Made by a program: the position numbers and the translations under genes
Assembly (NCBI GenBank): GCA_002838205.1
Contig: CP017950.1
Span: 1,308,858 to 1,372,857, forward strand
Direction: 5' to 3'
Origin: Tenericutes bacterium MZ-XQ
GTDB taxonomy: Bacteria > Bacillota_I > Bacilli_A > Acholeplasmatales > Acholeplasmataceae
DNA length: 64,000 nt
Shown here: piece by piece, positions 1-64,000 of the stretch
Position numbering within the stretch: position 1 is the stretch's first letter
Layout of the letters: each line of letters starts with the position of its first letter
The notes under the pieces: model-generated
Database searches by the model: none
Told to the model about the DNA's origin: nothing
What the model saw: the letters and a program-made list of their open reading frames with translations, nothing else

Positions 1-12
1 TTCCTCCTTTTA

Positions 13-26
13 GGAAATCGGTTTCT
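13..26. promoter_or_regulatory. LacI-type operator 2
   Basis: GGAAATCGGTTTCT lies between the -10 box and the ribosome binding site of the left-edge gene, so a bound repressor would block early elongation. The core matches the operator at 4745-4758 almost exactly. Two sites about 44 bases apart could allow looping or cooperative binding. Confidence 0.65.
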
Positions 27-43
27 TTCACCTATATATAAAT

Positions 44-72
44 ATCATAACATAATAGGAAACCGTTTTCAA
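44..72 (-). promoter_or_regulatory. Promoter firing off the left edge
   Basis: On the minus strand TTGAAA (67-72) and TATGAT (44-49) are separated by 17 bases, close to the sigma-A consensus. A strong Shine-Dalgarno sequence AAAGGAGG follows at about 3-10, so a gene begins just left of base 1. It lies downstream of the lacI-type gene and probably belongs to the same sugar locus; a transporter would be typical, but it cannot be seen. Confidence 0.7.
58..70. promoter_or_regulatory. LacI-type operator 1
   Basis: GGAAACCGTTTTC is an imperfect palindrome centred on CG, the usual form of LacI/GalR operators. It overlaps the -35 box and spacer of the left-edge promoter, a position suited to repression. 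Two near-identical copies lie at 13-26 and 4745-4758. Confidence 0.65.
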
Positions 73-82
73 TAAATTTAAA

Positions 83-1105
83 TTATTTTTTTCTAGTTGA
101 TTCTCTGACGATGAGTTCTACTGGAAGTTTGACAACTTCTTCAATCTCTTCATCAGGGTTTTCGATGAGTTCGAGTAAAAGCTTTGCAGCTCTTTCACCA
201 AGTTCTTTACGATCTTGTCTGATGGTTGTTAGTGAAGGTGTAAAATGCTTTGCAAATGCAATATCGTCAAATCCAATAACACTTATATCTTCAGGTATAT
301 TTATGCCTAAATCTTTTAGTCCTTTTAATACCCCTAAAGCAATGTCATCACTTGCTACTAATATACATTCTGGTCTATTTTTTGTGCTCTTAATAAGTTC
401 TTGTGCTGCATTATATCCGCTTGTAAAACCAAAACTCTCTGCGTAAGTAATATCTGCAACATTTTCCATTTGATATGTTTGTACTAACTTTTGATAAGCA
501 TCTACACGTTCATTAAACGCCTTTGATGTTTTAGGTCCTGATATAAATGCTAATTTTTTAGCATCCAGTTCATTGTTTATAAAATCGAATATGAGTTTCA
601 TACCAAGTTCATTATCACTGACAACGGTATGCAATCCAGGAACCAACATATCTGTAGAAACGGCAGGTATTGGACTATTGATTAAATCATACAGACCTTT
701 ATCATTATAATTGCCCACAACAATATAAACGCCATCTACTCTTTTATTCATGCACCACTCTAAATAAGATAGTTCATGTTGTCCAAGTTTTTTAACAATA
801 AAACTAAGCTCATATCCTTGAAGTTCAACATATGTCTTGAAGTGTTGCAAGATGCTCGAAAAAAACGAGTGTTCTAATCCAACATCAGATTCTTCAGTAA
901 AAACAATACCAACAGTATAAGTTCTTTTTGATTTTAGCATACGCGCAGAATTGTTTGGAACATATCCAACTTCTTTAATGTACGCAAGCACTCGTTCACG
1001 AGTTTTCGCAGAAACATTTCCTGTTTGGTTAATAACTTTTGAAATTGTACCAGGAGCTAAATTCAACTCTTTAGCAATATTGTATATTGTTCGTTTTTTT
1101 GTCAC
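83..1105 (-). CDS. LacI/GalR-family transcriptional regulator of the beta-glucan locus
   Basis: A 340-residue repressor of normal family length. Residues 5-55 form the LacI helix-turn-helix and hinge (IYNIAKELNLAPGTISKVIN, then a YVPNNSAR hinge segment). From about residue 62 a periplasmic-binding-protein-like effector domain follows, ending with the typical GFDDIAFA and TTIRQD segments. The start is GTG, abutting the stop of the GH16 gene (TAAGTG), so the gene is translated as the last member of the phosphorylase-cupin-GH16 operon. Three palindromes of the GGAAA-CG-TTTCC type lie at promoters on either side of this gene, and this protein is the obvious candidate to bind them. The effector is unknown; a beta-glucan oligosaccharide or its phosphorolysis product is inferred from the neighbours. 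Confidence 0.9.
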   Translation of the reverse strand: MTKKRTIYNIAKELNLAPGTISKVINQTGNVSAKTRERVLAYIKEVGYVPNNSARMLKSKRTYTVGIVFTEESDVGLEHSFFSSILQHFKTYVELQGYELSFIVKKLGQHELSYLEWCMNKRVDGVYIVVGNYNDKGLYDLINSPIPAVSTDMLVPGLHTVVSDNELGMKLIFDFINNELDAKKLAFISGPKTSKAFNERVDAYQKLVQTYQMENVADITYAESFGFTSGYNAAQELIKSTKNRPECILVASDDIALGVLKGLKDLGINIPEDISVIGFDDIAFAKHFTPSLTTIRQDRKELGERAAKLLLELIENPDEEIEEVVKLPVELIVRESTRKK

Positions 1106-1831
1106 TTATGATTCACTTCTTTCATAGACTTTAACTGATTTTATTTTAAATTCAACCGGAAAGATACTTTCGTCAATCGCACCACCCCAGTGACCACCAA
1201 TGGCCAAATTGATGATTAAATGAAATGGTTGATCATACGGCCAGTCTTCTTGAGTTGCATGTTTACTTTTTTTGAATGTTGCCATCAATTTTTGATTGAT
1301 ATAAAATGATATTTGACCCTCATCCCACTCCATACTATATGTTTGAAAATCATCAAGTAACGATAAATCGTCATAAACATAAGTTAAATGATTATTCTTC
1401 TTATGATTAAAGGTTTGTGTATGTAATGAAAAATGAAATTGCCCAGGTCTTCTTCCAATATGCTCAATTAAATCAATCTCTCCACACATTGGCCAACCCA
1501 CTTCTTTTTTGTTTTCACCTAATAACCATATTGCAGGCCAAGTGCCACTGCCTTTAGGTAGTTTAGCCTCAACTTCAATACGACCATACTTGATATGTTT
1601 TTTCTGATATGTTGAAAGCTTCCCTGAAGTATAATGTCTGTGTTCATAATCTTCTTTATGAGCAACTATATGTAACATTTGATCTTTCACATATATATTT
1701 TTTTCTTGGTTCGTATAAAATTGTGCCTCGTTATTCCCAAATCCATTTCCACCTGTTTCAATGGTCCATATATCTGAATTTAGGTAACCATCTTTATCGA
1801 ACTGATCTTGCCATAAAAGTTTGTATGTCAT
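1106..1831 (-). CDS. GH16 endo-beta-1,3-glucanase-like hydrolase, cytoplasmic
   Basis: A 241-residue single-domain GH16 enzyme. The signature GEIDLIEHIG at 117-126 supplies nucleophile E118, helper D120 and acid/base E123. Flanking segments WPAIWLL and FHFSLHTQTF fit the laminarinase group, which cuts beta-1,3- or mixed-linked glucans. The protein starts directly with the catalytic fold and has no signal peptide or anchor, which is unusual because most bacterial GH16 enzymes are secreted. It should therefore act on imported oligosaccharides. Its ATG overlaps the cupin stop by four bases, and its stop abuts the regulator start. Exact linkage preference cannot be read from the sequence. Confidence 0.88.
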   Translation of the reverse strand: MTYKLLWQDQFDKDGYLNSDIWTIETGGNGFGNNEAQFYTNQEKNIYVKDQMLHIVAHKEDYEHRHYTSGKLSTYQKKHIKYGRIEVEAKLPKGSGTWPAIWLLGENKKEVGWPMCGEIDLIEHIGRRPGQFHFSLHTQTFNHKKNNHLTYVYDDLSLLDDFQTYSMEWDEGQISFYINQKLMATFKKSKHATQEDWPYDQPFHLIINLAIGGHWGGAIDESIFPVEFKIKSVKVYERSES

Positions 1832-2238
1832 TTTGATGCTCCTAAAGCCAATTTTTTTATGGTGTTCATTTCTTCCTCGTTTAAATAAATGCGATGTGAG
1901 TTTCCATCACACGTATCTTCTTCTTCTATAATCAGTAGTTGTGCGTCTTTGGATAAAGCATGCGCATGATAAACACCTTTAGGAATACGATAAACTTTAA
2001 ATGGTTCCATCGCAAAATACTCAAAGTTTTTTTGATTGATATCAGTCGTTAAAAACATATGACATTCACCGTTTAATAAGACAAAAACCTCATCTGTTTC
2101 TAAATGACATTCGATGAAATTCAAATGTTCAATATCTAATTCTTCGATGTAATTTAATCTTGCAATGCGCCACGATTTGAAACTGAATAATTTTTCGTAT
2201 CCAATGCCTTCAGCAAGATATGTTTCAAATAATTTCAT
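1828..2238 (-). CDS. Small cupin-domain protein of the glucan operon
   Basis: A 136-residue protein resembling a single cupin barrel: a first motif-like stretch around HLETDEVFVLLNGE (46-59) and a second around RIPKGVYHAHAL (84-95). The His and Glu residues could bind a metal, but the canonical cupin motif is not complete. A GAGGT Shine-Dalgarno sits eight bases before the ATG. It overlaps the phosphorylase gene upstream by 14 bases and the GH16 gene downstream by four, so it is translationally coupled to both. A role as a sugar mutarotase, isomerase or binding protein in glucan breakdown is possible, but nothing in the sequence decides it. Confidence 0.6.
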   Translation of the reverse strand: MKLFETYLAEGIGYEKLFSFKSWRIARLNYIEELDIEHLNFIECHLETDEVFVLLNGECHMFLTTDINQKNFEYFAMEPFKVYRIPKGVYHAHALSKDAQLLIIEEEDTCDGNSHRIYLNEEEMNTIKKLALGASK

Positions 2239-4729
2239 CTAAATATACCTCAATGTGATTTTCTATATGCTCTATAGGTTGTTCAATTTGTTTTCCGTTA
2301 GAAATAATTTTAGATATTTGATATGACCCATACTCTAAATCTTTTGGATTGTAATAAGTAACAGTAAGTTTACGATTAAAAATATAAGTTGTAATCGCTG
2401 CTTTTTTGTCTATAAAATCAGCTTTGGTGAGTTTGGGTTTAAGTTTTAATTTTCCTAAATCAAAATGTATGCCAAATGTTTGATTTCTAAGTAGCAAAAG
2501 TACCCAACTAGCAGAACCCGTTAAGTATGTATACTTTCCTATACCCTTTTCTGTAAAGTATTCAGGAATACCAGCCCAAACATGTGATTCTGTTTTTTGA
2601 GATTGCTGTAAAACCTTAAATGCTGCTTCTCTACCCTCGATAGCTAAATCATAATTATATAAACCATACGCATACATCATGACCATATGTGAGAAAATAG
2701 CACCGTTTTCTTTATGATTATATGCAAACCCAAAAGCTCTACCCATGTCATGTAATACCTTTTTATGGTCTGAGTTTAAATGGTAACCACCTATTTCAGG
2801 ATTAAACAATTTTTCTTTTGTCTTTTGAGCAATTTTAACCGCATGTTCTTTTGAAGGTGTTTTTGCTAATAACGCCATCGCTTGACCGGTTAAGCTTAAA
2901 GTCTTTTCATCATCCAAAAGTTTCCCTTGATTGTCATAATAACTTTGAAATGTGTCATTTTCAAAAGCTTTTTCATTTAAAAACGCTTTTTTATCTGCAG
3001 AAAGCTTTTCTAAGATGTGGACTAAATCGTTTTTATTAATCATAAATTTATGTCCACTAAAATGTTGAACTTGATTAAAATAACGAGATAGATCTGCATG
3101 TGCAGTTAATAACATTTCAAGCTCTTCAAATAACTCTACTTGATCAACTTTAAGGTTTTTGATTAAATAGGCTAAAATATTAAGATTTTCAGCATACATG
3201 TGCGTAAAAGCAATCGTTTCGCCTAATCGAGTAGCCATATCTAAACCATCATTCCAATCGGCATCTTCTAACTTAGTATATCCATTTTTACCAACGTTGT
3301 GATACCCAACAAGGTTTTCGACTAGAAGATGTTCTAAAATAGTACCTTCATAAATATTATGATTCTTATCTCTTAATAGATTGTCCTTATGAGGTGTTAT
3401 GGATTTTTTAGTGTAATGCGTAAAACGATCTTGGAAATATGTTTGTTTTCTAAGTAAGAAATCTATATCTCCAGATTCATCGATATATAATTTCGTAGTA
3501 ATCATTGGCCAAACACCATGATCAGACCATACACGTGTAATTGAATTTCGATCTGCTTTAAACTCTCCTGGTTGATCACCTATAATGGTTGCGTTTGATC
3601 CATCAATTCTTATACCTGCAAAATTACTATATAACAAATCAAAAACACTTTGATCATTCGTCATGATAAGTGCTAATAAATCTTGCCATAAATCTCTCCA
3701 TCCACGTCCACCTTTTCCATAGTCATGAAGAGGAAGAAAAGAGTTACCATAATATCTTCTGAGAAGTGGTTGTAAAGCTACCCATCTCAATTGATTTGAT
3801 GTTTCTTTCGAGTCAATATAAAACGATAACTCTTCAACATAATTTGTAAAAAATTGATTTGTCTTGTCTAAGGCATCATTAAATCCTTTTTCATTAAGAT
3901 ATGACGTTTTGAATGCATCTAAGTCTAACGCTTCATGTGTAATTGCAATCGCCATATAGAAAGTTATACGATCATTTGGTTTTACTTCTATTTCATCAAA
4001 ACATACTGATCCCATCGCTTCATATCCATCGATATGAGCGTTTTCTGCGGTAAGGTTATTTAATCCATTTGGAAAATGAAAAGATCCGCCAGATAGATAA
4101 TCATCTACAGTAGGAATATACCCTTTGATTTTCATATCTTGACTATGTGCTAAAAAAGTATAAATGGTATCATTGGATTGGTGTCCTCTTTCATCGAAAG
4201 ATAAAGTAGGATTGACAATGATCGCACCTTGTTTAGCATCAATTCTGTTTAACAAAGATGTAACATGGCGATGATCTCTTACATTATCAGCACTTCTACC
4301 GTAAATCGGAGTAGCCGTAAGTATTTTTAATGTTTGACTCTTTTGTGTTGTGTTTGTAAATACGATTTTATGACATTCAGCCATTTCATCAAGAGGAACA
4401 AAAGAAGTTGCTTCTATGGTATGTTTTGAATTAATTCTAGTTACTTTTTGATAAAGCATATCGGTTTCATAGATAATATCATCTTGTTGTTGTAGATGTG
4501 TTTGACCATTTAAGAAAAACATTTCTTGATCAACAAAAAAGATAACATTTCTAGATTGTGTATGTTCATATAACTCAAGTTCAGAGGCTGGTTCTATTGC
4601 ATAATGATGTAAATCTGTTTTTACATCTCCAGCAAAAAACGGGGTAATTGCAGATCTAAACCCCTTTAAGTTGAATAGTGGAAAGTAGTAGCCTAAGTTT
4701 TCGTAATTTTTAAACTGCTTTTTTATCAT
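2225..4729 (-). CDS. GH94/GH161-type beta-glucoside phosphorylase
   Basis: An 834-residue inverting phosphorylase. The N-terminal beta-sandwich (to about 290) is followed by an (alpha/alpha)6 catalytic domain with GRGWRDLWQD at 341-350 and the diagnostic DWNDGLD at 491-497, whose second Asp is the likely general acid. Family members split beta-glucosides with phosphate to give glucose 1-phosphate without using ATP. Neighbouring GH16 and GH30 enzymes point to a beta-1,3-glucan oligosaccharide or laminaribiose as substrate; a GH94 laminaribiose phosphorylase is known from Acholeplasma laidlawii. The length is shorter than most GH94 cellobiose phosphorylase relatives and would also suit GH161. 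It is the first gene of its operon, behind a promoter carrying a LacI-type operator. No signal peptide is present. Confidence 0.85.
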   Translation of the reverse strand: MIKKQFKNYENLGYYFPLFNLKGFRSAITPFFAGDVKTDLHHYAIEPASELELYEHTQSRNVIFFVDQEMFFLNGQTHLQQQDDIIYETDMLYQKVTRINSKHTIEATSFVPLDEMAECHKIVFTNTTQKSQTLKILTATPIYGRSADNVRDHRHVTSLLNRIDAKQGAIIVNPTLSFDERGHQSNDTIYTFLAHSQDMKIKGYIPTVDDYLSGGSFHFPNGLNNLTAENAHIDGYEAMGSVCFDEIEVKPNDRITFYMAIAITHEALDLDAFKTSYLNEKGFNDALDKTNQFFTNYVEELSFYIDSKETSNQLRWVALQPLLRRYYGNSFLPLHDYGKGGRGWRDLWQDLLALIMTNDQSVFDLLYSNFAGIRIDGSNATIIGDQPGEFKADRNSITRVWSDHGVWPMITTKLYIDESGDIDFLLRKQTYFQDRFTHYTKKSITPHKDNLLRDKNHNIYEGTILEHLLVENLVGYHNVGKNGYTKLEDADWNDGLDMATRLGETIAFTHMYAENLNILAYLIKNLKVDQVELFEELEMLLTAHADLSRYFNQVQHFSGHKFMINKNDLVHILEKLSADKKAFLNEKAFENDTFQSYYDNQGKLLDDEKTLSLTGQAMALLAKTPSKEHAVKIAQKTKEKLFNPEIGGYHLNSDHKKVLHDMGRAFGFAYNHKENGAIFSHMVMMYAYGLYNYDLAIEGREAAFKVLQQSQKTESHVWAGIPEYFTEKGIGKYTYLTGSASWVLLLLRNQTFGIHFDLGKLKLKPKLTKADFIDKKAAITTYIFNRKLTVTYYNPKDLEYGSYQISKIISNGKQIEQPIEHIENHIEVYLDEII

Positions 4730-4744
4730 GTTATTATCACCTCA

Positions 4745-4758
4745 AGAAATCGGTTTCC
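4745..4758. promoter_or_regulatory. LacI-type operator 3 at the phosphorylase promoter
   Basis: AGAAATCGGTTTCC matches the core of the left-edge operators and lies immediately after the -10 box, covering the expected transcription start. This links the phosphorylase operon to the same repressor as the left-edge gene. Confidence 0.7.
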
Positions 4759-4765
4759 CAATTCC

Positions 4766-4793
4766 ATTATATTAGAAAAATAGAAAAAGTAAA
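4766..4793 (-). promoter_or_regulatory. Promoter of the phosphorylase-cupin-GH16-lacI operon
   Basis: TATAAT on the minus strand (4766-4771) is preceded at 16 bases by TTTACT, a moderate -35 box. Transcription should begin near 4759, inside the operator. About 58 bases upstream of that start lies GTGAAACGCTTACA (4811-4824), one half of which resembles a CcpA cre half-site; this is suggestive only. Confidence 0.6.
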
Positions 4794-4823
4794 GTCTTTT
4801 AATGAAAAAAGTGAAACGCTTAC

Positions 4824-4848
4824 AAAAAAAGAGGCTCTTCGACCTCTT
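4824..4848 (-). terminator. Terminator after the GH30 gene
   Basis: On the minus strand AAGAGG, an eight-base loop and CCTCTT are followed by seven T residues, immediately after the GH30 stop. It separates GH30 from the downstream phosphorylase operon. Confidence 0.75.
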
Positions 4849-4858
4849 AATTTAGAAA

Positions 4859-6166
4859 TTAAATAATTATTGTTGATATACTATGCGCTTTGCTTAAAAA
4901 TTTAATCTTTTGATCGAATCCTTGGATATCAACTGTAAAATCTTTATCTTTTTCGTTTTGTATCACTACAATCTTACTTCCATTTGGATTTTCAAAAGCC
5001 ACAGTAAATAATCCTTGATTTACTGTTGAAGCCAGTTGAACTGCTCCTGGTTTGATATATTTAGAAAAATGACCAATATAAAAATAACTAGGATTTTTCA
5101 ATATGTTTTCTTGGAAAATATTGACTATAATCGGTGATGAACATAAATTGTTCACATGATTAGGGCCACCAGTATCATCTAAAAACAAATTCCAATCAAT
5201 ATATCCTTCGTTATAATTTCTTAAATCATGAATGATGTTTCTACCATATCTTTCTCCAACTGCATAATCACTTGGATGCGGTCCGTTTTCTTGACACCCT
5301 TCGGTAAATAATAAGTGTTTATCTGGGAAAGCATCGTGTGTTTTTTTGACTTCATCAAATAATTCATTATCGTACCAGTGAAATGCTGTCCCGTAGACAT
5401 ATTTATAAGCTTCTGGGTCTGATAGAACTTTTTTAGTTCTTTCAAGCATTAAATCACGATTATGATCCCAAATGTATATTTTTTGATCTAGTTTTTCTTT
5501 TTCAAAAGTCTTACCTAAAACTTTTACAAATCTAGCTTCATCTTCTGCTTCATAGATACATGAATCCCATCGTTGAACTGCCATAGGTTCATTTTGAACA
5601 GTTACAGAAAAAACATCTATACCTGCTTTTTCGTATGCCCGAATAAACTTAACAAAATATTTCGCCCAAATGTCATCGTACTTAGGTAAGAGTTTCCCCC
5701 CTTTGATTGGTGAGTTGTTATCTTTCATCCAAAATGGTGGAGTCCACGGAGAAGCTAGAATTTTTATGTTTTGACCTCTAACTTCAGATGCTTCTTTGAT
5801 TAAATCAATGATAGGCTGATCTCTTTTAATTGAAAATGATTCAAGTGTATCATCATAGTCATCTATATATAAGTAACTATTTAAACTAAAATCACATCCA
5901 TGTATTGATACTCTACCAATCGAATATCCAAGTCCATCTACCGGATCAAAGTAAGCATTGATTGCTTTTTGACGTTCTTCTTTATTTACCCTTAACAAAT
6001 TATATGCACTAGCTTCAGTAAACGCACCACCAAAACCAATGATTTCTTGCATTTTTTGGTTTGGATCAACCGATATGGTTGCTTTTTCTAGTGGAAATAT
6101 CTCATCAACAATAATTTCATCTAATCGTTCGTTATCACGATTACTTGTTCTAATATGTCTCATCAT
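4859..6166 (-). CDS. GH30 beta-glucosidase-like enzyme, cytoplasmic
   Basis: A 435-residue GH30 protein of the glucosylceramidase-like subgroup. GFGGAFTEAS (44-53) opens the catalytic barrel, NEP at 192-194 carries acid/base E193, and LLFTEG at 285-290 carries nucleophile E289. No secretion signal is seen. GH30 members cleave beta-1,3-, beta-1,6- or aryl-beta-glucosides; next to GH16 and the phosphorylase, removal of beta-1,6 branches or of terminal beta-glucose from laminarin-like oligosaccharides is the likely role. It has its own promoter and terminator, and no GGAAA-CG-TTTCC operator is visible at that promoter. Two adjacent ATG codons follow a GGAAGG Shine-Dalgarno; either could serve. 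Confidence 0.87.
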   Translation of the reverse strand: MMRHIRTSNRDNERLDEIIVDEIFPLEKATISVDPNQKMQEIIGFGGAFTEASAYNLLRVNKEERQKAINAYFDPVDGLGYSIGRVSIHGCDFSLNSYLYIDDYDDTLESFSIKRDQPIIDLIKEASEVRGQNIKILASPWTPPFWMKDNNSPIKGGKLLPKYDDIWAKYFVKFIRAYEKAGIDVFSVTVQNEPMAVQRWDSCIYEAEDEARFVKVLGKTFEKEKLDQKIYIWDHNRDLMLERTKKVLSDPEAYKYVYGTAFHWYDNELFDEVKKTHDAFPDKHLLFTEGCQENGPHPSDYAVGERYGRNIIHDLRNYNEGYIDWNLFLDDTGGPNHVNNLCSSPIIVNIFQENILKNPSYFYIGHFSKYIKPGAVQLASTVNQGLFTVAFENPNGSKIVVIQNEKDKDFTVDIQGFDQKIKFLSKAHSISTIII

Positions 6167-6186
6167 ACACCTTCCTTCTAACTCAT

Positions 6187-6214
6187 TATATATGATATTT
6201 TACAAAAATCAATC
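6187..6214 (-). promoter_or_regulatory. Promoter of the GH30 gene
   Basis: Minus-strand TTGATT and TATAAT are separated by 16 bases, about 20 bases before the GGAAGG ribosome binding site of the GH30 gene. No LacI-type palindrome overlaps it. Confidence 0.6.
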
Positions 6215-6217
6215 ACA

Positions 6218-6244
6218 AAAAAGAAAAGAAGCTCATCGCTTCTT
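6218..6244 (-). terminator. Terminator after the 243-residue membrane protein
   Basis: A perfect seven-base stem AAGAAGC / GCTTCTT with a five-base loop overlaps the stop codon of the preceding gene and is followed by a T-rich run on the minus strand. Confidence 0.75.
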
Positions 6245-6964
6245 ATACTTGATAATAAAATAAATGATAGAGCCCAATAAAATATCAGCGACAATGAATA
6301 TTGTCATATTTTGTATGAGTTTTGGATAGACATAAGTATCTTGATCAATCAAAATTTCTAAATCCTCATCACTAATACCTTGATTAAAATCATCGCTTAA
6401 ATCAGGATATGTTTCATATTGAACCAATTGATCAAACTCAATGATTAAGACACCGTCATAGTCATAAAGTTCAATCTCTAAATCTAGATCTTCTGTAATA
6501 TCAAATGCATAAAAATAAAATCCCATAAGGTCTAACCCGTAAGATACCGCAGCACCTTCATAAGAGCTTTCAGTATATGTTTCATAAACAGTCTCTGATG
6601 TTTCATTGTTGATAACTCTTAATCCTGTTTGATCATTTTCATCTTCAACCGATGTAGCATATGTTACATCTGTTTTTGGAAGAACAAACAAAGCAAATTG
6701 ATTTCTATACTCAGTTTCTGCTTGAGCAATAGTTAAATACACATCAACTATATAGTCATCTGTTTCCTGTCTTGATAACTGATTATAAGCAATCGACTGC
6801 ATTGAAACAAAGCGGTCAAAATCTTCAATCTCAACTGACTCTTCTGCTAATTCATAAAACACATCATAAACCCTTTGATTGTAAGATAATGTTAAAGTCA
6901 TAAAATAGATTGCTACTGCAATCAGTATACTAATAATTAAATACCAAATGATAAATTTCTTCAT
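6233..6964 (-). CDS. Bitopic membrane protein of unknown function
   Basis: This 243-residue protein is not recognised. It has a hydrophobic segment at about 3-27 and another at about 214-237, ending in the positively charged YKKR tail. The roughly 185 residues between them are strongly acidic, rich in Asp, Glu, Tyr and Thr, and would lie outside the membrane. The layout suggests a surface-exposed loop anchored at both ends. Its ATG overlaps the S51 peptidase stop by four bases, so it is the last gene of the esterase-peptidase-membrane protein operon. It stops at TGA, supporting use of the standard code. Confidence 0.7.
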   Translation of the reverse strand: MKKFIIWYLIISILIAVAIYFMTLTLSYNQRVYDVFYELAEESVEIEDFDRFVSMQSIAYNQLSRQETDDYIVDVYLTIAQAETEYRNQFALFVLPKTDVTYATSVEDENDQTGLRVINNETSETVYETYTESSYEGAAVSYGLDLMGFYFYAFDITEDLDLEIELYDYDGVLIIEFDQLVQYETYPDLSDDFNQGISDEDLEILIDQDTYVYPKLIQNMTIFIVADILLGSIIYFIIKYKKR

Positions 6965-7644
6965 TTTCTAATAACTCCTCTATGATTGTATAATTGCTTA
7001 GCTGAACCTAATAATTTCAATTGTTTATGATCATAGATAATCGCTCCATCATCAGGTATTGCAAAAATAGGTTTATGCGTTGATCGATACATTTTTCTTA
7101 ATGCACTTTTTTGTTTTTTTCTTCTTCTATAATGAACTTCTATAATAAAATTGTCGATTAGATCTAAGCCTTCATGTAATGAAAACTTATCATAATCTAA
7201 GTCAGGTGAGATATGATAATTGCTAAACTGAATCATTGCACCTGCAGAAGAACCTATAAAAATTTTCTTTTGGTTTTCTAAATGTTCTTTAAGTTCAAAC
7301 TCTTTGATTCTTTCCATCATGAGATCTGGTGCTCCACCTGGAAAATAAATAATATCAGCTTGATCGATTTTTTTCTTTGCCTCTTCTTTTGACATGTCAT
7401 AATAGTATACAAATGAAATATGTTTTTCTGGAATGCCATAAGGCTCAAAACTATCAATCATTTTTTGATAGTACTCTCCACCTTTTTTATAATAAGCATC
7501 GTAAGCTTCAATCGTATATATATGTTTTTGGAAAAAAGACAAAGCAACTACACAAACTTTGTGTTCTTTTTTAATAATCTCTTTTAAGGCATCAACCATA
7601 AAAGATTCTCTTAAAATCCCTCTACTTGTTAGTACATGAATCAT
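6961..7644 (-). CDS. Peptidase S51 family protein (dipeptidase E-like)
   Basis: A 227-residue cytoplasmic protein with the class I amidotransferase-like fold of peptidase family S51. IGSSAGAMIQF (130-140) holds the nucleophilic Ser in the family GxSAG elbow, and IYFPGGAPDLMM (101-112) supplies the preceding oxyanion-side loop. Family enzymes hydrolyse Asp-X dipeptides or cyanophycin-derived dipeptides. It is coupled by four-base overlaps to the esterase before it and the membrane protein after it. Substrate specificity cannot be assigned. Confidence 0.8.
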   Translation of the reverse strand: MIHVLTSRGILRESFMVDALKEIIKKEHKVCVVALSFFQKHIYTIEAYDAYYKKGGEYYQKMIDSFEPYGIPEKHISFVYYYDMSKEEAKKKIDQADIIYFPGGAPDLMMERIKEFELKEHLENQKKIFIGSSAGAMIQFSNYHISPDLDYDKFSLHEGLDLIDNFIIEVHYRRRKKQKSALRKMYRSTHKPIFAIPDDGAIIYDHKQLKLLGSAKQLYNHRGVIRK

Positions 7645-8378
7645 TTTACACCTCTTTTTAAAAATAGCTTAGCTAATCTAACCCAATCATGAATATATCC
7701 ATAAGCATCTATGAAATTTTCTTGTCCCATATCTAAAAATGCTACTTCTTTAGTTGCAATAGATAAACCATGTCTACCAGTCGGGTATAAATGTGCTTCT
7801 TGATAGACTTTATTAGCCTTTAAAGCTTCAATAAAAATCAAACTATTTTCTACAGGTACGCTTTCATCAGTAACTGTATGCATGATGAACGTTGGCGGAA
7901 AAAGTGGGTGAATATGTTTTTCTAAAGAAACTTCTTCTAATAAATCTGTGTTTATGTGATGCCCAAGTAGATGATCAAACGATCCTTTGTGCGAATATCT
8001 AGGGTTAGCTGTTATCACCGGGTAACATATAATTAGTTTATTTATATATTCGTAATATAAAGTTGATAACATGACTGCAAAATGTCCACCAGCGCTAAAT
8101 CCAACGACATAAATCTTATCAACCAATGGGTTATTTTTAAGTATTTCTAAAACTTTATGGGCTTCTATATGTATTTCTGGATAAATCAGTTTTTCTTCTC
8201 GATAATGATAAACTGCTTGATGATAACCTTCTGTTTTAAAAGTATCAGCAACCACCCATGATTCTCGGTCTGAAGTATACTCATATCCTCCACCAGGTAG
8301 TATCAATATTAAATCTCTTTTTTGATGATCATACCATCTAACTTCACAATAGTTATTTGTGTTTAATTTTATTTTCAT
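7641..8378 (-). CDS. Alpha/beta-hydrolase, acetyl-esterase-like
   Basis: A 245-residue alpha/beta-hydrolase. LPGGGYEYTS (27-36) is an oxyanion loop of the carbohydrate-esterase/HSL type, VVGFSAGGHFA (95-105) is the nucleophile elbow with the catalytic Ser, HTVTDESVP (168-176) supplies the Asp and GRHGLS (204-209) the His. Relatives remove acetyl or acyl groups from sugars or short esters. No signal peptide is seen. It is first in a three-gene operon; a TATAAT box lies about 25 bases upstream and GAGGTG precedes the ATG. Confidence 0.8.
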   Translation of the reverse strand: MKIKLNTNNYCEVRWYDHQKRDLILILPGGGYEYTSDRESWVVADTFKTEGYHQAVYHYREEKLIYPEIHIEAHKVLEILKNNPLVDKIYVVGFSAGGHFAVMLSTLYYEYINKLIICYPVITANPRYSHKGSFDHLLGHHINTDLLEEVSLEKHIHPLFPPTFIMHTVTDESVPVENSLIFIEALKANKVYQEAHLYPTGRHGLSIATKEVAFLDMGQENFIDAYGYIHDWVRLAKLFLKRGVK

Positions 8379-8421
8379 CTCACACCTCTACCTATAATAT
8401 TATAGCACAAAATCAAATGAT

Positions 8422-8448
8422 AAAAAAAACTGTCAAATAGACAGTTTT
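8422..8448 (-). terminator. Terminator after the GGDEF-EAL gene
   Basis: Stem AAAACTGTC / GACAGTTTT with a five-base loop, followed by eight T residues on the minus strand. It overlaps the 3' end of the upstream gene and separates it from the esterase operon. Confidence 0.8.
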
Positions 8449-10816
8449 ATACAAGTTTTTCTGGTTTATGAAAATAATAGCCTTGTTGTAGATAAATATC
8501 GTTTTGCATTAACTGATGACTAACTTCTAAAGTCTCGACGCTTTCTGCAATAACTAACTTGTTTTCGAGCTTACCGATATGAGAGATCATTCGCACGATT
8601 TCACTATTTTTTTCGGAACCTAAATGATTAATAAATGAACCATCAATTTTAATGATGTCATATGATACAGATTCAAGTACAGCAAGTGATGAGTACTCAC
8701 TACCAAAATCATCAATAGCGATTAAAAATCCTAAGCTTTGATAATGTTGAATCATTTCTCTGCAAATATTTAAGTTATGTACAAAAGTGTTTTCAGATAC
8801 TTCAACAATGATATCTTGATTAGAAATGCCATATGTTTTAGCATAATCGCTTAATAAGTGTGAAAATCCTTTCTTTAAAAACATTTCCGGAGTCAAATTA
8901 ACGGATAGTTTAAGAGATTTATAGCTTTTATCTGTTTTTAGTTTGCTAAAATAATTAAAACTCTTTTTAACTAAGTGTGTTTCTAACATTTCAAGCAAAC
9001 TTGACCTTCTGGCAACGTTGAAAAATTCATAAGGACTAACAAAGCCTAACATTGAATCTTTCCATCTAGCTAAAGATTCAACATATACATGTTTTTTTTG
9101 GTTGACATCATGAATGAATTGAAAATGAACATCAATTTGGTTTTTTTGAATGGCATCATATAGACGATTTGATAATATTATATTTTTCTCAAGATTAGAT
9201 TTCATCAATGGTTGATACATCGTTACTTGATTATACGTAGTATCATGTTTATAATATGATGCCAATCCAGCATAAATAATTAAATCATCAAAACTAGCTG
9301 TGTGATTCGGATATAAAGCATATCCAATGCGCTTTTTGATACGAATATAAGTATCCTTAACATAATATGTTTTTATGATTTGCTCTTCTAGCACCTCAAT
9401 AAGCTGTTCAACTCTAACTTTTGATGGGTTAATTAGCATAATCACAAACTGATCTTCGATAAAGTTTGAGATAATATCTTTTTCTTGAATAAGGTTTTTG
9501 AGATTTTGTCCAATTGTCTTTAACAACTGATTAGCTATATCAATTCCATAATAATCGATCACTTCGAAGAAATTATTGACATCAATGACAAAACAAGCTA
9601 CATTGATATCTTTATCTAGTGTTTTGAGATGTTTTGATAAACCATTACTATTTAAAAGTTGTGTCACTTGATTATAATTTGCTTGATACTCCAAAGATTT
9701 TTGTAACTCAGTAAGTTTAGTAATATCTTCACCGATTGAAATGATACTCTTGGGATGGCCAAGTGCATCATTGATGAGTACATTTTTCCATGATATAACA
9801 AATGTTTTATCATTCTTTTTGTATTCAATAACACTCCGAGTTATCTTCTTTTCAATGACTTCCTTGACCCAATCATTATCATCATCATGAAGGTTCTTAC
9901 CTACATTATTGATATACGTCCCAAAGATTTTTTTAGGATCCAAATCAAAGATCTCACAATAACGATTTGAAGCTTGAACGATATGCCCATGAATATCTGT
10001 TGTAGTCATCAGTTCGTTCGTATTTTCTATAACTTTTTTACTAGCTAAATTCAATTCTGAAAGCTCATTTTTAGTCAGTGCTAATTGTTTTTTCATTGCA
10101 TCTACATCGGTAATATCAAAAGCAATCCAATATGTTCGATCTGCTTGACTTGAAGCATATATAACAAAAAGTAATGCCTGATCAAAAACAGGCAGATCTA
10201 AAGTGATTTCTCTAAATTGATCATCCTCTGATTCTAGTGTTAGTTGTTTGAATTTTTCTTGATCTTCAACACTCATAAACTTAGAAAAATCTTCTTCGTA
10301 ATAAATTTGAGCTTCACTTTTAACTCGATAGTTTTTAATGAAACTATCTGTAAATTGACAAATGTATTTTTTTTGTTTATGATCAAACTCAATATAGATT
10401 GCTCTACTGTTTTCAAATGCTAATTTATGTATGAATTTTCTTTTTTGAACTCTATATAAAAACTTGAAAATACCTATTCCAAAAATAGCCATATTTAACA
10501 TAAACAATCCATGATATATGACATCAATGGTTTGATTAACCTCTAAGATTTGTTGATTATTATGTATGATTTCAAAAACAAGTTCGAAAGTGAATAAAGC
10601 AATGAACATTAGAGCTGATATCAATAAGTATTTGTTCCCATCCAAAATTGTTAGGATTAATAGCAAAAATGAAATCAATAAAGTTGCTGAAATCGTTATC
10701 GTAGGATGCAAAAAAAGGTAGTCTTCATGTAGTAACACAAAGAATACATAAGTGAAGTACAAAATATATAAGATATGACCTACTCGAACGAGTTTACGTA
10801 AATTTAGTCGATTCAT
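8447..10816 (-). CDS. Membrane PAS-GGDEF-EAL cyclic-di-GMP phosphodiesterase
   Basis: A 789-residue signalling protein. Four hydrophobic segments (about 15-125) are followed by two PAS-like regions (about 135-240 and 265-375), a GGDEF-like domain (380-535) and an EAL domain (545-789). The GGDEF site reads IEDQF, so cyclase activity is unlikely. The EAL domain keeps most catalytic positions in slightly altered form: ESLAR for EALxR, NLTP, IDDFGSEYSSL, DIIKIDG, AESVET and QGYYFHKP. It therefore probably hydrolyses cyclic di-GMP in response to a sensed signal. The frame is open three codons further upstream, but the AAAGGA Shine-Dalgarno is best spaced for the ATG used here. No diguanylate cyclase with an intact GGDEF motif lies in the window. 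Confidence 0.85.
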   Translation of the reverse strand: MNRLNLRKLVRVGHILYILYFTYVFFVLLHEDYLFLHPTITISATLLISFLLLILTILDGNKYLLISALMFIALFTFELVFEIIHNNQQILEVNQTIDVIYHGLFMLNMAIFGIGIFKFLYRVQKRKFIHKLAFENSRAIYIEFDHKQKKYICQFTDSFIKNYRVKSEAQIYYEEDFSKFMSVEDQEKFKQLTLESEDDQFREITLDLPVFDQALLFVIYASSQADRTYWIAFDITDVDAMKKQLALTKNELSELNLASKKVIENTNELMTTTDIHGHIVQASNRYCEIFDLDPKKIFGTYINNVGKNLHDDDNDWVKEVIEKKITRSVIEYKKNDKTFVISWKNVLINDALGHPKSIISIGEDITKLTELQKSLEYQANYNQVTQLLNSNGLSKHLKTLDKDINVACFVIDVNNFFEVIDYYGIDIANQLLKTIGQNLKNLIQEKDIISNFIEDQFVIMLINPSKVRVEQLIEVLEEQIIKTYYVKDTYIRIKKRIGYALYPNHTASFDDLIIYAGLASYYKHDTTYNQVTMYQPLMKSNLEKNIILSNRLYDAIQKNQIDVHFQFIHDVNQKKHVYVESLARWKDSMLGFVSPYEFFNVARRSSLLEMLETHLVKKSFNYFSKLKTDKSYKSLKLSVNLTPEMFLKKGFSHLLSDYAKTYGISNQDIIVEVSENTFVHNLNICREMIQHYQSLGFLIAIDDFGSEYSSLAVLESVSYDIIKIDGSFINHLGSEKNSEIVRMISHIGKLENKLVIAESVETLEVSHQLMQNDIYLQQGYYFHKPEKLV

Positions 10817-10911
10817 TAAAGTCATCCTTTCGCTATTTCGATTATAGCAAAATATACTATTTTTATAAATACACTTAATGAAAATGTAAGAATTACTTTT
10901 GCAAAGCGATA

Positions 10912-10937
10912 AAAAACCCAGATTATACTGGGTTTTT
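10912..10937 (-). terminator. Terminator after the GH65 gene
   Basis: Nine-base stem AAAACCCAG / CTGGGTTTT with loop ATTATA and a following T run on the minus strand, overlapping the GH65 stop. Confidence 0.8.
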
Positions 10938-13169
10938 TATGATATTATATTTAAGATTATCTTTGATTTCGATACTTCTCCCATATAGGTTCATCTTTAT
11001 TGGACGATCAACTTCTATGTATAAAATGTTATCTTTTATTTGTAAATCAACGGTTGTCCTCTGATAAATAATGGTTGTTTTAATAGACGATATATGCGTT
11101 TGATAAACTGGATTTAGTTCAAATGTTTGATTAAATCTGAATCCTAATATACCATAAATTAGCATTAAATAACTTCCGCCTAAATTCGCAATATGCAGTC
11201 CATGTTGGGTACGATTATGACTATCTCTAAAGTCAAGTTCCGCAACCCTTTTAAAAAACTCATAAGCTAAATCAGTATATCCAATCTGATATGCTGAAAT
11301 ACCATAAATACATTTAGATAGACTCGAATCATGGGTTGTCCTTTTAATATAGTAGTCAAAGCTATTTTTGTACATGTCTTTATCAACTTCATTAAATAGA
11401 ACTAGTGCTAATATGGCATCAGCCTGTTTAATTATTTGATACCTATAGATAAATAAAGGATGGTAATAAAGTAACAAAGGGAATTTATCACTATCAAGAT
11501 CTGAGATATTGATGTCTTTTTTACTTAAAAATGAATCATCTTGTTTTACTATATTTAACTGATCATCTACTAATAGAGTCATGTTTTTATATGCTTTTTC
11601 AAGTAAGATGATGTCTTCTTCTTTCAAATCAGTTTTAAGGAGCACATCTTTAAGTTCATCTTTATGCGATGAAATGTAATCATGAGTAAACTTGAAATGA
11701 TGCTTTGCAGCATTATTTGTGTAATAATTGTCATTGATTAAGACCGTATACTCATCAGGTCCTGTGACATTATAGATATGGAATTTTCCATCTTTAAAAT
11801 GTCCATAGTCAAGGAGAAATAAGGCAGTTTCTATAATTATCTCCATGCCATATTCAATCATGAATCCCTCATCTTTAGTCGCATAATAATAATTAATGAT
11901 TGCAAGTGCAATATCACTATTGATATGAACTTGCGCACTACCTGCAGGAAAATAAGGAGATGCTTCTTTTCCATTGATAGTTCTCCATGGGATTTTTGCA
12001 CCTCTATGACATCCCAGTTGTTTTGCTTCATGTCTTGCTTCATCTAATGTGTAATATCTGTAAAGTAGTAATTCTTTGGCTTTTTTGGGATCAGTTAAGA
12101 TAAAAAATGGAAGCATATATGTTTCTGTATCCCAAAAAAAGTGCCCTTCGTATCCTTCACCTGAAATACCCTTAGCTGCAATATGCATATGATAATTCGT
12201 TGATGCACTTTGACTGAGTTGATACAAATTATATCGTAATGCTTGATTAATATCAGTATCAGATAGTTCAACTAACGATTTATCCCAAAAAGCGATGCGT
12301 TCTTTTCTTTCTTCTTGTAAGTATGCATCAAATGGTTTACACATCTTTTCAATATACTTGATATCCTTTTCATGATTTTCGTGTGTTAATGACGACGTGT
12401 AATATGTATATTTTGTAAATGATATAGGCTTGTTTTTTGATAGGTAAGCTTCTCGTAATCCGATGATTTCATGATCTTTGATTTGATAATTGAATGCTTG
12501 ATCATGTGTGATTGCTGCATTGATAAAAAGCGATGTATTTGTTGTCTTAGCGTACAATAATCCATGTTTATCATCTGTTTTTAAATCAATCAGTTCTAAA
12601 TGTTTTCTCGTATTTGGTAGTCTCGGATCTGTATTTTCAACATATCTAATAGCGGGTAACCTAAGATATGATTGAAGTTTAATTTTTCCTTCATAATTTG
12701 GAGATGATAAATCTAGTTTCGTAACAATTAAGTTTTGTTTAGAAGTTACCATTTTTTCTTCTATAAGATCAAAAATATATCCTTTATCAGATATGTATCT
12801 TACTTTTCGATATGATGTACCTTCTAACATGTTTAGTGACCGTTTGATGGAAACAAGCTCCATATGTGATAAATCAATGATATCATCATCAACAACTATC
12901 TTGACATAAGACCCATCAGGAAGGTTTACAATCGTTTGCCCAAGTTGTGGAAATCCTTCATAATTTTCTTCATAACGGAAAGGATATTGATTATAAAATC
13001 CATTCATTAGTGTGATTGGATCATCATTTGTTCCATAACCTTCAATAAAATGTCCTCTTGTGCCTAGTGTACCGTTAGCAAGCGAAAAAATTGTTTCATC
13101 TGATAATAAATCTTCTAGTTTTAAACGATCTTCTCTAGTAACTATAAAATCTTCTTTTTTATATTTCAT
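10923..13169 (-). CDS. GH65 alpha-glucoside phosphorylase
   Basis: A 748-residue GH65 enzyme with the N-terminal beta-sandwich, (alpha/alpha)6 barrel and C-terminal beta domain of the family. GHFFWDTETYMLPFF and VTGPDEYT are conserved; the Glu in the latter is the catalytic acid. Members phosphorolyse maltose, trehalose, kojibiose or nigerose to beta-glucose 1-phosphate; which one is not decidable here. The frame is open 14 codons further upstream, but a TTGAGA/TATAAT promoter occupies that stretch, so translation must begin downstream of it, most likely at this ATG. It is monocistronic between two terminators. No beta-phosphoglucomutase, the usual partner, is in the window. Confidence 0.87.
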   Translation of the reverse strand: MKYKKEDFIVTREDRLKLEDLLSDETIFSLANGTLGTRGHFIEGYGTNDDPITLMNGFYNQYPFRYEENYEGFPQLGQTIVNLPDGSYVKIVVDDDIIDLSHMELVSIKRSLNMLEGTSYRKVRYISDKGYIFDLIEEKMVTSKQNLIVTKLDLSSPNYEGKIKLQSYLRLPAIRYVENTDPRLPNTRKHLELIDLKTDDKHGLLYAKTTNTSLFINAAITHDQAFNYQIKDHEIIGLREAYLSKNKPISFTKYTYYTSSLTHENHEKDIKYIEKMCKPFDAYLQEERKERIAFWDKSLVELSDTDINQALRYNLYQLSQSASTNYHMHIAAKGISGEGYEGHFFWDTETYMLPFFILTDPKKAKELLLYRYYTLDEARHEAKQLGCHRGAKIPWRTINGKEASPYFPAGSAQVHINSDIALAIINYYYATKDEGFMIEYGMEIIIETALFLLDYGHFKDGKFHIYNVTGPDEYTVLINDNYYTNNAAKHHFKFTHDYISSHKDELKDVLLKTDLKEEDIILLEKAYKNMTLLVDDQLNIVKQDDSFLSKKDINISDLDSDKFPLLLYYHPLFIYRYQIIKQADAILALVLFNEVDKDMYKNSFDYYIKRTTHDSSLSKCIYGISAYQIGYTDLAYEFFKRVAELDFRDSHNRTQHGLHIANLGGSYLMLIYGILGFRFNQTFELNPVYQTHISSIKTTIIYQRTTVDLQIKDNILYIEVDRPIKMNLYGRSIEIKDNLKYNIIKNPV

Positions 13170-13202
13170 AAATCCATCCATTCTAAGTATAGTATCATCT
13201 CC

Positions 13203-13231
13203 ATTATACATGTCTTAGAGTCATATCTCAA
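13203..13231 (-). promoter_or_regulatory. Promoter of the GH65 gene
   Basis: Minus-strand TTGAGA (13226-13231) and TATAAT (13203-13208) are exactly 17 bases apart. The predicted start near 13196 lies inside the longest open frame of the gene, which argues against the upstream start codons. Confidence 0.65.
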
Positions 13232-13246
13232 ATGTTAGGCAAAAAT

Positions 13247-13270
13247 GAAAAAATGCCCATTTGGGCATTT
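13247..13270 (-). terminator. Terminator after groEL
   Basis: Stem AAATGCCC / GGGCATTT with a four-base loop and a T-rich run on the minus strand, directly downstream of the groEL stop and just upstream of the GH65 promoter. Confidence 0.8.
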
Positions 13271-13272
13271 TA

Positions 13273-15158
<1,886 letters not shown>

Positions 15159-15172
15159 GCTTTCACCCCTTC

Positions 15173-15199
15173 CTGGCACTTATTATACTTTAGTGCCAA
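15173..15199. promoter_or_regulatory. Variant CIRCE operator (HrcA site)
   Basis: On the minus strand TTGGCACTA, a nine-base spacer and AAGTGCCAG form an inverted repeat with the exact 9-9-9 geometry of CIRCE. The consensus is TTAGCACTC-N9-GAGTGCTAA, so the arms differ at a few positions but keep the GCACT/AGTGC core. Its location between the promoter and the groES ribosome binding site is the classical one for HrcA repression. No hrcA gene is in the window. Confidence 0.8.
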
Positions 15200-15209
15200 T
15201 TCACTTATT

Positions 15210-15237
15210 ATTATATTCAGGATTTTTTTGATGTCAA
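15210..15237 (-). promoter_or_regulatory. Promoter of groES-groEL
   Basis: A perfect TTGACA (15232-15237) and a perfect TATAAT (15210-15215) are 16 bases apart on the minus strand. Transcription should start near 15203, just before the CIRCE-like repeat. Confidence 0.8.
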
Positions 15238-15266
15238 GATATTTTTTTGCTTTTTTTCAGAACAAA

Positions 15267-15306
15267 AGTGAATAAATTCACTAGGGGCGATAAAAATCGC
15301 CTTTTT
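15267..15306 (+). repeat. Inverted repeat plus terminator-like hairpin at the IS left end
   Basis: A perfect palindrome AGTGAAT-AA-ATTCACT (15267-15282) is followed by stem GGCGAT / ATCGCC (15286-15301) and a T run. Hairpins near the ends are a feature of HUH-transposase elements, and a terminator here would also shield the transposase from read-through. Which role applies is not known. Confidence 0.55.
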
Positions 15307-15336
15307 CTTTTTAAAGTCACATTGTATAATAGATTT

Positions 15337-16662
15337 ATGGAACCTATAGTGATTAAGTATAAATTTAAAGATCAATTAGAACTTGCTCTTAAACATGGTG
15401 AACATGTCTTTAACAATGAGCTTGTTAAACTATCTAATTTAAAAGTATATAGAGATAACTCCATTTCCATTCAATCTATATTTGCTACCTATTGGGATTC
15501 ATTTAAACTTCATTTTGAAGATAAACTACGTCCCTCAATTATCGAAAATGTTGAAAAAATGATACATTGTCGTGATTTCAAATATGGCTACTTCTTCTAT
15601 GAATGCCCAACTTGTGATAACTTTCATATCCAAGGTCTTTCTTGTCATTCAAGGTTTTGTCCTTCTTGTAATCAAAGATATCGAGAAGCTCGAACACTTG
15701 CGATTGAATCCAAATTACTTAAGTGCCCTCATAGACATTTTGTCTTTTCAGTTGCTAAAGAGATGCGTAAATTCTTTTGGCTTTATAGAGACTTATTTGA
15801 TATCTTATTTCAAACTGTAAATGAAGTTCTTCATAAAGCTGTTAAGAAAACGAAGGCTGACCACCAATTAGATAGAAGACTTGGCATCATTTGTTTTCTT
15901 CACACCTATGGCAGAGATATGAAGACCAATCCTCATATCCATGCTTTAGTTGCTGAACGCTTTATTGATGCTCATGGTCATCTATCCAACATGTCTTTCT
16001 TTCCTTTTGAGAGACTGCGTATGTTTTGGCAATATAGACTCTTAAGTAACATCTCAGCCTATTTGAAAACCCATGCGACAAATTCTATCTATAATGAGTT
16101 TAATCGCTTAAGAAGTTATCTCATTCATAAGTATAAAAAAGGCTTTTACACTTACGGGCCTCAATTAAAGAGAAAATCTAGCTTGTCTACAGCCAAAAAG
16201 ATTGCTAAATACATCGCCAGATATGCTTCTCATCCAGCCATCTCTGAATCTAGAATTGATGACTTCGATGATATCAATCACCAAGTCACTTGGCATTTTG
16301 ATCCTCATGAAGATGATCAAATTTCAGATAAACATCATAAACGAGGTACTCAAATCATCACTGATCATGTCTTTAAATTTATTGCACGTCTCATTAAACA
16401 CATCCCTGATAAAGGATTTCATCTGATTCGTTATTACGGTTTTTATTCAAATCGGACAAAACGAAAAATTGCCTCTGAGTTAAAGTTAGTTAACCCTAAA
16501 TCTTTGACTTATCTTAAACATCAACTTCACTTTCGAACTTTGTTGCTTAAGACTTATCACTATGACATCTTTAAATGTCAGTGTGGTTCTACTATGGTTT
16601 TAAATCTTGATGCTTCATATCTACCAAATCACCGAAAAGAGAGGTTATTTAGCGATGCCTAA
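15337..16662 (+). CDS. IS91-family Y2 (HUH) transposase
   Basis: A 441-residue rolling-circle-type transposase. An N-terminal zinc-binding domain carries C90, C93, C103, C108 and C111. The HUH motif is HIH at 200-202 within NPHIHALV, and YIARY at 292-296 supplies two tyrosines four residues apart, as in IS91 and IS801. Such enzymes nick and transfer single-stranded DNA. The frame is open 30 codons upstream, but that stretch covers the hairpin and a TATAAT box at 15325-15330 placed so that transcription would start at this ATG; the mRNA may be leaderless. The gene appears intact. Confidence 0.85.
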   Translation: MEPIVIKYKFKDQLELALKHGEHVFNNELVKLSNLKVYRDNSISIQSIFATYWDSFKLHFEDKLRPSIIENVEKMIHCRDFKYGYFFYECPTCDNFHIQGLSCHSRFCPSCNQRYREARTLAIESKLLKCPHRHFVFSVAKEMRKFFWLYRDLFDILFQTVNEVLHKAVKKTKADHQLDRRLGIICFLHTYGRDMKTNPHIHALVAERFIDAHGHLSNMSFFPFERLRMFWQYRLLSNISAYLKTHATNSIYNEFNRLRSYLIHKYKKGFYTYGPQLKRKSSLSTAKKIAKYIARYASHPAISESRIDDFDDINHQVTWHFDPHEDDQISDKHHKRGTQIITDHVFKFIARLIKHIPDKGFHLIRYYGFYSNRTKRKIASELKLVNPKSLTYLKHQLHFRTLLLKTYHYDIFKCQCGSTMVLNLDASYLPNHRKERLFSDA

Positions 16663-16975
16663 ACTATTTAAAACTAAATCTGTGCATATGTCTTTTGTTC
16701 AAAAAAAGAATTTGTATGCTGAATATAAATCAGCTGTTAAGCAGGGATTCATTGCTGGCCCTGCCGCTTCATTTAATGCATTTATATCGATGCCTAATTT
16801 TGATATCATGGTTGATATGAAATGTCTGCACTGTGGATTTGAACTTACTGTCAATTTTTCTGGTTATGCTCACTTTATGGAGACTGAAGGTGCTGCTTTT
16901 CCCGTTGATGTTTGTAGTCATTGTGGTAAGTTGCAGTTTGTGCTTTTAGATATTTATCATAAACTTATTGATTAA
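16655..16975 (+). CDS. Zinc-ribbon accessory protein of the IS element
   Basis: A 106-residue protein starting inside the last codons of the transposase gene (eight-base overlap) after a GAGAGG Shine-Dalgarno, so it is probably translated by coupling. Two CxxC pairs, CLHC near residue 58 and CSHC near residue 88, are spaced like a zinc ribbon; the N-terminal half is basic (MPKLFKTKS...). It is not a family I recognise. Position inside the element, shared strand and a terminator right after it indicate a transposition-related role, for example DNA binding or target choice, but this is inference. Confidence 0.65.
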   Translation: MPKLFKTKSVHMSFVQKKNLYAEYKSAVKQGFIAGPAASFNAFISMPNFDIMVDMKCLHCGFELTVNFSGYAHFMETEGAAFPVDVCSHCGKLQFVLLDIYHKLID

Positions 16976-16995
16976 TTTGTTGACTCGTTTTACAG

Positions 16996-17017
16996 ACTCA
17001 TTTTAGATGAGTTTTTT
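16996..17017 (+). terminator. Terminator at the IS right end
   Basis: Stem ACTCAT / ATGAGT with a five-base loop followed by six T residues, downstream of the zinc-ribbon gene. Confidence 0.7.
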
Positions 17018-17062
17018 CTGTTTGTTTTTATTTAAATTATCAATTAGAATTTCCTAGTTAAT

Positions 17063-17085
17063 TAAAAAAAGGACCTCAGTCCTTT
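17063..17085 (-). terminator. Terminator after the cysteine desulfurase
   Basis: Stem AAAGGAC / GTCCTTT with a four-base loop and a T run on the minus strand; it overlaps the stop codon. Confidence 0.8.
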
Positions 17086-18218
17086 AACTCATGATAAGCT
17101 GTTTTAAATCTCTCGATAATTTCGTCATTGTCTTCTAGTTTCGAATGTTTACCAAAAGTAATTCTAATAACACAAGGCTGATAAGCATCTTCTAATCCTA
17201 TGGCTTTGATGACATGTGATGGTTTAATGACATTAGATGCACATGCGCTACCTGTTGATACATATACACCTAATTTATTTAATTGGAAATGAAGTTGATG
17301 TCCTAAAACATCCTTAAAAGCATAAGATAAATGATTGAATGAGCGGTTTGATCCACAAGGTGTGCCATTGAGCTTTATATCTTTAAATGCTTTTTTCATT
17401 TTATTATGAAAATCAACTTGAATGATTTGATAATGGTTTCTATTTTCTTCAATTTGATCAACTGCGATCTTAGCTGCTTCACCCATGCCTACAATGCCAT
17501 ATAAGTTTTCTGTGCCTGCGCGATGAGAATCCTCATGTGATCCTCCATGGATGAGCGGTTCAATTTCTAATCCTTTTTTTACATATAATGCACCAACACC
17601 TTTTGGCCCATAAAATTTATGGCTTGAAAAGGACATGAAATCAACATCAAGCTCTTTCACATCAATAAATTGTTGACCTAATGCTTGCACAGCATCTAAG
17701 TGTAATTTCGTGTGATGTCTTCTACATATTTTTGAAATAGAGAATACATCTTGAATCGTTCCAATTTCATTATTCGCATAAATAATAGATACCATCAATG
17801 TATTTTCATTAATGGTTTGATCGAGTTGTTTTAAATCGATTAAACCAAACTCATCAACATCTAAATAGTGGACCTTATACCCTTTTGTTTCTAGATAATG
17901 GCACGTGTTTAAAGTAGCTTTGTGTTCTACTTTTGATGTGATAATCTCTTTTAATTTGGGATGCTTATCAGCATACCCTTTAATTGCCCAATTTGTAGAT
18001 TCTGTTCCACCTGAAGTGAAAAAAATCTCTTCAGATTGAGCACCGATTGCATCTGCAATTTTTTTTCTTGCTTGGTTGATTGCTTTTCTGTTTTCAATGG
18101 CGTGCAAATGCAAAGATGATGGATTGTGGAAATTTTTGCATAAATAAGGCTCAATATATTTTCTAACATCTTCATCAAGTGGTGTCGTTGATGCATAATC
18201 CAAATAAAATTCTTTCAT
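17076..18218 (-). CDS. Cysteine desulfurase (NifS/IscS family)
   Basis: A 380-residue PLP enzyme that removes sulfur from cysteine for Fe-S clusters or tRNA thiolation. LDYASTTP opens the protein, TSGGTESTNWA binds the cofactor phosphate, SSHKFYGPKG holds the Schiff-base Lys and STGSACAS carries the catalytic Cys. The family splits into IscS-like and SufS-like groups; the short loop around the Cys fits the NifS/IscS side. It lies two bases after a small unknown gene and downstream of a thioredoxin-CcdA fusion, which suggests a thiol and sulfur metabolism operon. No scaffold gene (iscU, sufU) is adjacent. Confidence 0.93.
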   Translation of the reverse strand: MKEFYLDYASTTPLDEDVRKYIEPYLCKNFHNPSSLHLHAIENRKAINQARKKIADAIGAQSEEIFFTSGGTESTNWAIKGYADKHPKLKEIITSKVEHKATLNTCHYLETKGYKVHYLDVDEFGLIDLKQLDQTINENTLMVSIIYANNEIGTIQDVFSISKICRRHHTKLHLDAVQALGQQFIDVKELDVDFMSFSSHKFYGPKGVGALYVKKGLEIEPLIHGGSHEDSHRAGTENLYGIVGMGEAAKIAVDQIEENRNHYQIIQVDFHNKMKKAFKDIKLNGTPCGSNRSFNHLSYAFKDVLGHQLHFQLNKLGVYVSTGSACASNVIKPSHVIKAIGLEDAYQPCVIRITFGKHSKLEDNDEIIERFKTAYHELKD

Positions 18219-18219
18219 C

Positions 18220-18513
18220 TTATTTTCTCCTTACTTGAATCATACATGAATCAATATTTTCTATATCAATAAATTCGATCTCTTTAATATCTTTGGATAA
18301 CTCAATATCTTGGTTCAAGTTTTTCTTAAATCTGGAAATCAATGCATCAACAAAAGATTCAATCACATAGGTTTGGTGAATGATACAAGGATTCTTATCA
18401 TCAAACATCTCGATGGATTTTTCAATAAGTTTATCTTGTTTTATTGGCAAATCTAAAGGATGTCCTTCATATAAAATGTCCTGGTTTTTCTTAATTAAAA
18501 TGGTATATTTCAT
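18220..18513 (-). CDS. Small conserved-looking protein between desulfurase and CcdA-like genes
   Basis: A 97-residue soluble protein that I do not recognise. It starts MKYTILIKK behind a GAGGT Shine-Dalgarno; six further upstream codons are open but overlap the previous gene. It is charged, with predicted mixed alpha/beta character and two Cys residues (near 44 and 90). Its position between the thioredoxin-CcdA gene and the cysteine desulfurase, two bases before the latter, makes a role in sulfur transfer or redox handling possible, but there is no motif to support one. Confidence 0.6.
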   Translation of the reverse strand: MKYTILIKKNQDILYEGHPLDLPIKQDKLIEKSIEMFDDKNPCIIHQTYVIESFVDALISRFKKNLNQDIELSKDIKEIEFIDIENIDSCMIQVRRK

Positions 18514-18520
18514 ATAAACC

Positions 18521-19669
18521 TCACAGTACAAATATGACGTAATAAATGATGATCGCTAAAAACACAATAACGTTAAATAGTTTAATCCAGTGCAAATTTT
18601 TTCTCATGAAACTTGAAACACGGATCACTGATTTAGTTTTAACTGCGACAAGTGCAATAACAATAAGTGGTAAAACAAAAATCAGGTTATAAATCGCTAG
18701 TAACAACAATCCTCTGCCAACGTGACTTGAAAAATGAATAAGATGCAAGATTGCGGTAAAATACGCTTGTCCTGTACATAAGAACTCTGTAAATGAAATG
18801 ACCACACCAATGAAAAATGCAATGACATAAATCATTAAGCTACCTTCTTCTAATTTTTTCGTGAAGGTTTCCATAAGCCTACGATTGAATTTTTGAATTT
18901 TACTTGGTAACTGGTTTTTTACCTTGTCATATTTTTTTAATGTTGTTACGATAAAATCATATAAATTTAATATCACAACAATAATGGAAATACTTACAAT
19001 AACCCAGGGGACAATCTCTAAAATCGGGGCTATTCCGGATAAACTAGATAATGTTTGATAAAGCAGAGTTCCAAATAAAAAATATGATATATAGATTGCT
19101 GAAATAAAAATAAAACTGATTTTCAATAAGGTTTTGGATTGATCAGAAAAACTTAACATCGAAATAAAAAGTAAAAGCATGGCAATTGCACACGGATTGA
19201 CTCCATCAACAAACCCCAATAAAACAAAAGTTATCAATGAAAAGTCAGCATCAGGTGCACTCTCTATTTCTAACATAGATTGTTCATTCATGATTTGCTG
19301 TATAGTACCTTGATCAACAGCATTTTTGATATCTTCATAACCAACAAAATAACGATCTCCTGCAAAAATCACAGGTGTTAGGCTTGTTCCAAAGAAATCA
19401 ACATCATATGTATATTGATAATCATATAATAGCTTAGTATACGCTGAATCATCTTCTAAATAAATAGTTTCAATGTCATAACCTTCTTGTATCAACTGGT
19501 CGATAACACCTTCATCTTCTAATTTTTGACAAGAACTACAAAATTTAGATGCAAAATAAACTGCATCATGATAAGTATCTTCTGCAGCAATAATATGATA
19601 AAAAGGTGAAAATATAACAAGTGCAAATAGCACAAACATTGTCCATAAATTCCATCGATTAAATTTCAC
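18521..19669 (-). CDS. Thioredoxin-like domain fused to a CcdA/DsbD-type membrane domain
   Basis: A 382-residue protein. A signal-anchor segment (about 10-30) is followed by an extracytoplasmic thioredoxin-like domain with CSSC at 44-47 (residues 35-130). From about 143 six or more membrane segments carry the CcdA hallmarks GFVDGVNPCAI and SFTEFLCTGQAY, each with the redox Cys that passes electrons across the membrane. The two parts together form a miniature DsbD-like relay that could keep surface thiols reduced. Cytochrome c maturation genes are not seen here. The operon continues into the small protein and the cysteine desulfurase. Confidence 0.8.
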   Translation of the reverse strand: MKFNRWNLWTMFVLFALVIFSPFYHIIAAEDTYHDAVYFASKFCSSCQKLEDEGVIDQLIQEGYDIETIYLEDDSAYTKLLYDYQYTYDVDFFGTSLTPVIFAGDRYFVGYEDIKNAVDQGTIQQIMNEQSMLEIESAPDADFSLITFVLLGFVDGVNPCAIAMLLLFISMLSFSDQSKTLLKISFIFISAIYISYFLFGTLLYQTLSSLSGIAPILEIVPWVIVSISIIVVILNLYDFIVTTLKKYDKVKNQLPSKIQKFNRRLMETFTKKLEEGSLMIYVIAFFIGVVISFTEFLCTGQAYFTAILHLIHFSSHVGRGLLLLAIYNLIFVLPLIVIALVAVKTKSVIRVSSFMRKNLHWIKLFNVIVFLAIIIYYVIFVL

Positions 19670-19755
19670 AAGATGCCTCCTGAAATGTTTATATACTCTT
19701 ATTTTACCATTACTTATTCATTGAAAAAAGGTGAAAATAGAATTTCCCAATAAAC

Positions 19756-19781
19756 AAAAAAACTTAGCGAATGCTAAGTTT
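19756..19781 (-). terminator. Terminator after the GDPD gene
   Basis: Stem AAACTTAGC / GCTAAGTTT with a four-base loop followed by a T run on the minus strand, overlapping the stop codon. Confidence 0.8.
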
Positions 19782-20448
19782 ATAAAATGTCTGTTGTTAA
19801 ATAATCTATGTTGAGGTTTTTTTCTTCTTCTTTTGTGTCATTATCGTTTACTGTGAACACACCAATTTTAAATCCTTTGCTTTTTAATGTCTTAATTGTT
19901 TGTTTATCAAGTGATTCTTTATTGATATAATAATTAATTTCATTAACTCTACAATCATACATATTTTGATCTGTGATTTCTGTAGTCAAAAAATATAGAT
20001 CAAAATTCGATATAGCTCTCAGATACTTTAGATAATTCATATTAAAGGAAATGATGATTGGTTTTAACTCAGGATAGAGTTCTAACAAGGTCAGCAATTT
20101 ATTTAGATGTTCAATATCAGAGACTTTTTTAATTTCTAACATGGGTGCTTTCTTGTATGTCTTGCAAATATCTAAAAATGCTTCTAGCGTTGGCAATGCA
20201 TATGCTTTTTGTCCATCACTAAGTTCAACATCTTTTATATCTTCATAATTAACTTCAGTAATTTTTCTTTCATCGTTTGCCAGTCTTTTTAATGTATCAT
20301 CATGATGCACAATAAAAACACCATCTAAAGTTGAATGCATATCACATTCTATACCAACATAATGTTGATCCTTTCCTGCTTCTATAAATGCTTCAAGGGT
20401 ATTTTCTAATGCTTCTTTAGTTTTTCCTCGATGTGCGATATATTCCAT
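19780..20448 (-). CDS. Glycerophosphodiester phosphodiesterase (GDPD/GlpQ family)
   Basis: A 222-residue cytoplasmic enzyme releasing glycerol 3-phosphate from glycerophosphodiesters. YIAHRGKTKEALENT carries the first His and metal Glu, GIECDMHSTLDG the metal-binding E-x-D, and FIVHHDDTL the second His. The C-terminal barrel strands GFKIGVFTVND and YLTTDIL are intact. The AAGGAG Shine-Dalgarno is five bases before this ATG; a GTG two codons earlier overlaps it and is unlikely. It sits alone between short intergenic gaps. A role in lipid recycling is expected. Confidence 0.88.
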   Translation of the reverse strand: MEYIAHRGKTKEALENTLEAFIEAGKDQHYVGIECDMHSTLDGVFIVHHDDTLKRLANDERKITEVNYEDIKDVELSDGQKAYALPTLEAFLDICKTYKKAPMLEIKKVSDIEHLNKLLTLLELYPELKPIIISFNMNYLKYLRAISNFDLYFLTTEITDQNMYDCRVNEINYYINKESLDKQTIKTLKSKGFKIGVFTVNDNDTKEEEKNLNIDYLTTDIL

Positions 20449-20515
20449 AGTCACTCCTTATGCCCTTTTTCATTATAGCAAAATTAACTGCAAATAGTAA
20501 ATATTTTTGTAATTT

Positions 20516-20866
20516 TTATGTTTTCTTAATTTCGAAATTCAAACTAGTGTGATCTCCGATTAACCTAAGTCTTACCCAGCCTTTTGAAAAGGGTAGAGTT
20601 ACATGACTATCTATTTGGTTTTCTGCAAGTATTTTTAACTGCTTTTTTTGGATAGCTACAAGTGCTACTCGTCCATCATAAACTTCAATTTTGATGTGAA
20701 GGTTTTGAAGATCATTGATTTTGATCATTCCAATATTTTGATATCCAGTAAATTTTTTTATTTTGCCAAAAATTTTCTTTTCTTTGAGTTTTCTATGTAC
20801 AACAAACATCAATGCTTTCTTAGTATTAAGTTTAGACATTACTTTAGGGTTACTCAAATCCATCAT
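20516..20866 (-). CDS. Unknown basic protein, 116 residues
   Basis: I do not recognise this protein. It is basic (many Lys and Arg), has no membrane segment and no Cys, and its C-terminal half alternates hydrophobic and polar residues like a beta-sheet (VRLRLIGDHTSLNFEI). A GGAG Shine-Dalgarno precedes two adjacent ATG codons. No neighbour shares an operon with it clearly: gaps of 67 and 203 bases flank it. I see no promoter of note in the upstream gap, which holds only the terminator of the next gene. Confidence 0.6.
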   Translation of the reverse strand: MMDLSNPKVMSKLNTKKALMFVVHRKLKEKKIFGKIKKFTGYQNIGMIKINDLQNLHIKIEVYDGRVALVAIQKKQLKILAENQIDSHVTLPFSKGWVRLRLIGDHTSLNFEIKKT

Positions 20867-21009
20867 ACCATCTCCAATGCATGGCTATTTTATCATGATT
20901 TTATGAAAAAGAAAAATGGTTGTCTGCATATGATATAACCCTAATAAAAAAATGAGAGCTCTATGGTATGAGTTATTTAGTTCAGATGAATGATAGTATC
21001 TAATAAAAT

Positions 21010-21038
21010 AAAAAACATGAACTCAATAAGGTTCATGT
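21010..21038 (-). terminator. Terminator after the phosphotransferase gene
   Basis: Stem ACATGAAC / GTTCATGT with an eight-base loop and a T-rich tail on the minus strand. Confidence 0.75.
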
Positions 21039-21069
21039 ATTACTAATAATCTAAATAGATATATCAAGA

Positions 21070-22017
21070 TTAATGATCATTATTTATCGATATCAAGTAT
21101 TGCATTTCTTTTTGCTTTAAATACGCTATTAGATTATCCATCCAATCCTCTTTATCATTAGGAATATCTGATAATGCATTTTTTATATTAATGTATTTCA
21201 ATAAATGATTTAATCTAACAAACAACTGATATACATCTTTATGATATAAATGTTCTGGCATGTGCATGTGATAAGCTTCTAAGAAAATTTTTTGATAGTT
21301 AGATAATGTATCATTTTCTACGGAAAAAGTATCTTTTAAATCCTCAAAAAATGTTACGATATCTTGCATATAATAGCCATAATAACTATCATTAAAATCA
21401 ATAACTGTAACATGTTTTAAATGATCATCATAAAACATATTGTCAGATTCATAATCTCCATGAATTAATCCCTGCTTAAGATCTAATTTCGAAAAAGCCT
21501 TTATTAAAGCGCTCATTTCATCTTGTACACTACTTTCTAAAATTATAGATTGAAGTAGTTCGTTTTCATATGTATATCTTCTAGGCTTTGATTTATAATT
21601 TGATGATAGCTTATGCAGCCTTCCTAAAGTATCACCAATCTTAGCAATCAAATCATCATTTAAAGGACAATCCTCGACAGGGTTTCCTAGTGCCTGTTCA
21701 AAAACTACACCTATATATTTCCCATGATTGACAAATGCTTCATGGTTGGTTGTATAGATGATTTTTGGGGTTTTAAACTTAGATGCTAGTAAATACTCAG
21801 TAAATGAGATTTCTTGTATAAACTTTTCTTCTTTATATTCATCTATAGGTATTAGTCTAAGATAGTATATCTGTGATTGATCCTTAAACTGGTAAATTTG
21901 TGTTGCAGAAGATCTCCAAAAATGCAATCGTTCTTTAGAACTTTCAGGAAAGCCCCAAAAAGATAAGATGTTTTTGGCATCTTCAATATCCTCTTTTAAA
22001 TTTTTAATCTTTAGCAT
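21070..22017 (-). CDS. Aminoglycoside phosphotransferase/homoserine kinase-like protein
   Basis: A 315-residue protein-kinase-fold phosphotransferase of the APH superfamily. The catalytic loop HGDYESDNMF supplies the Asp and Asn, and VIDFNDSYYG the metal-binding Asp in place of DFG. Overall shape resembles the HSK2/SrkA-like group rather than true resistance enzymes. Substrates in this superfamily include homoserine, choline, fructosamine and antibiotics; none can be chosen here. It is monocistronic with its own terminator. Confidence 0.75.
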   Translation of the reverse strand: MLKIKNLKEDIEDAKNILSFWGFPESSKERLHFWRSSATQIYQFKDQSQIYYLRLIPIDEYKEEKFIQEISFTEYLLASKFKTPKIIYTTNHEAFVNHGKYIGVVFEQALGNPVEDCPLNDDLIAKIGDTLGRLHKLSSNYKSKPRRYTYENELLQSIILESSVQDEMSALIKAFSKLDLKQGLIHGDYESDNMFYDDHLKHVTVIDFNDSYYGYYMQDIVTFFEDLKDTFSVENDTLSNYQKIFLEAYHMHMPEHLYHKDVYQLFVRLNHLLKYINIKNALSDIPNDKEDWMDNLIAYLKQKEMQYLISINNDH

Positions 22018-22082
22018 ATAGTCTTCCTTTATTTATGATAAAAAGAATGAATACCAACCTCATTCTTTTTTATGATTATAGT

Positions 22083-23084
22083 CTATTTCCTACCTCTTAG
22101 ATAGGGTTTTGGATATTCAATTTCTTCACGAATATCTGATGCATGGTTGATAAAATGATAAGGATCTCTTAATAGCAATCTACCATAAAAAACCATATCA
22201 CATGAACCACTTGAAATCGCATAATCACCTAAATTAACATCTTCGATGAGTCCGCCACCAATAGTTACTAATCCAGTTTGTTCTTTGATGATTTTGGCAA
22301 GATTAAGTTGATATCCTGGATAAAGTCTAATTGATTGTGATACAACATTTCCACCACTAGAAACATCTATTATGTCTACACCTAAATCTTTAATTTCATT
22401 GATGACGTTACTTAACCAAAAAGGATCAACGCCTTCTTCAACATATTCAGTGGCACTAAATCTAATCGCTAATGTTTTTTCTTCTGGCCAAACTTCTCTA
22501 ACAGCTTTGATGACATCTACAAGTATTTTTTTTCTATCTTGATAGGCATCAGTTCTTTTATTGGAATTAGGAGATAAGAATTGGAATAATAGGTATCCAT
22601 GTGCTGCATGTAATTCTAATAAATCATATCCAGCTTCAAGTGCTCTTCTAGCTGCTGCTTGAAAATCAGAAATCACTTTTTTAATATCTTCTAATGTCAT
22701 TTCTCTTGGTAATGATAACTCACCATTAAATGGAACCGCACTTGGTGCGACTGGATGTTCAACTCTCGCTTTTCTTCCTGCGTGATTGATTTGGATCCCA
22801 GCCTTAGCGCCATGAACATGAATCGCGTGAACTATCTTTTTTAGTCCTTCAACATGTTGATCATTCCAAATACCTAAGTCTTCTTTAGAGATGACGCCAT
22901 TTGGATCAATTGCGGTTGCTTCTTGAATAATTAGTCCAACACCACCCATTGCTCTAGTTGCGTAATGTGTAATGTGAAAATCTTTTACTTCTCCAGATGC
23001 ATCACTTTGATACATACACATCGGTGCCATGACAATTCTATTTTTTAAGTTTAAATTTCTAATTTTGATTGGTTGATATAACAT
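22083..23084 (-). CDS. NADH:flavin oxidoreductase, YqjM-like old yellow enzyme
   Basis: A 333-residue TIM-barrel flavoenzyme that reduces activated C=C bonds with NAD(P)H. The short-form OYE features are present: MAPMCMYQS with the FMN-tuning Cys of the YqjM group, ELHAAHGYL with the paired His that bind the substrate, and RKARVEHPVAPSAVP. The late VTIGGGLI and YGRLLLRDP segments bind the FMN phosphate. The start used here follows GGAGG by five bases; a GTG four codons upstream lies on that Shine-Dalgarno. Physiological substrates of this group are mostly unknown; detoxifying electrophiles is usual. Confidence 0.92.
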   Translation of the reverse strand: MLYQPIKIRNLNLKNRIVMAPMCMYQSDASGEVKDFHITHYATRAMGGVGLIIQEATAIDPNGVISKEDLGIWNDQHVEGLKKIVHAIHVHGAKAGIQINHAGRKARVEHPVAPSAVPFNGELSLPREMTLEDIKKVISDFQAAARRALEAGYDLLELHAAHGYLLFQFLSPNSNKRTDAYQDRKKILVDVIKAVREVWPEEKTLAIRFSATEYVEEGVDPFWLSNVINEIKDLGVDIIDVSSGGNVVSQSIRLYPGYQLNLAKIIKEQTGLVTIGGGLIEDVNLGDYAISSGSCDMVFYGRLLLRDPYHFINHASDIREEIEYPKPYLRGRK

Positions 23085-23149
23085 AATGTCCTCCACATAT
23101 CTAATATAACTCTATTCTAACATGAATTTTTATTTAACAAAATTCAATT

Positions 23150-23500
23150 TCATTTATGTTTGTCTTCATATTTTTGATTAAGTTCCACCCACTTCTCTTT
23201 AATGCTTATCTGATGTGTAGATTCAAAGAAGATGTATCTTTGAATGATTAAAGCAACAATTAAAATAAGCGGTATGACAGGTGTTCCAGGTCCAAACCAA
23301 AAAATAATGACTGCACTACCGATTGCAATCAACCATCCATTTCCAGAGATCGTACCAATGACGAAAAAAAGTACTGCCCATCCGTGAAAGATCATATATG
23401 AAATAAAAAGGGATAACAATCCTCTTAAAGTCTTCATGGTTCGTGCAACTTCCCAAACCATAATGAAAAAGGTTTTCCAAAAAATAATAATTTTTTTCAT
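23150..23500 (-). CDS. Small membrane protein of unknown function
   Basis: A 116-residue protein with two or three hydrophobic segments: about 28-50, 54-70 and 74-90, then a charged cytoplasmic tail rich in Lys and Glu. The motif FWFGPGTPVIPLIL between segments is Pro-Gly rich. I do not recognise the family. A terminator lies between it and the small gene upstream, so it may be transcribed alone. Confidence 0.6.
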   Translation of the reverse strand: MKKIIIFWKTFFIMVWEVARTMKTLRGLLSLFISYMIFHGWAVLFFVIGTISGNGWLIAIGSAVIIFWFGPGTPVIPLILIVALIIQRYIFFESTHQISIKEKWVELNQKYEDKHK

Positions 23501-23512
23501 TTATCTATAAAA

Positions 23513-23536
23513 AAATAAACACTCGTGTGCTTATTT
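23513..23536 (-). terminator. Terminator after the 65-residue protein
   Basis: A ten-base stem (AAATAAGCAC / GTGTTTATTT, one G-U pair) with loop ACGA and a T run on the minus strand. Confidence 0.65.
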
Positions 23537-23728
23537 TTGATGTAAATCAGTTTTTAATATATGTTGTTCAATCGCTTCAGGATATGGATATGCTTCTTCT
23601 CTCATACGTTTAAATAAGACATAAACAAGTCCACGTTCAACATCAATTCTTGTAATGACGCCAAAACCTTTTTCACCTTCAACTTTTACTTTTTCACCGA
23701 TTAAAAATGTTTCATTACTCCAAGCCAT
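23531..23728 (-). CDS. Small beta-rich protein of unknown function
   Basis: A 65-residue protein starting MAWSNETF behind GAGAGGTGA. The middle, GEKVKVEGEKGFGVITRIDVERGLVYVLF, alternates Gly and hydrophobic residues and looks like a small SH3 or KOW-like barrel. It probably ends the long operon that begins at rdgB (29.7 kb), since it is 47 bases behind the HEPN-like gene and is followed by a terminator. No function can be assigned. Confidence 0.55.
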   Translation of the reverse strand: MAWSNETFLIGEKVKVEGEKGFGVITRIDVERGLVYVLFKRMREEAYPYPEAIEQHILKTDLHQK

Positions 23729-23774
23729 AATATTCACCTCTCACTCATTTATTATAACATAAGTTTTCGAATTA

Positions 23775-24842
23775 TTATCTATTTTTAGGACGATAAGCAC
23801 GCATCGCAGATCCGATTAAGAAAACTTTCTCTTCACTTGTTTGTTGTTTTAAAAACATTAACAATTTATAAACATCTTTTGGTGGATTCATAGTCATCAA
23901 TGCTAAAACATCTCCCTGATGAAGCGGATGACTCTTATCATGGACATATGATAACAGTTTCAACCCATCTTTTTCATATCTTCTCATGAATTTATAGAAT
24001 CTATAGAGTATTGACGGGATTTCAGTATACAAATCTTGCCCTTTTCTATGCTCCATGTCAAGTGCCATTTCATACATTTTTGATACTTGAGTTTTGGACA
24101 TATAATAGATGAGTTCGTTAAAATCATCATCTTGTTCATGCCAGTTGATGAGTGTTTTTAATAAATCAGCTCTCCAAAAAAATCGATGTTTAGATGATTC
24201 ATCTAGTTCATATGTTTTTCTGAAATCTTCTACAATTTCAGCTAATAAATCTTCATTTAACGTTTCATAGAGTGTAAAAAGTTTTTCTGGAATGTCAGTC
24301 GTTGTTTCTTCATGAACTAAGTATTGATAGATTTCAGTCAATATTTGTTGTTTCTCTTTTGTAAAATGGTCTAATAAAGGCTTAAAAACGACTTCTTTTT
24401 CTTTAACTTCTATATTGTTTTTTTGATAGATAAATGTTTGATAGACAATTTTCTCTTTACTCATCTTATCTGCTATTAATATAGAAAATCCCATACCGCC
24501 TTGATGATAAGTACGATGTGTAGGATGTCCAACAATGTCATTTCTAATGTACTTTAATTCGTGAAGTATTGGATTAGAGTTAATATTTATATGATATTTA
24601 TATTGAGTAAGTCCAATTGCAAGATCATATAATGCATCAATAGCTACAAACAATCCTTGTAAAAGACCAAACACATCAAGCAAAACTGCACCTTTTTCTT
24701 CTTGTGGTTGATCAAGATAGCGTTTAATCATGAGATCGATATTCTCAATCATATCAAAAGAACTTATCGCTCGATAAGTGTGACTATTTTGATGATCTTT
24801 ATCTAATTGATCGATATATTTTCTTAATGCTTCTAAACTCAT
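23775..24842 (-). CDS. HEPN-like helical protein coupled to a degenerate GGDEF-EAL protein
   Basis: A 355-residue, mainly helical protein with no membrane segment. Around residue 92-110 the sequence HELKYIRNDIVGHPTHR contains R100 and H106, an Rx5H arrangement within the Rx4-6H range of HEPN nucleases, preceded by a long hydrophobic helix (54-78) as in that fold. The rest, to residue 355, is charged and unrecognised. Its ATG overlaps the upstream 999-residue gene by four bases, so the two are made together. If the HEPN reading is right it may bind or cut RNA; that is inferred from one motif only. Confidence 0.6.
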   Translation of the reverse strand: MSLEALRKYIDQLDKDHQNSHTYRAISSFDMIENIDLMIKRYLDQPQEEKGAVLLDVFGLLQGLFVAIDALYDLAIGLTQYKYHININSNPILHELKYIRNDIVGHPTHRTYHQGGMGFSILIADKMSKEKIVYQTFIYQKNNIEVKEKEVVFKPLLDHFTKEKQQILTEIYQYLVHEETTTDIPEKLFTLYETLNEDLLAEIVEDFRKTYELDESSKHRFFWRADLLKTLINWHEQDDDFNELIYYMSKTQVSKMYEMALDMEHRKGQDLYTEIPSILYRFYKFMRRYEKDGLKLLSYVHDKSHPLHQGDVLALMTMNPPKDVYKLLMFLKQQTSEEKVFLIGSAMRAYRPKNR

Positions 24843-27838
24843 ATAGAATCCTTAATCTTTCTAAGTAGTACTGGAGCAGGTAACTCTTTATAAAGAAGTC
24901 CTTCGATATATTTTATGCCAAGTCTTTCTAACATTTCTTTTTGATCTTTTGATTTAACATTTCTAATCACTAAAGCCATGTGATAAGACTCTAAAAGTTG
25001 TTTCATTTGACTAATATAACTTTGCCATTTAATACTATCTCTTTTCATCTCTAGATGAAGTGCATGAAATGGATAGTTAAGTGCCATATTTACCGAAGTG
25101 GTATCTAAACTAATGCCATGGTCGATAAGCTCTTGAATTTGTGTTGCATAGTGACTAGGTCGTAATTCCATATCACATTTAAGCCTTACAAACTCATAAG
25201 GTATTTGGTGCTGTTTAAGTGTTCCTAGAAGGAATGAATTAAACTTGGAATCAAGGAATGTTTGTTTGGAAATAGGGATTGTTATTTTGATTAATCTTTG
25301 TGTGTTTTTTTCTAAACTCACTAAGAAATCACAAACTTGCTCAATGTGAAAATGCTCTAAATCTACTAGTCTATTTCTTTTCTCTGCAACTTTAAGTAAA
25401 TATTTACCATCAATTGCTAGGTTTGTTAGTATAATTTCACTTTCATATTGCCATACGATATTCTTTTCAATATCAATCATTTGATTAAAGATCAAGCCGA
25501 TATTTTTGGTTTCAATCGCAACATTTAAATGATCAATAACCTGTTGTTCAAACAACTCATCTTCATAATCACGATAAACGAAATATCTAAACTTCTCATC
25601 ATCTTCTCTTTTCGCTTTTTCAAGCGCAATATCTAAAAACTTATACAATTTTTGTGGATCTTTTTCGACAGTTACAACAGGATATCTAATGACACCCATA
25701 AAAGCGTTAAATTTTTCGTATGGCAATACTTTAGACTGGTAATTCTCAAGATGTTTAAAATAGTCTTTAATCACTTTAGTGGTTGTTCTTATGTCATTAA
25801 AGGGAACTACAACAAATAATTGATTAAAATCAAATCTATATGTATAACCTTCATTAAAGAATTTCTTACTAACTTGTGCAAACTCCTTAAAATACTTCAT
25901 CATCATATCACTACCATAAATATGCTTGAGTTGATGATCGAGTTCAATGAGTAACAAACTTACTTTTTCATCAAGATAATCTGTTATTTTTTGATTTAGG
26001 GCATAAAGGTTTTCAATATTTGTCTCATGATCTAAAGTTGCTTGTTCAACTAAAGCTTTTGTTTCCTTAATCTCATTGGTTTGATCAAAAAACAAGCTCA
26101 TAATAATGACTTCATCTCTTACTTTAATACTATAAAGTTTTTCTAAAATGTTTTTCCCTTGATATGTATATGCCATATGCTTTTCTTCATTTGGGTGAAC
26201 AAATAGATAGGATATGATATCTTTATATGTGTTCACATATTCATAAGACAAATCTCTTATAAATAACTCTAAATGATAGTGTTCTTCAATAGCAAATAAT
26301 GACATTGCAGATTTATTATAGGTGGACCTAGAATCTGTTAACTCTCTGTAACTAATGATTGGTGAATCCAAAACATGTTTATAAAAGTCATTTTCATGTT
26401 TTAGATGCTTCATACGCTTTTCATCAATTAATCTTGTGTATAAAATAGCACTAATGAGTTTAAAAAAATCGTAATAAGTTGCTGGATCTTTAATTTCTTC
26501 TTCTAAATGAACTAAAAACACACCCATATCAAGCATAGGAAATGCATAAATAAATGATACATCATCCTCATAATCTTTCTGTGTAACAATGTTTTTTGTC
26601 CACTTTATTGTTTTCGTGTGTTCGTAAACTTCATCACCCGTATAAAGTACATGGTCACATAAAGTGTCTAAAGTATCTTGTTTAGAAATAGTTTTATCGT
26701 ATAATCTCTCTTTTTTATAATGGAAGAAATTAGGCGATTCACCTTCCAGATATATCACATATTCTTTTGATGTTACATATTGATCTAGATGCATGAAAAA
26801 CAATCTAAAAAACTCTCTTAATTTTAGTTTTTCATCAATCATATGTGCGTATTGGATTAAGTCAAAACTCATCTCGATATATTTTAATATTTGTGTAGAT
26901 TGTGGTTTGGAAGACTCTTTTTTTTCAATAACAACGATATCTTTTTCGATATCTTCTTTTTGTTTAGATTCTGTCTTTATCTTTTTATCAATAGTTTTAT
27001 TAATCTTTTTGAGTTTAGTTTGATATAAATCTAAAGACAACTTGTTGTCTAATTGTTTATATAAAAAGATGATGAGTTCGTATGCTTTTAGTCTATAGCT
27101 ATCGCTTTGTTCATCTATATAACTTTCATACTCAGCTTCTAAAATAGATGCTTTATGATAATCTTCAAGTTTTATGTATATTTCTAATAGTTTTAATACA
27201 ATCTCAAGATCTTGAGGTTGCTTTTTGTGTGCATCGAATGCCTTGTTTTTCGCTTCTTCAAATTTTTTAAGTTCTATGAGTAATGATAATTCATCGATAA
27301 AATATTTACTTTTTAGATCATAATTATATAAATCATATAATGTGTTTAATGCCATTTGATGCTGATGATCATTTTTATAGATAGTAAAGATTTCTTCTAA
27401 GCAATAAATCTTAATATCATCTGGAATCATATCACTCATAATTTTTAGTAAATCTTCTAAATATGGTTCATGTAATGTTTTTTTAAGCTCAACATCATCT
27501 AATAGTCCTAAATATTGCTTAATGACTGGTAGAATTTCTTTGCGTTCTTGGATGTATTTTTTTGCTTCATCTAAATGATTTAAATGTAAACAAGCATCAA
27601 TCATATGTTTAAGAATCTTTTCATGATAAAGCGTATCAGTTTGGGTTTTGATTTCATTTAATACTTCTTTAGCTTCATCATAAACAATGTCAAAAAGAGA
27701 TAGCTCAATTGCAATCTCAAAATAGTAATTGTATGCAGCTTGATAATCAAGATGTGAAAGTGATTGATTCAAAAAATCCTTGATGATCGATAAGCTGTGT
27801 GGTTGTTTTGGAAGTTTTAATACATCGTTTAAACGCAC
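24839..27838 (-). CDS. TPR protein with degenerate GGDEF and EAL domains
   Basis: A 999-residue soluble protein starting at GTG after AAAGGGAT. Residues 1-270 are repeated helical pairs like tetratricopeptide repeats. A linker rich in Lys and Glu (275-315) and a GAF-like sensor region (about 320-480) follow. Residues about 600-750 keep the outline of a GGDEF domain, but the signature site reads RFDFNQLF and the catalytic residues are missing. Residues about 755-999 follow the EAL fold (IVWQYE where EALLRW is expected, KYIEGLLYKELPAP for the final QGYLFSRP) without DDFG or the metal ligands. It therefore cannot make or degrade cyclic di-GMP, but might bind it or a related signal. It is operonic with a choline-kinase-like gene and the HEPN-like gene. 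Confidence 0.75.
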   Translation of the reverse strand: MRLNDVLKLPKQPHSLSIIKDFLNQSLSHLDYQAAYNYYFEIAIELSLFDIVYDEAKEVLNEIKTQTDTLYHEKILKHMIDACLHLNHLDEAKKYIQERKEILPVIKQYLGLLDDVELKKTLHEPYLEDLLKIMSDMIPDDIKIYCLEEIFTIYKNDHQHQMALNTLYDLYNYDLKSKYFIDELSLLIELKKFEEAKNKAFDAHKKQPQDLEIVLKLLEIYIKLEDYHKASILEAEYESYIDEQSDSYRLKAYELIIFLYKQLDNKLSLDLYQTKLKKINKTIDKKIKTESKQKEDIEKDIVVIEKKESSKPQSTQILKYIEMSFDLIQYAHMIDEKLKLREFFRLFFMHLDQYVTSKEYVIYLEGESPNFFHYKKERLYDKTISKQDTLDTLCDHVLYTGDEVYEHTKTIKWTKNIVTQKDYEDDVSFIYAFPMLDMGVFLVHLEEEIKDPATYYDFFKLISAILYTRLIDEKRMKHLKHENDFYKHVLDSPIISYRELTDSRSTYNKSAMSLFAIEEHYHLELFIRDLSYEYVNTYKDIISYLFVHPNEEKHMAYTYQGKNILEKLYSIKVRDEVIIMSLFFDQTNEIKETKALVEQATLDHETNIENLYALNQKITDYLDEKVSLLLIELDHQLKHIYGSDMMMKYFKEFAQVSKKFFNEGYTYRFDFNQLFVVVPFNDIRTTTKVIKDYFKHLENYQSKVLPYEKFNAFMGVIRYPVVTVEKDPQKLYKFLDIALEKAKREDDEKFRYFVYRDYEDELFEQQVIDHLNVAIETKNIGLIFNQMIDIEKNIVWQYESEIILTNLAIDGKYLLKVAEKRNRLVDLEHFHIEQVCDFLVSLEKNTQRLIKITIPISKQTFLDSKFNSFLLGTLKQHQIPYEFVRLKCDMELRPSHYATQIQELIDHGISLDTTSVNMALNYPFHALHLEMKRDSIKWQSYISQMKQLLESYHMALVIRNVKSKDQKEMLERLGIKYIEGLLYKELPAPVLLRKIKDSI

Positions 27839-27842
27839 TTTA

Positions 27843-28718
27843 TCATCCCTTTATGATTTGATCGTATAGTGTATTTGCTAAGTTTAGATATTTTTTAGCA
27901 AGCTCTTCAAAATCAAAGTGAAGAACTTCAGAAAGTCCAATCATTTGTTTTCTTAAGGCTACTTGGTGCCACTGTAAAGCTTGAAACATGCGATAAAATC
28001 TCACCATATCTTGTTCTTTTTTGGTTGCTTTTTTCTCTAAGTAAACATCTAAAAGTTCCAATGCATCTTCAAATTTAACATTACCAAAACTTGCTATATC
28101 GTAGTAAAACTCATTGAGTCCCGCATACTCCCAATCCAATAAATAGAGTTGATCTTTACCGATAACAATATTGGATCTTTGAGCATCATTATGACAAAAT
28201 ACTTTAGGCATATGTAGTCTTTCATTAAGATACATATCCACCCACTTTTTCTTTAAATCTAAATATAATTCAGAACGATTTTCTGTATATGTCTCATAAA
28301 GCTCTAATCGCTCTAAAAGACCATAATCTGATGCTGGTTCAATACCTGAGTGATGTAGTTTTTTTAACATTTTAGCAACATCTTTTAAATATGGGTGATA
28401 GTCAACTGAAGAAAGCACAGTACCTTCAACATATTTAGCTGCTTTTTCACCGGTGGATTCATCAAAATATACAGTTTCGTTATTCAAATGTAGTGGTTCA
28501 ACCTTTTTGATATTTTCATGTTCAAAGTGTCTATTGACAAATAAATTACCATCCTTACCAATAACACGATATGTATATAATTCTCCTTTGATTTCAATCA
28601 CATAAGTCAAATGGCTCATGCCACCTAAAAGTCTGTGTTTTATAATGACTTCTTCTTCAGATACATGAAATGCTTTTGCAGCTCTTTCTTGTATGAGTTT
28701 TGCATGTTCATCTTTCAT
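27843..28718 (-). CDS. Choline/ethanolamine kinase-like phosphotransferase (LicA/YtmP type)
   Basis: A 291-residue kinase-fold protein. FCHNDAQRSNIV is the catalytic loop with Asp and Asn, LLDWEYAGLNEFYYDIASF the metal-binding loop with the D-W-E signature of choline kinases and LicA. The N-terminal LLGGMSHLTYVI is the nucleotide loop. Choline, ethanolamine or a thiamine precursor are possible substrates. It overlaps the phosphodiesterase gene upstream by four bases and precedes the 999-residue gene by four bases. Confidence 0.8.
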   Translation of the reverse strand: MKDEHAKLIQERAAKAFHVSEEEVIIKHRLLGGMSHLTYVIEIKGELYTYRVIGKDGNLFVNRHFEHENIKKVEPLHLNNETVYFDESTGEKAAKYVEGTVLSSVDYHPYLKDVAKMLKKLHHSGIEPASDYGLLERLELYETYTENRSELYLDLKKKWVDMYLNERLHMPKVFCHNDAQRSNIVIGKDQLYLLDWEYAGLNEFYYDIASFGNVKFEDALELLDVYLEKKATKKEQDMVRFYRMFQALQWHQVALRKQMIGLSEVLHFDFEELAKKYLNLANTLYDQIIKG

Positions 28719-29155
28719 AGTTCATAAAATGTGACTTGACCCTCATCATAAATTGCATAGCTTTTATGATAGTCACCTAACGCTCCTGGATTCAATATAG
28801 TTATTTGTGAGTCTTGATTTAAATACTTCTGATGCGTATGGCCAAATATAACCATATCGACTTCATGATATTGAGCTTTAATCATTAAACGATCTAACCC
28901 AAACTTCACATGTTCTTTATGTCCATGTGTTAATAGAATTTTTAAACCTTTTAAATCTAGTATTCTTTCATATGGTTCTTTCGAAAAGAAATCATTATTC
29001 CCTTTAACTGTAATCATATGATATCTTTCATAGATATGACTATCTAAACACAAATCTCCTGCATTAATATGATAATCAACATCTTTATGTTTTTTTGCAA
29101 CTCCATCTAATCGTTCTATGTTTCCGTGTATATCACTTGTGATTAATAATTTCAA
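28715..29155 (-). CDS. YfcE/MJ0936-type metallophosphoesterase
   Basis: A 146-residue compact calcineurin-like phosphodiesterase. Metal ligands are visible in order: TSDIHGN, NAGDLCLD, VKGNND, LLTHGH and IFGHTHQ. Family members hydrolyse phosphodiesters and, in some bacteria, nanoRNA or cyclic nucleotides in vitro. It overlaps rdgB by 23 bases; the rdgB-phosphodiesterase pair is common in Firmicutes. Confidence 0.9.
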   Translation of the reverse strand: MKLLITSDIHGNIERLDGVAKKHKDVDYHINAGDLCLDSHIYERYHMITVKGNNDFFSKEPYERILDLKGLKILLTHGHKEHVKFGLDRLMIKAQYHEVDMVIFGHTHQKYLNQDSQITILNPGALGDYHKSYAIYDEGQVTFYEL

Positions 29156-29729
29156 AAAGATCCCCCTTTACTTTTTTAAGTGCTAGACCTCTATGCGAAA
29201 TTTCATTTTTAATCTTTGGACCTAATTCAGCAAATGTTTGATGATATCCATCTGGATAAAATATTGGATCATAACCAAATGCTTCTATCTCTTTAAGTTC
29301 ATGCCCAATGGTTCCATGGACTTTTCCTTCATAAACCTTATATGTACAATCTGGAAAATAAATAACGATTGCTGCATAGAAATAAGCACGTCGATCTTCT
29401 ACACCTTTTAATGCATTAAGTAATTTGATGTTATTATCATAATCTTTGCCATTTGCATATCTTTTTGAATGGACACCTGGCTTTCCATCGAGTGCATCTA
29501 CACATAACCCAGAATCATCAGAAATCGCTGGCATATGATATTTTTTTGCAAAATATTTTGCTTTGATTAATGCATTTTTTACAAATGTTAACTCAGTTTC
29601 TTCAACTTCATCATCATCTTTTAAATCTTTAAGTGAGATCAATGTTATTGGAGTATCTTCAAAAATCGTTTTAAACTCTTTTATTTTGTGTTCATTTTGA
29701 CTGGCTAATAAAATTTTAATAGCATTCAC
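29133..29729 (-). CDS. rdgB: dITP/XTP pyrophosphatase (RdgB/HAM1 family)
   Basis: A 198-residue housecleaning enzyme hydrolysing dITP, ITP and XTP to monophosphates. ASQNEHKIKEF binds the triphosphate, SDDSGLCVDAL carries the metal-binding acids, and FGYDPIFYPDGYHQTFAEL closes the site. The start is uncertain: GTG at 29727-29729 overlaps a good AGGGG Shine-Dalgarno, while an in-frame ATT three codons later sits eight bases after it and gives the usual IKILLAS beginning. It is first in the operon and diverges from the CPBP protease gene. Confidence 0.92.
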   Translation of the reverse strand: MNAIKILLASQNEHKIKEFKTIFEDTPITLISLKDLKDDDEVEETELTFVKNALIKAKYFAKKYHMPAISDDSGLCVDALDGKPGVHSKRYANGKDYDNNIKLLNALKGVEDRRAYFYAAIVIYFPDCTYKVYEGKVHGTIGHELKEIEAFGYDPIFYPDGYHQTFAELGPKIKNEISHRGLALKKVKGDLFEIINHK

Positions 29730-29824
29730 CCCTATTCATCTCTTTAATACTATATTATCACATTTTTTGTCATTAACGTATGAAATAAAGCCATTTTAAG
29801 TTATAATGATTTTGGGTGATGAAA

Positions 29825-30991
29825 ATGGACAATAAGAAAGATATAATAGAATTTGAAGATTTGTTTAAAGAAGAAATTGAAAAAAGAAATGAGCCGCCAA
29901 AACCTGATAATATAATGAAATATATCAATACAATCATTACATATACTGTCATTATGTTTTTGCTCGGTGGTGTTATTTTTTTGATGATTCAAGGTATCCC
30001 AGAAGCAAATAAGACTTATACTAAGGATGAGCTCATATTGGAAAATATTGCTGCAGACACTTCAGGTGTAGGCCTCATGACTCCAATCATGTTTGATACA
30101 TATGATCAAAATTATTCTGGATATGTTGATGCTTTATATACCTATCAAGGATACGAAATAATTTATAACACATCTAATCCTTATATAGAAGATTTACTAC
30201 TCGTTAAAGATAACCAAAACAATGTTATAGGCATTAATGAGCAGGTTTTCTTAAGTATTTATGATGGTACAGAAAATCAAATTAATTACTGGGATCAAGA
30301 ATCAACATTAGAAATAAATAGATATCAGCACAATGAACAATCTCTACCTGATTTTTTAGTGACTACTGACATCAATATGATTGAAAATGAGGCTACTGGA
30401 ATTACAAGTTTTTATAGTGCATTATATCAATTTGCTCTATATGCGATCTTATTAGCTTCGATATTAGTGTTTATGAAAAATGATATCGTATATGATTTCA
30501 ATCAATTTAAAACAGTAAAAAATCAATGGTTTGTTATACTCGCTACAGGTTATTTATATGTTATTTTAGCTAATTATTTATCTAGCTTCTTATCTAACCT
30601 TTTGAGTAGTAGTTTGAATATACCAGTTTCAGAGTCTGTCAATCAGATGACCATTGTTAGAATGCTTAACTCAAATGGTGTCGTTTTCATCGTTTTATCA
30701 GCTGTATTAATCGGTCCGATTGTTGAAGAACTTGTATTTAGAAAATCTATATTTGGCTTAATTAAAAACAATACAATTGCAATTGCTGTTTCATCTATTA
30801 TTTTCGGAGCGATCCACTTAACAGCTGAAGCATCGATTGCTGAGGCATTGATTAACGGCATTAGCTATTTTGCAATGGGCCTTGTATTTGGATATATATA
30901 CATCAAAAATAATAGAAATATTATTGCCCCAATAGCTGTTCATATATTGGTCAACTTAATTAGTGTTATTGGTAGTATTTTGCTTTTCTAA
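29825..30991 (+). CDS. CPBP-family intramembrane protease
   Basis: A 388-residue membrane protein. After an acidic cytoplasmic N-terminus, a membrane segment at about 42-62 precedes an extracellular region (65-200), then several membrane segments. The CPBP/Abi hallmarks lie late: VEELVFRKSIFG (EExxxR), IIFGAIHL with the second-site His, and IAVHILVNLI with the third. Family members cleave proteins within the membrane, for CAAX processing, bacteriocin immunity or signalling. TATAAT at 29802-29807 is a likely -10 box. GTG and ATG codons lie slightly upstream, but GGGTG is best spaced for this ATG. Confidence 0.85.
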   Translation: MDNKKDIIEFEDLFKEEIEKRNEPPKPDNIMKYINTIITYTVIMFLLGGVIFLMIQGIPEANKTYTKDELILENIAADTSGVGLMTPIMFDTYDQNYSGYVDALYTYQGYEIIYNTSNPYIEDLLLVKDNQNNVIGINEQVFLSIYDGTENQINYWDQESTLEINRYQHNEQSLPDFLVTTDINMIENEATGITSFYSALYQFALYAILLASILVFMKNDIVYDFNQFKTVKNQWFVILATGYLYVILANYLSSFLSNLLSSSLNIPVSESVNQMTIVRMLNSNGVVFIVLSAVLIGPIVEELVFRKSIFGLIKNNTIAIAVSSIIFGAIHLTAEASIAEALINGISYFAMGLVFGYIYIKNNRNIIAPIAVHILVNLISVIGSILLF

Positions 30992-31002
30992 ATAACGACA
31001 TA

Positions 31003-31037
31003 AAAAAAATAGTTCATCACAAATGAACTATTTTTTT
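31003..31037. terminator. Bidirectional terminator between convergent genes
   Basis: Stem AAAATAGTTCAT / ATGAACTATTTT with a five-base loop, flanked by A and T runs, serves both the CPBP gene (plus) and the ankyrin gene (minus). Confidence 0.85.
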
Positions 31038-31042
31038 TATCC

Positions 31043-31996
31043 TTAAATATCTACTTCTTTTAGTAAGCCTACAAATAAATTTAAATGGTATTCTTTTGCA
31101 TAGTCTAAAGCAGTCTTATTCAAACGATCCTTTTTCATAGGTACCCTATTATCAATAAGTTTTCTTAGATAAATGTGATCTCTATTTAAAACAGCGATGG
31201 ATAAAGCCTGTTTTTCTCTTAGTCTTTCGTACTTCGGTGATTGCATATATTCACTTAAATAATTGAGTATATCTTTTTTATCAAAGATCATTGCTGTATC
31301 AATAGGTGATTCATATCTTCTGTTTTTGATATCTATATAAGCATCACTTGCAAGTAATAATCTTACCGTATCGATAGTTCCGAATCTTACTGCATTAAAA
31401 ATCGGTGTTTCAAAGTGATCATTTAAAGCATTAGGATTTAAATTTTGATTGAGCAACATGTCAATCATCATAACATTATTCGTTTTTGTTGCATAATGTA
31501 GTAGGGTGTTATTATATATATCTTTAAGATAATAGTTTTGTTTACTTTCTTTAAGTATGTAGTCTATAACTTCATGCTTACCACCTAATATCGCGTAATG
31601 GACAGGATATTTATCTTCTTGCGTCTTTTTATTTAAATATGCACCTGATTCTATAAGCAATCTGATAACGTCAAATTCCCCTTTAAAACAAGCCAAATGA
31701 ATAGGCATCTCACCTACTCTGTTTTCAACATTGACTTGTGCAAATTTAGCAATAAGTAGCTTGGCAATTTGCAACTTACCTTTTCTAGCAGCATCAAAGA
31801 GTGGAGTTTCACCGTGTTGATCAATCATGTTCACATTGATATCCATGCTTAAAAGATAATGAATAACATCCATTGCACTTCCTGTCACAGCGTAATGCAA
31901 CAAGCTTTTCTTTTTTTCATCTATCATTTCCAAATGAGTCATATTAAGTTTGACGTAATCTAAATCATTTTGAGCAGCTTTGATAAATACATTCAT
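31043..31996 (-). CDS. Ankyrin-repeat protein
   Basis: A 317-residue soluble protein made of about eight 32-33-residue ankyrin repeats; clear copies include GETPLFDAARKGKLQIAKLL, GEMPIHLACFKGEFDVIRLL and FETPIFNAVRFGTIDTVRLL. The last repeats are less regular. There is no signal peptide or other domain. Ankyrin repeats mediate protein binding; in host-associated bacteria some are effectors, but nothing here indicates export. It is monocistronic. Confidence 0.88.
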   Translation of the reverse strand: MNVFIKAAQNDLDYVKLNMTHLEMIDEKKKSLLHYAVTGSAMDVIHYLLSMDINVNMIDQHGETPLFDAARKGKLQIAKLLIAKFAQVNVENRVGEMPIHLACFKGEFDVIRLLIESGAYLNKKTQEDKYPVHYAILGGKHEVIDYILKESKQNYYLKDIYNNTLLHYATKTNNVMMIDMLLNQNLNPNALNDHFETPIFNAVRFGTIDTVRLLLASDAYIDIKNRRYESPIDTAMIFDKKDILNYLSEYMQSPKYERLREKQALSIAVLNRDHIYLRKLIDNRVPMKKDRLNKTALDYAKEYHLNLFVGLLKEVDI

Positions 31997-32057
31997 GAAA
32001 TCACCACCTTCTACCCTTATTTTAACCTAAAACTATTAAATTCTTACATTTTTATTA

Positions 32058-32085
32058 AAAAAAATGTCTATCGCTGGGATAGACA
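32058..32085 (-). terminator. Terminator after the HU gene
   Basis: Stem TGTCTATC / GATAGACA with a five-base loop and a T run on the minus strand. Confidence 0.8.
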
Positions 32086-32100
32086 ATCTTTTTTTATCTC

Positions 32101-32376
32101 TTATTTAACTGCTTCTTTTAGTAATTTTCCTGCTCTAAATGCTGGAGATTTTTGTGCAGGAACAGTAATCAATTCACCTGTACGTGGGTTTTTACCAGTT
32201 CTTTGTGCGCGATTTCTAACTTCAAACGTGCCAAAACCTGTAACAACAACTTTTTCTCCTCTTCTACCTAAAGTTTCAGCAACTGTATCAGTAAAAGCTT
32301 TCAATACTTCTTCTGCAACTTTTTGAGTCACATCTGCTCTGTTAGCAATAACAGAAATCAATTCAGTCTTATTCAT
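32101..32376 (-). CDS. hup: Nucleoid protein HU
   Basis: A 91-residue DNA-bending protein of full length. MNKTELISVIA begins the helical body, GFGTFEVRNRAQRTGKNPRTG contains the beta-arm with the minor-groove Pro, and FRAGKLLKEAVK closes it. It compacts and bends DNA as a dimer. A near-consensus promoter (TTGCAA, 17 bases, TAAAAT) and an AGGAGG ribosome binding site indicate high expression. Confidence 0.97.
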   Translation of the reverse strand: MNKTELISVIANRADVTQKVAEEVLKAFTDTVAETLGRRGEKVVVTGFGTFEVRNRAQRTGKNPRTGELITVPAQKSPAFRAGKLLKEAVK

Positions 32377-32409
32377 TTAAATACCTCCTATAAATTGTCT
32401 TTATTTTAT

Positions 32410-32438
32410 CAAATAAATCGTATTTTTGCAAATATTTA
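32410..32438 (-). promoter_or_regulatory. Promoter of hup
   Basis: On the minus strand TTGCAA and TAAAAT are separated by 17 bases, upstream of AGGAGG and the hup ATG. Confidence 0.6.
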
Positions 32439-32480
32439 TGTTTTTTATCCCCTAATTATTCGCTTAATGAAGCATTTTTG

Positions 32481-33476
32481 TCAAAAATCTTCAGATTTTA
32501 GGTCTCTTGACAATAGTTTTTGTAATCCTTTTTCTACTGGTAATTGATTATAAATGATATCAAATGCTGTATTAATCATCGGTAATTCGACATTATATTT
32601 GATAGATAAGCCATGCATAGCCTCTATGGTTCTGATACCTTCTATCGTCTGTTTTTGCTCTTTATAGATCTCATCTAAAGATATACCTAAACCTATTTTT
32701 TTTCCTGCAGTAAAATTTCTTGAGTGTTCTGAAGAAGCTGTAACAATGAGATCTCCAATACCTGTAAGACCAAATGCAGTTTCTTTTTTACCGCCCATAA
32801 GTTCAACAACACGAACGATTTCTACAATACCCCTTGTAATGACTGCTGCTCTAGCGTTTTCTCCAAGTCCAAGACCTGTACAAGCACCGGAAATCACAGC
32901 GATGGCATTTTTTACAGCACCACCGACTTCTGACCCAATTAAGTCATTGGATGTATATACTCTTAAATATGTATCATTTGAGAATGTTTTTTGAATTTTC
33001 TTGGCAAGCTTTTCATCAGTGCTTGCTGCAACCAACAATGTTAAATGTCTGAGTATAACTTCTTCTGCATGTGATGGACCTGTTAATGCAACAAATCCTT
33101 TATATTTAGATGTCTCAATTTCTTCTAAAACAATTTCACTAACCCGTTTTAATGTCACTGGTTCAATACCTTTAGAAACGTTTATAAAAACTGATGGTTG
33201 AACTATTTTTTGATTGAGTGTTATTAAAACATCTCTCATCACTTTAGTCGGAACTGATAGTATATAATAATTTGAAAACTGAATCACTTGATCCAAATCT
33301 GTAGTAGCTAAGATTTGATCAGGAAGTTTAGTATCAAAGAATGGATGTTTCTTATGGTTTATCTTATCAACATTTTCATTATTAATATCATAAATCATCA
33401 CTTGATGACCATTATCGATTAGTACTTGGGCAAGTGTTGTTCCCCATGCACCTCCACCAATAATAGATAACTTCAT
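32481..33476 (-). CDS. gpsA: Glycerol-3-phosphate dehydrogenase [NAD(P)+]
   Basis: A 331-residue enzyme reducing dihydroxyacetone phosphate to sn-glycerol 3-phosphate for phospholipid synthesis. The Rossmann motif IIGGGAWGTTLA opens the protein; NVSKGIEP, TGPSHAEEV, GSEVGGAVKNA with the catalytic Lys, and GLTGIGDLIVTASS follow in order. It lies two bases behind der in the conserved der-gpsA-hup order of Firmicutes. Confidence 0.96.
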   Translation of the reverse strand: MKLSIIGGGAWGTTLAQVLIDNGHQVMIYDINNENVDKINHKKHPFFDTKLPDQILATTDLDQVIQFSNYYILSVPTKVMRDVLITLNQKIVQPSVFINVSKGIEPVTLKRVSEIVLEEIETSKYKGFVALTGPSHAEEVILRHLTLLVAASTDEKLAKKIQKTFSNDTYLRVYTSNDLIGSEVGGAVKNAIAVISGACTGLGLGENARAAVITRGIVEIVRVVELMGGKKETAFGLTGIGDLIVTASSEHSRNFTAGKKIGLGISLDEIYKEQKQTIEGIRTIEAMHGLSIKYNVELPMINTAFDIIYNQLPVEKGLQKLLSRDLKSEDF

Positions 33477-33478
33477 AT

Positions 33479-34783
33479 CTACGCCTTCTTTCTTAAGATC
33501 AGTTTAATTGGTGTACCTGTAAAATCTATTGCCTCTCTTAATTGATTTTGCAAATATCTTTCATAAGAAAAATGTACAAAATCAGGATTATTGACAAACA
33601 TAACGAATGTCGGTGGCTTAATAGCAACTTGTGTTGCATAATTGAATTGTGCTTTTCCGTGATTAAATATTGGTGTTGGATTCATTGCAACTGCATCGTG
33701 CATTAAATCGTTTAGAATTGAAGTTTGAACTTCTTTTTGATAATTTTCATATGCCTTATTGATCGCTGGAAATATCGTGTGAATTCTATTGTTATCCTTT
33801 GCAGAGACAAAAACGATTTCTGCATAATCGATAAATTTAAATTCATCTCTGATATTGTTTTCCATTTTTTTCATGGTTTTTTCATCTTTTAAAACAGCAT
33901 CCCATTTGTTTACAACGATGACAACTGCTTTAAACGCATCAGCAACATATCCAGCAACATGTTTATCTTGCTCAATAATGCCTTCTTCTCCATCAACAAC
34001 TAATAAAGCAACATCAGATCGATCTAGTGCTGATAAAGCTCTTAAAACACTATATTTATCAGTGTTTTCATAGATCTTACCACGTTTTTTAATACCTGCT
34101 GTATCAATAACAACGTAATCTTTACGATCTTTTCTAAACTGTGTATCAATCGCATCTCTTGTTGTACCTGATATTTCTGATACAATGACACGTTCTTCAC
34201 CTAAAATTGCGTTTGTCAATGAAGATTTTCCAACATTAGGTCTTCCTACAATACAAAAACGAATGATATCATCGTCATATTCAACTTCATCTTCAGACAT
34301 GTGTGAAACTACTTTATCAAGTAAATCTCCAATACCAATACCATGCTGAGCTGATGTGGCAATCGGATCTGAAAAACCTAATGCGTAAAACTCATAAATG
34401 TTTTGAGCTTGATTGATATCATCAATTTTGTTTACTGATAGAATAACAGGTTTTTCAGTTTTATAAAGGAGTTTTGCAATATAATAATCACTATCTGTTA
34501 AGCCTACTTTTCCGTCTACGACAAAAAGAATCACATCGGCTTCATCCATTGCGATTTGTGCTTGAGCCTTGATTTGGTTTAAAAAAGGAGCATCGCCAAT
34601 GTCGATGCCACCTGTGTCAATGACTCTAAAGTTTTTAGTTAACCATTGTGCTCGAGCATATAGGCGATCCCTTGTGACACCAGCCACGTCATCTGTAATC
34701 GAAAGTCTTTCACCGACGATTCGGTTAAACAAACTCGATTTCCCTACATTTGGACGGCCAACGATTGCTACTTTAAAAGGCAT
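33479..34783 (-). CDS. der: Ribosome-assembly GTPase Der (EngA)
   Basis: A 434-residue protein with two tandem GTPase domains and a C-terminal KH-like domain, needed for 50S subunit assembly. G1 motifs [11 protein letters not shown] (about 8-18) and [11 protein letters not shown] (about 180-190), paired DTGGI and DTAGI switch II motifs, and NKID/NKWD specificity motifs are all intact. It follows the S1-domain gene by 16 bases. Confidence 0.97.
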
Positions 34784-34799
34784 ATTAAAACCTACTTTA

Positions 34800-36191
34800 C
34801 TATTTCTTTAAATCGTCCGCAAATAAGTCCCCAATAGTGGTTGTTTCTGCTTCTTGATCATCTTCTAAATATTGTTCATATGATGCACGTTCTTGTTGTT
34901 CTAAAATACGCTTGATGGATAATTTTAATTGCCATTGATCTCTATTTGCATCAGTAATTACTGCTTTAACTTCATCACCAACTGCAAAATAATCTTCTGG
35001 TTTACCAATGCGTTCATTTGATAATTCTGATACGTGAATAAATCCTGTTGCGCCTTGAACCTCAACTTCAATACCATCTTTAGTTACACTTGTTACTTTA
35101 GCTGATACAACATCACCACGTTTAGCTGTGAAATTCTTCCAAGGATTATCTTCTAATGCTTTTTTAGATAAAGCAATACGTTCTTTTTTAGGATCCATTT
35201 GAATAATACTCAATGTAACTTCATCACCAATTTTAACAAATGATTCAAAATTGTCATTTGGATTCCAAGAAAACTCATTTTTATGTAATAATCCACGTAC
35301 ATCTTTAGCAACTTCTACAATAATACCAAATGGTAGTTTTTGGAATACAGTACCTGTAACAGTATCTCCAACTTTATGTGCTTCATAGAAGCTTTCATAT
35401 GGTGTTGGTTCTAAAGCTTTCATTGATAAATCTAAACGATTACCTTCTTTTTTGATTACTTTAACTTCAATTTCTTGACCCAAAGATAAAACATCTTCGA
35501 TTTTTTCAATACGGTGATGGCTTACTTGTGAAATACGTAGTAATCCAACAACATGATCAAAACGGACTGTTGCAGCATGTTTTTCAATTTTATCAACTGT
35601 ACCTTTTAATACATCACCTGTATTAATATCTTCTAACTCATTTTGACGATCTTTTAATCTTTGTTCGTATGCTTCTTGTCTTTCTCTTTCAAATACAACT
35701 TTTCTTGATCCTACAATACGTTTAGAACGTCCTTTTCGAGTAGCTTCAATGATTTGGATTTCCAAAGTCTTATTCTTGAGAGCATCTTTATTTTCTAATA
35801 GATCGTAATCTAGTAGACTATATGGTAAAAATACCTCATGTCCACCATAATTTAAAATAAGGCCTTTATCTAATATTTTTTTAACTTTAGCTTTTACAGT
35901 TTCACCTGTCTCAACTAGAGCAGCGATTTCATCAAATTTTTCTTCAATTAAAAGAGGTAGTCGAGATAAGAGAATTTGTGCAGGATCATCAGTGATTTTT
36001 TGTACTTTTGCTTTTACTTTTTGTCCTTCTTTTATAAAACCAATAAAAGTATCTGGTGCAGGTTTATCATAATTATCTAAATGTATCTTACCTTCTGTGG
36101 TATATTGCACATCTAAATAAATAGTATTTTCTTCTACTTTGATGACCGTACCTTCTACGATTTGGCCTACCTTTAACATCTTAAACTCCAT
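34800..36191 (-). CDS. S1 RNA-binding domain protein (bS1-like, YpfD type)
   Basis: A 463-residue protein with about five S1 OB-fold repeats, shorter than the six-domain S1 of enterobacteria and like the Firmicute YpfD form. Repeats begin near residues 5, 85, 185, 270 and 360 (for example [21 protein letters not shown] and [20 protein letters not shown]). It binds mRNA on or near the ribosome. The ATG used here overlaps the end of cmk by 11 bases; an ATG four codons later, after GGAG, is an alternative. Confidence 0.9.
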
Positions 36192-36849
36192 GTTTATTCT
36201 CCTTTTTGTCGGTTAATTCTATAATTTTATCAACCACTTCATCAATGGTTAAATACGTTGTGTCAATGATGATTGCATCATCAGCTTTTCTTAAAGGTGA
36301 TTCTTTTCGAGTAGAATCTTTTTGATCTCTAACTACAATATCTTCAATCACTTTTGAGATGTTGAGATCTTTACCTTTTTCTTTATTTTCTTTATATCTT
36401 CTTTTTGCTCTCTCTTCAACGTTTGCAGTCAAGAAGATTTTCAAATCTGCATGAGGTAATACCACTGTTCCAATATCTCTACCATCCATAACGATATTGC
36501 CTTTTTGTGCAGCTTTCTTTTGTAAATCAACAAGTTTTTTTCTCACATATGGAAAACTAGATACCAGTGATACGTTATTCGTTACTTTTTCAGAGCGAAT
36601 TGCTTCTGTAACATCTAAATCGTCTACGTATATTTTATCAAAATCATAATGGATATTCACTGATTCTAAAAAACGGTAAGAAGATTCAGTTTCTAAATCA
36701 ACACCTAATTCAATCGCTTTTAAGGTTACAGCCCTATACATTGCGCCTGTATCAATATGTGTCCAATTTAGTTTTTTTGCAATACGTGCACTGATTGTGC
36801 TTTTGCCTGATCCTGCTGGTCCATCGATTGCGAGTTTAAATCCAGACAT
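36181..36849 (-). CDS. cmk: Cytidylate kinase
   Basis: A 222-residue kinase phosphorylating CMP and dCMP. LAIDGPAGSGKSTIS is the P-loop, WTHIDTGAMYRA and VMDGRDIGTVV the nucleotide-monophosphate sites, and RRYKENKEKG the lid. The Shine-Dalgarno GGAGG is five bases before this ATG; the frame is open eight codons further but without such a site. It lies between rluB and the S1 gene. Confidence 0.96.
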   Translation of the reverse strand: MSGFKLAIDGPAGSGKSTISARIAKKLNWTHIDTGAMYRAVTLKAIELGVDLETESSYRFLESVNIHYDFDKIYVDDLDVTEAIRSEKVTNNVSLVSSFPYVRKKLVDLQKKAAQKGNIVMDGRDIGTVVLPHADLKIFLTANVEERAKRRYKENKEKGKDLNISKVIEDIVVRDQKDSTRKESPLRKADDAIIIDTTYLTIDEVVDKIIELTDKKENKHGV

Positions 36850-36904
36850 AAAGTTCCTCCATACAATCCTCATTATATCATATTTTAAGCCATTTTAATA
36901 GCAT

Positions 36905-37645
36905 TTAATTCATTCTTTTTGCAATACTGTGTGCATAAAGTTTTTTAACTTCATGAATCTTTAAAGGTCGATACGTCCCTCTTTCAACACCATCTAGTGT
37001 TAAAAAATCATATCTTACCCGAGTAAGGTTCTTCACTTCATAACCTAAAGCTTCTATCATCTTTCTAACTTGTTTATTCTTTCCTTCAATTAAAGTCATT
37101 GATAATAAGGTCGATTGATGATCTTTATTCAGTTCAATTAATCTTACAGCTTTTGGTCTTGCGTGATAATTATTATCAATAGTGACACCTTTTCTGAGTT
37201 CAACTATTTTTTTTCTAATCACAATACCTTTGACTCTAACCAAGTATTCTTTTTCAATATGGTAAGAAGGATGAGTCATATGATTGGTAAAATCACCATC
37301 ATTTGTTAAGAGTAATAAGCCAGCAGTATCATAATCAAGTCTTCCAACTGGATAAAGTCTTATATCTTGATGTGCAGGTTCTAATAGATCCATAATCGTT
37401 CTTCTGCCTTTATCATCTTTTACTGTTGATAAAAAACCTGTTGGTTTGTTTAACAAAAAATAAAGATGTTCAGCCAATTTGATTGGTTTGCCATCTACTT
37501 CTATATCATCTGTTTTATTCACTTTAAAGCCTAACTCTGTTATAACCTTACCATTGACTTTGACTCTACCTTCTAGAATCATTTCTTCTGATTTTCTTCT
37601 AGAAGCTATGTTTGCTTGCGCGAGAACTTTTTGTAATCTTTCCAA
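36905..37645 (-). CDS. rluB: rRNA pseudouridine synthase (RluB/RsuA family)
   Basis: A 246-residue enzyme with an N-terminal S4 RNA-binding domain (MERLQKVLAQANIASRRKSEE) and a catalytic domain whose GRLDYDTAGLLLLTNDG contains the catalytic Asp. RluB modifies 23S rRNA; RsuA modifies 16S. The neighbours and the sequence layout favour RluB. It heads the rluB-cmk-S1-der-gpsA cluster. Confidence 0.9.
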   Translation of the reverse strand: MERLQKVLAQANIASRRKSEEMILEGRVKVNGKVITELGFKVNKTDDIEVDGKPIKLAEHLYFLLNKPTGFLSTVKDDKGRRTIMDLLEPAHQDIRLYPVGRLDYDTAGLLLLTNDGDFTNHMTHPSYHIEKEYLVRVKGIVIRKKIVELRKGVTIDNNYHARPKAVRLIELNKDHQSTLLSMTLIEGKNKQVRKMIEALGYEVKNLTRVRYDFLTLDGVERGTYRPLKIHEVKKLYAHSIAKRMN

Positions 37646-37710
37646 TATCTATCACCTGTTTTATTATAGCATAGATTCGTATCAATTTCGAAACGTTTTT
37701 TACATTTTAT

Positions 37711-37734
37711 AAATAAAAAAAGGGTTGCCCCTTT
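37711..37734 (-). terminator. Terminator after efp
   Basis: Stem AAAGGG / CCCTTT with a four-base loop and T run on the minus strand, at the efp stop. Confidence 0.75.
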
Positions 37735-38296
37735 ATTTATCTCTTGACACATATGAACCATCATATGTACTCACAATAATTTTTTCACCTTGTTCAATGA
37801 ACATTGGTACTTTTACTAATAATCCTGTTTGCATAATCGCATCTTTTAAGGCATTGGTTTTTGTATCACCTTTGACTCCTGGAACTGTTTCAGTAACCTC
37901 TAAAACAACTTTATCAGGAAGTGTGACTCCTAAAATCTCTTGGTTGTTATAAAAGTTAACGTCAACCATCATCCCTTCATAGATAAACTTAAGTTCATAC
38001 TCAATTTGATTACCAGGGATTTCAATTTGCTCATATGTTTCAGTGTTCATAAACACATGCATATCACCATTTGCATATAAGTATTGCATTTGGTTTTTGT
38101 CAATTTGTGCTCTTTCTACTTTTGTGCCTGCGTTAAATGTATAGTCAATGACTGCTCCAGATCTTAAGTTTCTTAGTTTTGTTCTAACAAATGCACTACC
38201 TTTTCCAGGTTTAACATGCATAAACTCAATCACTTGAAAGATATTGCCATCAAACATAATGGTTTGTCCAGTTTTAAATTCGTTTGTACTGATCAT
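37733..38296 (-). CDS. efp: Elongation factor P
   Basis: A 187-residue translation factor that rescues ribosomes stalled at polyproline. [21 protein letters not shown] starts the KOW domain, [17 protein letters not shown] holds the loop whose Lys is usually modified, and two OB domains follow, ending [16 protein letters not shown]. The frame is open 23 codons upstream, but those codons lie over a consensus promoter, so the ATG after GGAG is used. Confidence 0.96.
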
Positions 38297-38333
38297 AATA
38301 AATAACTCCTTATTCGGTTTTTTTGCCGTTTTT

Positions 38334-38362
38334 ATTATACACGAAAAAACAAGAATAGACAA
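38334..38362 (-). promoter_or_regulatory. Promoter of efp
   Basis: Minus-strand TTGTCT (38357-38362) and TATAAT (38334-38339) with a 17-base spacer. Confidence 0.65.
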
Positions 38363-38407
38363 CAAAATGAAGCATTTTAAGTCATTATAATATACGTTTT
38401 ATATGAT

Positions 38408-40189
38408 TTATGCGAATTGGCTTTGATAAAGTTCAAAATAAAAGCCTTTTTGCTCTAGTAGTTCTAGGTGACTTCCTTGTTCGACAATATTTCCATCATG
38501 GACAACTAAGATGATATTTGCATTTTGTATTGTAGAAAGACGATGGGCAATCACGAAAGTTGTTTTGTCTTTCATCAGATTTAGCATCGCTTGTTGGATT
38601 TGAACTTCTGTATGCGTATCAACATTTGATGTTGCTTCATCTAAAATGAGCATTTTAGTTTTTGATAACATAGCTCTTGCAATGACTAAAAGTTGCTTTT
38701 GTCCTTTAGATATATTTAACCCTTCATCGGTTAAAACTGTATCATATCCTTGTGGCAAATGTTTAATAAATGAATGAATTCTGGCTTTTTTAGCAGCTTC
38801 TTCTACTTCTAATCTAGAAACATCACCGTTGCCATAAGCTATATTTTCGAAGACAGTACCATGGAAAATCCAAGTATCTTGTAAAACCATAGAAAATGAT
38901 CGTCTAAGACTTGCTCTTGTAAGTTTTCTTATATTAATGTCATCGAGTAAGATATCACCTTGTTCAATTTCATAAAATCTCATTAAAAGATTTACAAGCG
39001 TTGTTTTTCCTGCACCAGTTGGTCCAACAATTGCGACGACTTGTCCTTGATTGGCATGTAGTGAAACATCTTTTAAAACTATTTGATTTTCAAGATAACC
39101 GAATGAGACATGATCGAGTTTGATATCTCCTTTTACATTTTGATAATGAACTGCATCATCTAGATCTTTTAATTCTTCGTCTTCATCAATCACTCTGAAT
39201 ACTCTTTCTGCAGCTGCAAGTGCACTTTGAATATCTGCTAAAATGTTACTCATCTGATTGATTGGACCTGAAAAACGTCTCGAATATAGTGTGAAGCTTG
39301 TTAGATTTCCCAAAGATAGACTGCCCATGAAGTAAAGTATACCACCAAAAACACCAACTAGTGCAACTGATAAGTTAGATACAAATCCGATAGAAGGCCC
39401 AACTGATGATGCATAATAACCAGCACGATAAGCTGCTTGGGTAGCTTCATCATTGATTTCATCGAATTTTTCCAAAACTGTTTCTTCTTGAACATAAGAT
39501 TGAATCGTTCTTTGGCCAGTAATCATTTCTTCTGCAAACCCATTAAGTTCGCCTAGTTTTTGATTTCGATATCTAAATTGTTTTTTTACAATTTTTGATA
39601 ATACTCGCGTAATCACAATAGATATTGGGAGTGTAATCGCAAATACTAATACCAAAATTGGTGACATGATAATCATCATAACGAAAGAGATAATCACGGT
39701 TATAGAACTTGTAAAAATATTGACAACATCTGTTGCAAGTGATGTATTAATCGTGTCAATATCATAACTCATTTTTGAAATAATATCTCCTGTTTGATTT
39801 TGATCAAAATAAGAGATCTTAACTCGATTTAACTTCGCAAATAAATCTTTTCTCATTTTATAGACGACAGATTGAGAAATCTTAACCATTGCTACTGCTA
39901 ATATGTAATTGAGCAATGCGGAGATTCCGTAAAAGATAATCATTAGTCCTGCAAAGAGAAAGACTTTATCAAAATCAACACCATCTGTCATCGCATCTAC
40001 AGTACGTCCAGTTAAATATGGACCAACAAGTGATAATACGTTTGCAACAATCGTTAAGAAGATTGCTAAAAACAGTTTTGCTTTATAATAATATAGATAA
40101 TCCCAAAGTCTTCTTAAAACATATTTTTTGTTTCTTGCTTTATCAGAACCATCATTTCTTCCTCTAGATACTTTTCCTGCATACATCAT
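38408..40189 (-). CDS. Heterodimeric ABC exporter, catalytic-site subunit
   Basis: A 593-residue half-transporter with six membrane segments (about 35-320) and an ATPase domain. Walker A GPTGAGKTT, Q-loop, H-loop IAHRLSTI and Walker B with catalytic Glu (ILDEATSNVD) are intact, but the signature reads NISKGQ instead of LSGGQ. That is the expected mirror of its partner, which has a good signature but a defective Walker B, giving one working and one degenerate ATP site. Substrates of this group are mainly lipophilic drugs or lipids. It is coupled to the partner by a four-base overlap. Confidence 0.92.
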   Translation of the reverse strand: MMYAGKVSRGRNDGSDKARNKKYVLRRLWDYLYYYKAKLFLAIFLTIVANVLSLVGPYLTGRTVDAMTDGVDFDKVFLFAGLMIIFYGISALLNYILAVAMVKISQSVVYKMRKDLFAKLNRVKISYFDQNQTGDIISKMSYDIDTINTSLATDVVNIFTSSITVIISFVMMIIMSPILVLVFAITLPISIVITRVLSKIVKKQFRYRNQKLGELNGFAEEMITGQRTIQSYVQEETVLEKFDEINDEATQAAYRAGYYASSVGPSIGFVSNLSVALVGVFGGILYFMGSLSLGNLTSFTLYSRRFSGPINQMSNILADIQSALAAAERVFRVIDEDEELKDLDDAVHYQNVKGDIKLDHVSFGYLENQIVLKDVSLHANQGQVVAIVGPTGAGKTTLVNLLMRFYEIEQGDILLDDINIRKLTRASLRRSFSMVLQDTWIFHGTVFENIAYGNGDVSRLEVEEAAKKARIHSFIKHLPQGYDTVLTDEGLNISKGQKQLLVIARAMLSKTKMLILDEATSNVDTHTEVQIQQAMLNLMKDKTTFVIAHRLSTIQNANIILVVHDGNIVEQGSHLELLEQKGFYFELYQSQFA

Positions 40190-41922
40190 GATGTTTCACC
40201 ACCTAGCTGATATGTTGCGATTTCTTGATAAAGTTTGGACGATTTCATAAGTTCTTCATGTGTGCCTTTAGCAACAATTCTACCTTCATCAATCAAAAGA
40301 ATTAAATCAGAATCTTTTAAGCTACTGATTCTTTGGGCAATAATGATCATGGTTGTATCTATAAGTTCTTTTTTTAGTGATTTTCTCATCTTTAAATCAG
40401 TTTGATAATCAAGAGCAGAGGATGCATCATCTAATATCATAATATCTGGATGACCTGCAACAGCTCTGGCAATTAAAACTCTTTGTTTTTGACCCCCTGA
40501 TAAGTTCATGCCTTTTTGAGCCATTTTCGTCAAATGTTTTTCTTCTTTTTCATAAATGAAATCAGCTTGAGCAACTCTTGTTGCAAGCTCTATATCTTCA
40601 TCACCTATTTTATTACGATTAAACTGAATGTTTCCATATATGCTATCTGCAAAAATCAAATCATTTTGGAAAACAACGCCAATTCTTTTTCTTAAATCGT
40701 TTTGTTTTAAATCTCTTACATCCTTACCATAGATTCTAATACTTCCCCTATCGACATCATAAAATCTCATCAAAAGATTAATGATTGTGGTTTTCCCTGA
40801 TCCGGTTGCACCGATGATGCCCAGTGTTTGACCTTTATTGAGTTTAAATGAAACATCTTCTAAGTTTGCTTCTTTTTGATTATATGAAAAGCTTACATCA
40901 TCAAACTCAATGTGAGGAACATTTAAATCTTCCTTAACTTCATCATAGCCATCTTTTAAATCTTCTGGCATATGGATAACTTCATAAATACGTTCTCCTG
41001 AAGCAGTTGCTCTTGAAGATAAAACAAATACTCTAGTTATACTCATCATCGCGTTTAGTATGATGGTAAAGTATGTTACAAATGCAATGATTTGCCCTTT
41101 TTCAGTCATACCGATATTTACTCTAAAGGCACCAAAAACAAGCACAATAACTAAACCTAAATTCATGACGGCTCTCATCATTGGGTTGATTCTAGCCATC
41201 GTTGTTGTTGCATGTAACTCCGCATCAACTGTTTCTTGATTCGCATGATCAAAACGATCCATTTCATGTTGATTCATAGAAAGTGCACGAACTACCCTAG
41301 CTCCTGTAATATATTCTCTTAAAGTTCTTACTAAGACATCTACTTTTTTCTGTGTCTTTTTATATAAAGGTATACCTTTTTTTGAAGTAAAATAAACAAT
41401 GACCAAAATTAAAGGTAGCATTGATATCATGACTAATGTTAAAACAGCATCAAGTGATAGAGCAAGTAAAATGCCACCAATTAATAGAACCGGTGCTCTA
41501 ACACCTAGTCTTTGCATGACTGCTGTAGCTCTATAAACATTATAGGTGTCAGTCGTCATTCTAGAAATCAAAGATGGTCTGGTTAATTGATCCACTTGAT
41601 TAGCAGATAAATTTTCTATTTTCTTAAACAAATCATGCCTTAAGTCTTTGGTAGCAACTGCAGCAATATATTCAGCTTGTCTATTTGCAATCACGTTAAA
41701 AAAAAGTCCAACAAAAGCAATCACAACCATTAAAATTCCAGCTAGATAAAGTGGCATTAATGTTGGATTAGAAGCTTCTCTTAAATCCGGGATAATGACA
41801 TCAATCATATAGGCAATGATCCATGGTAAAAATAAGTCTGCTAATGCAGCAATTGACTTTAAAGTTAGACTAAAGGTAAGTTTATATTTAAATGGCTTCA
41901 ATAAGTTGAGTATGATCTTCAT
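40186..41922 (-). CDS. Heterodimeric ABC exporter, degenerate-site subunit
   Basis: A 578-residue half-transporter with six membrane segments (about 15-300) and an ATPase domain. Walker A GATGSGKTT and signature LSGGQKQR are canonical, but Walker B ends ILDDASSALD, with Asp for the catalytic Glu, and the H-loop position is Gln (IIAQRISSL). These two changes together are typical of the non-hydrolysing subunit in BmrCD- and TM287/288-like pairs. It is the first gene of the two. Confidence 0.92.
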   Translation of the reverse strand: MKIILNLLKPFKYKLTFSLTLKSIAALADLFLPWIIAYMIDVIIPDLREASNPTLMPLYLAGILMVVIAFVGLFFNVIANRQAEYIAAVATKDLRHDLFKKIENLSANQVDQLTRPSLISRMTTDTYNVYRATAVMQRLGVRAPVLLIGGILLALSLDAVLTLVMISMLPLILVIVYFTSKKGIPLYKKTQKKVDVLVRTLREYITGARVVRALSMNQHEMDRFDHANQETVDAELHATTTMARINPMMRAVMNLGLVIVLVFGAFRVNIGMTEKGQIIAFVTYFTIILNAMMSITRVFVLSSRATASGERIYEVIHMPEDLKDGYDEVKEDLNVPHIEFDDVSFSYNQKEANLEDVSFKLNKGQTLGIIGATGSGKTTIINLLMRFYDVDRGSIRIYGKDVRDLKQNDLRKRIGVVFQNDLIFADSIYGNIQFNRNKIGDEDIELATRVAQADFIYEKEEKHLTKMAQKGMNLSGGQKQRVLIARAVAGHPDIMILDDASSALDYQTDLKMRKSLKKELIDTTMIIIAQRISSLKDSDLILLIDEGRIVAKGTHEELMKSSKLYQEIATYQLGGETS

Positions 41923-41984
41923 TCTATTCTACCTTCCATCATTATAATATAACATAGCTTGTACAAAAATAAAAACCAGAAAAA

Positions 41985-42006
41985 GAAAAACACACGTTAA
42001 TGTGTT
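41985..42006 (-). terminator. Terminator after the 127-residue protein
   Basis: Stem AACACA / TGTGTT with a six-base loop and a T-rich tail on the minus strand. Confidence 0.65.
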
Positions 42007-42380
42007 TCAATGCTTAGTACACCTTTGATTTCTAAATTGAAATTAATAACTTCAACTGTTTTTTCTTCATCTAACGTGATGATTTTACAACCTCTTGGTT
42101 CAATACTTTGCTTAAAGATATCTTCATCATTTAATTGAGACATCTCAATAATCATAAAGACTCCCGTATCTGTACCTACACCATCAAAAATACCGTCTCC
42201 ACCTTCAGTACGCATTAAGTATAATAGGACATCATCAAGCTCGATTTTGTGAAATTCATTCATATCTTCATAAAATATATGCCATAACTTTTTGATGAAT
42301 TGATCGCCTTTTTCTGTTTTTCTAATAATATATGCTGGATCACCTATAAAATATGTTCCTTTAGATAATGTATATGTCAT
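41997..42380 (-). CDS. Small soluble protein of unknown function
   Basis: A 127-residue protein starting MTYTLSKGTYFIGDPAYII behind GGAG at seven bases. The middle has a Gly/Asp-rich turn (GGDGIFDGVGTDTG) that looks like a tight beta turn rather than a metal site. Similar small proteins with an opening G-x-Y-x-x-G-D-P-A-Y segment occur widely in bacteria without known role. It overlaps the end of the nuclease gene, so the two are cotranscribed. Confidence 0.6.
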   Translation of the reverse strand: MTYTLSKGTYFIGDPAYIIRKTEKGDQFIKKLWHIFYEDMNEFHKIELDDVLLYLMRTEGGDGIFDGVGTDTGVFMIIEMSQLNDEDIFKQSIEPRGCKIITLDEEKTVEVINFNLEIKGVLSIETH

Positions 42381-43320
42381 CACGATTCTCCTTGATCATT
42401 GTTATAAATAAAGATGGTTTATAACTTACAACTTCTTCTTCAGGTTCAATCAAATCATCTATCGCCATGTTTTCCCAAATCAAATGGACATATTCAGGTT
42501 TATCAATAAACGGATTTCTATTGCCTTGATAATCATAAATGACGTTATTTCTATTTCTTTCAAAGGCATCTACTGGATCTTCTTTGTGCCATTTAAGTAA
42601 AACTGATAATTGTCCCATTCTCGCACCTTCCGGTGTGTAATGCTCTGATTCATCAAGTAATAGTTCTAAGTTGTTAGTAAGTGTTAACTCATTATACATC
42701 ACAGCCATGTAAAAGATGATTCTTGCGACATCACCCTTATGATCATCACCAGGATAAAACCCGCCACCTTCTGTTATATCTGCTTCTCCACTACCTTCTA
42801 AATAGAAACGATCAGAACGACTGCTATTAACTCTTGGTGTAACTGCTCTTAAGTTATGAAGATCAGATGCAATACTTCTTTCACTTTCAGTAACTCTATC
42901 AACACCTAGTCTAGAATTTGGCCAAACATGTTCACGATGCCAAGATGTTGAATCCCAAGTTCTTGGAGCTAGTACACCATCATAAACATTGTATACTTTA
43001 GTATCATCATCAAGCGATACATCGCTATTTGCTAAGAAATTCTTAGCTTCTGCGTAACTCGTTCTTGTGATATTATCATTTAAGATATCATGAAGTTTTT
43101 GTTTTAGTGCTTCATTAATCAAATCATTTGCACCATCATAATAGTCGTTATCACTCACATATGTATAATAATAATAACCATCTTCATTTTGGTTTGCACC
43201 ATAATTCATTTCTGGTTCTAAACTAAGTTCATTATAGAAAAAATAAGTTATAAGTAATATAATAACTGCGCTAATAACTCTAAAAAGCGTATTTTTCTTA
43301 GAAAATCTTCTTCTTGGCAT
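42361..43320 (-). CDS. Secreted or anchored endonuclease I (EndA family)
   Basis: A 319-residue nuclease with a membrane anchor at about 13-30 and an extracellular catalytic domain from about 50. HREHVWPNSRLG is the His-metal motif of endonuclease I, supported by SDLHNLRAV and DHKGDVARIIFYMAV. Surface nucleases let wall-less bacteria that cannot make nucleotides feed on external DNA or RNA. An acidic Tyr/Asp-rich linker follows the anchor. The promoter region lies in the 306-base gap that also holds the tRNA. Confidence 0.87.
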   Translation of the reverse strand: MPRRRFSKKNTLFRVISAVIILLITYFFYNELSLEPEMNYGANQNEDGYYYYTYVSDNDYYDGANDLINEALKQKLHDILNDNITRTSYAEAKNFLANSDVSLDDDTKVYNVYDGVLAPRTWDSTSWHREHVWPNSRLGVDRVTESERSIASDLHNLRAVTPRVNSSRSDRFYLEGSGEADITEGGGFYPGDDHKGDVARIIFYMAVMYNELTLTNNLELLLDESEHYTPEGARMGQLSVLLKWHKEDPVDAFERNRNNVIYDYQGNRNPFIDKPEYVHLIWENMAIDDLIEPEEEVVSYKPSLFITMIKENRDDIYII

Positions 43321-43392
43321 AAATTTATCTTTCCTTTCATTTCGTTATTATATCATAAATACTCTTTCAGTTTAATGTCTATGCCTTAAGCA

Positions 43393-43421
43393 TTGACATT
43401 TCATTTTTATTCATTTATAAT
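43393..43421 (+). promoter_or_regulatory. Consensus promoter of the tRNA gene
   Basis: A perfect TTGACA (43393-43398), 17-base spacer and perfect TATAAT (43416-43421), 20 bases before the tRNA. Confidence 0.85.
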
Positions 43422-43441
43422 TTTATTGCATGTTCATTTAT

Positions 43442-43515
43442 GCCCCCATAGTTTAATGGCAAAACGCAGCAATGGTAATGCTGAAATACAAGTTCGATTC
43501 TCGTTGGGGGCACCA
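43442..43515 (+). tRNA. tRNA-Thr (anticodon GGT)
   Basis: A 74-base tRNA with encoded CCA. Acceptor stem GCCCCCA / TGGGGGC is fully paired, the D stem is GTTT / AAAC with G18-G19 in the loop, the anticodon stem CAGCA / TGCTG encloses ATGGTAA (anticodon GGT), and the T loop is TTCGATT. One A-C mismatch lies in the T stem (ACAAG / CTCGT). It reads Thr ACC and ACU codons. Its 3' end faces the prophage, which begins about 110 bases downstream, a common arrangement for a phage attachment site. Confidence 0.88.
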
Positions 43516-43579
43516 TTAGATGATAAATCGAACTATATGATATACAAAGGATATATTATTTATAGATTCGTATTTTGAT

Positions 43580-43625
43580 AAAAAAACAATCAGCTAACTC
43601 CCCCCCCCAGGCTGGTTGTTTTTTT
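43580..43625. terminator. Terminator at the prophage left end, loop with a nine-C tract
   Basis: Arms AACAATCAGC (43585-43594) and GCTGGTTGTT (43611-43620), one mismatch, flanked by A and T runs on each side so it can work in both directions. The 16-base loop contains nine consecutive C residues (43600-43608), very unusual in this AT-rich sequence. Confidence 0.7.
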
Positions 43626-43626
43626 A

Positions 43627-44577
43627 TTATCTATCGAAACGTGGATCTATAAAATTAAGAGTAGTAATAATTGTACTTAAACCATTCTCTTCATTTAATA
43701 CTTCTTTTACTTTAGCAATACATACTTGAGAATCGACAAAATCCTCTATTTTAAGAACCGTTCTCTTTGCTAACTCTCCAACTGTATAACCTTGTTGATC
43801 TGTAACTCCAAATCCTGTTTTATATTCTTCATCTTCTTTTAGATATAGAACGTCACCAACTTTTAAATAGCTAATTCTATCTTGTCTATATGTTTCATCA
43901 TCAAACTTATCAACATTTACTAATTTTGCATCAACACTTGTAACATACTCACTATTTTCTATATCAATACTTCGATAAAATGCAATTTTTATCTTAGCAA
44001 ATTTGTTTTCAATATTTGCATTTATAAATCCAATGTGAATGTCGATATCTTCTACGTTAGCATATTCTTTTATGCTTGCTGCAACTTCAGGATCAGTCAC
44101 TTCAAAAATGAATTCATTATCCTTATCAGGATTAGCTATAAAGAAAACTTTATCATCTTTTATCTCATAGTGAATTTGATATTCTATATTGGTTACATTT
44201 AGATTATCTGGTAGTTTAAAATCTCTCTTATATCTAAATTTTCTAATCCATTTTCCATTTGCAACCGTTGGATCACCATAGTGAGAAAAATCAAATACCT
44301 TTTTTTCCTCTCTTCTATTAACATGCTGCTCATTTTCATAACTGTAATTTTTTTCAGTTGAGTGAACTTGTTTTTTGTTTTTTGATTTCTTGATAAAATA
44401 TCTAATCACAAAAACCATTTCAAGAGTAAATAAACCAGTCATTAAGAATGCTACTATTGTGTTACCAGCAGTTTCGCTATTTTCATCAAATAAAAGGGAA
44501 AAGACTATGATGAATATCCATATAGAAAGATGAAATATTATTTTGTCTCTTTTTGATAATTGATCGTATACTTTCAT
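43627..44577 (-). CDS. Membrane-anchored HIRAN-like protein, prophage cargo
   Basis: A 316-residue protein. Two hydrophobic segments (about 13-30 and 38-60) anchor a cytoplasmic remainder that begins with a Lys-rich stretch. Residues about 100-220 are charged and unrecognised. The C-terminal 85 residues (LKVGDVLYLKEDEEY...GYTVGELAKRTVL...AKVKEV) follow the pattern of a HIRAN domain, which binds DNA ends or occurs in nucleic-acid surveillance proteins. It is the last prophage gene and overlaps its seven-TM partner by four bases. Position and separate promoter suggest a lysogenic-conversion or superinfection-exclusion role; this is inference. Confidence 0.6.
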   Translation of the reverse strand: MKVYDQLSKRDKIIFHLSIWIFIIVFSLLFDENSETAGNTIVAFLMTGLFTLEMVFVIRYFIKKSKNKKQVHSTEKNYSYENEQHVNRREEKKVFDFSHYGDPTVANGKWIRKFRYKRDFKLPDNLNVTNIEYQIHYEIKDDKVFFIANPDKDNEFIFEVTDPEVAASIKEYANVEDIDIHIGFINANIENKFAKIKIAFYRSIDIENSEYVTSVDAKLVNVDKFDDETYRQDRISYLKVGDVLYLKEDEEYKTGFGVTDQQGYTVGELAKRTVLKIEDFVDSQVCIAKVKEVLNEENGLSTIITTLNFIDPRFDR

Positions 44578-45377
44578 TTTTTCTCACCACCATCTTTATT
44601 TCTAATTAAATCAAAGAACAATGGTATGAAAATAGCAGTAGCAATCAGATGGAAAACATCTCGTGTAGCATTGAATTTCATATGAAATGGTTCATCAATT
44701 GTTGTTCTAAAGTCTAATTCTGCTAAGTGGAAAAATGAGAACATTACACCAATTAATAAAACCAATATTATTCTTTTCCAATGGATATGTTTGTTTAAAT
44801 AACTGTTTGCTGCTTCAATCTTATTTTCATTGGATTTATTATACTTATCTCTAGCAAGTTCATAAATAAAATACATGTAAGTTATCAGTGCAACATAAGC
44901 AATCCCAACAATTCTCAGAAACATAACAAAAGCAATGTTCTTATCTGCAGAAAAGTCAAACATTCCTAGTAAGTTAAATATTTCAGTAGGATCCATATAT
45001 GCTAATACCATTTCGATCATAACAACAATAAGTAATAAAAAAGGCACGAAAGATACTGTAATCAATAATTCGCCGTTAATTTTGCTTTTATCATCAAGTA
45101 GTTCTTTAGCTTTTTGATTAAGCATTATATCGTAAGAAATGATTGCAAAAAATGATAGAAAAGCTGATGTAATTACATATTTTTGTGGAACTTCTGTGAT
45201 TATTAAAACCACATAAACAATAAAAAGAGCAATAACTAAACCAAGTCCAATTCTCCTTTTTATCTTGTACTCATCTTTCTGAATTTTTTCATTAAAGTAT
45301 AGCAGTTTAAGCGGAAACATCCATACTGAAAAAATCATAACAATAGCAATAGATCCAAATATTTGTGAAAATGACAT
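44574..45377 (-). CDS. Seven-segment membrane protein, prophage cargo
   Basis: A 267-residue protein with about seven hydrophobic segments (near 2-21, 40-60, 63-82, 99-124, 145-168, 197-218 and 236-254) and no recognisable domain. It starts at ATG behind GGGGG; the frame is open four codons further. It has its own TATAAT promoter, downstream of the terminator that ends the late operon, so it can be expressed in the lysogen. It is coupled to the HIRAN-like gene. The pair is not a phage structural module that I know. Confidence 0.6.
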   Translation of the reverse strand: MSFSQIFGSIAIVMIFSVWMFPLKLLYFNEKIQKDEYKIKRRIGLGLVIALFIVYVVLIITEVPQKYVITSAFLSFFAIISYDIMLNQKAKELLDDKSKINGELLITVSFVPFLLLIVVMIEMVLAYMDPTEIFNLLGMFDFSADKNIAFVMFLRIVGIAYVALITYMYFIYELARDKYNKSNENKIEAANSYLNKHIHWKRIILVLLIGVMFSFFHLAELDFRTTIDEPFHMKFNATRDVFHLIATAIFIPLFFDLIRNKDGGEKK

Positions 45378-45398
45378 ATAAACCCCCATATAGTTTTT

Positions 45399-45427
45399 CT
45401 TTAATTATAATCTAAAAACAAAAAAAA
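45399..45427 (-). promoter_or_regulatory. Own promoter of the terminal prophage gene pair
   Basis: TATAAT on the minus strand (about 45404-45409) with a T-rich, weak -35 region overlapping the preceding terminator. It would allow expression of the pair independently of the late operon. Confidence 0.45.
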
Positions 45428-45453
45428 GCAAAGTTTCTATATGACTTTGCTTT
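45422..45453 (-). terminator. Terminator of the prophage late operon
   Basis: Ten-base perfect stem AAAGCAAAGT / ACTTTGCTTT with a nine-base loop and T run on the minus strand, after the coiled-coil gene. Confidence 0.85.
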
Positions 45454-45461
45454 TGGTTTAA

Positions 45462-46022
45462 TTAGATGATGTTGTTTTCGATTAACAACTTGATTTCTTC
45501 AATGGTGTGTTCTAACCTTTGATTTCTTTCTCTTAGAGTTTTGTTTTCTGCTTCCAGTTCAGCAACTCTAGGATCCTCTTGAGGCTCTTCACGAACTTCT
45601 TCAGGTTCTTGAACTGGTTCTTCTTCTGAAGGTCTAACTTCTCCTGATAGATCAACTGGTTGAACACTTTCTTCCTGAAATGAAGTTTCTTCTTGTTCTT
45701 CCTCTACGGGATCTTCAATCTCATCTTCTTCAGGATCTGCAGTAATAACAATTTCTTCAATTGGTTCATCTGCTTCCTCTTTGATTTCTTCAAGTTCAGC
45801 TTGGCCAATACTTGACATAAGGTTTTCATATTGCTCATCATTAATGTTTAAGATGATTTTAACTTCTTCAGGTTTTAACTGAACAGCAGTTTTTTTCTCA
45901 TCATCATATCGATAAGCACTTGTTGCTGATGCAACACCAACAGCAACTACACCATTTAACTTAGCTTCTTCTTGAAGTTTTTGTAAGTCCTGGATGTTTT
46001 TGATTTGACCATATATTCTCAT
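45462..46022 (-). CDS. Acidic prophage protein with C-terminal coiled coil
   Basis: A 186-residue protein. Residues 1-70 are mixed, 75-145 are extremely acidic with many Glu-Glu and Pro-Val repeats, and 148-186 (VAELEAENKTLRERNQRLEHTIEEIKLL) form a leucine-zipper-like coiled coil. It is the last gene of the late operon, where other phages carry lysis genes, and overlaps the membrane-protein gene by four bases. No enzymatic motif is seen. It might be a virion-associated or scaffold-type protein. Confidence 0.65.
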   Translation of the reverse strand: MRIYGQIKNIQDLQKLQEEAKLNGVVAVGVASATSAYRYDDEKKTAVQLKPEEVKIILNINDEQYENLMSSIGQAELEEIKEEADEPIEEIVITADPEEDEIEDPVEEEQEETSFQEESVQPVDLSGEVRPSEEEPVQEPEEVREEPQEDPRVAELEAENKTLRERNQRLEHTIEEIKLLIENNII

Positions 46023-46480
46023 TTCAATACCTCCATCAACTTTAAGTTCTCATCTTCAAGTAACTTAATGCGTTCATTAACAGATGCTTTTTGCGTTTCG
46101 TAGTTGCTCTTGGCAAGTTCCTGATCTGGGGTAAGTTTACCACCATATTCTTTTTGTCTTGCTAGTATAGGTAATAGATAAGCATTGTCTTTTTCAATTA
46201 AATCAAGTTCTTTTTTGGCTTGCTTGATTTTTGCGTTATTTTCTCTAATCTTATTTTTGGCTTCTAACTTTCGTTTTGCTTGATCGCCAACTTCTTTACC
46301 TTTCGAGAAGATACCAGGTGATGAGACAATACCCATCAATAAGAAGTAATATTCAAGGTTTTCACCAATGACTTCTAACTCTGGCATAAATGCTGAAGCA
46401 ATCCCAAGAATCACTAACAGCAACGTTGCAACCAATGAAAACCATTGTTTCTTCGTTAATGTTTTCAAATAATCTTTCAT
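46019..46480 (-). CDS. Nested 153-residue membrane protein from the internal start
   Basis: Begins MKDYLKTLTKKQW after AGGAGG at 46488-46493. Two hydrophobic segments (about 14-30 and 41-57) are followed by about 90 residues of highly charged helix (KNKIRENNAKIKQAKKELDL and onward), a probable coiled coil. It shares frame and stop with the longer gene. A membrane-embedded pair of long and short products recalls dual-start holins, but no holin family is recognisable. Confidence 0.55.
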   Translation of the reverse strand: MKDYLKTLTKKQWFSLVATLLLVILGIASAFMPELEVIGENLEYYFLLMGIVSSPGIFSKGKEVGDQAKRKLEAKNKIRENNAKIKQAKKELDLIEKDNAYLLPILARQKEYGGKLTPDQELAKSNYETQKASVNERIKLLEDENLKLMEVLK

Positions 46481-46783
46481 TGTTTTTCCTCCTATGATAA
46501 CAATGTCTATAAGTTTCAGAATAGATTCACCTTTTTTCTGTGGATCTTTCACTAAATTGACCGTATTATTGGTCTTTTCAATCTGCAATATCTTGTTTAT
46601 GACTTCTTTTTTCTTCTTACGATGAGTCAAAGCTTGATATGTGCCTATCCAAATCAAAATGATTGATGATATGTAGAATACTTTTTGCAGCATCAATAGT
46701 TCAATACTATCAATGAACTTTGAGAGTGTTGCCATAAAGACTCCACCTATCAATCCCCAAAACTCTTTAAAAAACTTAATCAC
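46019..46783 (-). CDS. Prophage membrane protein with a nested internal start
   Basis: A 254-residue frame composed of two apparently complete small proteins. Residues 1-101 have a holin-like arrangement: hydrophobic segments near 8-20 and 33-50, then a Lys-rich tail. Residue 102 is a Met preceded by a perfect AGGAGG seven bases upstream, and the part from there has its own membrane segments and a coiled coil. There is no stop codon between the two, so a full-length fusion and a shorter product should both be made. Confidence 0.65.
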   Translation of the reverse strand: MIKFFKEFWGLIGGVFMATLSKFIDSIELLMLQKVFYISSIILIWIGTYQALTHRKKKKEVINKILQIEKTNNTVNLVKDPQKKGESILKLIDIVIIGGKTMKDYLKTLTKKQWFSLVATLLLVILGIASAFMPELEVIGENLEYYFLLMGIVSSPGIFSKGKEVGDQAKRKLEAKNKIRENNAKIKQAKKELDLIEKDNAYLLPILARQKEYGGKLTPDQELAKSNYETQKASVNERIKLLEDENLKLMEVLK

Positions 46784-46784
46784 A

Positions 46785-47126
46785 TCACAAGTACCTCATT
46801 TCCAGTAGTTTTATTGAGTTTTCTATCCAGTCAATTGTTTTTCCTACTGGATCTAACCCTAAGATGAATTGTGCGAATATAAACCCACCTATTAGGAGAA
46901 TGCCAAATGCCATGACTCCTGCCCAATAATTTCTAGGATCAAAGGCAAATGCTCCTATCTTCTGAAAAGTCTTTAGAAACCATTCAAAGAATCTATAGAT
47001 GAAGTAAATAAATGTCATGAATAAAACGATGTAATACATAATTCTTAAAACTTTAGGAAGTTTTGCTCCTAAACGATAAGCAAATCTATCGTGGATTTTT
47101 GGTGGTTGAATTGGTACCTGGTCCAT
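46785..47126 (-). CDS. Prophage small membrane protein
   Basis: A 113-residue protein with a Pro-rich, charged N-terminus, two hydrophobic segments (about 28-47 and 68-90) and an amphipathic C-terminus. It is in the position of holin or lysis-associated genes. Its start overlaps the stop of the preceding gene by one base (TAATG). Confidence 0.6.
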   Translation of the reverse strand: MDQVPIQPPKIHDRFAYRLGAKLPKVLRIMYYIVLFMTFIYFIYRFFEWFLKTFQKIGAFAFDPRNYWAGVMAFGILLIGGFIFAQFILGLDPVGKTIDWIENSIKLLEMRYL

Positions 47127-47557
47127 TATGGTGTTACCTCATCTGTAGGTGTAGTTTCATCTACTACTGGTTCTTCTACAACAGGTTCAGTAATAGGTTC
47201 TTCTACTGGATCTACAGTCTCTTCAATTGGTGGTTCTGTTGTTTCTAGAATTGCTAGTTTTTGCTCATCTGTCTTTTCATTCCAGAACTTATCCATGACA
47301 GCTCTCATTCTTATTTGTTCTGCTTTGGCCAATTGCATCTGATCATAATAGTTAGTCTCAATCTTTTGGACAAACTTTTCCTCCATAACACCTACATCAT
47401 CGCTTACAGCAATAACTTCAGCTGTCATATACTTTCCATTAGCTTCATAGCCTTCAGGAGCATGAATGACTACATGTTGTCCTACTTTTACATCAATCGA
47501 TGTAGCAAGCTCAATTTCAGCGTTGTAGCGTTGAATCAATACTTTAATCTTTTTCAT
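47126..47557 (-). CDS. Prophage protein with a Pro/Glu-rich tail
   Basis: A 143-residue protein. Residues 1-60 look like a small beta domain (VKVGQHVVIHAPEGYEANGK), 60-105 are helical, and 106-143 form a low-complexity tail of repeated E-P-V and E-T-P units. It lies between the baseplate gene and membrane-protein genes. Possibly a small virion or baseplate accessory protein. Confidence 0.55.
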   Translation of the reverse strand: MKKIKVLIQRYNAEIELATSIDVKVGQHVVIHAPEGYEANGKYMTAEVIAVSDDVGVMEEKFVQKIETNYYDQMQLAKAEQIRMRAVMDKFWNEKTDEQKLAILETTEPPIEETVDPVEEPITEPVVEEPVVDETTPTDEVTP

Positions 47558-47558
47558 A

Positions 47559-48275
47559 CTATAGTTCCTCTCTTAGGTAGATTGTATATATATCAAGGAC
47601 AGCTCCTATTCTATCTGATAAACCCAGTTCATTGACTACATCAAATGTAATAACATTGTTTGTCAGTTCTATCTTTGCAAGTTTTAATGGAGATCTCTCA
47701 ATTTCTCTTTCAATAAACATGGAATTAATCTCAGTTCTGATGAAATATTGCATCACTTCAGTTCTTCCTGTAGTGACATCTCTAACTTGAAATACAACTA
47801 TAGGATTGTTTGAGATTAAACTGTAGTCGATGGTTTCTCCTTCTAGTAATTGAGTGATATATTTATGTTTTGCATCCCAAGTATCTACTTGCTGTTTTAA
47901 GCTGAAGATGAAGTCATCACGATTTATGGACTCACTAGATCCTGCTTCAGGTTGTTCATGAACTCTAACTTTGAAATTAGTGACATATTTTTCTTTGATA
48001 TCACCATCATAGATGAGTGGTGATATTATCATGTATCCAGGAATAGTCATTGCATATGTTAAGTCTAATGTTGGGATTTGTTCAAGCCCAAGATCGTATC
48101 TAAGGGAAGTGCCATCTGCCATAATAAGATCCACCCATTTATTATTATCTTTATGGATGGTCTCAGAGTAATCGATGTATAACTTAGTTGCATTATTCTC
48201 ATTATCAACTGTGAATGATTCTTGAGTTAATGTTGCATACCCACCATCAAAGCATTTTATATGTATTTCTTTCAT
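47559..48275 (-). CDS. Baseplate/tail accessory protein, BppU-N-like
   Basis: A 238-residue beta-rich protein. The N-terminal 105 residues (KCFDGGYATLTQESFTVDNE...) resemble the start of baseplate upper proteins that attach receptor-binding modules to the distal tail; the rest is unrecognised. It overlaps the hub gene upstream by four bases and precedes the Pro/Glu-rich gene. Confidence 0.5.
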   Translation of the reverse strand: MKEIHIKCFDGGYATLTQESFTVDNENNATKLYIDYSETIHKDNNKWVDLIMADGTSLRYDLGLEQIPTLDLTYAMTIPGYMIISPLIYDGDIKEKYVTNFKVRVHEQPEAGSSESINRDDFIFSLKQQVDTWDAKHKYITQLLEGETIDYSLISNNPIVVFQVRDVTTGRTEVMQYFIRTEINSMFIEREIERSPLKLAKIELTNNVITFDVVNELGLSDRIGAVLDIYTIYLREEL

Positions 48276-50356
48276 GATTTAATGACCTCCGTAAATCTTG
48301 TTTTCTTAAATCCTAGCTTAACTTTCTTCTCCCCATTTTTAATTTGAATCTCACTGATAGGAAGAGTTGCAATATTGTTCATCTTGTCATATACAGTGAC
48401 TTGAGCATTTAATCCTAGATTTGCTAATTCAATTGGGTTTAAAACCTTGTTATCTGGAATAATGACATTCTCATTGTATCTACTATTTACAAGCTCATAT
48501 ATAGCGTTAAATTGAGCCTTATAGAAGAACTCTTCAGCATATATCTTAGTTTGAACAGGATAGATCTGATTTGCTGGAGCAATATATTCCTCATAGACTT
48601 GATTATCTTTACCTAAATAGAATGCTTTTTCTGGGATGTTTTTGGGTTCTCTAGGGACTTGTCCTATTTGCCAATAATAATAATTAGTACCATCATATGA
48701 TCTATAACCAAATCCAAATGGTGGTACATTACCTTCATATGTCGGTTTATCTGTAGGCTTCATATACCAGGGATGTTCTACTTTTGGTGTATCAAATAGG
48801 TAAATCTCTACTTCATCTTGTAGCTTTTCCTTAGCAAGTTTAAATGAATCTTTATAGACATCTGCCATTCCATTGACTTGTGTTGTTGTAATATCTTCTT
48901 TGATAACAATTCCAAAAGATATATAATCAGGAAATCCTTTGTCTGTATATAGTTTAGTAACATCTAAAGCTATCCATCCCTGACCAAAATCAGTGAATGG
49001 TACTTTGTCGCCAAGATGATTCATTTTGATGTACTCTGAAGGTACTGAGTTTGTATCTAATCTTGCTGTATAGTATTGCCCTGTACTGATATAATCAAAT
49101 GACATAAAGGATTTCTTAAAGTCAAAGTATTCGTGATACGGAATGAATAGAATTGCTTTTTCTTCGTTTGATAAAAGTGTCTTTGCTGTTGATGTTAAAT
49201 ATATGTTTAAAACATTGTATTGCTTAATACCTATCATGAGTGATCCAATATTATGAGATGATGTAGGATTAAAGAAGTCACTTGAACTAAAGTTATCGTT
49301 CTTCCCTGCTCCTGTCATTTTTTTATCTGCAGGTAATGAATTATAGTATGCTGCATTAGATCTCAACCATACTATTTCATCTGTATATTCTTCTTCTTGT
49401 TTATCAGCTATAGTCGCAATACATTTATTAATCTTTGTATCTGTTTTCGTTGATTCAAAGATAAAGTCATCAAGTCTTATGGTTTCGCTATGATTATTAG
49501 TTTCTATAGATACATCGATCTCTTTTGTGATTTCGTTAAATACTGGAATAATGAATAGTCCAAATGTTACAAGATAGACTTTTAAGAATTTAAGTGCGTT
49601 CGTAGTAAACACCTGCCCTAATAGATTAGATATGTATGCTGTATCTGTTGTGATCGTTGGAATTGTGAAGTTTAACCCAGGATAATTGTTGCTAAAGTTA
49701 TTAAAAACTTTGTTTAAGATTGTAGTTACCTGGAGATTAACGCTTATCATATCAGCATAGAAATCTAGCTTAATTTCTGTGTCAAAGATACTTTTAAAAT
49801 CAATACCTTTAAATGTCACTAATTTATCATTTTGTGACCATGAATTAACATAGCCTGAATATATGTATGTGTCATCATCTTCTTTAGCAACAAAGACTAA
49901 TGGTTCATCTAGTAGTTCATCAGATAAACCTTCGAACTTTGATGTGTCTTTATCGTAGACTCTTCTTGTAATATCTTCTTTAGCGTTTCTAATGATGCCA
50001 CCATAGATGATTTCAGGCATACCATCAACAAGTAAATCCCAATAATAAGTATAAGTTGGAGCTTCTTGTTCACAAGTGTAGTAGATAGTTCCTAGTATTG
50101 GATCTATATCAATACATTGTTCACCAATGGTACAAGTTCCTACAGGTGGACTAGTTGAGCAAGTTCGTAGTATACCTCCTGGGTTTTGTTGACTTCCAAC
50201 CCATTCACCATCACCAACATTATCTTGATATCTTAAACATTTCCATATACTACCTCTACTACCTTCAGCTGTTGTGTTGTAGTTACTTAAACTTGGAGTT
50301 GCTGCAGGTGGTGTAAAGATGGTATTAGGATTGTTTTTATAAAGTGTTACATACAT
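48272..50356 (-). CDS. Tail hub/tail-associated protein (gp27/Tal-like)
   Basis: A 694-residue protein in the position after the Dit-like gene. Residues from about 100 to 420 follow the hub fold of siphophage tail tips (DLLVDGMPEIIYGGII, YSGYVNSWSQ, FKGIDFKSIFDTEI). The N-terminus contains an unusual Cys-rich insertion with C40, C66, C75, C81 and C95. No peptidoglycan-degrading domain is visible at the C-terminus, where many tail-associated proteins carry one. It is coupled to both neighbours by overlapping codons. Confidence 0.65.
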   Translation of the reverse strand: MYVTLYKNNPNTIFTPPAATPSLSNYNTTAEGSRGSIWKCLRYQDNVGDGEWVGSQQNPGGILRTCSTSPPVGTCTIGEQCIDIDPILGTIYYTCEQEAPTYTYYWDLLVDGMPEIIYGGIIRNAKEDITRRVYDKDTSKFEGLSDELLDEPLVFVAKEDDDTYIYSGYVNSWSQNDKLVTFKGIDFKSIFDTEIKLDFYADMISVNLQVTTILNKVFNNFSNNYPGLNFTIPTITTDTAYISNLLGQVFTTNALKFLKVYLVTFGLFIIPVFNEITKEIDVSIETNNHSETIRLDDFIFESTKTDTKINKCIATIADKQEEEYTDEIVWLRSNAAYYNSLPADKKMTGAGKNDNFSSSDFFNPTSSHNIGSLMIGIKQYNVLNIYLTSTAKTLLSNEEKAILFIPYHEYFDFKKSFMSFDYISTGQYYTARLDTNSVPSEYIKMNHLGDKVPFTDFGQGWIALDVTKLYTDKGFPDYISFGIVIKEDITTTQVNGMADVYKDSFKLAKEKLQDEVEIYLFDTPKVEHPWYMKPTDKPTYEGNVPPFGFGYRSYDGTNYYYWQIGQVPREPKNIPEKAFYLGKDNQVYEEYIAPANQIYPVQTKIYAEEFFYKAQFNAIYELVNSRYNENVIIPDNKVLNPIELANLGLNAQVTVYDKMNNIATLPISEIQIKNGEKKVKLGFKKTRFTEVIKS

Positions 50357-52401
50357 TAATCAATCACCCATTTCTTAACAGTGATTGATGGACTTGTGAT
50401 TCCTGTAGTCCATATAAGATGCTCTGTGTCTTTTGGAAGAGAGATAAATGATATTCCTTGAATAAAATCAATGTATTGATATCCATTGTTGATACCATTA
50501 ATTAAGATCTGTTTTGTTTCTGAGTTGTAATAGAAGTTAAATGGTTTAGTAACTGCTGTGAAATCAAACTTAACTGTCTTTGTTAATCCTGATGTAGTTT
50601 CTTCAGCTTCTATATATACAATGTTTGTATTAACAGTTCCAGATACAACCAACTTTAAATCCCAATCATGAGTGTTTTTAATTGTGAGTGAAGATCCTTG
50701 TTCTAATGTGTAAAAGGGTGTTAATCTTTTGAAATCAAACTTTTCTTTTAGATATCTTCCATCATCTAACTCTGTTTTAGGTGACTTGATAAGTCTTATA
50801 TCAGAATATCTAACACCTTTGCCATAGTCATAAGATATAATGCCTTCATTACCAATGATGAAGTTCATGAGTTGATTATATGAATCATAAGCATTTTTAT
50901 AAACTCCAAAGAGTAAATTTACATTCATGTTCTCAAAGTCTAGCTCATGGCCATATACTTTTTTGTTGATTTCTAGGAATGCATAACGATTGCCGAAGCC
51001 TGTAGGATCTGTAGGTACGTAGATTTCAGGGTATATGACAATGTTTTTAACTAAGAGATAGTGAGCTAACATCGTGTCAAGTTGTTCTTTTGTGATGAGT
51101 TCATCGAAGTGTTTGATGTTTAAAGCGTATGCGTAATCGACTTCCATAACTTTGCCGTTTGCTGTTGCACTATCTACGTATTGATGATGTAAAGCCATAG
51201 TTGTTAAATTGTACGATGCTGTAAATACACCACTTATTGTATTATAAACATTTTGAAGATAACTAAAATTAAATCTATACTCAGCAGTGAATGGACCACT
51301 TGTGAATTGAATATAATACGAAGATGGTGCTTGTGCAGTAGTTATTTTTGCTTTTGCATTATAATAAATCTTTTCTCCGCTCAATGCTTCAAAACTATCA
51401 TTATATGTCCTAACAGTTGCATTTGCTCCATCGCCTGTAATTAGTAAGTTATTATTTAATTCGCTTAATGTTGAAGCAAATGTAGTCCACCCATTAGTGC
51501 CATCATTAAAATCTGGATTGGTTAATAACTGAAATTCTTCAAATATATCAGCATAAGTCAGCACTTTCTTTGTGATGTTCTTGCGTGCAACGTATAATGA
51601 GTAGTATTCTTCTAATTGTGCTTGAGATAGATTATCAATGCCTAGGCGAGATATATTTATGAGTTCTGAGTAATCTGCAGTAAATACTTGAGATTGTGCT
51701 GTTGTGTAATAAAAGCCAAAACCAAATCTTAAATTTCCCGTGTTTCCATTTACATTAGTTGCTGTAAAAATAAGACTTCTTTCGAACCAAGTGTTCGCCT
51801 GATGAATACCATTTGTTGAATATATATTTCTCACATAAGAAGTTGCTTGATTGTTGCTCCCGTTGTAATATGCAATCAAATAACTAACATTTTCACTGGA
51901 TTTTACTCTAGACCTATGAAAATACTTATCTCCAGCAATCAATGGTTCAGAAGTCACTTGTCCAAATGTTGCAATAGTTCCTCCTTGCACAGTTGCTAAT
52001 AAATGTTTATTAACGCTATCATGAGATAAAAGAAATTGCAAATAATTACTCCAACCAGAAACATTTTCTTCGAAATAAGGGTTTGTTAAAATGTTCCCCT
52101 CTTCAAACACTTCTCTTAACGTATGCCCATTCAGTTCAGCAATCGGATCATCAATAGTCTTATTCGTATATGCAACATCATACTTTGATTGACCTTGTGG
52201 TAAATAAGTATATCCAGGTACTTTTGTACCAGTTTTAAAATAGTCATAAATCTTTTGCCAGTAATCTAAATAATGTTGTGGAGGTGTAACACTATAAACT
52301 GGTGCATCTTCTATGATTTCTTTAATCGTATAACCTTCATACACAACTGTATAAAGGTTTGCAACTTCATAGTTCTTATTTAATATCTTAAGTTCTCTCA
52401 T
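50356..52401 (-). CDS. Dit-like distal tail protein with duplicated binding module
   Basis: A 681-residue protein in the Dit position. The C-terminal region (about 470-681) resembles Dit/tail-family proteins (FLEINKKVYGHELDFENMNV). Between residues 95-276 and 282-454 lie two copies of one module, each opening N/Q-L-L-T-N-P and G-W and closing with a QLxxxxxxYxxxxKNI-like helix. The interior looks like a beta-sandwich carbohydrate-binding domain. Such insertions in Dit proteins help adsorption; in a wall-less host the target would be a membrane glycolipid or glycoprotein. That target is inferred. Confidence 0.65.
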   Translation of the reverse strand: MRELKILNKNYEVANLYTVVYEGYTIKEIIEDAPVYSVTPPQHYLDYWQKIYDYFKTGTKVPGYTYLPQGQSKYDVAYTNKTIDDPIAELNGHTLREVFEEGNILTNPYFEENVSGWSNYLQFLLSHDSVNKHLLATVQGGTIATFGQVTSEPLIAGDKYFHRSRVKSSENVSYLIAYYNGSNNQATSYVRNIYSTNGIHQANTWFERSLIFTATNVNGNTGNLRFGFGFYYTTAQSQVFTADYSELINISRLGIDNLSQAQLEEYYSLYVARKNITKKVLTYADIFEEFQLLTNPDFNDGTNGWTTFASTLSELNNNLLITGDGANATVRTYNDSFEALSGEKIYYNAKAKITTAQAPSSYYIQFTSGPFTAEYRFNFSYLQNVYNTISGVFTASYNLTTMALHHQYVDSATANGKVMEVDYAYALNIKHFDELITKEQLDTMLAHYLLVKNIVIYPEIYVPTDPTGFGNRYAFLEINKKVYGHELDFENMNVNLLFGVYKNAYDSYNQLMNFIIGNEGIISYDYGKGVRYSDIRLIKSPKTELDDGRYLKEKFDFKRLTPFYTLEQGSSLTIKNTHDWDLKLVVSGTVNTNIVYIEAEETTSGLTKTVKFDFTAVTKPFNFYYNSETKQILINGINNGYQYIDFIQGISFISLPKDTEHLIWTTGITSPSITVKKWVID

Positions 52402-52402
52402 G

Positions 52403-54394
52403 TTAGTAACCCTCCACTAGCATAGTGTTTATTTTTTCATATATATCATCATAATCTAGCTCTCCACCATAGTTCTCAACTGTTAAGTTAAATGTGATCT
52501 CTTTTGTTGAATAATCATTAGTGGTTTGAACATTGTTATTAGTGACTTGCTGACTTGTGCTATTGTTGATTGCTTGATTCACTGGGATGTTATTCGAGTT
52601 ATTGATAGCTGCTTGTGTTTCTGGTAATTGTCCAGTCTCAAGCTGAAGCTTAACATTTTCTATCTCTGAAATAGTAAATCCAAGCTTGTCTCCAATCTTG
52701 TTTATGTTTTGAATAATCTTGTTAATGAAGTCAATTGCTTTATTTACTGCCATACCTACAAAGTCCATAATCTTTTGAATGAATGTTTGAATACCTTTGA
52801 ATATATTTATATATAGGTCTGACATGAATTTAAAACCTTTTGAAAGTGGTCCGAGTATAAATCCTAGTACTGTTTGTAAAACGCCTAATACAACGTTTAA
52901 TACAGGCACCAATACATTCGTTAAAACTTGGATGAATGGTGATAGTGCTGTAACTAAGAATTGTATTTGCAATGCAAGTTGATTTCCTAAGACATCTATC
53001 AGTGGCATTACTGCCTTTAAGACTGTTTCAAATAAGTTTCCAATAACTGATAAGATAGGCATTAAAGCACTGCCTAATGTTGATACAAGACTATTAATTG
53101 AATTTCTAAAGTTTTCATTGGTTGAATAGAGTAATGCAAATACAGCTGCTATTGCTGCTATAGGACCTAACGATACTCCAAGTCCTCCTAGAGATGCTCC
53201 AAGTTTTGCAATAACACCAATCATAGATCCAACACCTGAAGTAAGCTTTCCAATAATAAGTAAAACAGGAGCTAGTGCTGCAGTAAATGTTAAGATACCT
53301 AATATTAATTTTTGTTGGTCCATAGTTAACCCTTGAAAGAAATCTCTTAATCTTTGAAATACTGGTACCACTTTAGTTTCAATGACATTAGCCATAGCTT
53401 CCATGAGTGGAAGGAAAGATGCGCCAATCTCATTTTTAACCAATCCAAATTGATACTTGATTCTATCCATCGTATCTTCAAATGCATCAAGATCATTTAC
53501 AGTATCTTCAGATAAATAACCTAATGATTGAAATTGTTCACCTAAAGCTTTAAGACCCTCACCACCATCATTTAATAATGGAATGATTTTAGATCCCATA
53601 CGTGTACCAAATATTTCATTTGCTAAATAAGCTTGTCTAGTTGCATCTGACACATTCGCAAGTGAATTTACAATTTTTTCAAAGTTTGCTTCCATACCAA
53701 GTGATGCTTCTTCAGCAGTTATATCAAGTTCCTTTAAAGCAGTTGCTGTAATATCTTCTTCACCTTGTGCTAAATGTGCTAATGCACCTTGCATTTTAGT
53801 GACTGCATTAACAAATTGCTGTGCTTCAACATCAGTCTGATCTGCAATATATAACCATTTTTGAAGTGCTTCTGCCGATATGTTAAGTTGTTGTGCTGTT
53901 GTACCAATATAATCTCCAGCTTTGACAGATGAAGCTCCTATTGCAGTTAGACCAGCAATCACAGATGCAGCTGCTGCACTGAAAGGCATCAATGCTTGTC
54001 CTGCTTTTGTGATTGAGTCGCCTACATTTTTAAATCCATTAACAAGATTATCAATCTTCATTTGATTGATTTCTTGAAGTTTTTGTTTTAATTGAACTGC
54101 TTCAGCTTCAGTTTTAATAAGTTGTGAATTAAGATTTTGATATTCAGTACTGTCAACTTTACCTGCAGTTTCTAAATCTTTTAATTTGTTCTTAAGAGCT
54201 ACTGCTTTACTGTCAGTTCGTTCAATGGCTTCTCTCATCATACGTTGTGCTTCAGCATATGTCTTACCATCAAATTTTAACTCTAATGCTTTTTGAAGGT
54301 TTTTAGAATCTTTAACCAGTCTTTTAGTCTCAGCATCATATTTTTTTGTATTCGCACTGATTAATACTTCAATGGATGATCCACCTTTTGCCAT
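52403..54394 (-). CDS. Tail tape-measure protein
   Basis: A 663-residue protein with an N-terminal coiled coil (about 10-120), TP901-like core (IGTTAQQLNISAEALQKWLYIADQ), several hydrophobic stretches (about 360-500) and a Gln/Asn/Thr-rich C-terminus. Tape-measure length sets tail length; at about 0.15 nm per residue a tail near 100 nm is expected. It lies directly after the frameshifted chaperone genes, as usual. Confidence 0.9.
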   Translation of the reverse strand: MAKGGSSIEVLISANTKKYDAETKRLVKDSKNLQKALELKFDGKTYAEAQRMMREAIERTDSKAVALKNKLKDLETAGKVDSTEYQNLNSQLIKTEAEAVQLKQKLQEINQMKIDNLVNGFKNVGDSITKAGQALMPFSAAAASVIAGLTAIGASSVKAGDYIGTTAQQLNISAEALQKWLYIADQTDVEAQQFVNAVTKMQGALAHLAQGEEDITATALKELDITAEEASLGMEANFEKIVNSLANVSDATRQAYLANEIFGTRMGSKIIPLLNDGGEGLKALGEQFQSLGYLSEDTVNDLDAFEDTMDRIKYQFGLVKNEIGASFLPLMEAMANVIETKVVPVFQRLRDFFQGLTMDQQKLILGILTFTAALAPVLLIIGKLTSGVGSMIGVIAKLGASLGGLGVSLGPIAAIAAVFALLYSTNENFRNSINSLVSTLGSALMPILSVIGNLFETVLKAVMPLIDVLGNQLALQIQFLVTALSPFIQVLTNVLVPVLNVVLGVLQTVLGFILGPLSKGFKFMSDLYINIFKGIQTFIQKIMDFVGMAVNKAIDFINKIIQNINKIGDKLGFTISEIENVKLQLETGQLPETQAAINNSNNIPVNQAINNSTSQQVTNNNVQTTNDYSTKEITFNLTVENYGGELDYDDIYEKINTMLVEGY

Positions 54395-54406
54395 AATTTC
54401 ACCTTC

Positions 54407-55068
54407 TTATAATTTATTCCAATCTTCAACTGTTGCTTTTCTTCGATCTATTCCTAATTTATCAAGTCTTTCTCTTTCTTTATCCTTCTTCATTTGCTCT
54501 AAAGCTTCGATATCATATTCAATAATCATCGATTGAAGATCTGAATAATTGAGAGTTTCCATTAAGCCATAAGGAATACTGTAATCATTTGCTCTTTTTA
54601 CTACTTTTAAAACAGAAGGCACGGACCCATTCTGTTCACTCTTTCCGATGAGTTCATCATAGAGACTGTTTAATATTTGAGCCCGTGCTATTCGTTTTTT
54701 GAGGCAAAAGTACCTACTTCCTGAATGACTGCAGATATCTTATTCACAACAGTTTCGATATTCGTAGAATCAAGAATTCCCACAAAATCATCAAAACTTG
54801 GTAACTTAGGAGAATTGATAAAGCAATATAACACTCTGAGTAAATCTGTTAAGTGTTTAGATGCTGTTTTCTCATCTTTAATCCAGTCACTTACAACAGC
54901 AACCATAGATGATAAATCAACACCATTTTTAAGTTCTTGAAAGTGTTTTTCCCAATTAAGATGTGCTTTAAAAGAGGTATCAACATTAACAATTAATTCA
55001 TCTTTTTTACTTACAAGCTTTTCACCTTCATATTCATATGTAGCTGTTGGTATTTTTATCGCAATCAT
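54407..55068 (-). CDS. Tail assembly chaperone fusion made by -1 frameshifting (gpGT-like)
   Basis: If ribosomes slip -1 on the AAAAAAC heptamer at 54694-54700, the first 125 residues of the upstream chaperone continue into the next frame (RIARAQILNSL...) and end at 54407, giving about 220 residues. The second part is open back to the slip site but has no convincing start: the GTG at 54620-54622 lacks a Shine-Dalgarno. This is the G/GT arrangement seen in most siphophages, directly upstream of the tape measure. Confidence 0.8.
54683..54700 (-). other. -1 ribosomal frameshift signal
   Basis: On the minus strand the zero-frame codons are TCA AAA AAC GAA TAG, containing the X-XXY-YYZ heptamer A-AAA-AAC. 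After five bases a stem arm GCACGG (54683-54688) begins, whose complement CCGTGC lies at 54619-54624, and a smaller ACTC/GAGT pair lies in between. Slip site, spacing and stem fit the known requirements. Confidence 0.8.
54688..55068 (-). CDS. Tail assembly chaperone (gpG-like)
   Basis: A 126-residue protein, the zero-frame product that terminates at TAG two codons after the slippery heptamer. It is helical with a conserved-looking WEKHFQELK and a DLLRVLYCFI segment. These chaperones coat the tape measure during tail assembly and are absent from the virion. It lies 12 bases after the tail tube gene. Confidence 0.8.
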   Translation of the reverse strand: MIAIKIPTATYEYEGEKLVSKKDELIVNVDTSFKAHLNWEKHFQELKNGVDLSSMVAVVSDWIKDEKTASKHLTDLLRVLYCFINSPKLPSFDDFVGILDSTNIETVVNKISAVIQEVGTFASKNE

Positions 55069-55080
55069 ATTATCCTCCTA

Positions 55081-55695
55081 CTACGCTGCCATCTTAGGTA
55101 CTGGAACTGCTGCTTCAAATGTTGCATAATCAGCATCACCAGGGACTACTGACATTTTAGTAACGTTTAAATCATTACCATTTGTATCTTTATAAACAGC
55201 TGCACCTAGATTGTCCATCATCTTTTCACCAAGAATAGTTAATGGAATTTCAATGTTATTTAAATTAACTGAATCTTTACTTTGTGTATGAGTTTCTGAA
55301 GCTTTTCCAGAAGTAACATTTAAGATCCAAACTTTCTTAGTTTGAACAACACCATCTAACAGTTTTGATACTTCAAAATAAATAGCATGTTCAACACTGT
55401 CTCTTTGAGTGATATCTGCAACAACACCACCATCGATTAACATCTTTCTCTTCATGTCAATCTCATATTGTTGTGGCATTTGAACAAGAATAAGATTTCC
55501 TGTTAAACCTTTATCACTTGTGATTTCACAAATGATTTGGCCATCACCATAAACATGAGTTGAAGAGTAAGTTGATTCAAGTGCAATACCTTCAGCATAT
55601 GCTAAATCTTGAACTGCACCATAACTACCATCAGAATTACGAACTGCGTATTTAACATTTTTAATACTAAATTCAATTTCTTTTGTTTTTGGCAT
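55081..55695 (-). CDS. Major tail tube protein (phi13/TP901-1 type)
   Basis: A 204-residue beta-rich protein. The start MPKTKEIEFSIKNVKYAVRNSDGSYG and the later TGNLILVQMPQQYEIDMKR match the major tail protein group of Gram-positive siphophages. Hexameric rings of it form the tail tube around the tape measure. The order tube-chaperones-tape measure supports the call. Confidence 0.87.
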   Translation of the reverse strand: MPKTKEIEFSIKNVKYAVRNSDGSYGAVQDLAYAEGIALESTYSSTHVYGDGQIICEITSDKGLTGNLILVQMPQQYEIDMKRKMLIDGGVVADITQRDSVEHAIYFEVSKLLDGVVQTKKVWILNVTSGKASETHTQSKDSVNLNNIEIPLTILGEKMMDNLGAAVYKDTNGNDLNVTKMSVVPGDADYATFEAAVPVPKMAA

Positions 55696-55697
55696 AA

Positions 55698-56084
55698 TTA
55701 CGCTCCTTTTTTAAATTCTCTTTTGAAAGCCTCAATCATTGCAGGCTTGCTTTTTCTTGCTGTACGTTTAATAAACCCTTTGTATGGTGAAGAAACAGCA
55801 TGTTCAAGGTATGATGCAAGCGGAACTGATTTGCTATTACCTTTCTTATCTGATCCTCCAACTTTTTTGGAGTTCTTAACGTACCTTACACCTTTATAAT
55901 CTTTTTTGATAAACCATGAATCACTAAAATGTGGAACTGAATCACCTTTTCCAACAGCTTGAGATAGGTTTCTTCTAAGAACTTCAGCTGAAGCATCAAG
56001 ACCTTTTTCAATTTGTGGTCTTAATGTCTTGTCTTTAAATTCTTTCAAAATATCTTCAAGTTGTTTTTCAATGCTATCAGACAT
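55698..56084 (-). CDS. HK97 gp10-like tail completion/connector protein
   Basis: A 128-residue basic protein. SIEKQLEDILKEFKDKT starts a helix, followed by the beta region common to HK97 gp10-like proteins, with many Lys and Arg near the end (RTARKSKPAMIEAFKREFKKGA). The frame is open 29 codons further upstream within the previous gene; the start here follows GGAG, although at long spacing. It overlaps the previous gene by eight bases. Confidence 0.7.
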   Translation of the reverse strand: MSDSIEKQLEDILKEFKDKTLRPQIEKGLDASAEVLRRNLSQAVGKGDSVPHFSDSWFIKKDYKGVRYVKNSKKVGGSDKKGNSKSVPLASYLEHAVSSPYKGFIKRTARKSKPAMIEAFKREFKKGA

Positions 56085-56445
56085 GATAAGTAAGATCTCC
56101 TTCGATTGTTCTAGTGAAATACTTACTTTGTGTGTCATAGATATTACCAACGAGATTATAATTAATTCCATTACTGATTAATATTGAAGCAATGTTGTTA
56201 TAGATTTCTTTAACTTCACTGCTTTTTTTACTGTTAATATAGATTTCAAATGTGGCTTCTCTAAGGATTGGTGTACCATCGCCAAATGAAATTGACTCAT
56301 CATATACTTCTTCTTGAATAACAATATACTTAGATGGTTTCTTATCGTTATCTTCATCCTGGTGTTCTTTATAAATCTTAAGAGTTGTAGATGCTAATGG
56401 TTTCAATAATTCCCAAAGTTTTGTATCAGGATATGGCATTTTCAA
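56077..56445 (-). CDS. Tail terminator/head-tail joining protein
   Basis: A 122-residue alpha/beta protein with a central strand pair (YIVIQEEVYDESISFGDG and TFEIYINSKK) like tail terminator proteins of siphophages. Function is assigned by position between the head-closure-like and gp10-like genes. It overlaps both neighbours. Confidence 0.6.
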   Translation of the reverse strand: MKMPYPDTKLWELLKPLASTTLKIYKEHQDEDNDKKPSKYIVIQEEVYDESISFGDGTPILREATFEIYINSKKSSEVKEIYNNIASILISNGINYNLVGNIYDTQSKYFTRTIEGDLTYHV

Positions 56446-56782
56446 TCAACTCCTTTAGTTCTTCATCGGTTGCAACAGTTAGGTTTAATCTAACCTTCTC
56501 AAATGATTCACCTTTTGCAATGTTATTAACCTCATAAACTTCAGACATATTTCTTGATTTTATGTAGATAAACTTATTATTTTTATATGCTTGTTTAAAG
56601 ATTTGTACGGTTGCGACCAGGTTGACATTGTTTGAATGTGCATTCCAAAATGTATTAGCACCAACTTCAGATACTTCACCAATAATTTTTTTATATGATT
56701 TAACCGATTTTATACGTTCACCATTAATTGGATCTTGTATAGTTTCGATATCAAATAGATAAATAGTTGCATTAGATTGCAT
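56426..56782 (-). CDS. Head-closure/head-tail adaptor protein
   Basis: A 118-residue beta-rich protein (NATIYLFDIETIQDPINGE..., YIKSRNMSEVYEVNNIAKG) resembling the compact barrel of head-closure adaptors (SPP1 gp16 type). The position after the connector and before the tail terminator is standard. It overlaps the neighbours by 11 and 20 bases. Confidence 0.6.
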   Translation of the reverse strand: MQSNATIYLFDIETIQDPINGERIKSVKSYKKIIGEVSEVGANTFWNAHSNNVNLVATVQIFKQAYKNNKFIYIKSRNMSEVYEVNNIAKGESFEKVRLNLTVATDEELKELIENAIS

Positions 56783-57071
56783 CAGGAATCACCACATATC
56801 TCAGTTTTTGTACATTGGACAAATACACTGGAGAGGTTTGAAACTCTCCAGGTACCATTTTTAAATTGTCCATGACAAATTGAACTAGGGCAACTACTGA
56901 CAGTTTATTCGTAAAAATAACTTCATCTTTTACACCAGCTTGCTGAAGATCAGCAATACCAGCTTCAATAAGCATTTCAATACGTGCATTTGTATCTTCA
57001 TCAGAAGTATCAAACCCAACTGCATATGTTATTTTTGCTTTGTTATCAATCATAAATTGGTCTTTTGTCAT
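56772..57071 (-). CDS. gp6-like head-tail connector
   Basis: A 99-residue helical protein starting MTKDQF behind GGTGATTATT. The helices (NARIEMLIEAGIADLQQAGV and VVALVQFVMDNLKM) match gp6-like connectors that extend the portal channel. It lies 26 bases behind the capsid gene. Confidence 0.75.
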   Translation of the reverse strand: MTKDQFMIDNKAKITYAVGFDTSDEDTNARIEMLIEAGIADLQQAGVKDEVIFTNKLSVVALVQFVMDNLKMVPGEFQTSPVYLSNVQKLRYVVIPDAI

Positions 57072-57097
57072 AATAATCACCCTTTATCAAATATTAT

Positions 57098-58294
57098 TTA
57101 GACAGCCGCAGTCTTTAAGAAAACAAATCCTGAAGCATCTGCTACTTTACCATCTGCGATTAATGTTGATTTTTCAATCCATTCATCAGTTGCTTCATCA
57201 TAGTATTTTCTATATGTTAACTGAAGATTTGAATTTAAAATCCATTCTGATAAATCACCAAATACTAACCATACTGTGTTTACTGCAGCACCTTCTAGAT
57301 TTGGTAGATAATCAACAATCTCAACAGGATATCCTAAGAATGTACGATCTTGTTTGCCACCGATACCCATTGTTACACGTGCTACTGGTTGACCAGTTGA
57401 ATCAACCATACCAGCCATATAGCTATCCCAAGTTGCTTTAGATACATAAATTGCATTTCCAGCTTGTTGAGAATAAGCATTCTTGATTTTTGATATGAAT
57501 TTCTTCATCCAGCCATTATATGTTGCATCTGCTGTACCAAATACATATTTTTGACCAGCAACTATTCTAGGATCATTTAAGATACCTAAAGGTTGCCCAA
57601 CACCAGTACCACTAAATACTGATGCTTCAACAGCTTTAATGATTGCTCTTGTGATTGCTCTAGCAATCATTTGTTCAAATGCATCAAGTGTTGCAACGCT
57701 AGCTTCTAATGAAGTTGCAATGCGAACTTGAAGCTTGTAATAACCAAATGATACATAAGTATCCGCTTGAAGTTTTTTCTTCTCAGAAACCGCACCTTCA
57801 CCGACCCATGCAGCTTCTGGTTTTAATGAACTAATTGCAATTCTTACTCCACCTGTAACATTAGCACGAGTAATTCTTTGGAATACATTACCATATGTTT
57901 CAAGTTCTTCAATCACTCTATTCATGATTGTAGTAGGAACTAACGCTGATACATCAGTTGTAGTGGTTGTTGCATCTGCTCTTAATTCTGCAGGTACAGT
58001 TCCACCATTTCTAACATATGCCATGAATGCCTTACGGTATTCTTTTGTAGCTCTTGGATCTAAATCATCTTCACCATTCAAACCAGATGCACTTCTTTGA
58101 TTGAAGTTAGATACATCAGTAATCTTTACTGGTATTGTAGCTAATGCTTTTTGAAGAGCTGTTCTTTCTTCATTCAAAGTGCCATACTCTGTTGTAAGAG
58201 TATTGATTTGTTCTACATTTTCTGCAGTTTCAATTTCTGCAGCAATTTCATTCATTCTTTTTTCTTTTGCATTAATTTGTTCTAAAATTGTCAT
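57098..58294 (-). CDS. HK97-fold major capsid protein
   Basis: A 398-residue capsid subunit. The N-terminal 95 residues form a charged coiled coil, the delta domain that is normally removed by the prohead protease. The mature part includes FMAYVRNGG, TTTDVSALVPTTIMNRVIEEL, the VGEGAVSEK E-loop region, and a C-terminal strand block. It overlaps the protease gene by four bases. Confidence 0.93.
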   Translation of the reverse strand: MTILEQINAKEKRMNEIAAEIETAENVEQINTLTTEYGTLNEERTALQKALATIPVKITDVSNFNQRSASGLNGEDDLDPRATKEYRKAFMAYVRNGGTVPAELRADATTTTTDVSALVPTTIMNRVIEELETYGNVFQRITRANVTGGVRIAISSLKPEAAWVGEGAVSEKKKLQADTYVSFGYYKLQVRIATSLEASVATLDAFEQMIARAITRAIIKAVEASVFSGTGVGQPLGILNDPRIVAGQKYVFGTADATYNGWMKKFISKIKNAYSQQAGNAIYVSKATWDSYMAGMVDSTGQPVARVTMGIGGKQDRTFLGYPVEIVDYLPNLEGAAVNTVWLVFGDLSEWILNSNLQLTYRKYYDEATDEWIEKSTLIADGKVADASGFVFLKTAAV

Positions 58295-58962
58295 TTTATA
58301 TTTCCTCCTAGATTTTTAATTTTGAACAATGCTTTTCTTTTTGCTATTTCAAGTTCTTCACTGTTCACCAACAATGCTGATCGAGCACTCTCCAGTGCTT
58401 TCTTTTCGTTCTCCAACGTATCAGATTCTTGTCTAGCATATATTTCAGTGTCTCTGTAGGCTGGGAAGTTCACAGCACTTACTTCAAAGACTCTTGAAAT
58501 CTCGGTGATTTTTCTTCTTGGCACATCTGCTTCTAAGTCGCTCCACTCATGAGCAGCAACTTGAAACATAAATGACATACCATCAACATCTCCACGCTTT
58601 ACAGCTGAATGAAGATTTTTGGCTTCTGTGTTATTTGCAATATCAAGCTTTGCAATAACTTTCAAGCCCTTATCATCAACGGTAAGTTGTAGGGTTGAGT
58701 TTTCATTGTTTCTTCTAGATCTTGCTAATGCAAGTTTAGTATCATCATGATTAACTAAAAGAACAACATCTTCTAATGCCTCATCTTTAATGGCATCTCT
58801 AGCAATGGATTCAATCCACCAATCATTACCAATAACAGTTTCTGACTCAAATACTACTGCATAACCTTCTATTGTTGCAGTACCATCATCGGTATTTTCT
58901 TCTACATTAATATCAACTAGATTGAAAGCTCTTTGAGCTCTTATTTCATTGTCCAGTTTCAT
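58291..58962 (-). CDS. Prohead protease (HK97 gp4-like, U35)
   Basis: A 223-residue serine protease that trims the capsid delta domain. IEGYAVVFE opens the fold, VVLLVNHDDTKLA contains the catalytic His and GDVDGMSFMF the Ser. The C-terminal 50 residues are a coiled coil that could act as scaffold. It overlaps the portal gene by 17 bases. Confidence 0.92.
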   Translation of the reverse strand: MKLDNEIRAQRAFNLVDINVEENTDDGTATIEGYAVVFESETVIGNDWWIESIARDAIKDEALEDVVLLVNHDDTKLALARSRRNNENSTLQLTVDDKGLKVIAKLDIANNTEAKNLHSAVKRGDVDGMSFMFQVAAHEWSDLEADVPRRKITEISRVFEVSAVNFPAYRDTEIYARQESDTLENEKKALESARSALLVNSEELEIAKRKALFKIKNLGGNIK

Positions 58963-60172
58963 CGTTATCCTCCTCGTTATTACTAACTTTATTTTTTAAC
59001 TGATATGCATCAATAATGTCTTTACTAACAAAGTTTAATGAAACTCTATCTTCTCCACCATCAGGTTCATATCCTATGAGTTCTCTTTGTTCATCCCTGG
59101 AGATGTAATTTTGTGGACCCATGAGCTTGATGATTTCTAATTTTGTTTTCATAGACAAATGATTCACCAATTTGTCATAAACTTTTATTTGATTATCATG
59201 CTGTCTATCAATATGTTTGAATAAAACATAAGTTGCAGCTTGTTCAATCGCAATCTTGAATGGTTCTATATTCTTCTGATACAGTGTTTGCCATTCGTTC
59301 TCTGTCGCATCACCAGTTAAAATCTTCATTGATACACCAAAGTTCATTAAAGCGGTTTTCTCAAGATGCTCTAAGACTTTCTCATCAACAACTTGTGATG
59401 ATATATTCATAGGCTCAAACTTGCCATCTACTCCAAGAGTTGCAAATGCACCGTTACCTGTATTCAAGTTTTGAATAAACTCTTCTTTAAACTGATCCAG
59501 TGCTTCTTTACCCATTTGTGACTTAGCACTTAGAACACCTTTAAGTTGCATCGATGTTTCTAATGCTTTTGGCATAAGAGTTGTAACCTGGTCATAGATT
59601 TTTAATTTCTTGAGAAGATCGGCTCTATTCTCTTTTCCAAAATAGTAATCATCCCCATAGTGTTTTCTAAAATGAATGACATCATTATAGGCTACGCTAT
59701 AGATTCCACCATTTACGATTTTGAATACGATCATATAACTATTCGTTTTTTCATCGTATATCATATCTTCTGACTCAGAATTGATTGGAAAGATTGATTC
59801 TAATTTAGTTGTTACACTGCCATCACCAAACTCATATTGTTTGTATTCTGGAAACCAATATGCATTTTCTTTAACTTCCAACCTATAAGCTGTCCAGTAA
59901 AGCATATCTTTTAAAGTCATTAGCTGATTTGGTTTACCCATAAACAGTTTATTTATGTCATCTTTGTTAGGAGTGACTAAACCATTTTTAACTTTCACTG
60001 ATTTAAGAATCATTTTTGATGACTCTTCAGCTATCGTATGGATACAAGCTCTAACAACTGATGCCTCGTACACATTAATATTTGGTGATGAAGATAAATA
60101 ATTTTTATAACTATATGCATGAGGTTCTGTCTTACTTCTAAATACTGATTTTAAATAATCTAAAAATCCCAT
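58946..60172 (-). CDS. Portal protein (HK97 family)
   Basis: A 408-residue portal subunit; twelve form the DNA channel. VVRACIHTIAEESSKM, LMTLKDMLYWTAYRLEVKENAYW and FGVSMKILTGDATENEW are family-typical segments, the last close to the clip and stem. The length is slightly short for the family but complete. It lies three bases after the large terminase. Confidence 0.93.
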   Translation of the reverse strand: MGFLDYLKSVFRSKTEPHAYSYKNYLSSSPNINVYEASVVRACIHTIAEESSKMILKSVKVKNGLVTPNKDDINKLFMGKPNQLMTLKDMLYWTAYRLEVKENAYWFPEYKQYEFGDGSVTTKLESIFPINSESEDMIYDEKTNSYMIVFKIVNGGIYSVAYNDVIHFRKHYGDDYYFGKENRADLLKKLKIYDQVTTLMPKALETSMQLKGVLSAKSQMGKEALDQFKEEFIQNLNTGNGAFATLGVDGKFEPMNISSQVVDEKVLEHLEKTALMNFGVSMKILTGDATENEWQTLYQKNIEPFKIAIEQAATYVLFKHIDRQHDNQIKVYDKLVNHLSMKTKLEIIKLMGPQNYISRDEQRELIGYEPDGGEDRVSLNFVSKDIIDAYQLKNKVSNNEEDNDETGQ

Positions 60173-60174
60173 TT

Positions 60175-61866
60175 TTAATCACCACCCATATCCATTAGCG
60201 TTTCAAAATCTGCTTGATACATTGATTTCACTGCATATGCAATCATCATACTCACCGCTCCATCTATTCTTGTTGTTGATGACTGTACTTTTACAGGCAT
60301 TATCAACCCTGAATTATTTGTTTTAACAGCTACATTCATTAAATTCCATTTTGTGAGTTCGTTGTTTTGATAATTCACATAATGATCTTTAAAGTCAGCT
60401 CCTAAGGATCTCATCGGATTACTTAAAACTGAATAATCCATTCTTATCTTTTCTGTAACACCTTGACCAAACTTGTACTCTAAATCTTTAATAAGACCTT
60501 TTGCGTTCCATTGGTCATATCCAAACTTGAATGGTTTGAGTTTATATTTTTCATATAACTCCCAATACCATGCTGTGATTGCTTCATATGTAACTTCATT
60601 ACCAGGAAGAATTCTAACTAATCCTTTTTGAGCTAGACTGTGATAGTCTTTTCTTTCAAGGTTTGTTCTATTCTCACTATTGGCTTTTGATTCTGGTATG
60701 AAATACATGACTGAGAAAAACTTCTTCCTGCCTTTTTGAATGAGTATTGATGCGGCTGTAAGGTCTGTAGTTTCTGACAAGTCGATGCCACCTACATAGA
60801 AACTTTCTCTAAAATCTTCTAAATCAAATGATTCATCATTTTCTATCTCATTGTGTAATAACCATGAGATAGCTTTGTTTTGCTTCATATTGAAGTCTTT
60901 GCATAAAATGAATGCTCTGTCTTCATTAGATGATCTTGCTTTCTCAACGTTATCTTCTAAGTACTCCCATTGTTTGATAACTCCCATTGAAGGATTTGAC
61001 TTCCACCATGAGTTTCTATCAGTCCATATTTCATTTTCGTTATCTTGGGTATATAACCAGGGAAGCAATGATTCATCATCAATTTCTCTTTTTAAGACTT
61101 TTCTTGCATAAGCTAAACGCTTATCTAAATATCCATCATCGACAATACCTTCAGTAGTAATTTCAATGATGATTGGATCTTCAACAACTGAAGCTGATTG
61201 CCATATACTCATGAAGATTGTATTTTCACGCATCTCATGAACCTCATCGATGACTGCTTTTGTGATGTTACGACCTTCTTTGTTTTTCTGTCTTTCTGAA
61301 ATCTTAAAGACTCTCGATCTGTTCTTAATGTTTTTGAGTCCTTTTTTGTTTCTATGTGTATGCTTACCATCAGGATCGATAGCTTCTCTCATACTATCAA
61401 TCTCCTGGAAGACTAGATCTGCTTGTGCATCATCATTTGATGAACAACATATATCTTGACCACCACTGCCTATAAACAAGTCAGTATTACAATCAGATGC
61501 CGCAAGTGTTGTTTTTCCATTCTTACGTGCGATTAATAATAAAATTTGTTTGTACTTTCTAATACCACTAGATTTTTTAAAGCTATAGATGACTTCGAGT
61601 AATGCTTTCTCCCACTTCATCAGCTTTAATGGTTTTCCATAAAATCTATTCTTAGATTGTTTACATAGTGTTTCAGTAAACTCTATTCTGATATGAGCAT
61701 CAGTTGGATCATACTCATAATGTTTTAAATCTTTATAACAGTTGTGTAGTACTTGTTTCATCTCTTGGCCAACAAACCAACCTTTTTCGAATACCATCTT
61801 GTAGTAGTCAAGGAAATAACTAAAGACTCCATTAATGGTTGTGTTTTCAAGATTGACCTTATTCAT
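60175..61866 (-). CDS. Terminase large subunit
   Basis: A 563-residue packaging motor. Walker A-like LLIARKNGKTTLAA (about 108-121), Walker B AVIDEVHEMRE (about 205-215) and nuclease-site GGIDLSETTDLTA (about 362-374) are in order. It pumps and cuts phage DNA with the small subunit. It overlaps the small terminase-like gene by eight bases. Confidence 0.95.
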   Translation of the reverse strand: MNKVNLENTTINGVFSYFLDYYKMVFEKGWFVGQEMKQVLHNCYKDLKHYEYDPTDAHIRIEFTETLCKQSKNRFYGKPLKLMKWEKALLEVIYSFKKSSGIRKYKQILLLIARKNGKTTLAASDCNTDLFIGSGGQDICCSSNDDAQADLVFQEIDSMREAIDPDGKHTHRNKKGLKNIKNRSRVFKISERQKNKEGRNITKAVIDEVHEMRENTIFMSIWQSASVVEDPIIIEITTEGIVDDGYLDKRLAYARKVLKREIDDESLLPWLYTQDNENEIWTDRNSWWKSNPSMGVIKQWEYLEDNVEKARSSNEDRAFILCKDFNMKQNKAISWLLHNEIENDESFDLEDFRESFYVGGIDLSETTDLTAASILIQKGRKKFFSVMYFIPESKANSENRTNLERKDYHSLAQKGLVRILPGNEVTYEAITAWYWELYEKYKLKPFKFGYDQWNAKGLIKDLEYKFGQGVTEKIRMDYSVLSNPMRSLGADFKDHYVNYQNNELTKWNLMNVAVKTNNSGLIMPVKVQSSTTRIDGAVSMMIAYAVKSMYQADFETLMDMGGD

Positions 61867-62182
61867 TGTCTATCCTTTTTCTTTTCTTAAAGGCTTCTAT
61901 TGGATCACCTGATTGTTCACCACTAGTTTCATTACCCATGATTTTATTTAGTACTACTATCTGATTTGCATACACTTGTTTTAGTTTAGTAATAACTTTA
62001 GCTGCTTCAGAAATCCTTTGTTTAGTTTTATCTGTAGGATGTACAATGACTAACGGTAAATCATTTAGTTTATCAATGTGTTTTTTCGTATCAATTAAAT
62101 CTAATATAAAATCTTTATTTAATTCATAGACATCTTTCATATCTCTAGATTCAAATAGACCTTTATAATCTTTTAATTCCAT
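61859..62182 (-). CDS. Small terminase, P27-like
   Basis: A 107-residue helical protein starting MELKDYKGLFES behind AAGGAG. The second half (LVIVHPTDKTKQRISEAAKVITKLKQVY) resembles the oligomerisation helices of P27-family small terminases. Position immediately before the large subunit supports it. The frame is open 21 codons upstream, into GC-rich noncoding sequence, without a ribosome binding site. Confidence 0.7.
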   Translation of the reverse strand: MELKDYKGLFESRDMKDVYELNKDFILDLIDTKKHIDKLNDLPLVIVHPTDKTKQRISEAAKVITKLKQVYANQIVVLNKIMGNETSGEQSGDPIEAFKKRKRIDNE

Positions 62183-62254
62183 ATGATCTCCTTTGCTTAA
62201 CTTTTTGAACCATAACACCTTTTTTTGATTGGAGTCATTTTTCAAAAATATTTT

Positions 62255-62335
62255 TTTTCAAAATTTCGGTTGCGAGGAAAGTTACCTTGCTGGGGGGCTA
62301 ACAGCACTACCCATTTTCTTCATCAACAGGGGGGG
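62255..62335. other. GC-rich candidate cos region
   Basis: Between the HNH and small terminase genes a stretch with TGCTG/CAGCA hairpin arms and runs of six and seven G residues (about 62293-62298 and 62329-62335) stands out in very AT-rich surroundings. Phages with an HNH next to the terminase are mostly cos-type, with cos near this place. Confidence 0.4.
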
Positions 62336-62999
62336 TATACTGTGAGAACCATCTATTAATGTATTCTTGCCATTCTACTTTGTATTGCTTTCTATAGTCA
62401 TTAACATTTTCTAAACGGTTTAAACATTCTTCTTGTGTTGCATCCATAAGGATTACTGCATCTACTTGTAAGTCATTGATGATTCTATCTCTATCAAATG
62501 TATTTGGATAACCACTAATGATCCAAGCTGTCTTCCATTTACCATATCTTGTCTTGATGTGGTCAAGTAACAAATCCCTTACACTGAAGAGATTTCTTTT
62601 AACTGCTGGCACTTCTTGATATGTTGGCATTAATGTGATTGCTTCTTGAAGCTTGTCAAGATCTACTACTATATCACTGTATCCCTTGTTCTCTTTGACA
62701 TATGTTGTCTTACCGCTTAAAGGTGGACCAAACACTAGGATCACTTCTTTATGTGTAATAAATCTTCCATGCTCTTCATTATGGCACTTATGACAGATGA
62801 CCTCTACATTATCTTTATTAAGTGATTTGGAATAATCATCATAATCACTACCTTTTAAGTGTTTGATATGATGCACTTCTAACTGTGATGTATCTGTGAA
62901 TACCTTATGGCATCTATTACATACACCACCATTCTCTATGATGACTACTTCTCTAAATGATCTCCATGTTCTACTTGTATAAAACTTATGTCCTGGCAT
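62307..62999 (-). CDS. HNH endonuclease fused to a P-loop kinase
   Basis: A 230-residue protein. Residues 1-80 form an HNH domain with zinc pairs CNRC and CHKC and the LEVHHIKHL catalytic stretch. Residues 85-230 begin with Walker A GPPLSGKTT and continue as a small nucleotide or polynucleotide kinase-like domain (VVDLDKLQ, WIISGYPNTFDRDR). HNH proteins beside terminase assist DNA packaging in HK97-type phages; the kinase-like half is less usual and could repair or phosphorylate ends. Its ATG overlaps the stop of the preceding gene (TAATG). Confidence 0.8.
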   Translation of the reverse strand: MPGHKFYTSRTWRSFREVVIIENGGVCNRCHKVFTDTSQLEVHHIKHLKGSDYDDYSKSLNKDNVEVICHKCHNEEHGRFITHKEVILVFGPPLSGKTTYVKENKGYSDIVVDLDKLQEAITLMPTYQEVPAVKRNLFSVRDLLLDHIKTRYGKWKTAWIISGYPNTFDRDRIINDLQVDAVILMDATQEECLNRLENVNDYRKQYKVEWQEYINRWFSQYTPPVDEENG

Positions 63000-63487
63000 T
63001 ACCAATCATTATCCTCTTTTAGTTTGTGTGCCTTCTTCTCTAGTTCTAGCTTCTTAACCTTGAGTTGATGGTCCATTGGATTATCAGTGACAGGATCTTT
63101 AGTATCCTTTGTATAATGCTTAAGAAGTTTCCATGCAGCACTCTCAGAAGGTGGATATTTCTTATGTACTATCTTTCTAGTAACCTTTATCTCGTTCTTT
63201 TCATTAAGTACTTCATTCTCAGTAACTTCTGCTTCTTTCTCTTCATATCCTAATGCTAGCTTGAGCATTGCATCATACAACTCAGGTACTAATACTTGAC
63301 CTCTATATTTTCTTGCTTCAAACAATGCTGCAGATAAGATACCATATTCTCTCTTGTATTTAATCCATGTGTTTTTGGATATACCTAATCGAGTGTATAT
63401 TTGTGTCTCTGTAGCATTGGTGTGAATAATCCAATTCTTTATCTCAGGTATTCGGATTTTAACTTGTTGCCATTTAGAGTCTGCCAT
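62999..63487 (-). CDS. Phage helix-turn-helix protein, small-terminase-like
   Basis: A 162-residue protein starting MADSKWQQVK behind GAAGGTGAT. Residues 10-50 contain a helix-turn-helix (ATETQIYTRLGISKNTWIKY), followed by a middle region common in Firmicute phage proteins before terminase (LALGYEEKEAEVTENE, PPSESAAWKLLKHY). It may be the DNA-recognition small terminase, with the P27-like gene an alternative; both cannot be ruled out. It is the first gene of the visible late operon. Confidence 0.7.
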   Translation of the reverse strand: MADSKWQQVKIRIPEIKNWIIHTNATETQIYTRLGISKNTWIKYKREYGILSAALFEARKYRGQVLVPELYDAMLKLALGYEEKEAEVTENEVLNEKNEIKVTRKIVHKKYPPSESAAWKLLKHYTKDTKDPVTDNPMDHQLKVKKLELEKKAHKLKEDNDW

Positions 63488-63603
63488 ATAATCACCTTCG
63501 TTTTTGTTGCGTAAGTTCATACCCCATATAGGATTAAACGGTTATCTAATATTTTGAAAAAAAATAAATAACCGCAGTTTCTACTATATTTAGTTCTTAT
63601 TTC

Positions 63604-63650
63604 AGGCTCTAGAGATCAGTGCAAAGGATGGAAAGACTGTCCTAGAACCT
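63604..63650 (-). ncRNA. Structured leader hairpin of the late operon
   Basis: Arms AGGTTCTAG (63642-63650) and CTAGAGCCT (63604-63612) pair over nine positions with one G-U, enclosing a second CAGT/ACTG stem (63636-63639 / 63617-63620). It lies in the 5' untranslated stretch between a promoter-like sequence and the first late gene. No tRNA or known riboswitch pattern fits. Confidence 0.4.
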
Positions 63651-63680
63651 CAAATAAAAACTACACTTGTCCTCACCTTC

Positions 63681-63709
63681 AAATTAAAGATATCCATGTA
63701 ACGTGTCAA
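63681..63709 (-). promoter_or_regulatory. Promoter-like sequence of the late operon
   Basis: TTGACA (63704-63709), 17-base spacer, TAATTT (63681-63686) on the minus strand. A CATTAC-TAC-GTAATG palindrome (63745-63759) lies just upstream and could bind a regulator. The 302-base gap 63488-63789 holds these elements, the hairpin and a terminator, and no credible gene. Confidence 0.5.
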
Positions 63710-63763
63710 TCCCATTTTTGCTTTTAAATAAAATATTGTGCACCCATTACTACGTAATGATGC

Positions 63764-63791
63764 TAAAAAAAGAAGGCATTAACCTTCTTTT
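63764..63791 (-). terminator. Terminator after the PcfJ-like gene
   Basis: Stem AAAGAAGG / CCTTCTTT with a six-base loop and T run on the minus strand. Confidence 0.8.
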
Positions 63792-64000
63792 ATACTATTG
63801 CCATTTCAGTCTTTCCTTTAATATCATCAATATGACTGTTTATCCAATGGGTAAAATATGCTGCTTTGTTAGCCGGATCTAAATTATTAGTGCTTCTACA
63901 CTGTACTACATGACCATTCCTAACTTCAACTGTATAGAATGGTTTCTCAATGTATTTCTTTTTTCTGACAAAAAAGATAGCTTTATCCTTCTTAGCGATA
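63790..64000 (-). CDS. PcfJ-like protein, C-terminal part
   Basis: A 70-codon fragment running off the right edge, ending at TAA (63790-63792). The segment EKPFYTVEVRNGHVVQCRSTNN resembles the C-terminal region of PcfJ-like proteins, found in phages and conjugative elements with unknown role. It belongs to the prophage region right of the window. Confidence 0.6.
   Translation of the reverse strand, partial: IAKKDKAIFFVRKKKYIEKPFYTVEVRNGHVVQCRSTNNLDPANKAAYFTHWINSHIDDIKGKTEMAIV

Follow-up and report, generated by a model that had tools for sequence, protein, structure and literature searches.

The closest described parallel to the locus analysed here is RexAB, a prophage-encoded system whose membrane protein responds to a DNA-binding sensor (PMC12894663; PMC11077077). 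Similar two-gene prophage systems occur in actinobacterial phages (PMC7542560). The RexAB-type systems used for comparison were those of lambda, the P. putida P1 prophage, Sbash (gp30/31), and CarolAnn and Butters (gp30/31). HIRAN domains are best known from fork-remodelling enzymes, for example HLTF and Rad5, in which they serve to bind DNA ends. To our knowledge, exclusion systems in wall-less hosts have been little studied. Here we describe an overlapping gene pair at one end of a prophage, which codes for a protein with seven transmembrane (TM) segments and for a membrane-anchored protein with HIRAN-like domains. The reading we favour, which we regard as possible but stop short of calling probable, is that the pair is a two-gene cargo cassette in a terminator-flanked slot and would protect the lysogen in a RexAB-like manner, through a HIRAN sensor and a seven-TM effector.

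The window, that is, the whole stretch of 64,000 nucleotides under analysis (1,308,858-1,372,857), is part of a complete chromosome of 2.157 Mb. No MraY-family protein (PF00953) was detected in the host, while 12 of 14 control genomes contained one. This fits a wall-less bacterium, and the host appears to be Mollicute-like. The right-hand portion of the window is occupied by a prophage of the HK97-type siphophage class, whose terminase, portal, major head and tape-measure proteins match PHROGs. Its boundary in the window lies at ~43,510, within the 3' end of a tRNA-Thr(GGT) gene (43442-43515, + strand; identified with ARAGORN); the opposite boundary falls outside the window, near 1,387,540, and the prophage is thus ~35.2 kb long.

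The tRNA gene provides the attachment site, and its 3' end contains the core GCACCATT common to attL and attR. Alignment with the intact phage-form integrase (L034 9802-11334) identified attR, at 43507-43578 (+), as the site at which the serine-integrase gene of the phage has left its 3' end stranded (...SNYMIYKGYIIYRFVF). At attL, the serine integrase (L051 14104-15636) has a C-terminal tail that differs from the intact form. The altered tail at attL and the phage tail left behind at attR together place attP inside the serine integrase gene, at its 3' end, and integration is predicted to swap the ~20 last integrase codons for host-derived codons. With attP in this position, the gene pair would be convergent with the integrase gene in the phage form. 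The phage also has a 217-aa tyrosine-recombinase-like protein (phrog_216; L051 9854-10507 (-) and L034 14744-15397 (+)), which is 99% identical between the two phages; the serine integrases are 67% identical.

On the other side of the pair lies the late operon, which is closed by membrane-protein genes. Its last gene ahead of the pair encodes a backbone protein of 186 aa (45462-46022, -) that is 75% identical in the phage contig L034. The same gene is also the final one before the corresponding site in L080, a decayed sibling prophage located at the tmRNA gene of the same chromosome (positions 6814-9588 of L080, itself G000 1,180,000-1,195,000). An intrinsic terminator of the late operon follows at 45424-45454 (-), formed by a hairpin of -10.3 kcal/mol (z -2.6) and a U run, and is near-identical in L034 and L080. 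At the attR side, a second terminator (about 43583-43625, no strand assigned; hairpin -14.1 kcal/mol) is conserved in the same two phages and would also serve the convergent integrase gene of the phage form. Its loop contains a run of nine C (43601-43609) that is seven long in L034, so its length varies. Between the upstream terminator and the first gene of the pair stands a TATAAT (45404-45409, -), a -10-like box conserved in L034 and L080. Neither the sequence nor the promoter scan revealed a recognisable -35 upstream of it; the scan listed no promoter at the box, and the region has fewer matches than its shuffles.

In L034 (IMGVR_UViG_3300017698_000165), the cassette is present as a whole, its seven-TM protein being 82% and its 316-aa protein 59% identical to those in the window. 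L080 shares with the window prophage the last late gene, the upstream terminator, the TATAAT and the downstream terminator, yet holds between them a different ATGA-overlapping pair, which encodes a 74-aa protein and a 207-aa member of an acetyltransferase family (phrog_1758). A transposase-like gene (10021-11751) lies beside this decayed prophage. In L081, a more distant relative, the same late genes precede two others, a small HTH gene and one that is protease-like. The same borders around a different cassette in L080 mark this site as a cargo slot. The pair in the window is an autonomous, terminator-bounded unit exchanged between related phages, which makes it a prophage moron or cargo cassette. 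Because the TATAAT also precedes the unrelated cassette of L080, the box belongs to the slot rather than to the cassette; separate promotion of the pair is plausible, yet not pair-specific, and we infer that the pair is expressed in the lysogen. An earlier sequence-only reading of this locus had described it as prophage-end cargo beside the tRNA, behind a late-operon terminator and its own -10 box. The hairpin at 45454-45424 (-), the identity of the tRNA 3' end with attR and the alternative two-gene cassette of the sibling bear out the first two points; the -10 box exists, but as an element of the slot.

The architecture of the slot also bears on a late function, in which the pair would be read through from the late operon and help virions to assemble or to leave a wall-less host across its membrane. 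The pair does lie on the late-operon strand, directly after an operon that ends in membrane-protein genes. The conserved terminator in between speaks against this, as do the other genes in the slot of the related prophage, which make the pair dispensable for the virion cycle, and the location of distant HIRAN relatives outside late operons. We consider a role in assembly or release very unlikely. A plain assignment of the two genes to the late operon was rejected on the terminator and the swapped slot content.

A further three genes (185, 213 and 237 aa; L051 7579-9839, +) oppose the prophage early operon. Their products have N-terminal hydrophobic stretches, the 213-aa gene is 53% identical in L034, and the trio is possibly a second cargo site. 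The terminator-flanked slot itself offers a simple route to more cargo from this phage group.

Both genes of the cassette are on the reverse strand. The first (44574-45389, -) encodes the candidate membrane effector, a protein of 271 aa for which hydropathy indicates exactly seven TM segments, as in the L034 homologue, and positive charges on the inside indicate an N-out/C-in topology. Its start is likely Met5 (ATG 45377), which is preceded by GGGGG at 45387-45383, rather than 45389. The second gene (43627-44577, -) encodes the 316-aa protein. Hydropathy and charges give this protein two TM segments (residues 13-31 and 40-58) with N-in/C-in topology, and the same number is found in L034. The resulting hairpin (residues 13-58) is followed by a variable linker (residues 67-93) and by two predicted cytoplasmic domains, at about residues 109-205 and 206-316. 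The genes overlap by 4 bp (ATGA, 44574-44577, -), as they do in L034 (8813-8816), and translational coupling of the pair is likely. We infer that the two proteins are in physical contact via the TM hairpin. On the overlap, the seven segments and the membrane anchoring of the HIRAN-like protein, the sequence-only reading was correct.

The gene order and overlap are relevant to toxin-antitoxin-like maintenance, in which the seven-TM protein would be a membrane toxin and the membrane-bound HIRAN protein would restrain it, so that the prophage is stabilised and any defence effect is secondary. The L080 slot cassette, with its acetyltransferase-family (phrog_1758) and 74-aa proteins, looks like a toxin-antitoxin type and has the same ATGA overlap. 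The order in the window would place the toxin first, which is less usual in type II systems. Moreover, both partners are membrane proteins, and neither has a sequence link to toxin families in Pfam, NCBIfam or PADLOC. Putative antitoxins of Hip kinases do include proteins with HIRAN domains (PMC8262856). Taken together, we judge a maintenance role to be unlikely.

The sequence-only reading had described the 316-aa protein as having a HIRAN-like C-terminus and had proposed profile searches for HIRAN there. Neither the window protein nor its L034 homologue matches Pfam HIRAN (PF08797; cut-off 24.7 bits), and the evidence comes instead from three distant relatives. L035 (genome G238) is a full-length homologue of 307 aa with two TM segments and a Pfam HIRAN match at residues 118-191 (31.3 bits). 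L054 (G350) combines TM segments with the same pair of domains, its Pfam HIRAN match being over the cut-off. L041 (G532) is a soluble homologue in which Pfam HIRAN (residues 220-308, 43.5 bits) is followed by the same second domain; used as a query, its two-domain module finds the window protein within the window's own genome at E 1.3e-5. For the second domain, the profile of the relatives aligned with 12 HIRANs in hhalign with a probability of 95.9 and a score of 51.4, compared with a maximum of 16.4 in 100 column shuffles, and the profile of the window and L034 proteins aligned with that of the relatives with a probability of 96.8. Compared with HIRAN on its own, the window and L034 second domain scored 19.0, marginal against a shuffle maximum of 18.0.

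Structure prediction points in the same direction at low-to-moderate confidence. The AlphaFold model of residues 88-316, built from two sequences only, had a mean pLDDT of 59 and a pTM of 0.48; the full 316-aa protein on its own reached a mean pLDDT of 43. With this low-confidence model, Foldseek returned chains of 3k2y, which we take to be itself HIRAN-like, as the top three matches and HLTF HIRAN chains from rank 14. In VIA-align, domain 1 of the same low-confidence model matched Rad5 with Z 7.6, and domain 2 matched 3k2y with Z 7.9 and the HLTF HIRAN 6kcs with Z 6.3, all below 8. From the Pfam matches of the relatives, the profile comparison and the low-confidence model, the cytoplasmic part most likely consists of two HIRAN-type barrels, not one. 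The protein is therefore filed as HIRAN-like by homology through its relatives and not as a Pfam member; the HIRAN call of the earlier reading holds through those relatives and the model, but applies to two tandem domains instead of the C-terminus alone, in a protein to which Pfam itself is blind. A PHROG of unknown function, phrog_37629, weakly matches residues 209-279 (E 7e-5). A separate HIRAN protein (52.8 bits) with hydrophobic N-terminal segments is encoded in the same family of bacteria (L004 1216-2469 (-), genome G007) and represents an independent membrane-anchored HIRAN architecture.

In HLTF structures, the NxYDxNA motif helps to hold the DNA 3' end. All three distant relatives carry this pocket motif in domain 1; the window protein lacks it in both domains, and its domain 2 retains an R in an RQD-type context. 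Every domain of the family is acidic, with net charges of -3 to -16. Bacterial HIRANs have been judged by such motifs before (PMC8262856), and the Rad5 HIRAN also binds a protein partner, PCNA (PMC7804152). The loss of the canonical motif and the acidity of the domains make DNA-end sensing doubtful. Considered with the Rad5-PCNA precedent, they suggest a protein or an unusual nucleic-acid structure as the possible ligand, instead of a free 3' end.

A direct search with the HIRAN-like gene found no relative in genome contigs (84,980 genomes), phages or plasmids, and a single phage contig, L034, among viral contigs. When viral contigs, phages and plasmids were searched with the tandem module of the relatives, one weak plasmid match was obtained. 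For the seven-TM protein, nothing significant was found in Pfam, NCBIfam, PADLOC, PDB or phages, and a search of 336 Bacilli genomes returned one marginal, partial-length match, which leaves L034 as its useful relative. No such partner was found beside the distant tandem-HIRAN relatives. The pair was recovered whole in one phage contig; the distant relatives have the HIRAN protein without the seven-TM protein. The earlier reading knew of no described system with this pair, and we likewise found none, either in the model collections of PADLOC, Pfam, NCBIfam and PHROGs or in the literature searched.

The genes around the three distant relatives, two of which (L035 and L054) carry N-terminal TM segments, provide indirect support for a role in defence. 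In G350, the tandem-HIRAN gene precedes, by 221 bp, a type III-A CRISPR locus with a Csm6-like CARF-HEPN gene, Cas10 and Csm2; RAMP-like genes follow Csm2 on the same strand, and a sugar operon lies upstream of the tandem-HIRAN gene. In G238, the gene is ~1 kb from a cluster of methyltransferase, PbeC/DndD-like and PbeA-like genes, and is followed by an adjoining gene (L053 8811-9635 (-)) and then a WYL gene. By eye, the product of the adjoining gene shows a D...ExK pattern like that of PD-(D/E)XK nucleases, and it has a weak PADLOC PDC-M29B match. In G532, the gene sits on a mobile element with serine recombinases, adjoining a DEDDh exonuclease-BRCT gene with a match to a PADLOC candidate. 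These neighbourhoods, three in number and so few, are suggestive. PDC-M03B matches of the relatives were discarded as evidence of a defence system, since they sit on the HIRAN domain itself; the name PDC-M03 was not found in the literature searched.

Morons often serve host-fitness roles, and the pair could be one of these, unrelated to phage and acting, for example, in membrane stress or transport. One metabolic neighbour is on record: in L071, a HIRAN protein with two TM segments adjoins a PTS/MurNAc operon. The remaining neighbours of the relatives are defence genes, and we regard a host-fitness role as improbable.

Comparison of the window and L034 revealed dN/dS values of 0.18 for the seven-TM protein and 0.22 for the HIRAN-like protein, which indicate purifying selection on both genes. 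Chance open reading frames were ruled out by the conservation of the pair in L034 and dN/dS of about 0.2. Identity is distributed unevenly within the HIRAN-like protein (62/66 in the TM hairpin, 4/20 in the linker, 73/111 in domain 1 and 43/109 in domain 2), and dS within this one gene increases from 0.65 for the hairpin to at least 1.3 for the domains. Such a jump inside a gene makes a recombination breakpoint a simpler cause than diversifying selection. Whichever the cause, the proposed sensor half is exchanged, or diverges more quickly than the part in the membrane. The small genes at the repressor position (L034 11306-11680, with a Pfam HTH, and L051 13715-14074) are 24% identical at the protein level, against up to 98% for late genes, which suggests that the two phages belong to different immunity groups.

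The parallel divergence of the cytoplasmic half and the immunity region would fit superinfection exclusion at entry, in which the pair would block DNA injection by related phages at the membrane and leave the cell alive, with HIRAN as a docking scaffold. A membrane location, in an apparently wall-less host where the membrane is the main barrier, and a site beside attR would suit this too. The soluble domains are predicted to be cytoplasmic, and relatives exist outside phages; with these points against it, we rate exclusion at the entry step as unlikely.

According to the RexAB-like reading, which we prefer, the pair would protect the lysogen from other phages. The cytoplasmic tandem-HIRAN part would sense an infection signal, either a phage nucleic-acid intermediate or a phage protein at the membrane. 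The TM hairpin, which is nearly invariant, would relay the signal to the seven-TM partner; that protein would alter the membrane, and the infection would be stopped. This reading draws on the overlapping pair kept as a unit between backbone terminators in L034, on the other genes found at the same place in L080 and L081, and on purifying selection with a conserved hairpin and seven-TM protein beside a diverged linker and domain 2. The tandem-HIRAN identity, the defence and mobile neighbourhoods of the relatives and the RexAB precedent add to it. It is weakened by the missing pocket motif, the acidic domains and the restriction of seven-TM relatives to one phage contig; the divergence of the putative sensor also fits a recombination breakpoint. 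A wider proposal, which we put forward as speculative and on balance doubtful, is that Bacilli possess an undescribed class of infection sensors, the membrane-anchored tandem-HIRAN proteins. These would be used next to defence loci on the chromosome and, teamed with a seven-TM effector, as RexAB-like prophage cargo, and their pocket would have been rewired away from free 3' DNA ends.

Among known systems, the pair resembles RexAB in being a two-gene prophage cassette that combines a multi-pass membrane protein with a protein bearing cytoplasmic domains, and a sensor-effector logic is the proposed parallel. It differs in that the membrane partner has seven TM segments, whereas RexB has four, and in that the putative sensor is membrane-anchored and HIRAN-like, whereas RexA is soluble with an RdgC-type fold. 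No sequence relation to RexAB was found, and the function of the pair is a proposed one. A fold search with the low-confidence model listed HIRAN structures and not RexA, an absent match that does not exclude a RexA fold. By its number of TM segments and the lack of a sequence relation, the pair is classed outside RexAB.

With the HIRAN family (PF08797; HLTF, Rad5, bacterial HipN/HipL), the 316-aa protein shares distant homology, through relatives with significant Pfam matches, and probably the fold, as suggested by the low-confidence model. It departs from that family in having two tandem domains behind a TM hairpin, in having lost NxYDxNA, and in the absence of a helicase, RING or HipA kinase partner. 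Features of HipN/HipL were likewise missing, with no kinase or HipS match in either protein (Pfam, NCBIfam, PADLOC) and late phage genes as neighbours. The Bacilli tandem-HIRAN proteins, anchored in L035/G238 and L054/G350 and soluble in L041/G532, have the same cytoplasmic domain order as the window protein. Unlike it, they keep NxYDxNA in domain 1, are without a seven-TM partner, and are chromosomal or on a mobile element, not in a prophage cargo slot. The pair looks like prophage exclusion cargo with a new sensor architecture, its function being a prediction. If this is true, the membrane-tethered tandem HIRAN, which recurs in Bacilli near defence genes and is paired here with a seven-TM protein, would carry sensor-effector exclusion of the RexAB type over to another sensor fold and to apparently wall-less hosts.
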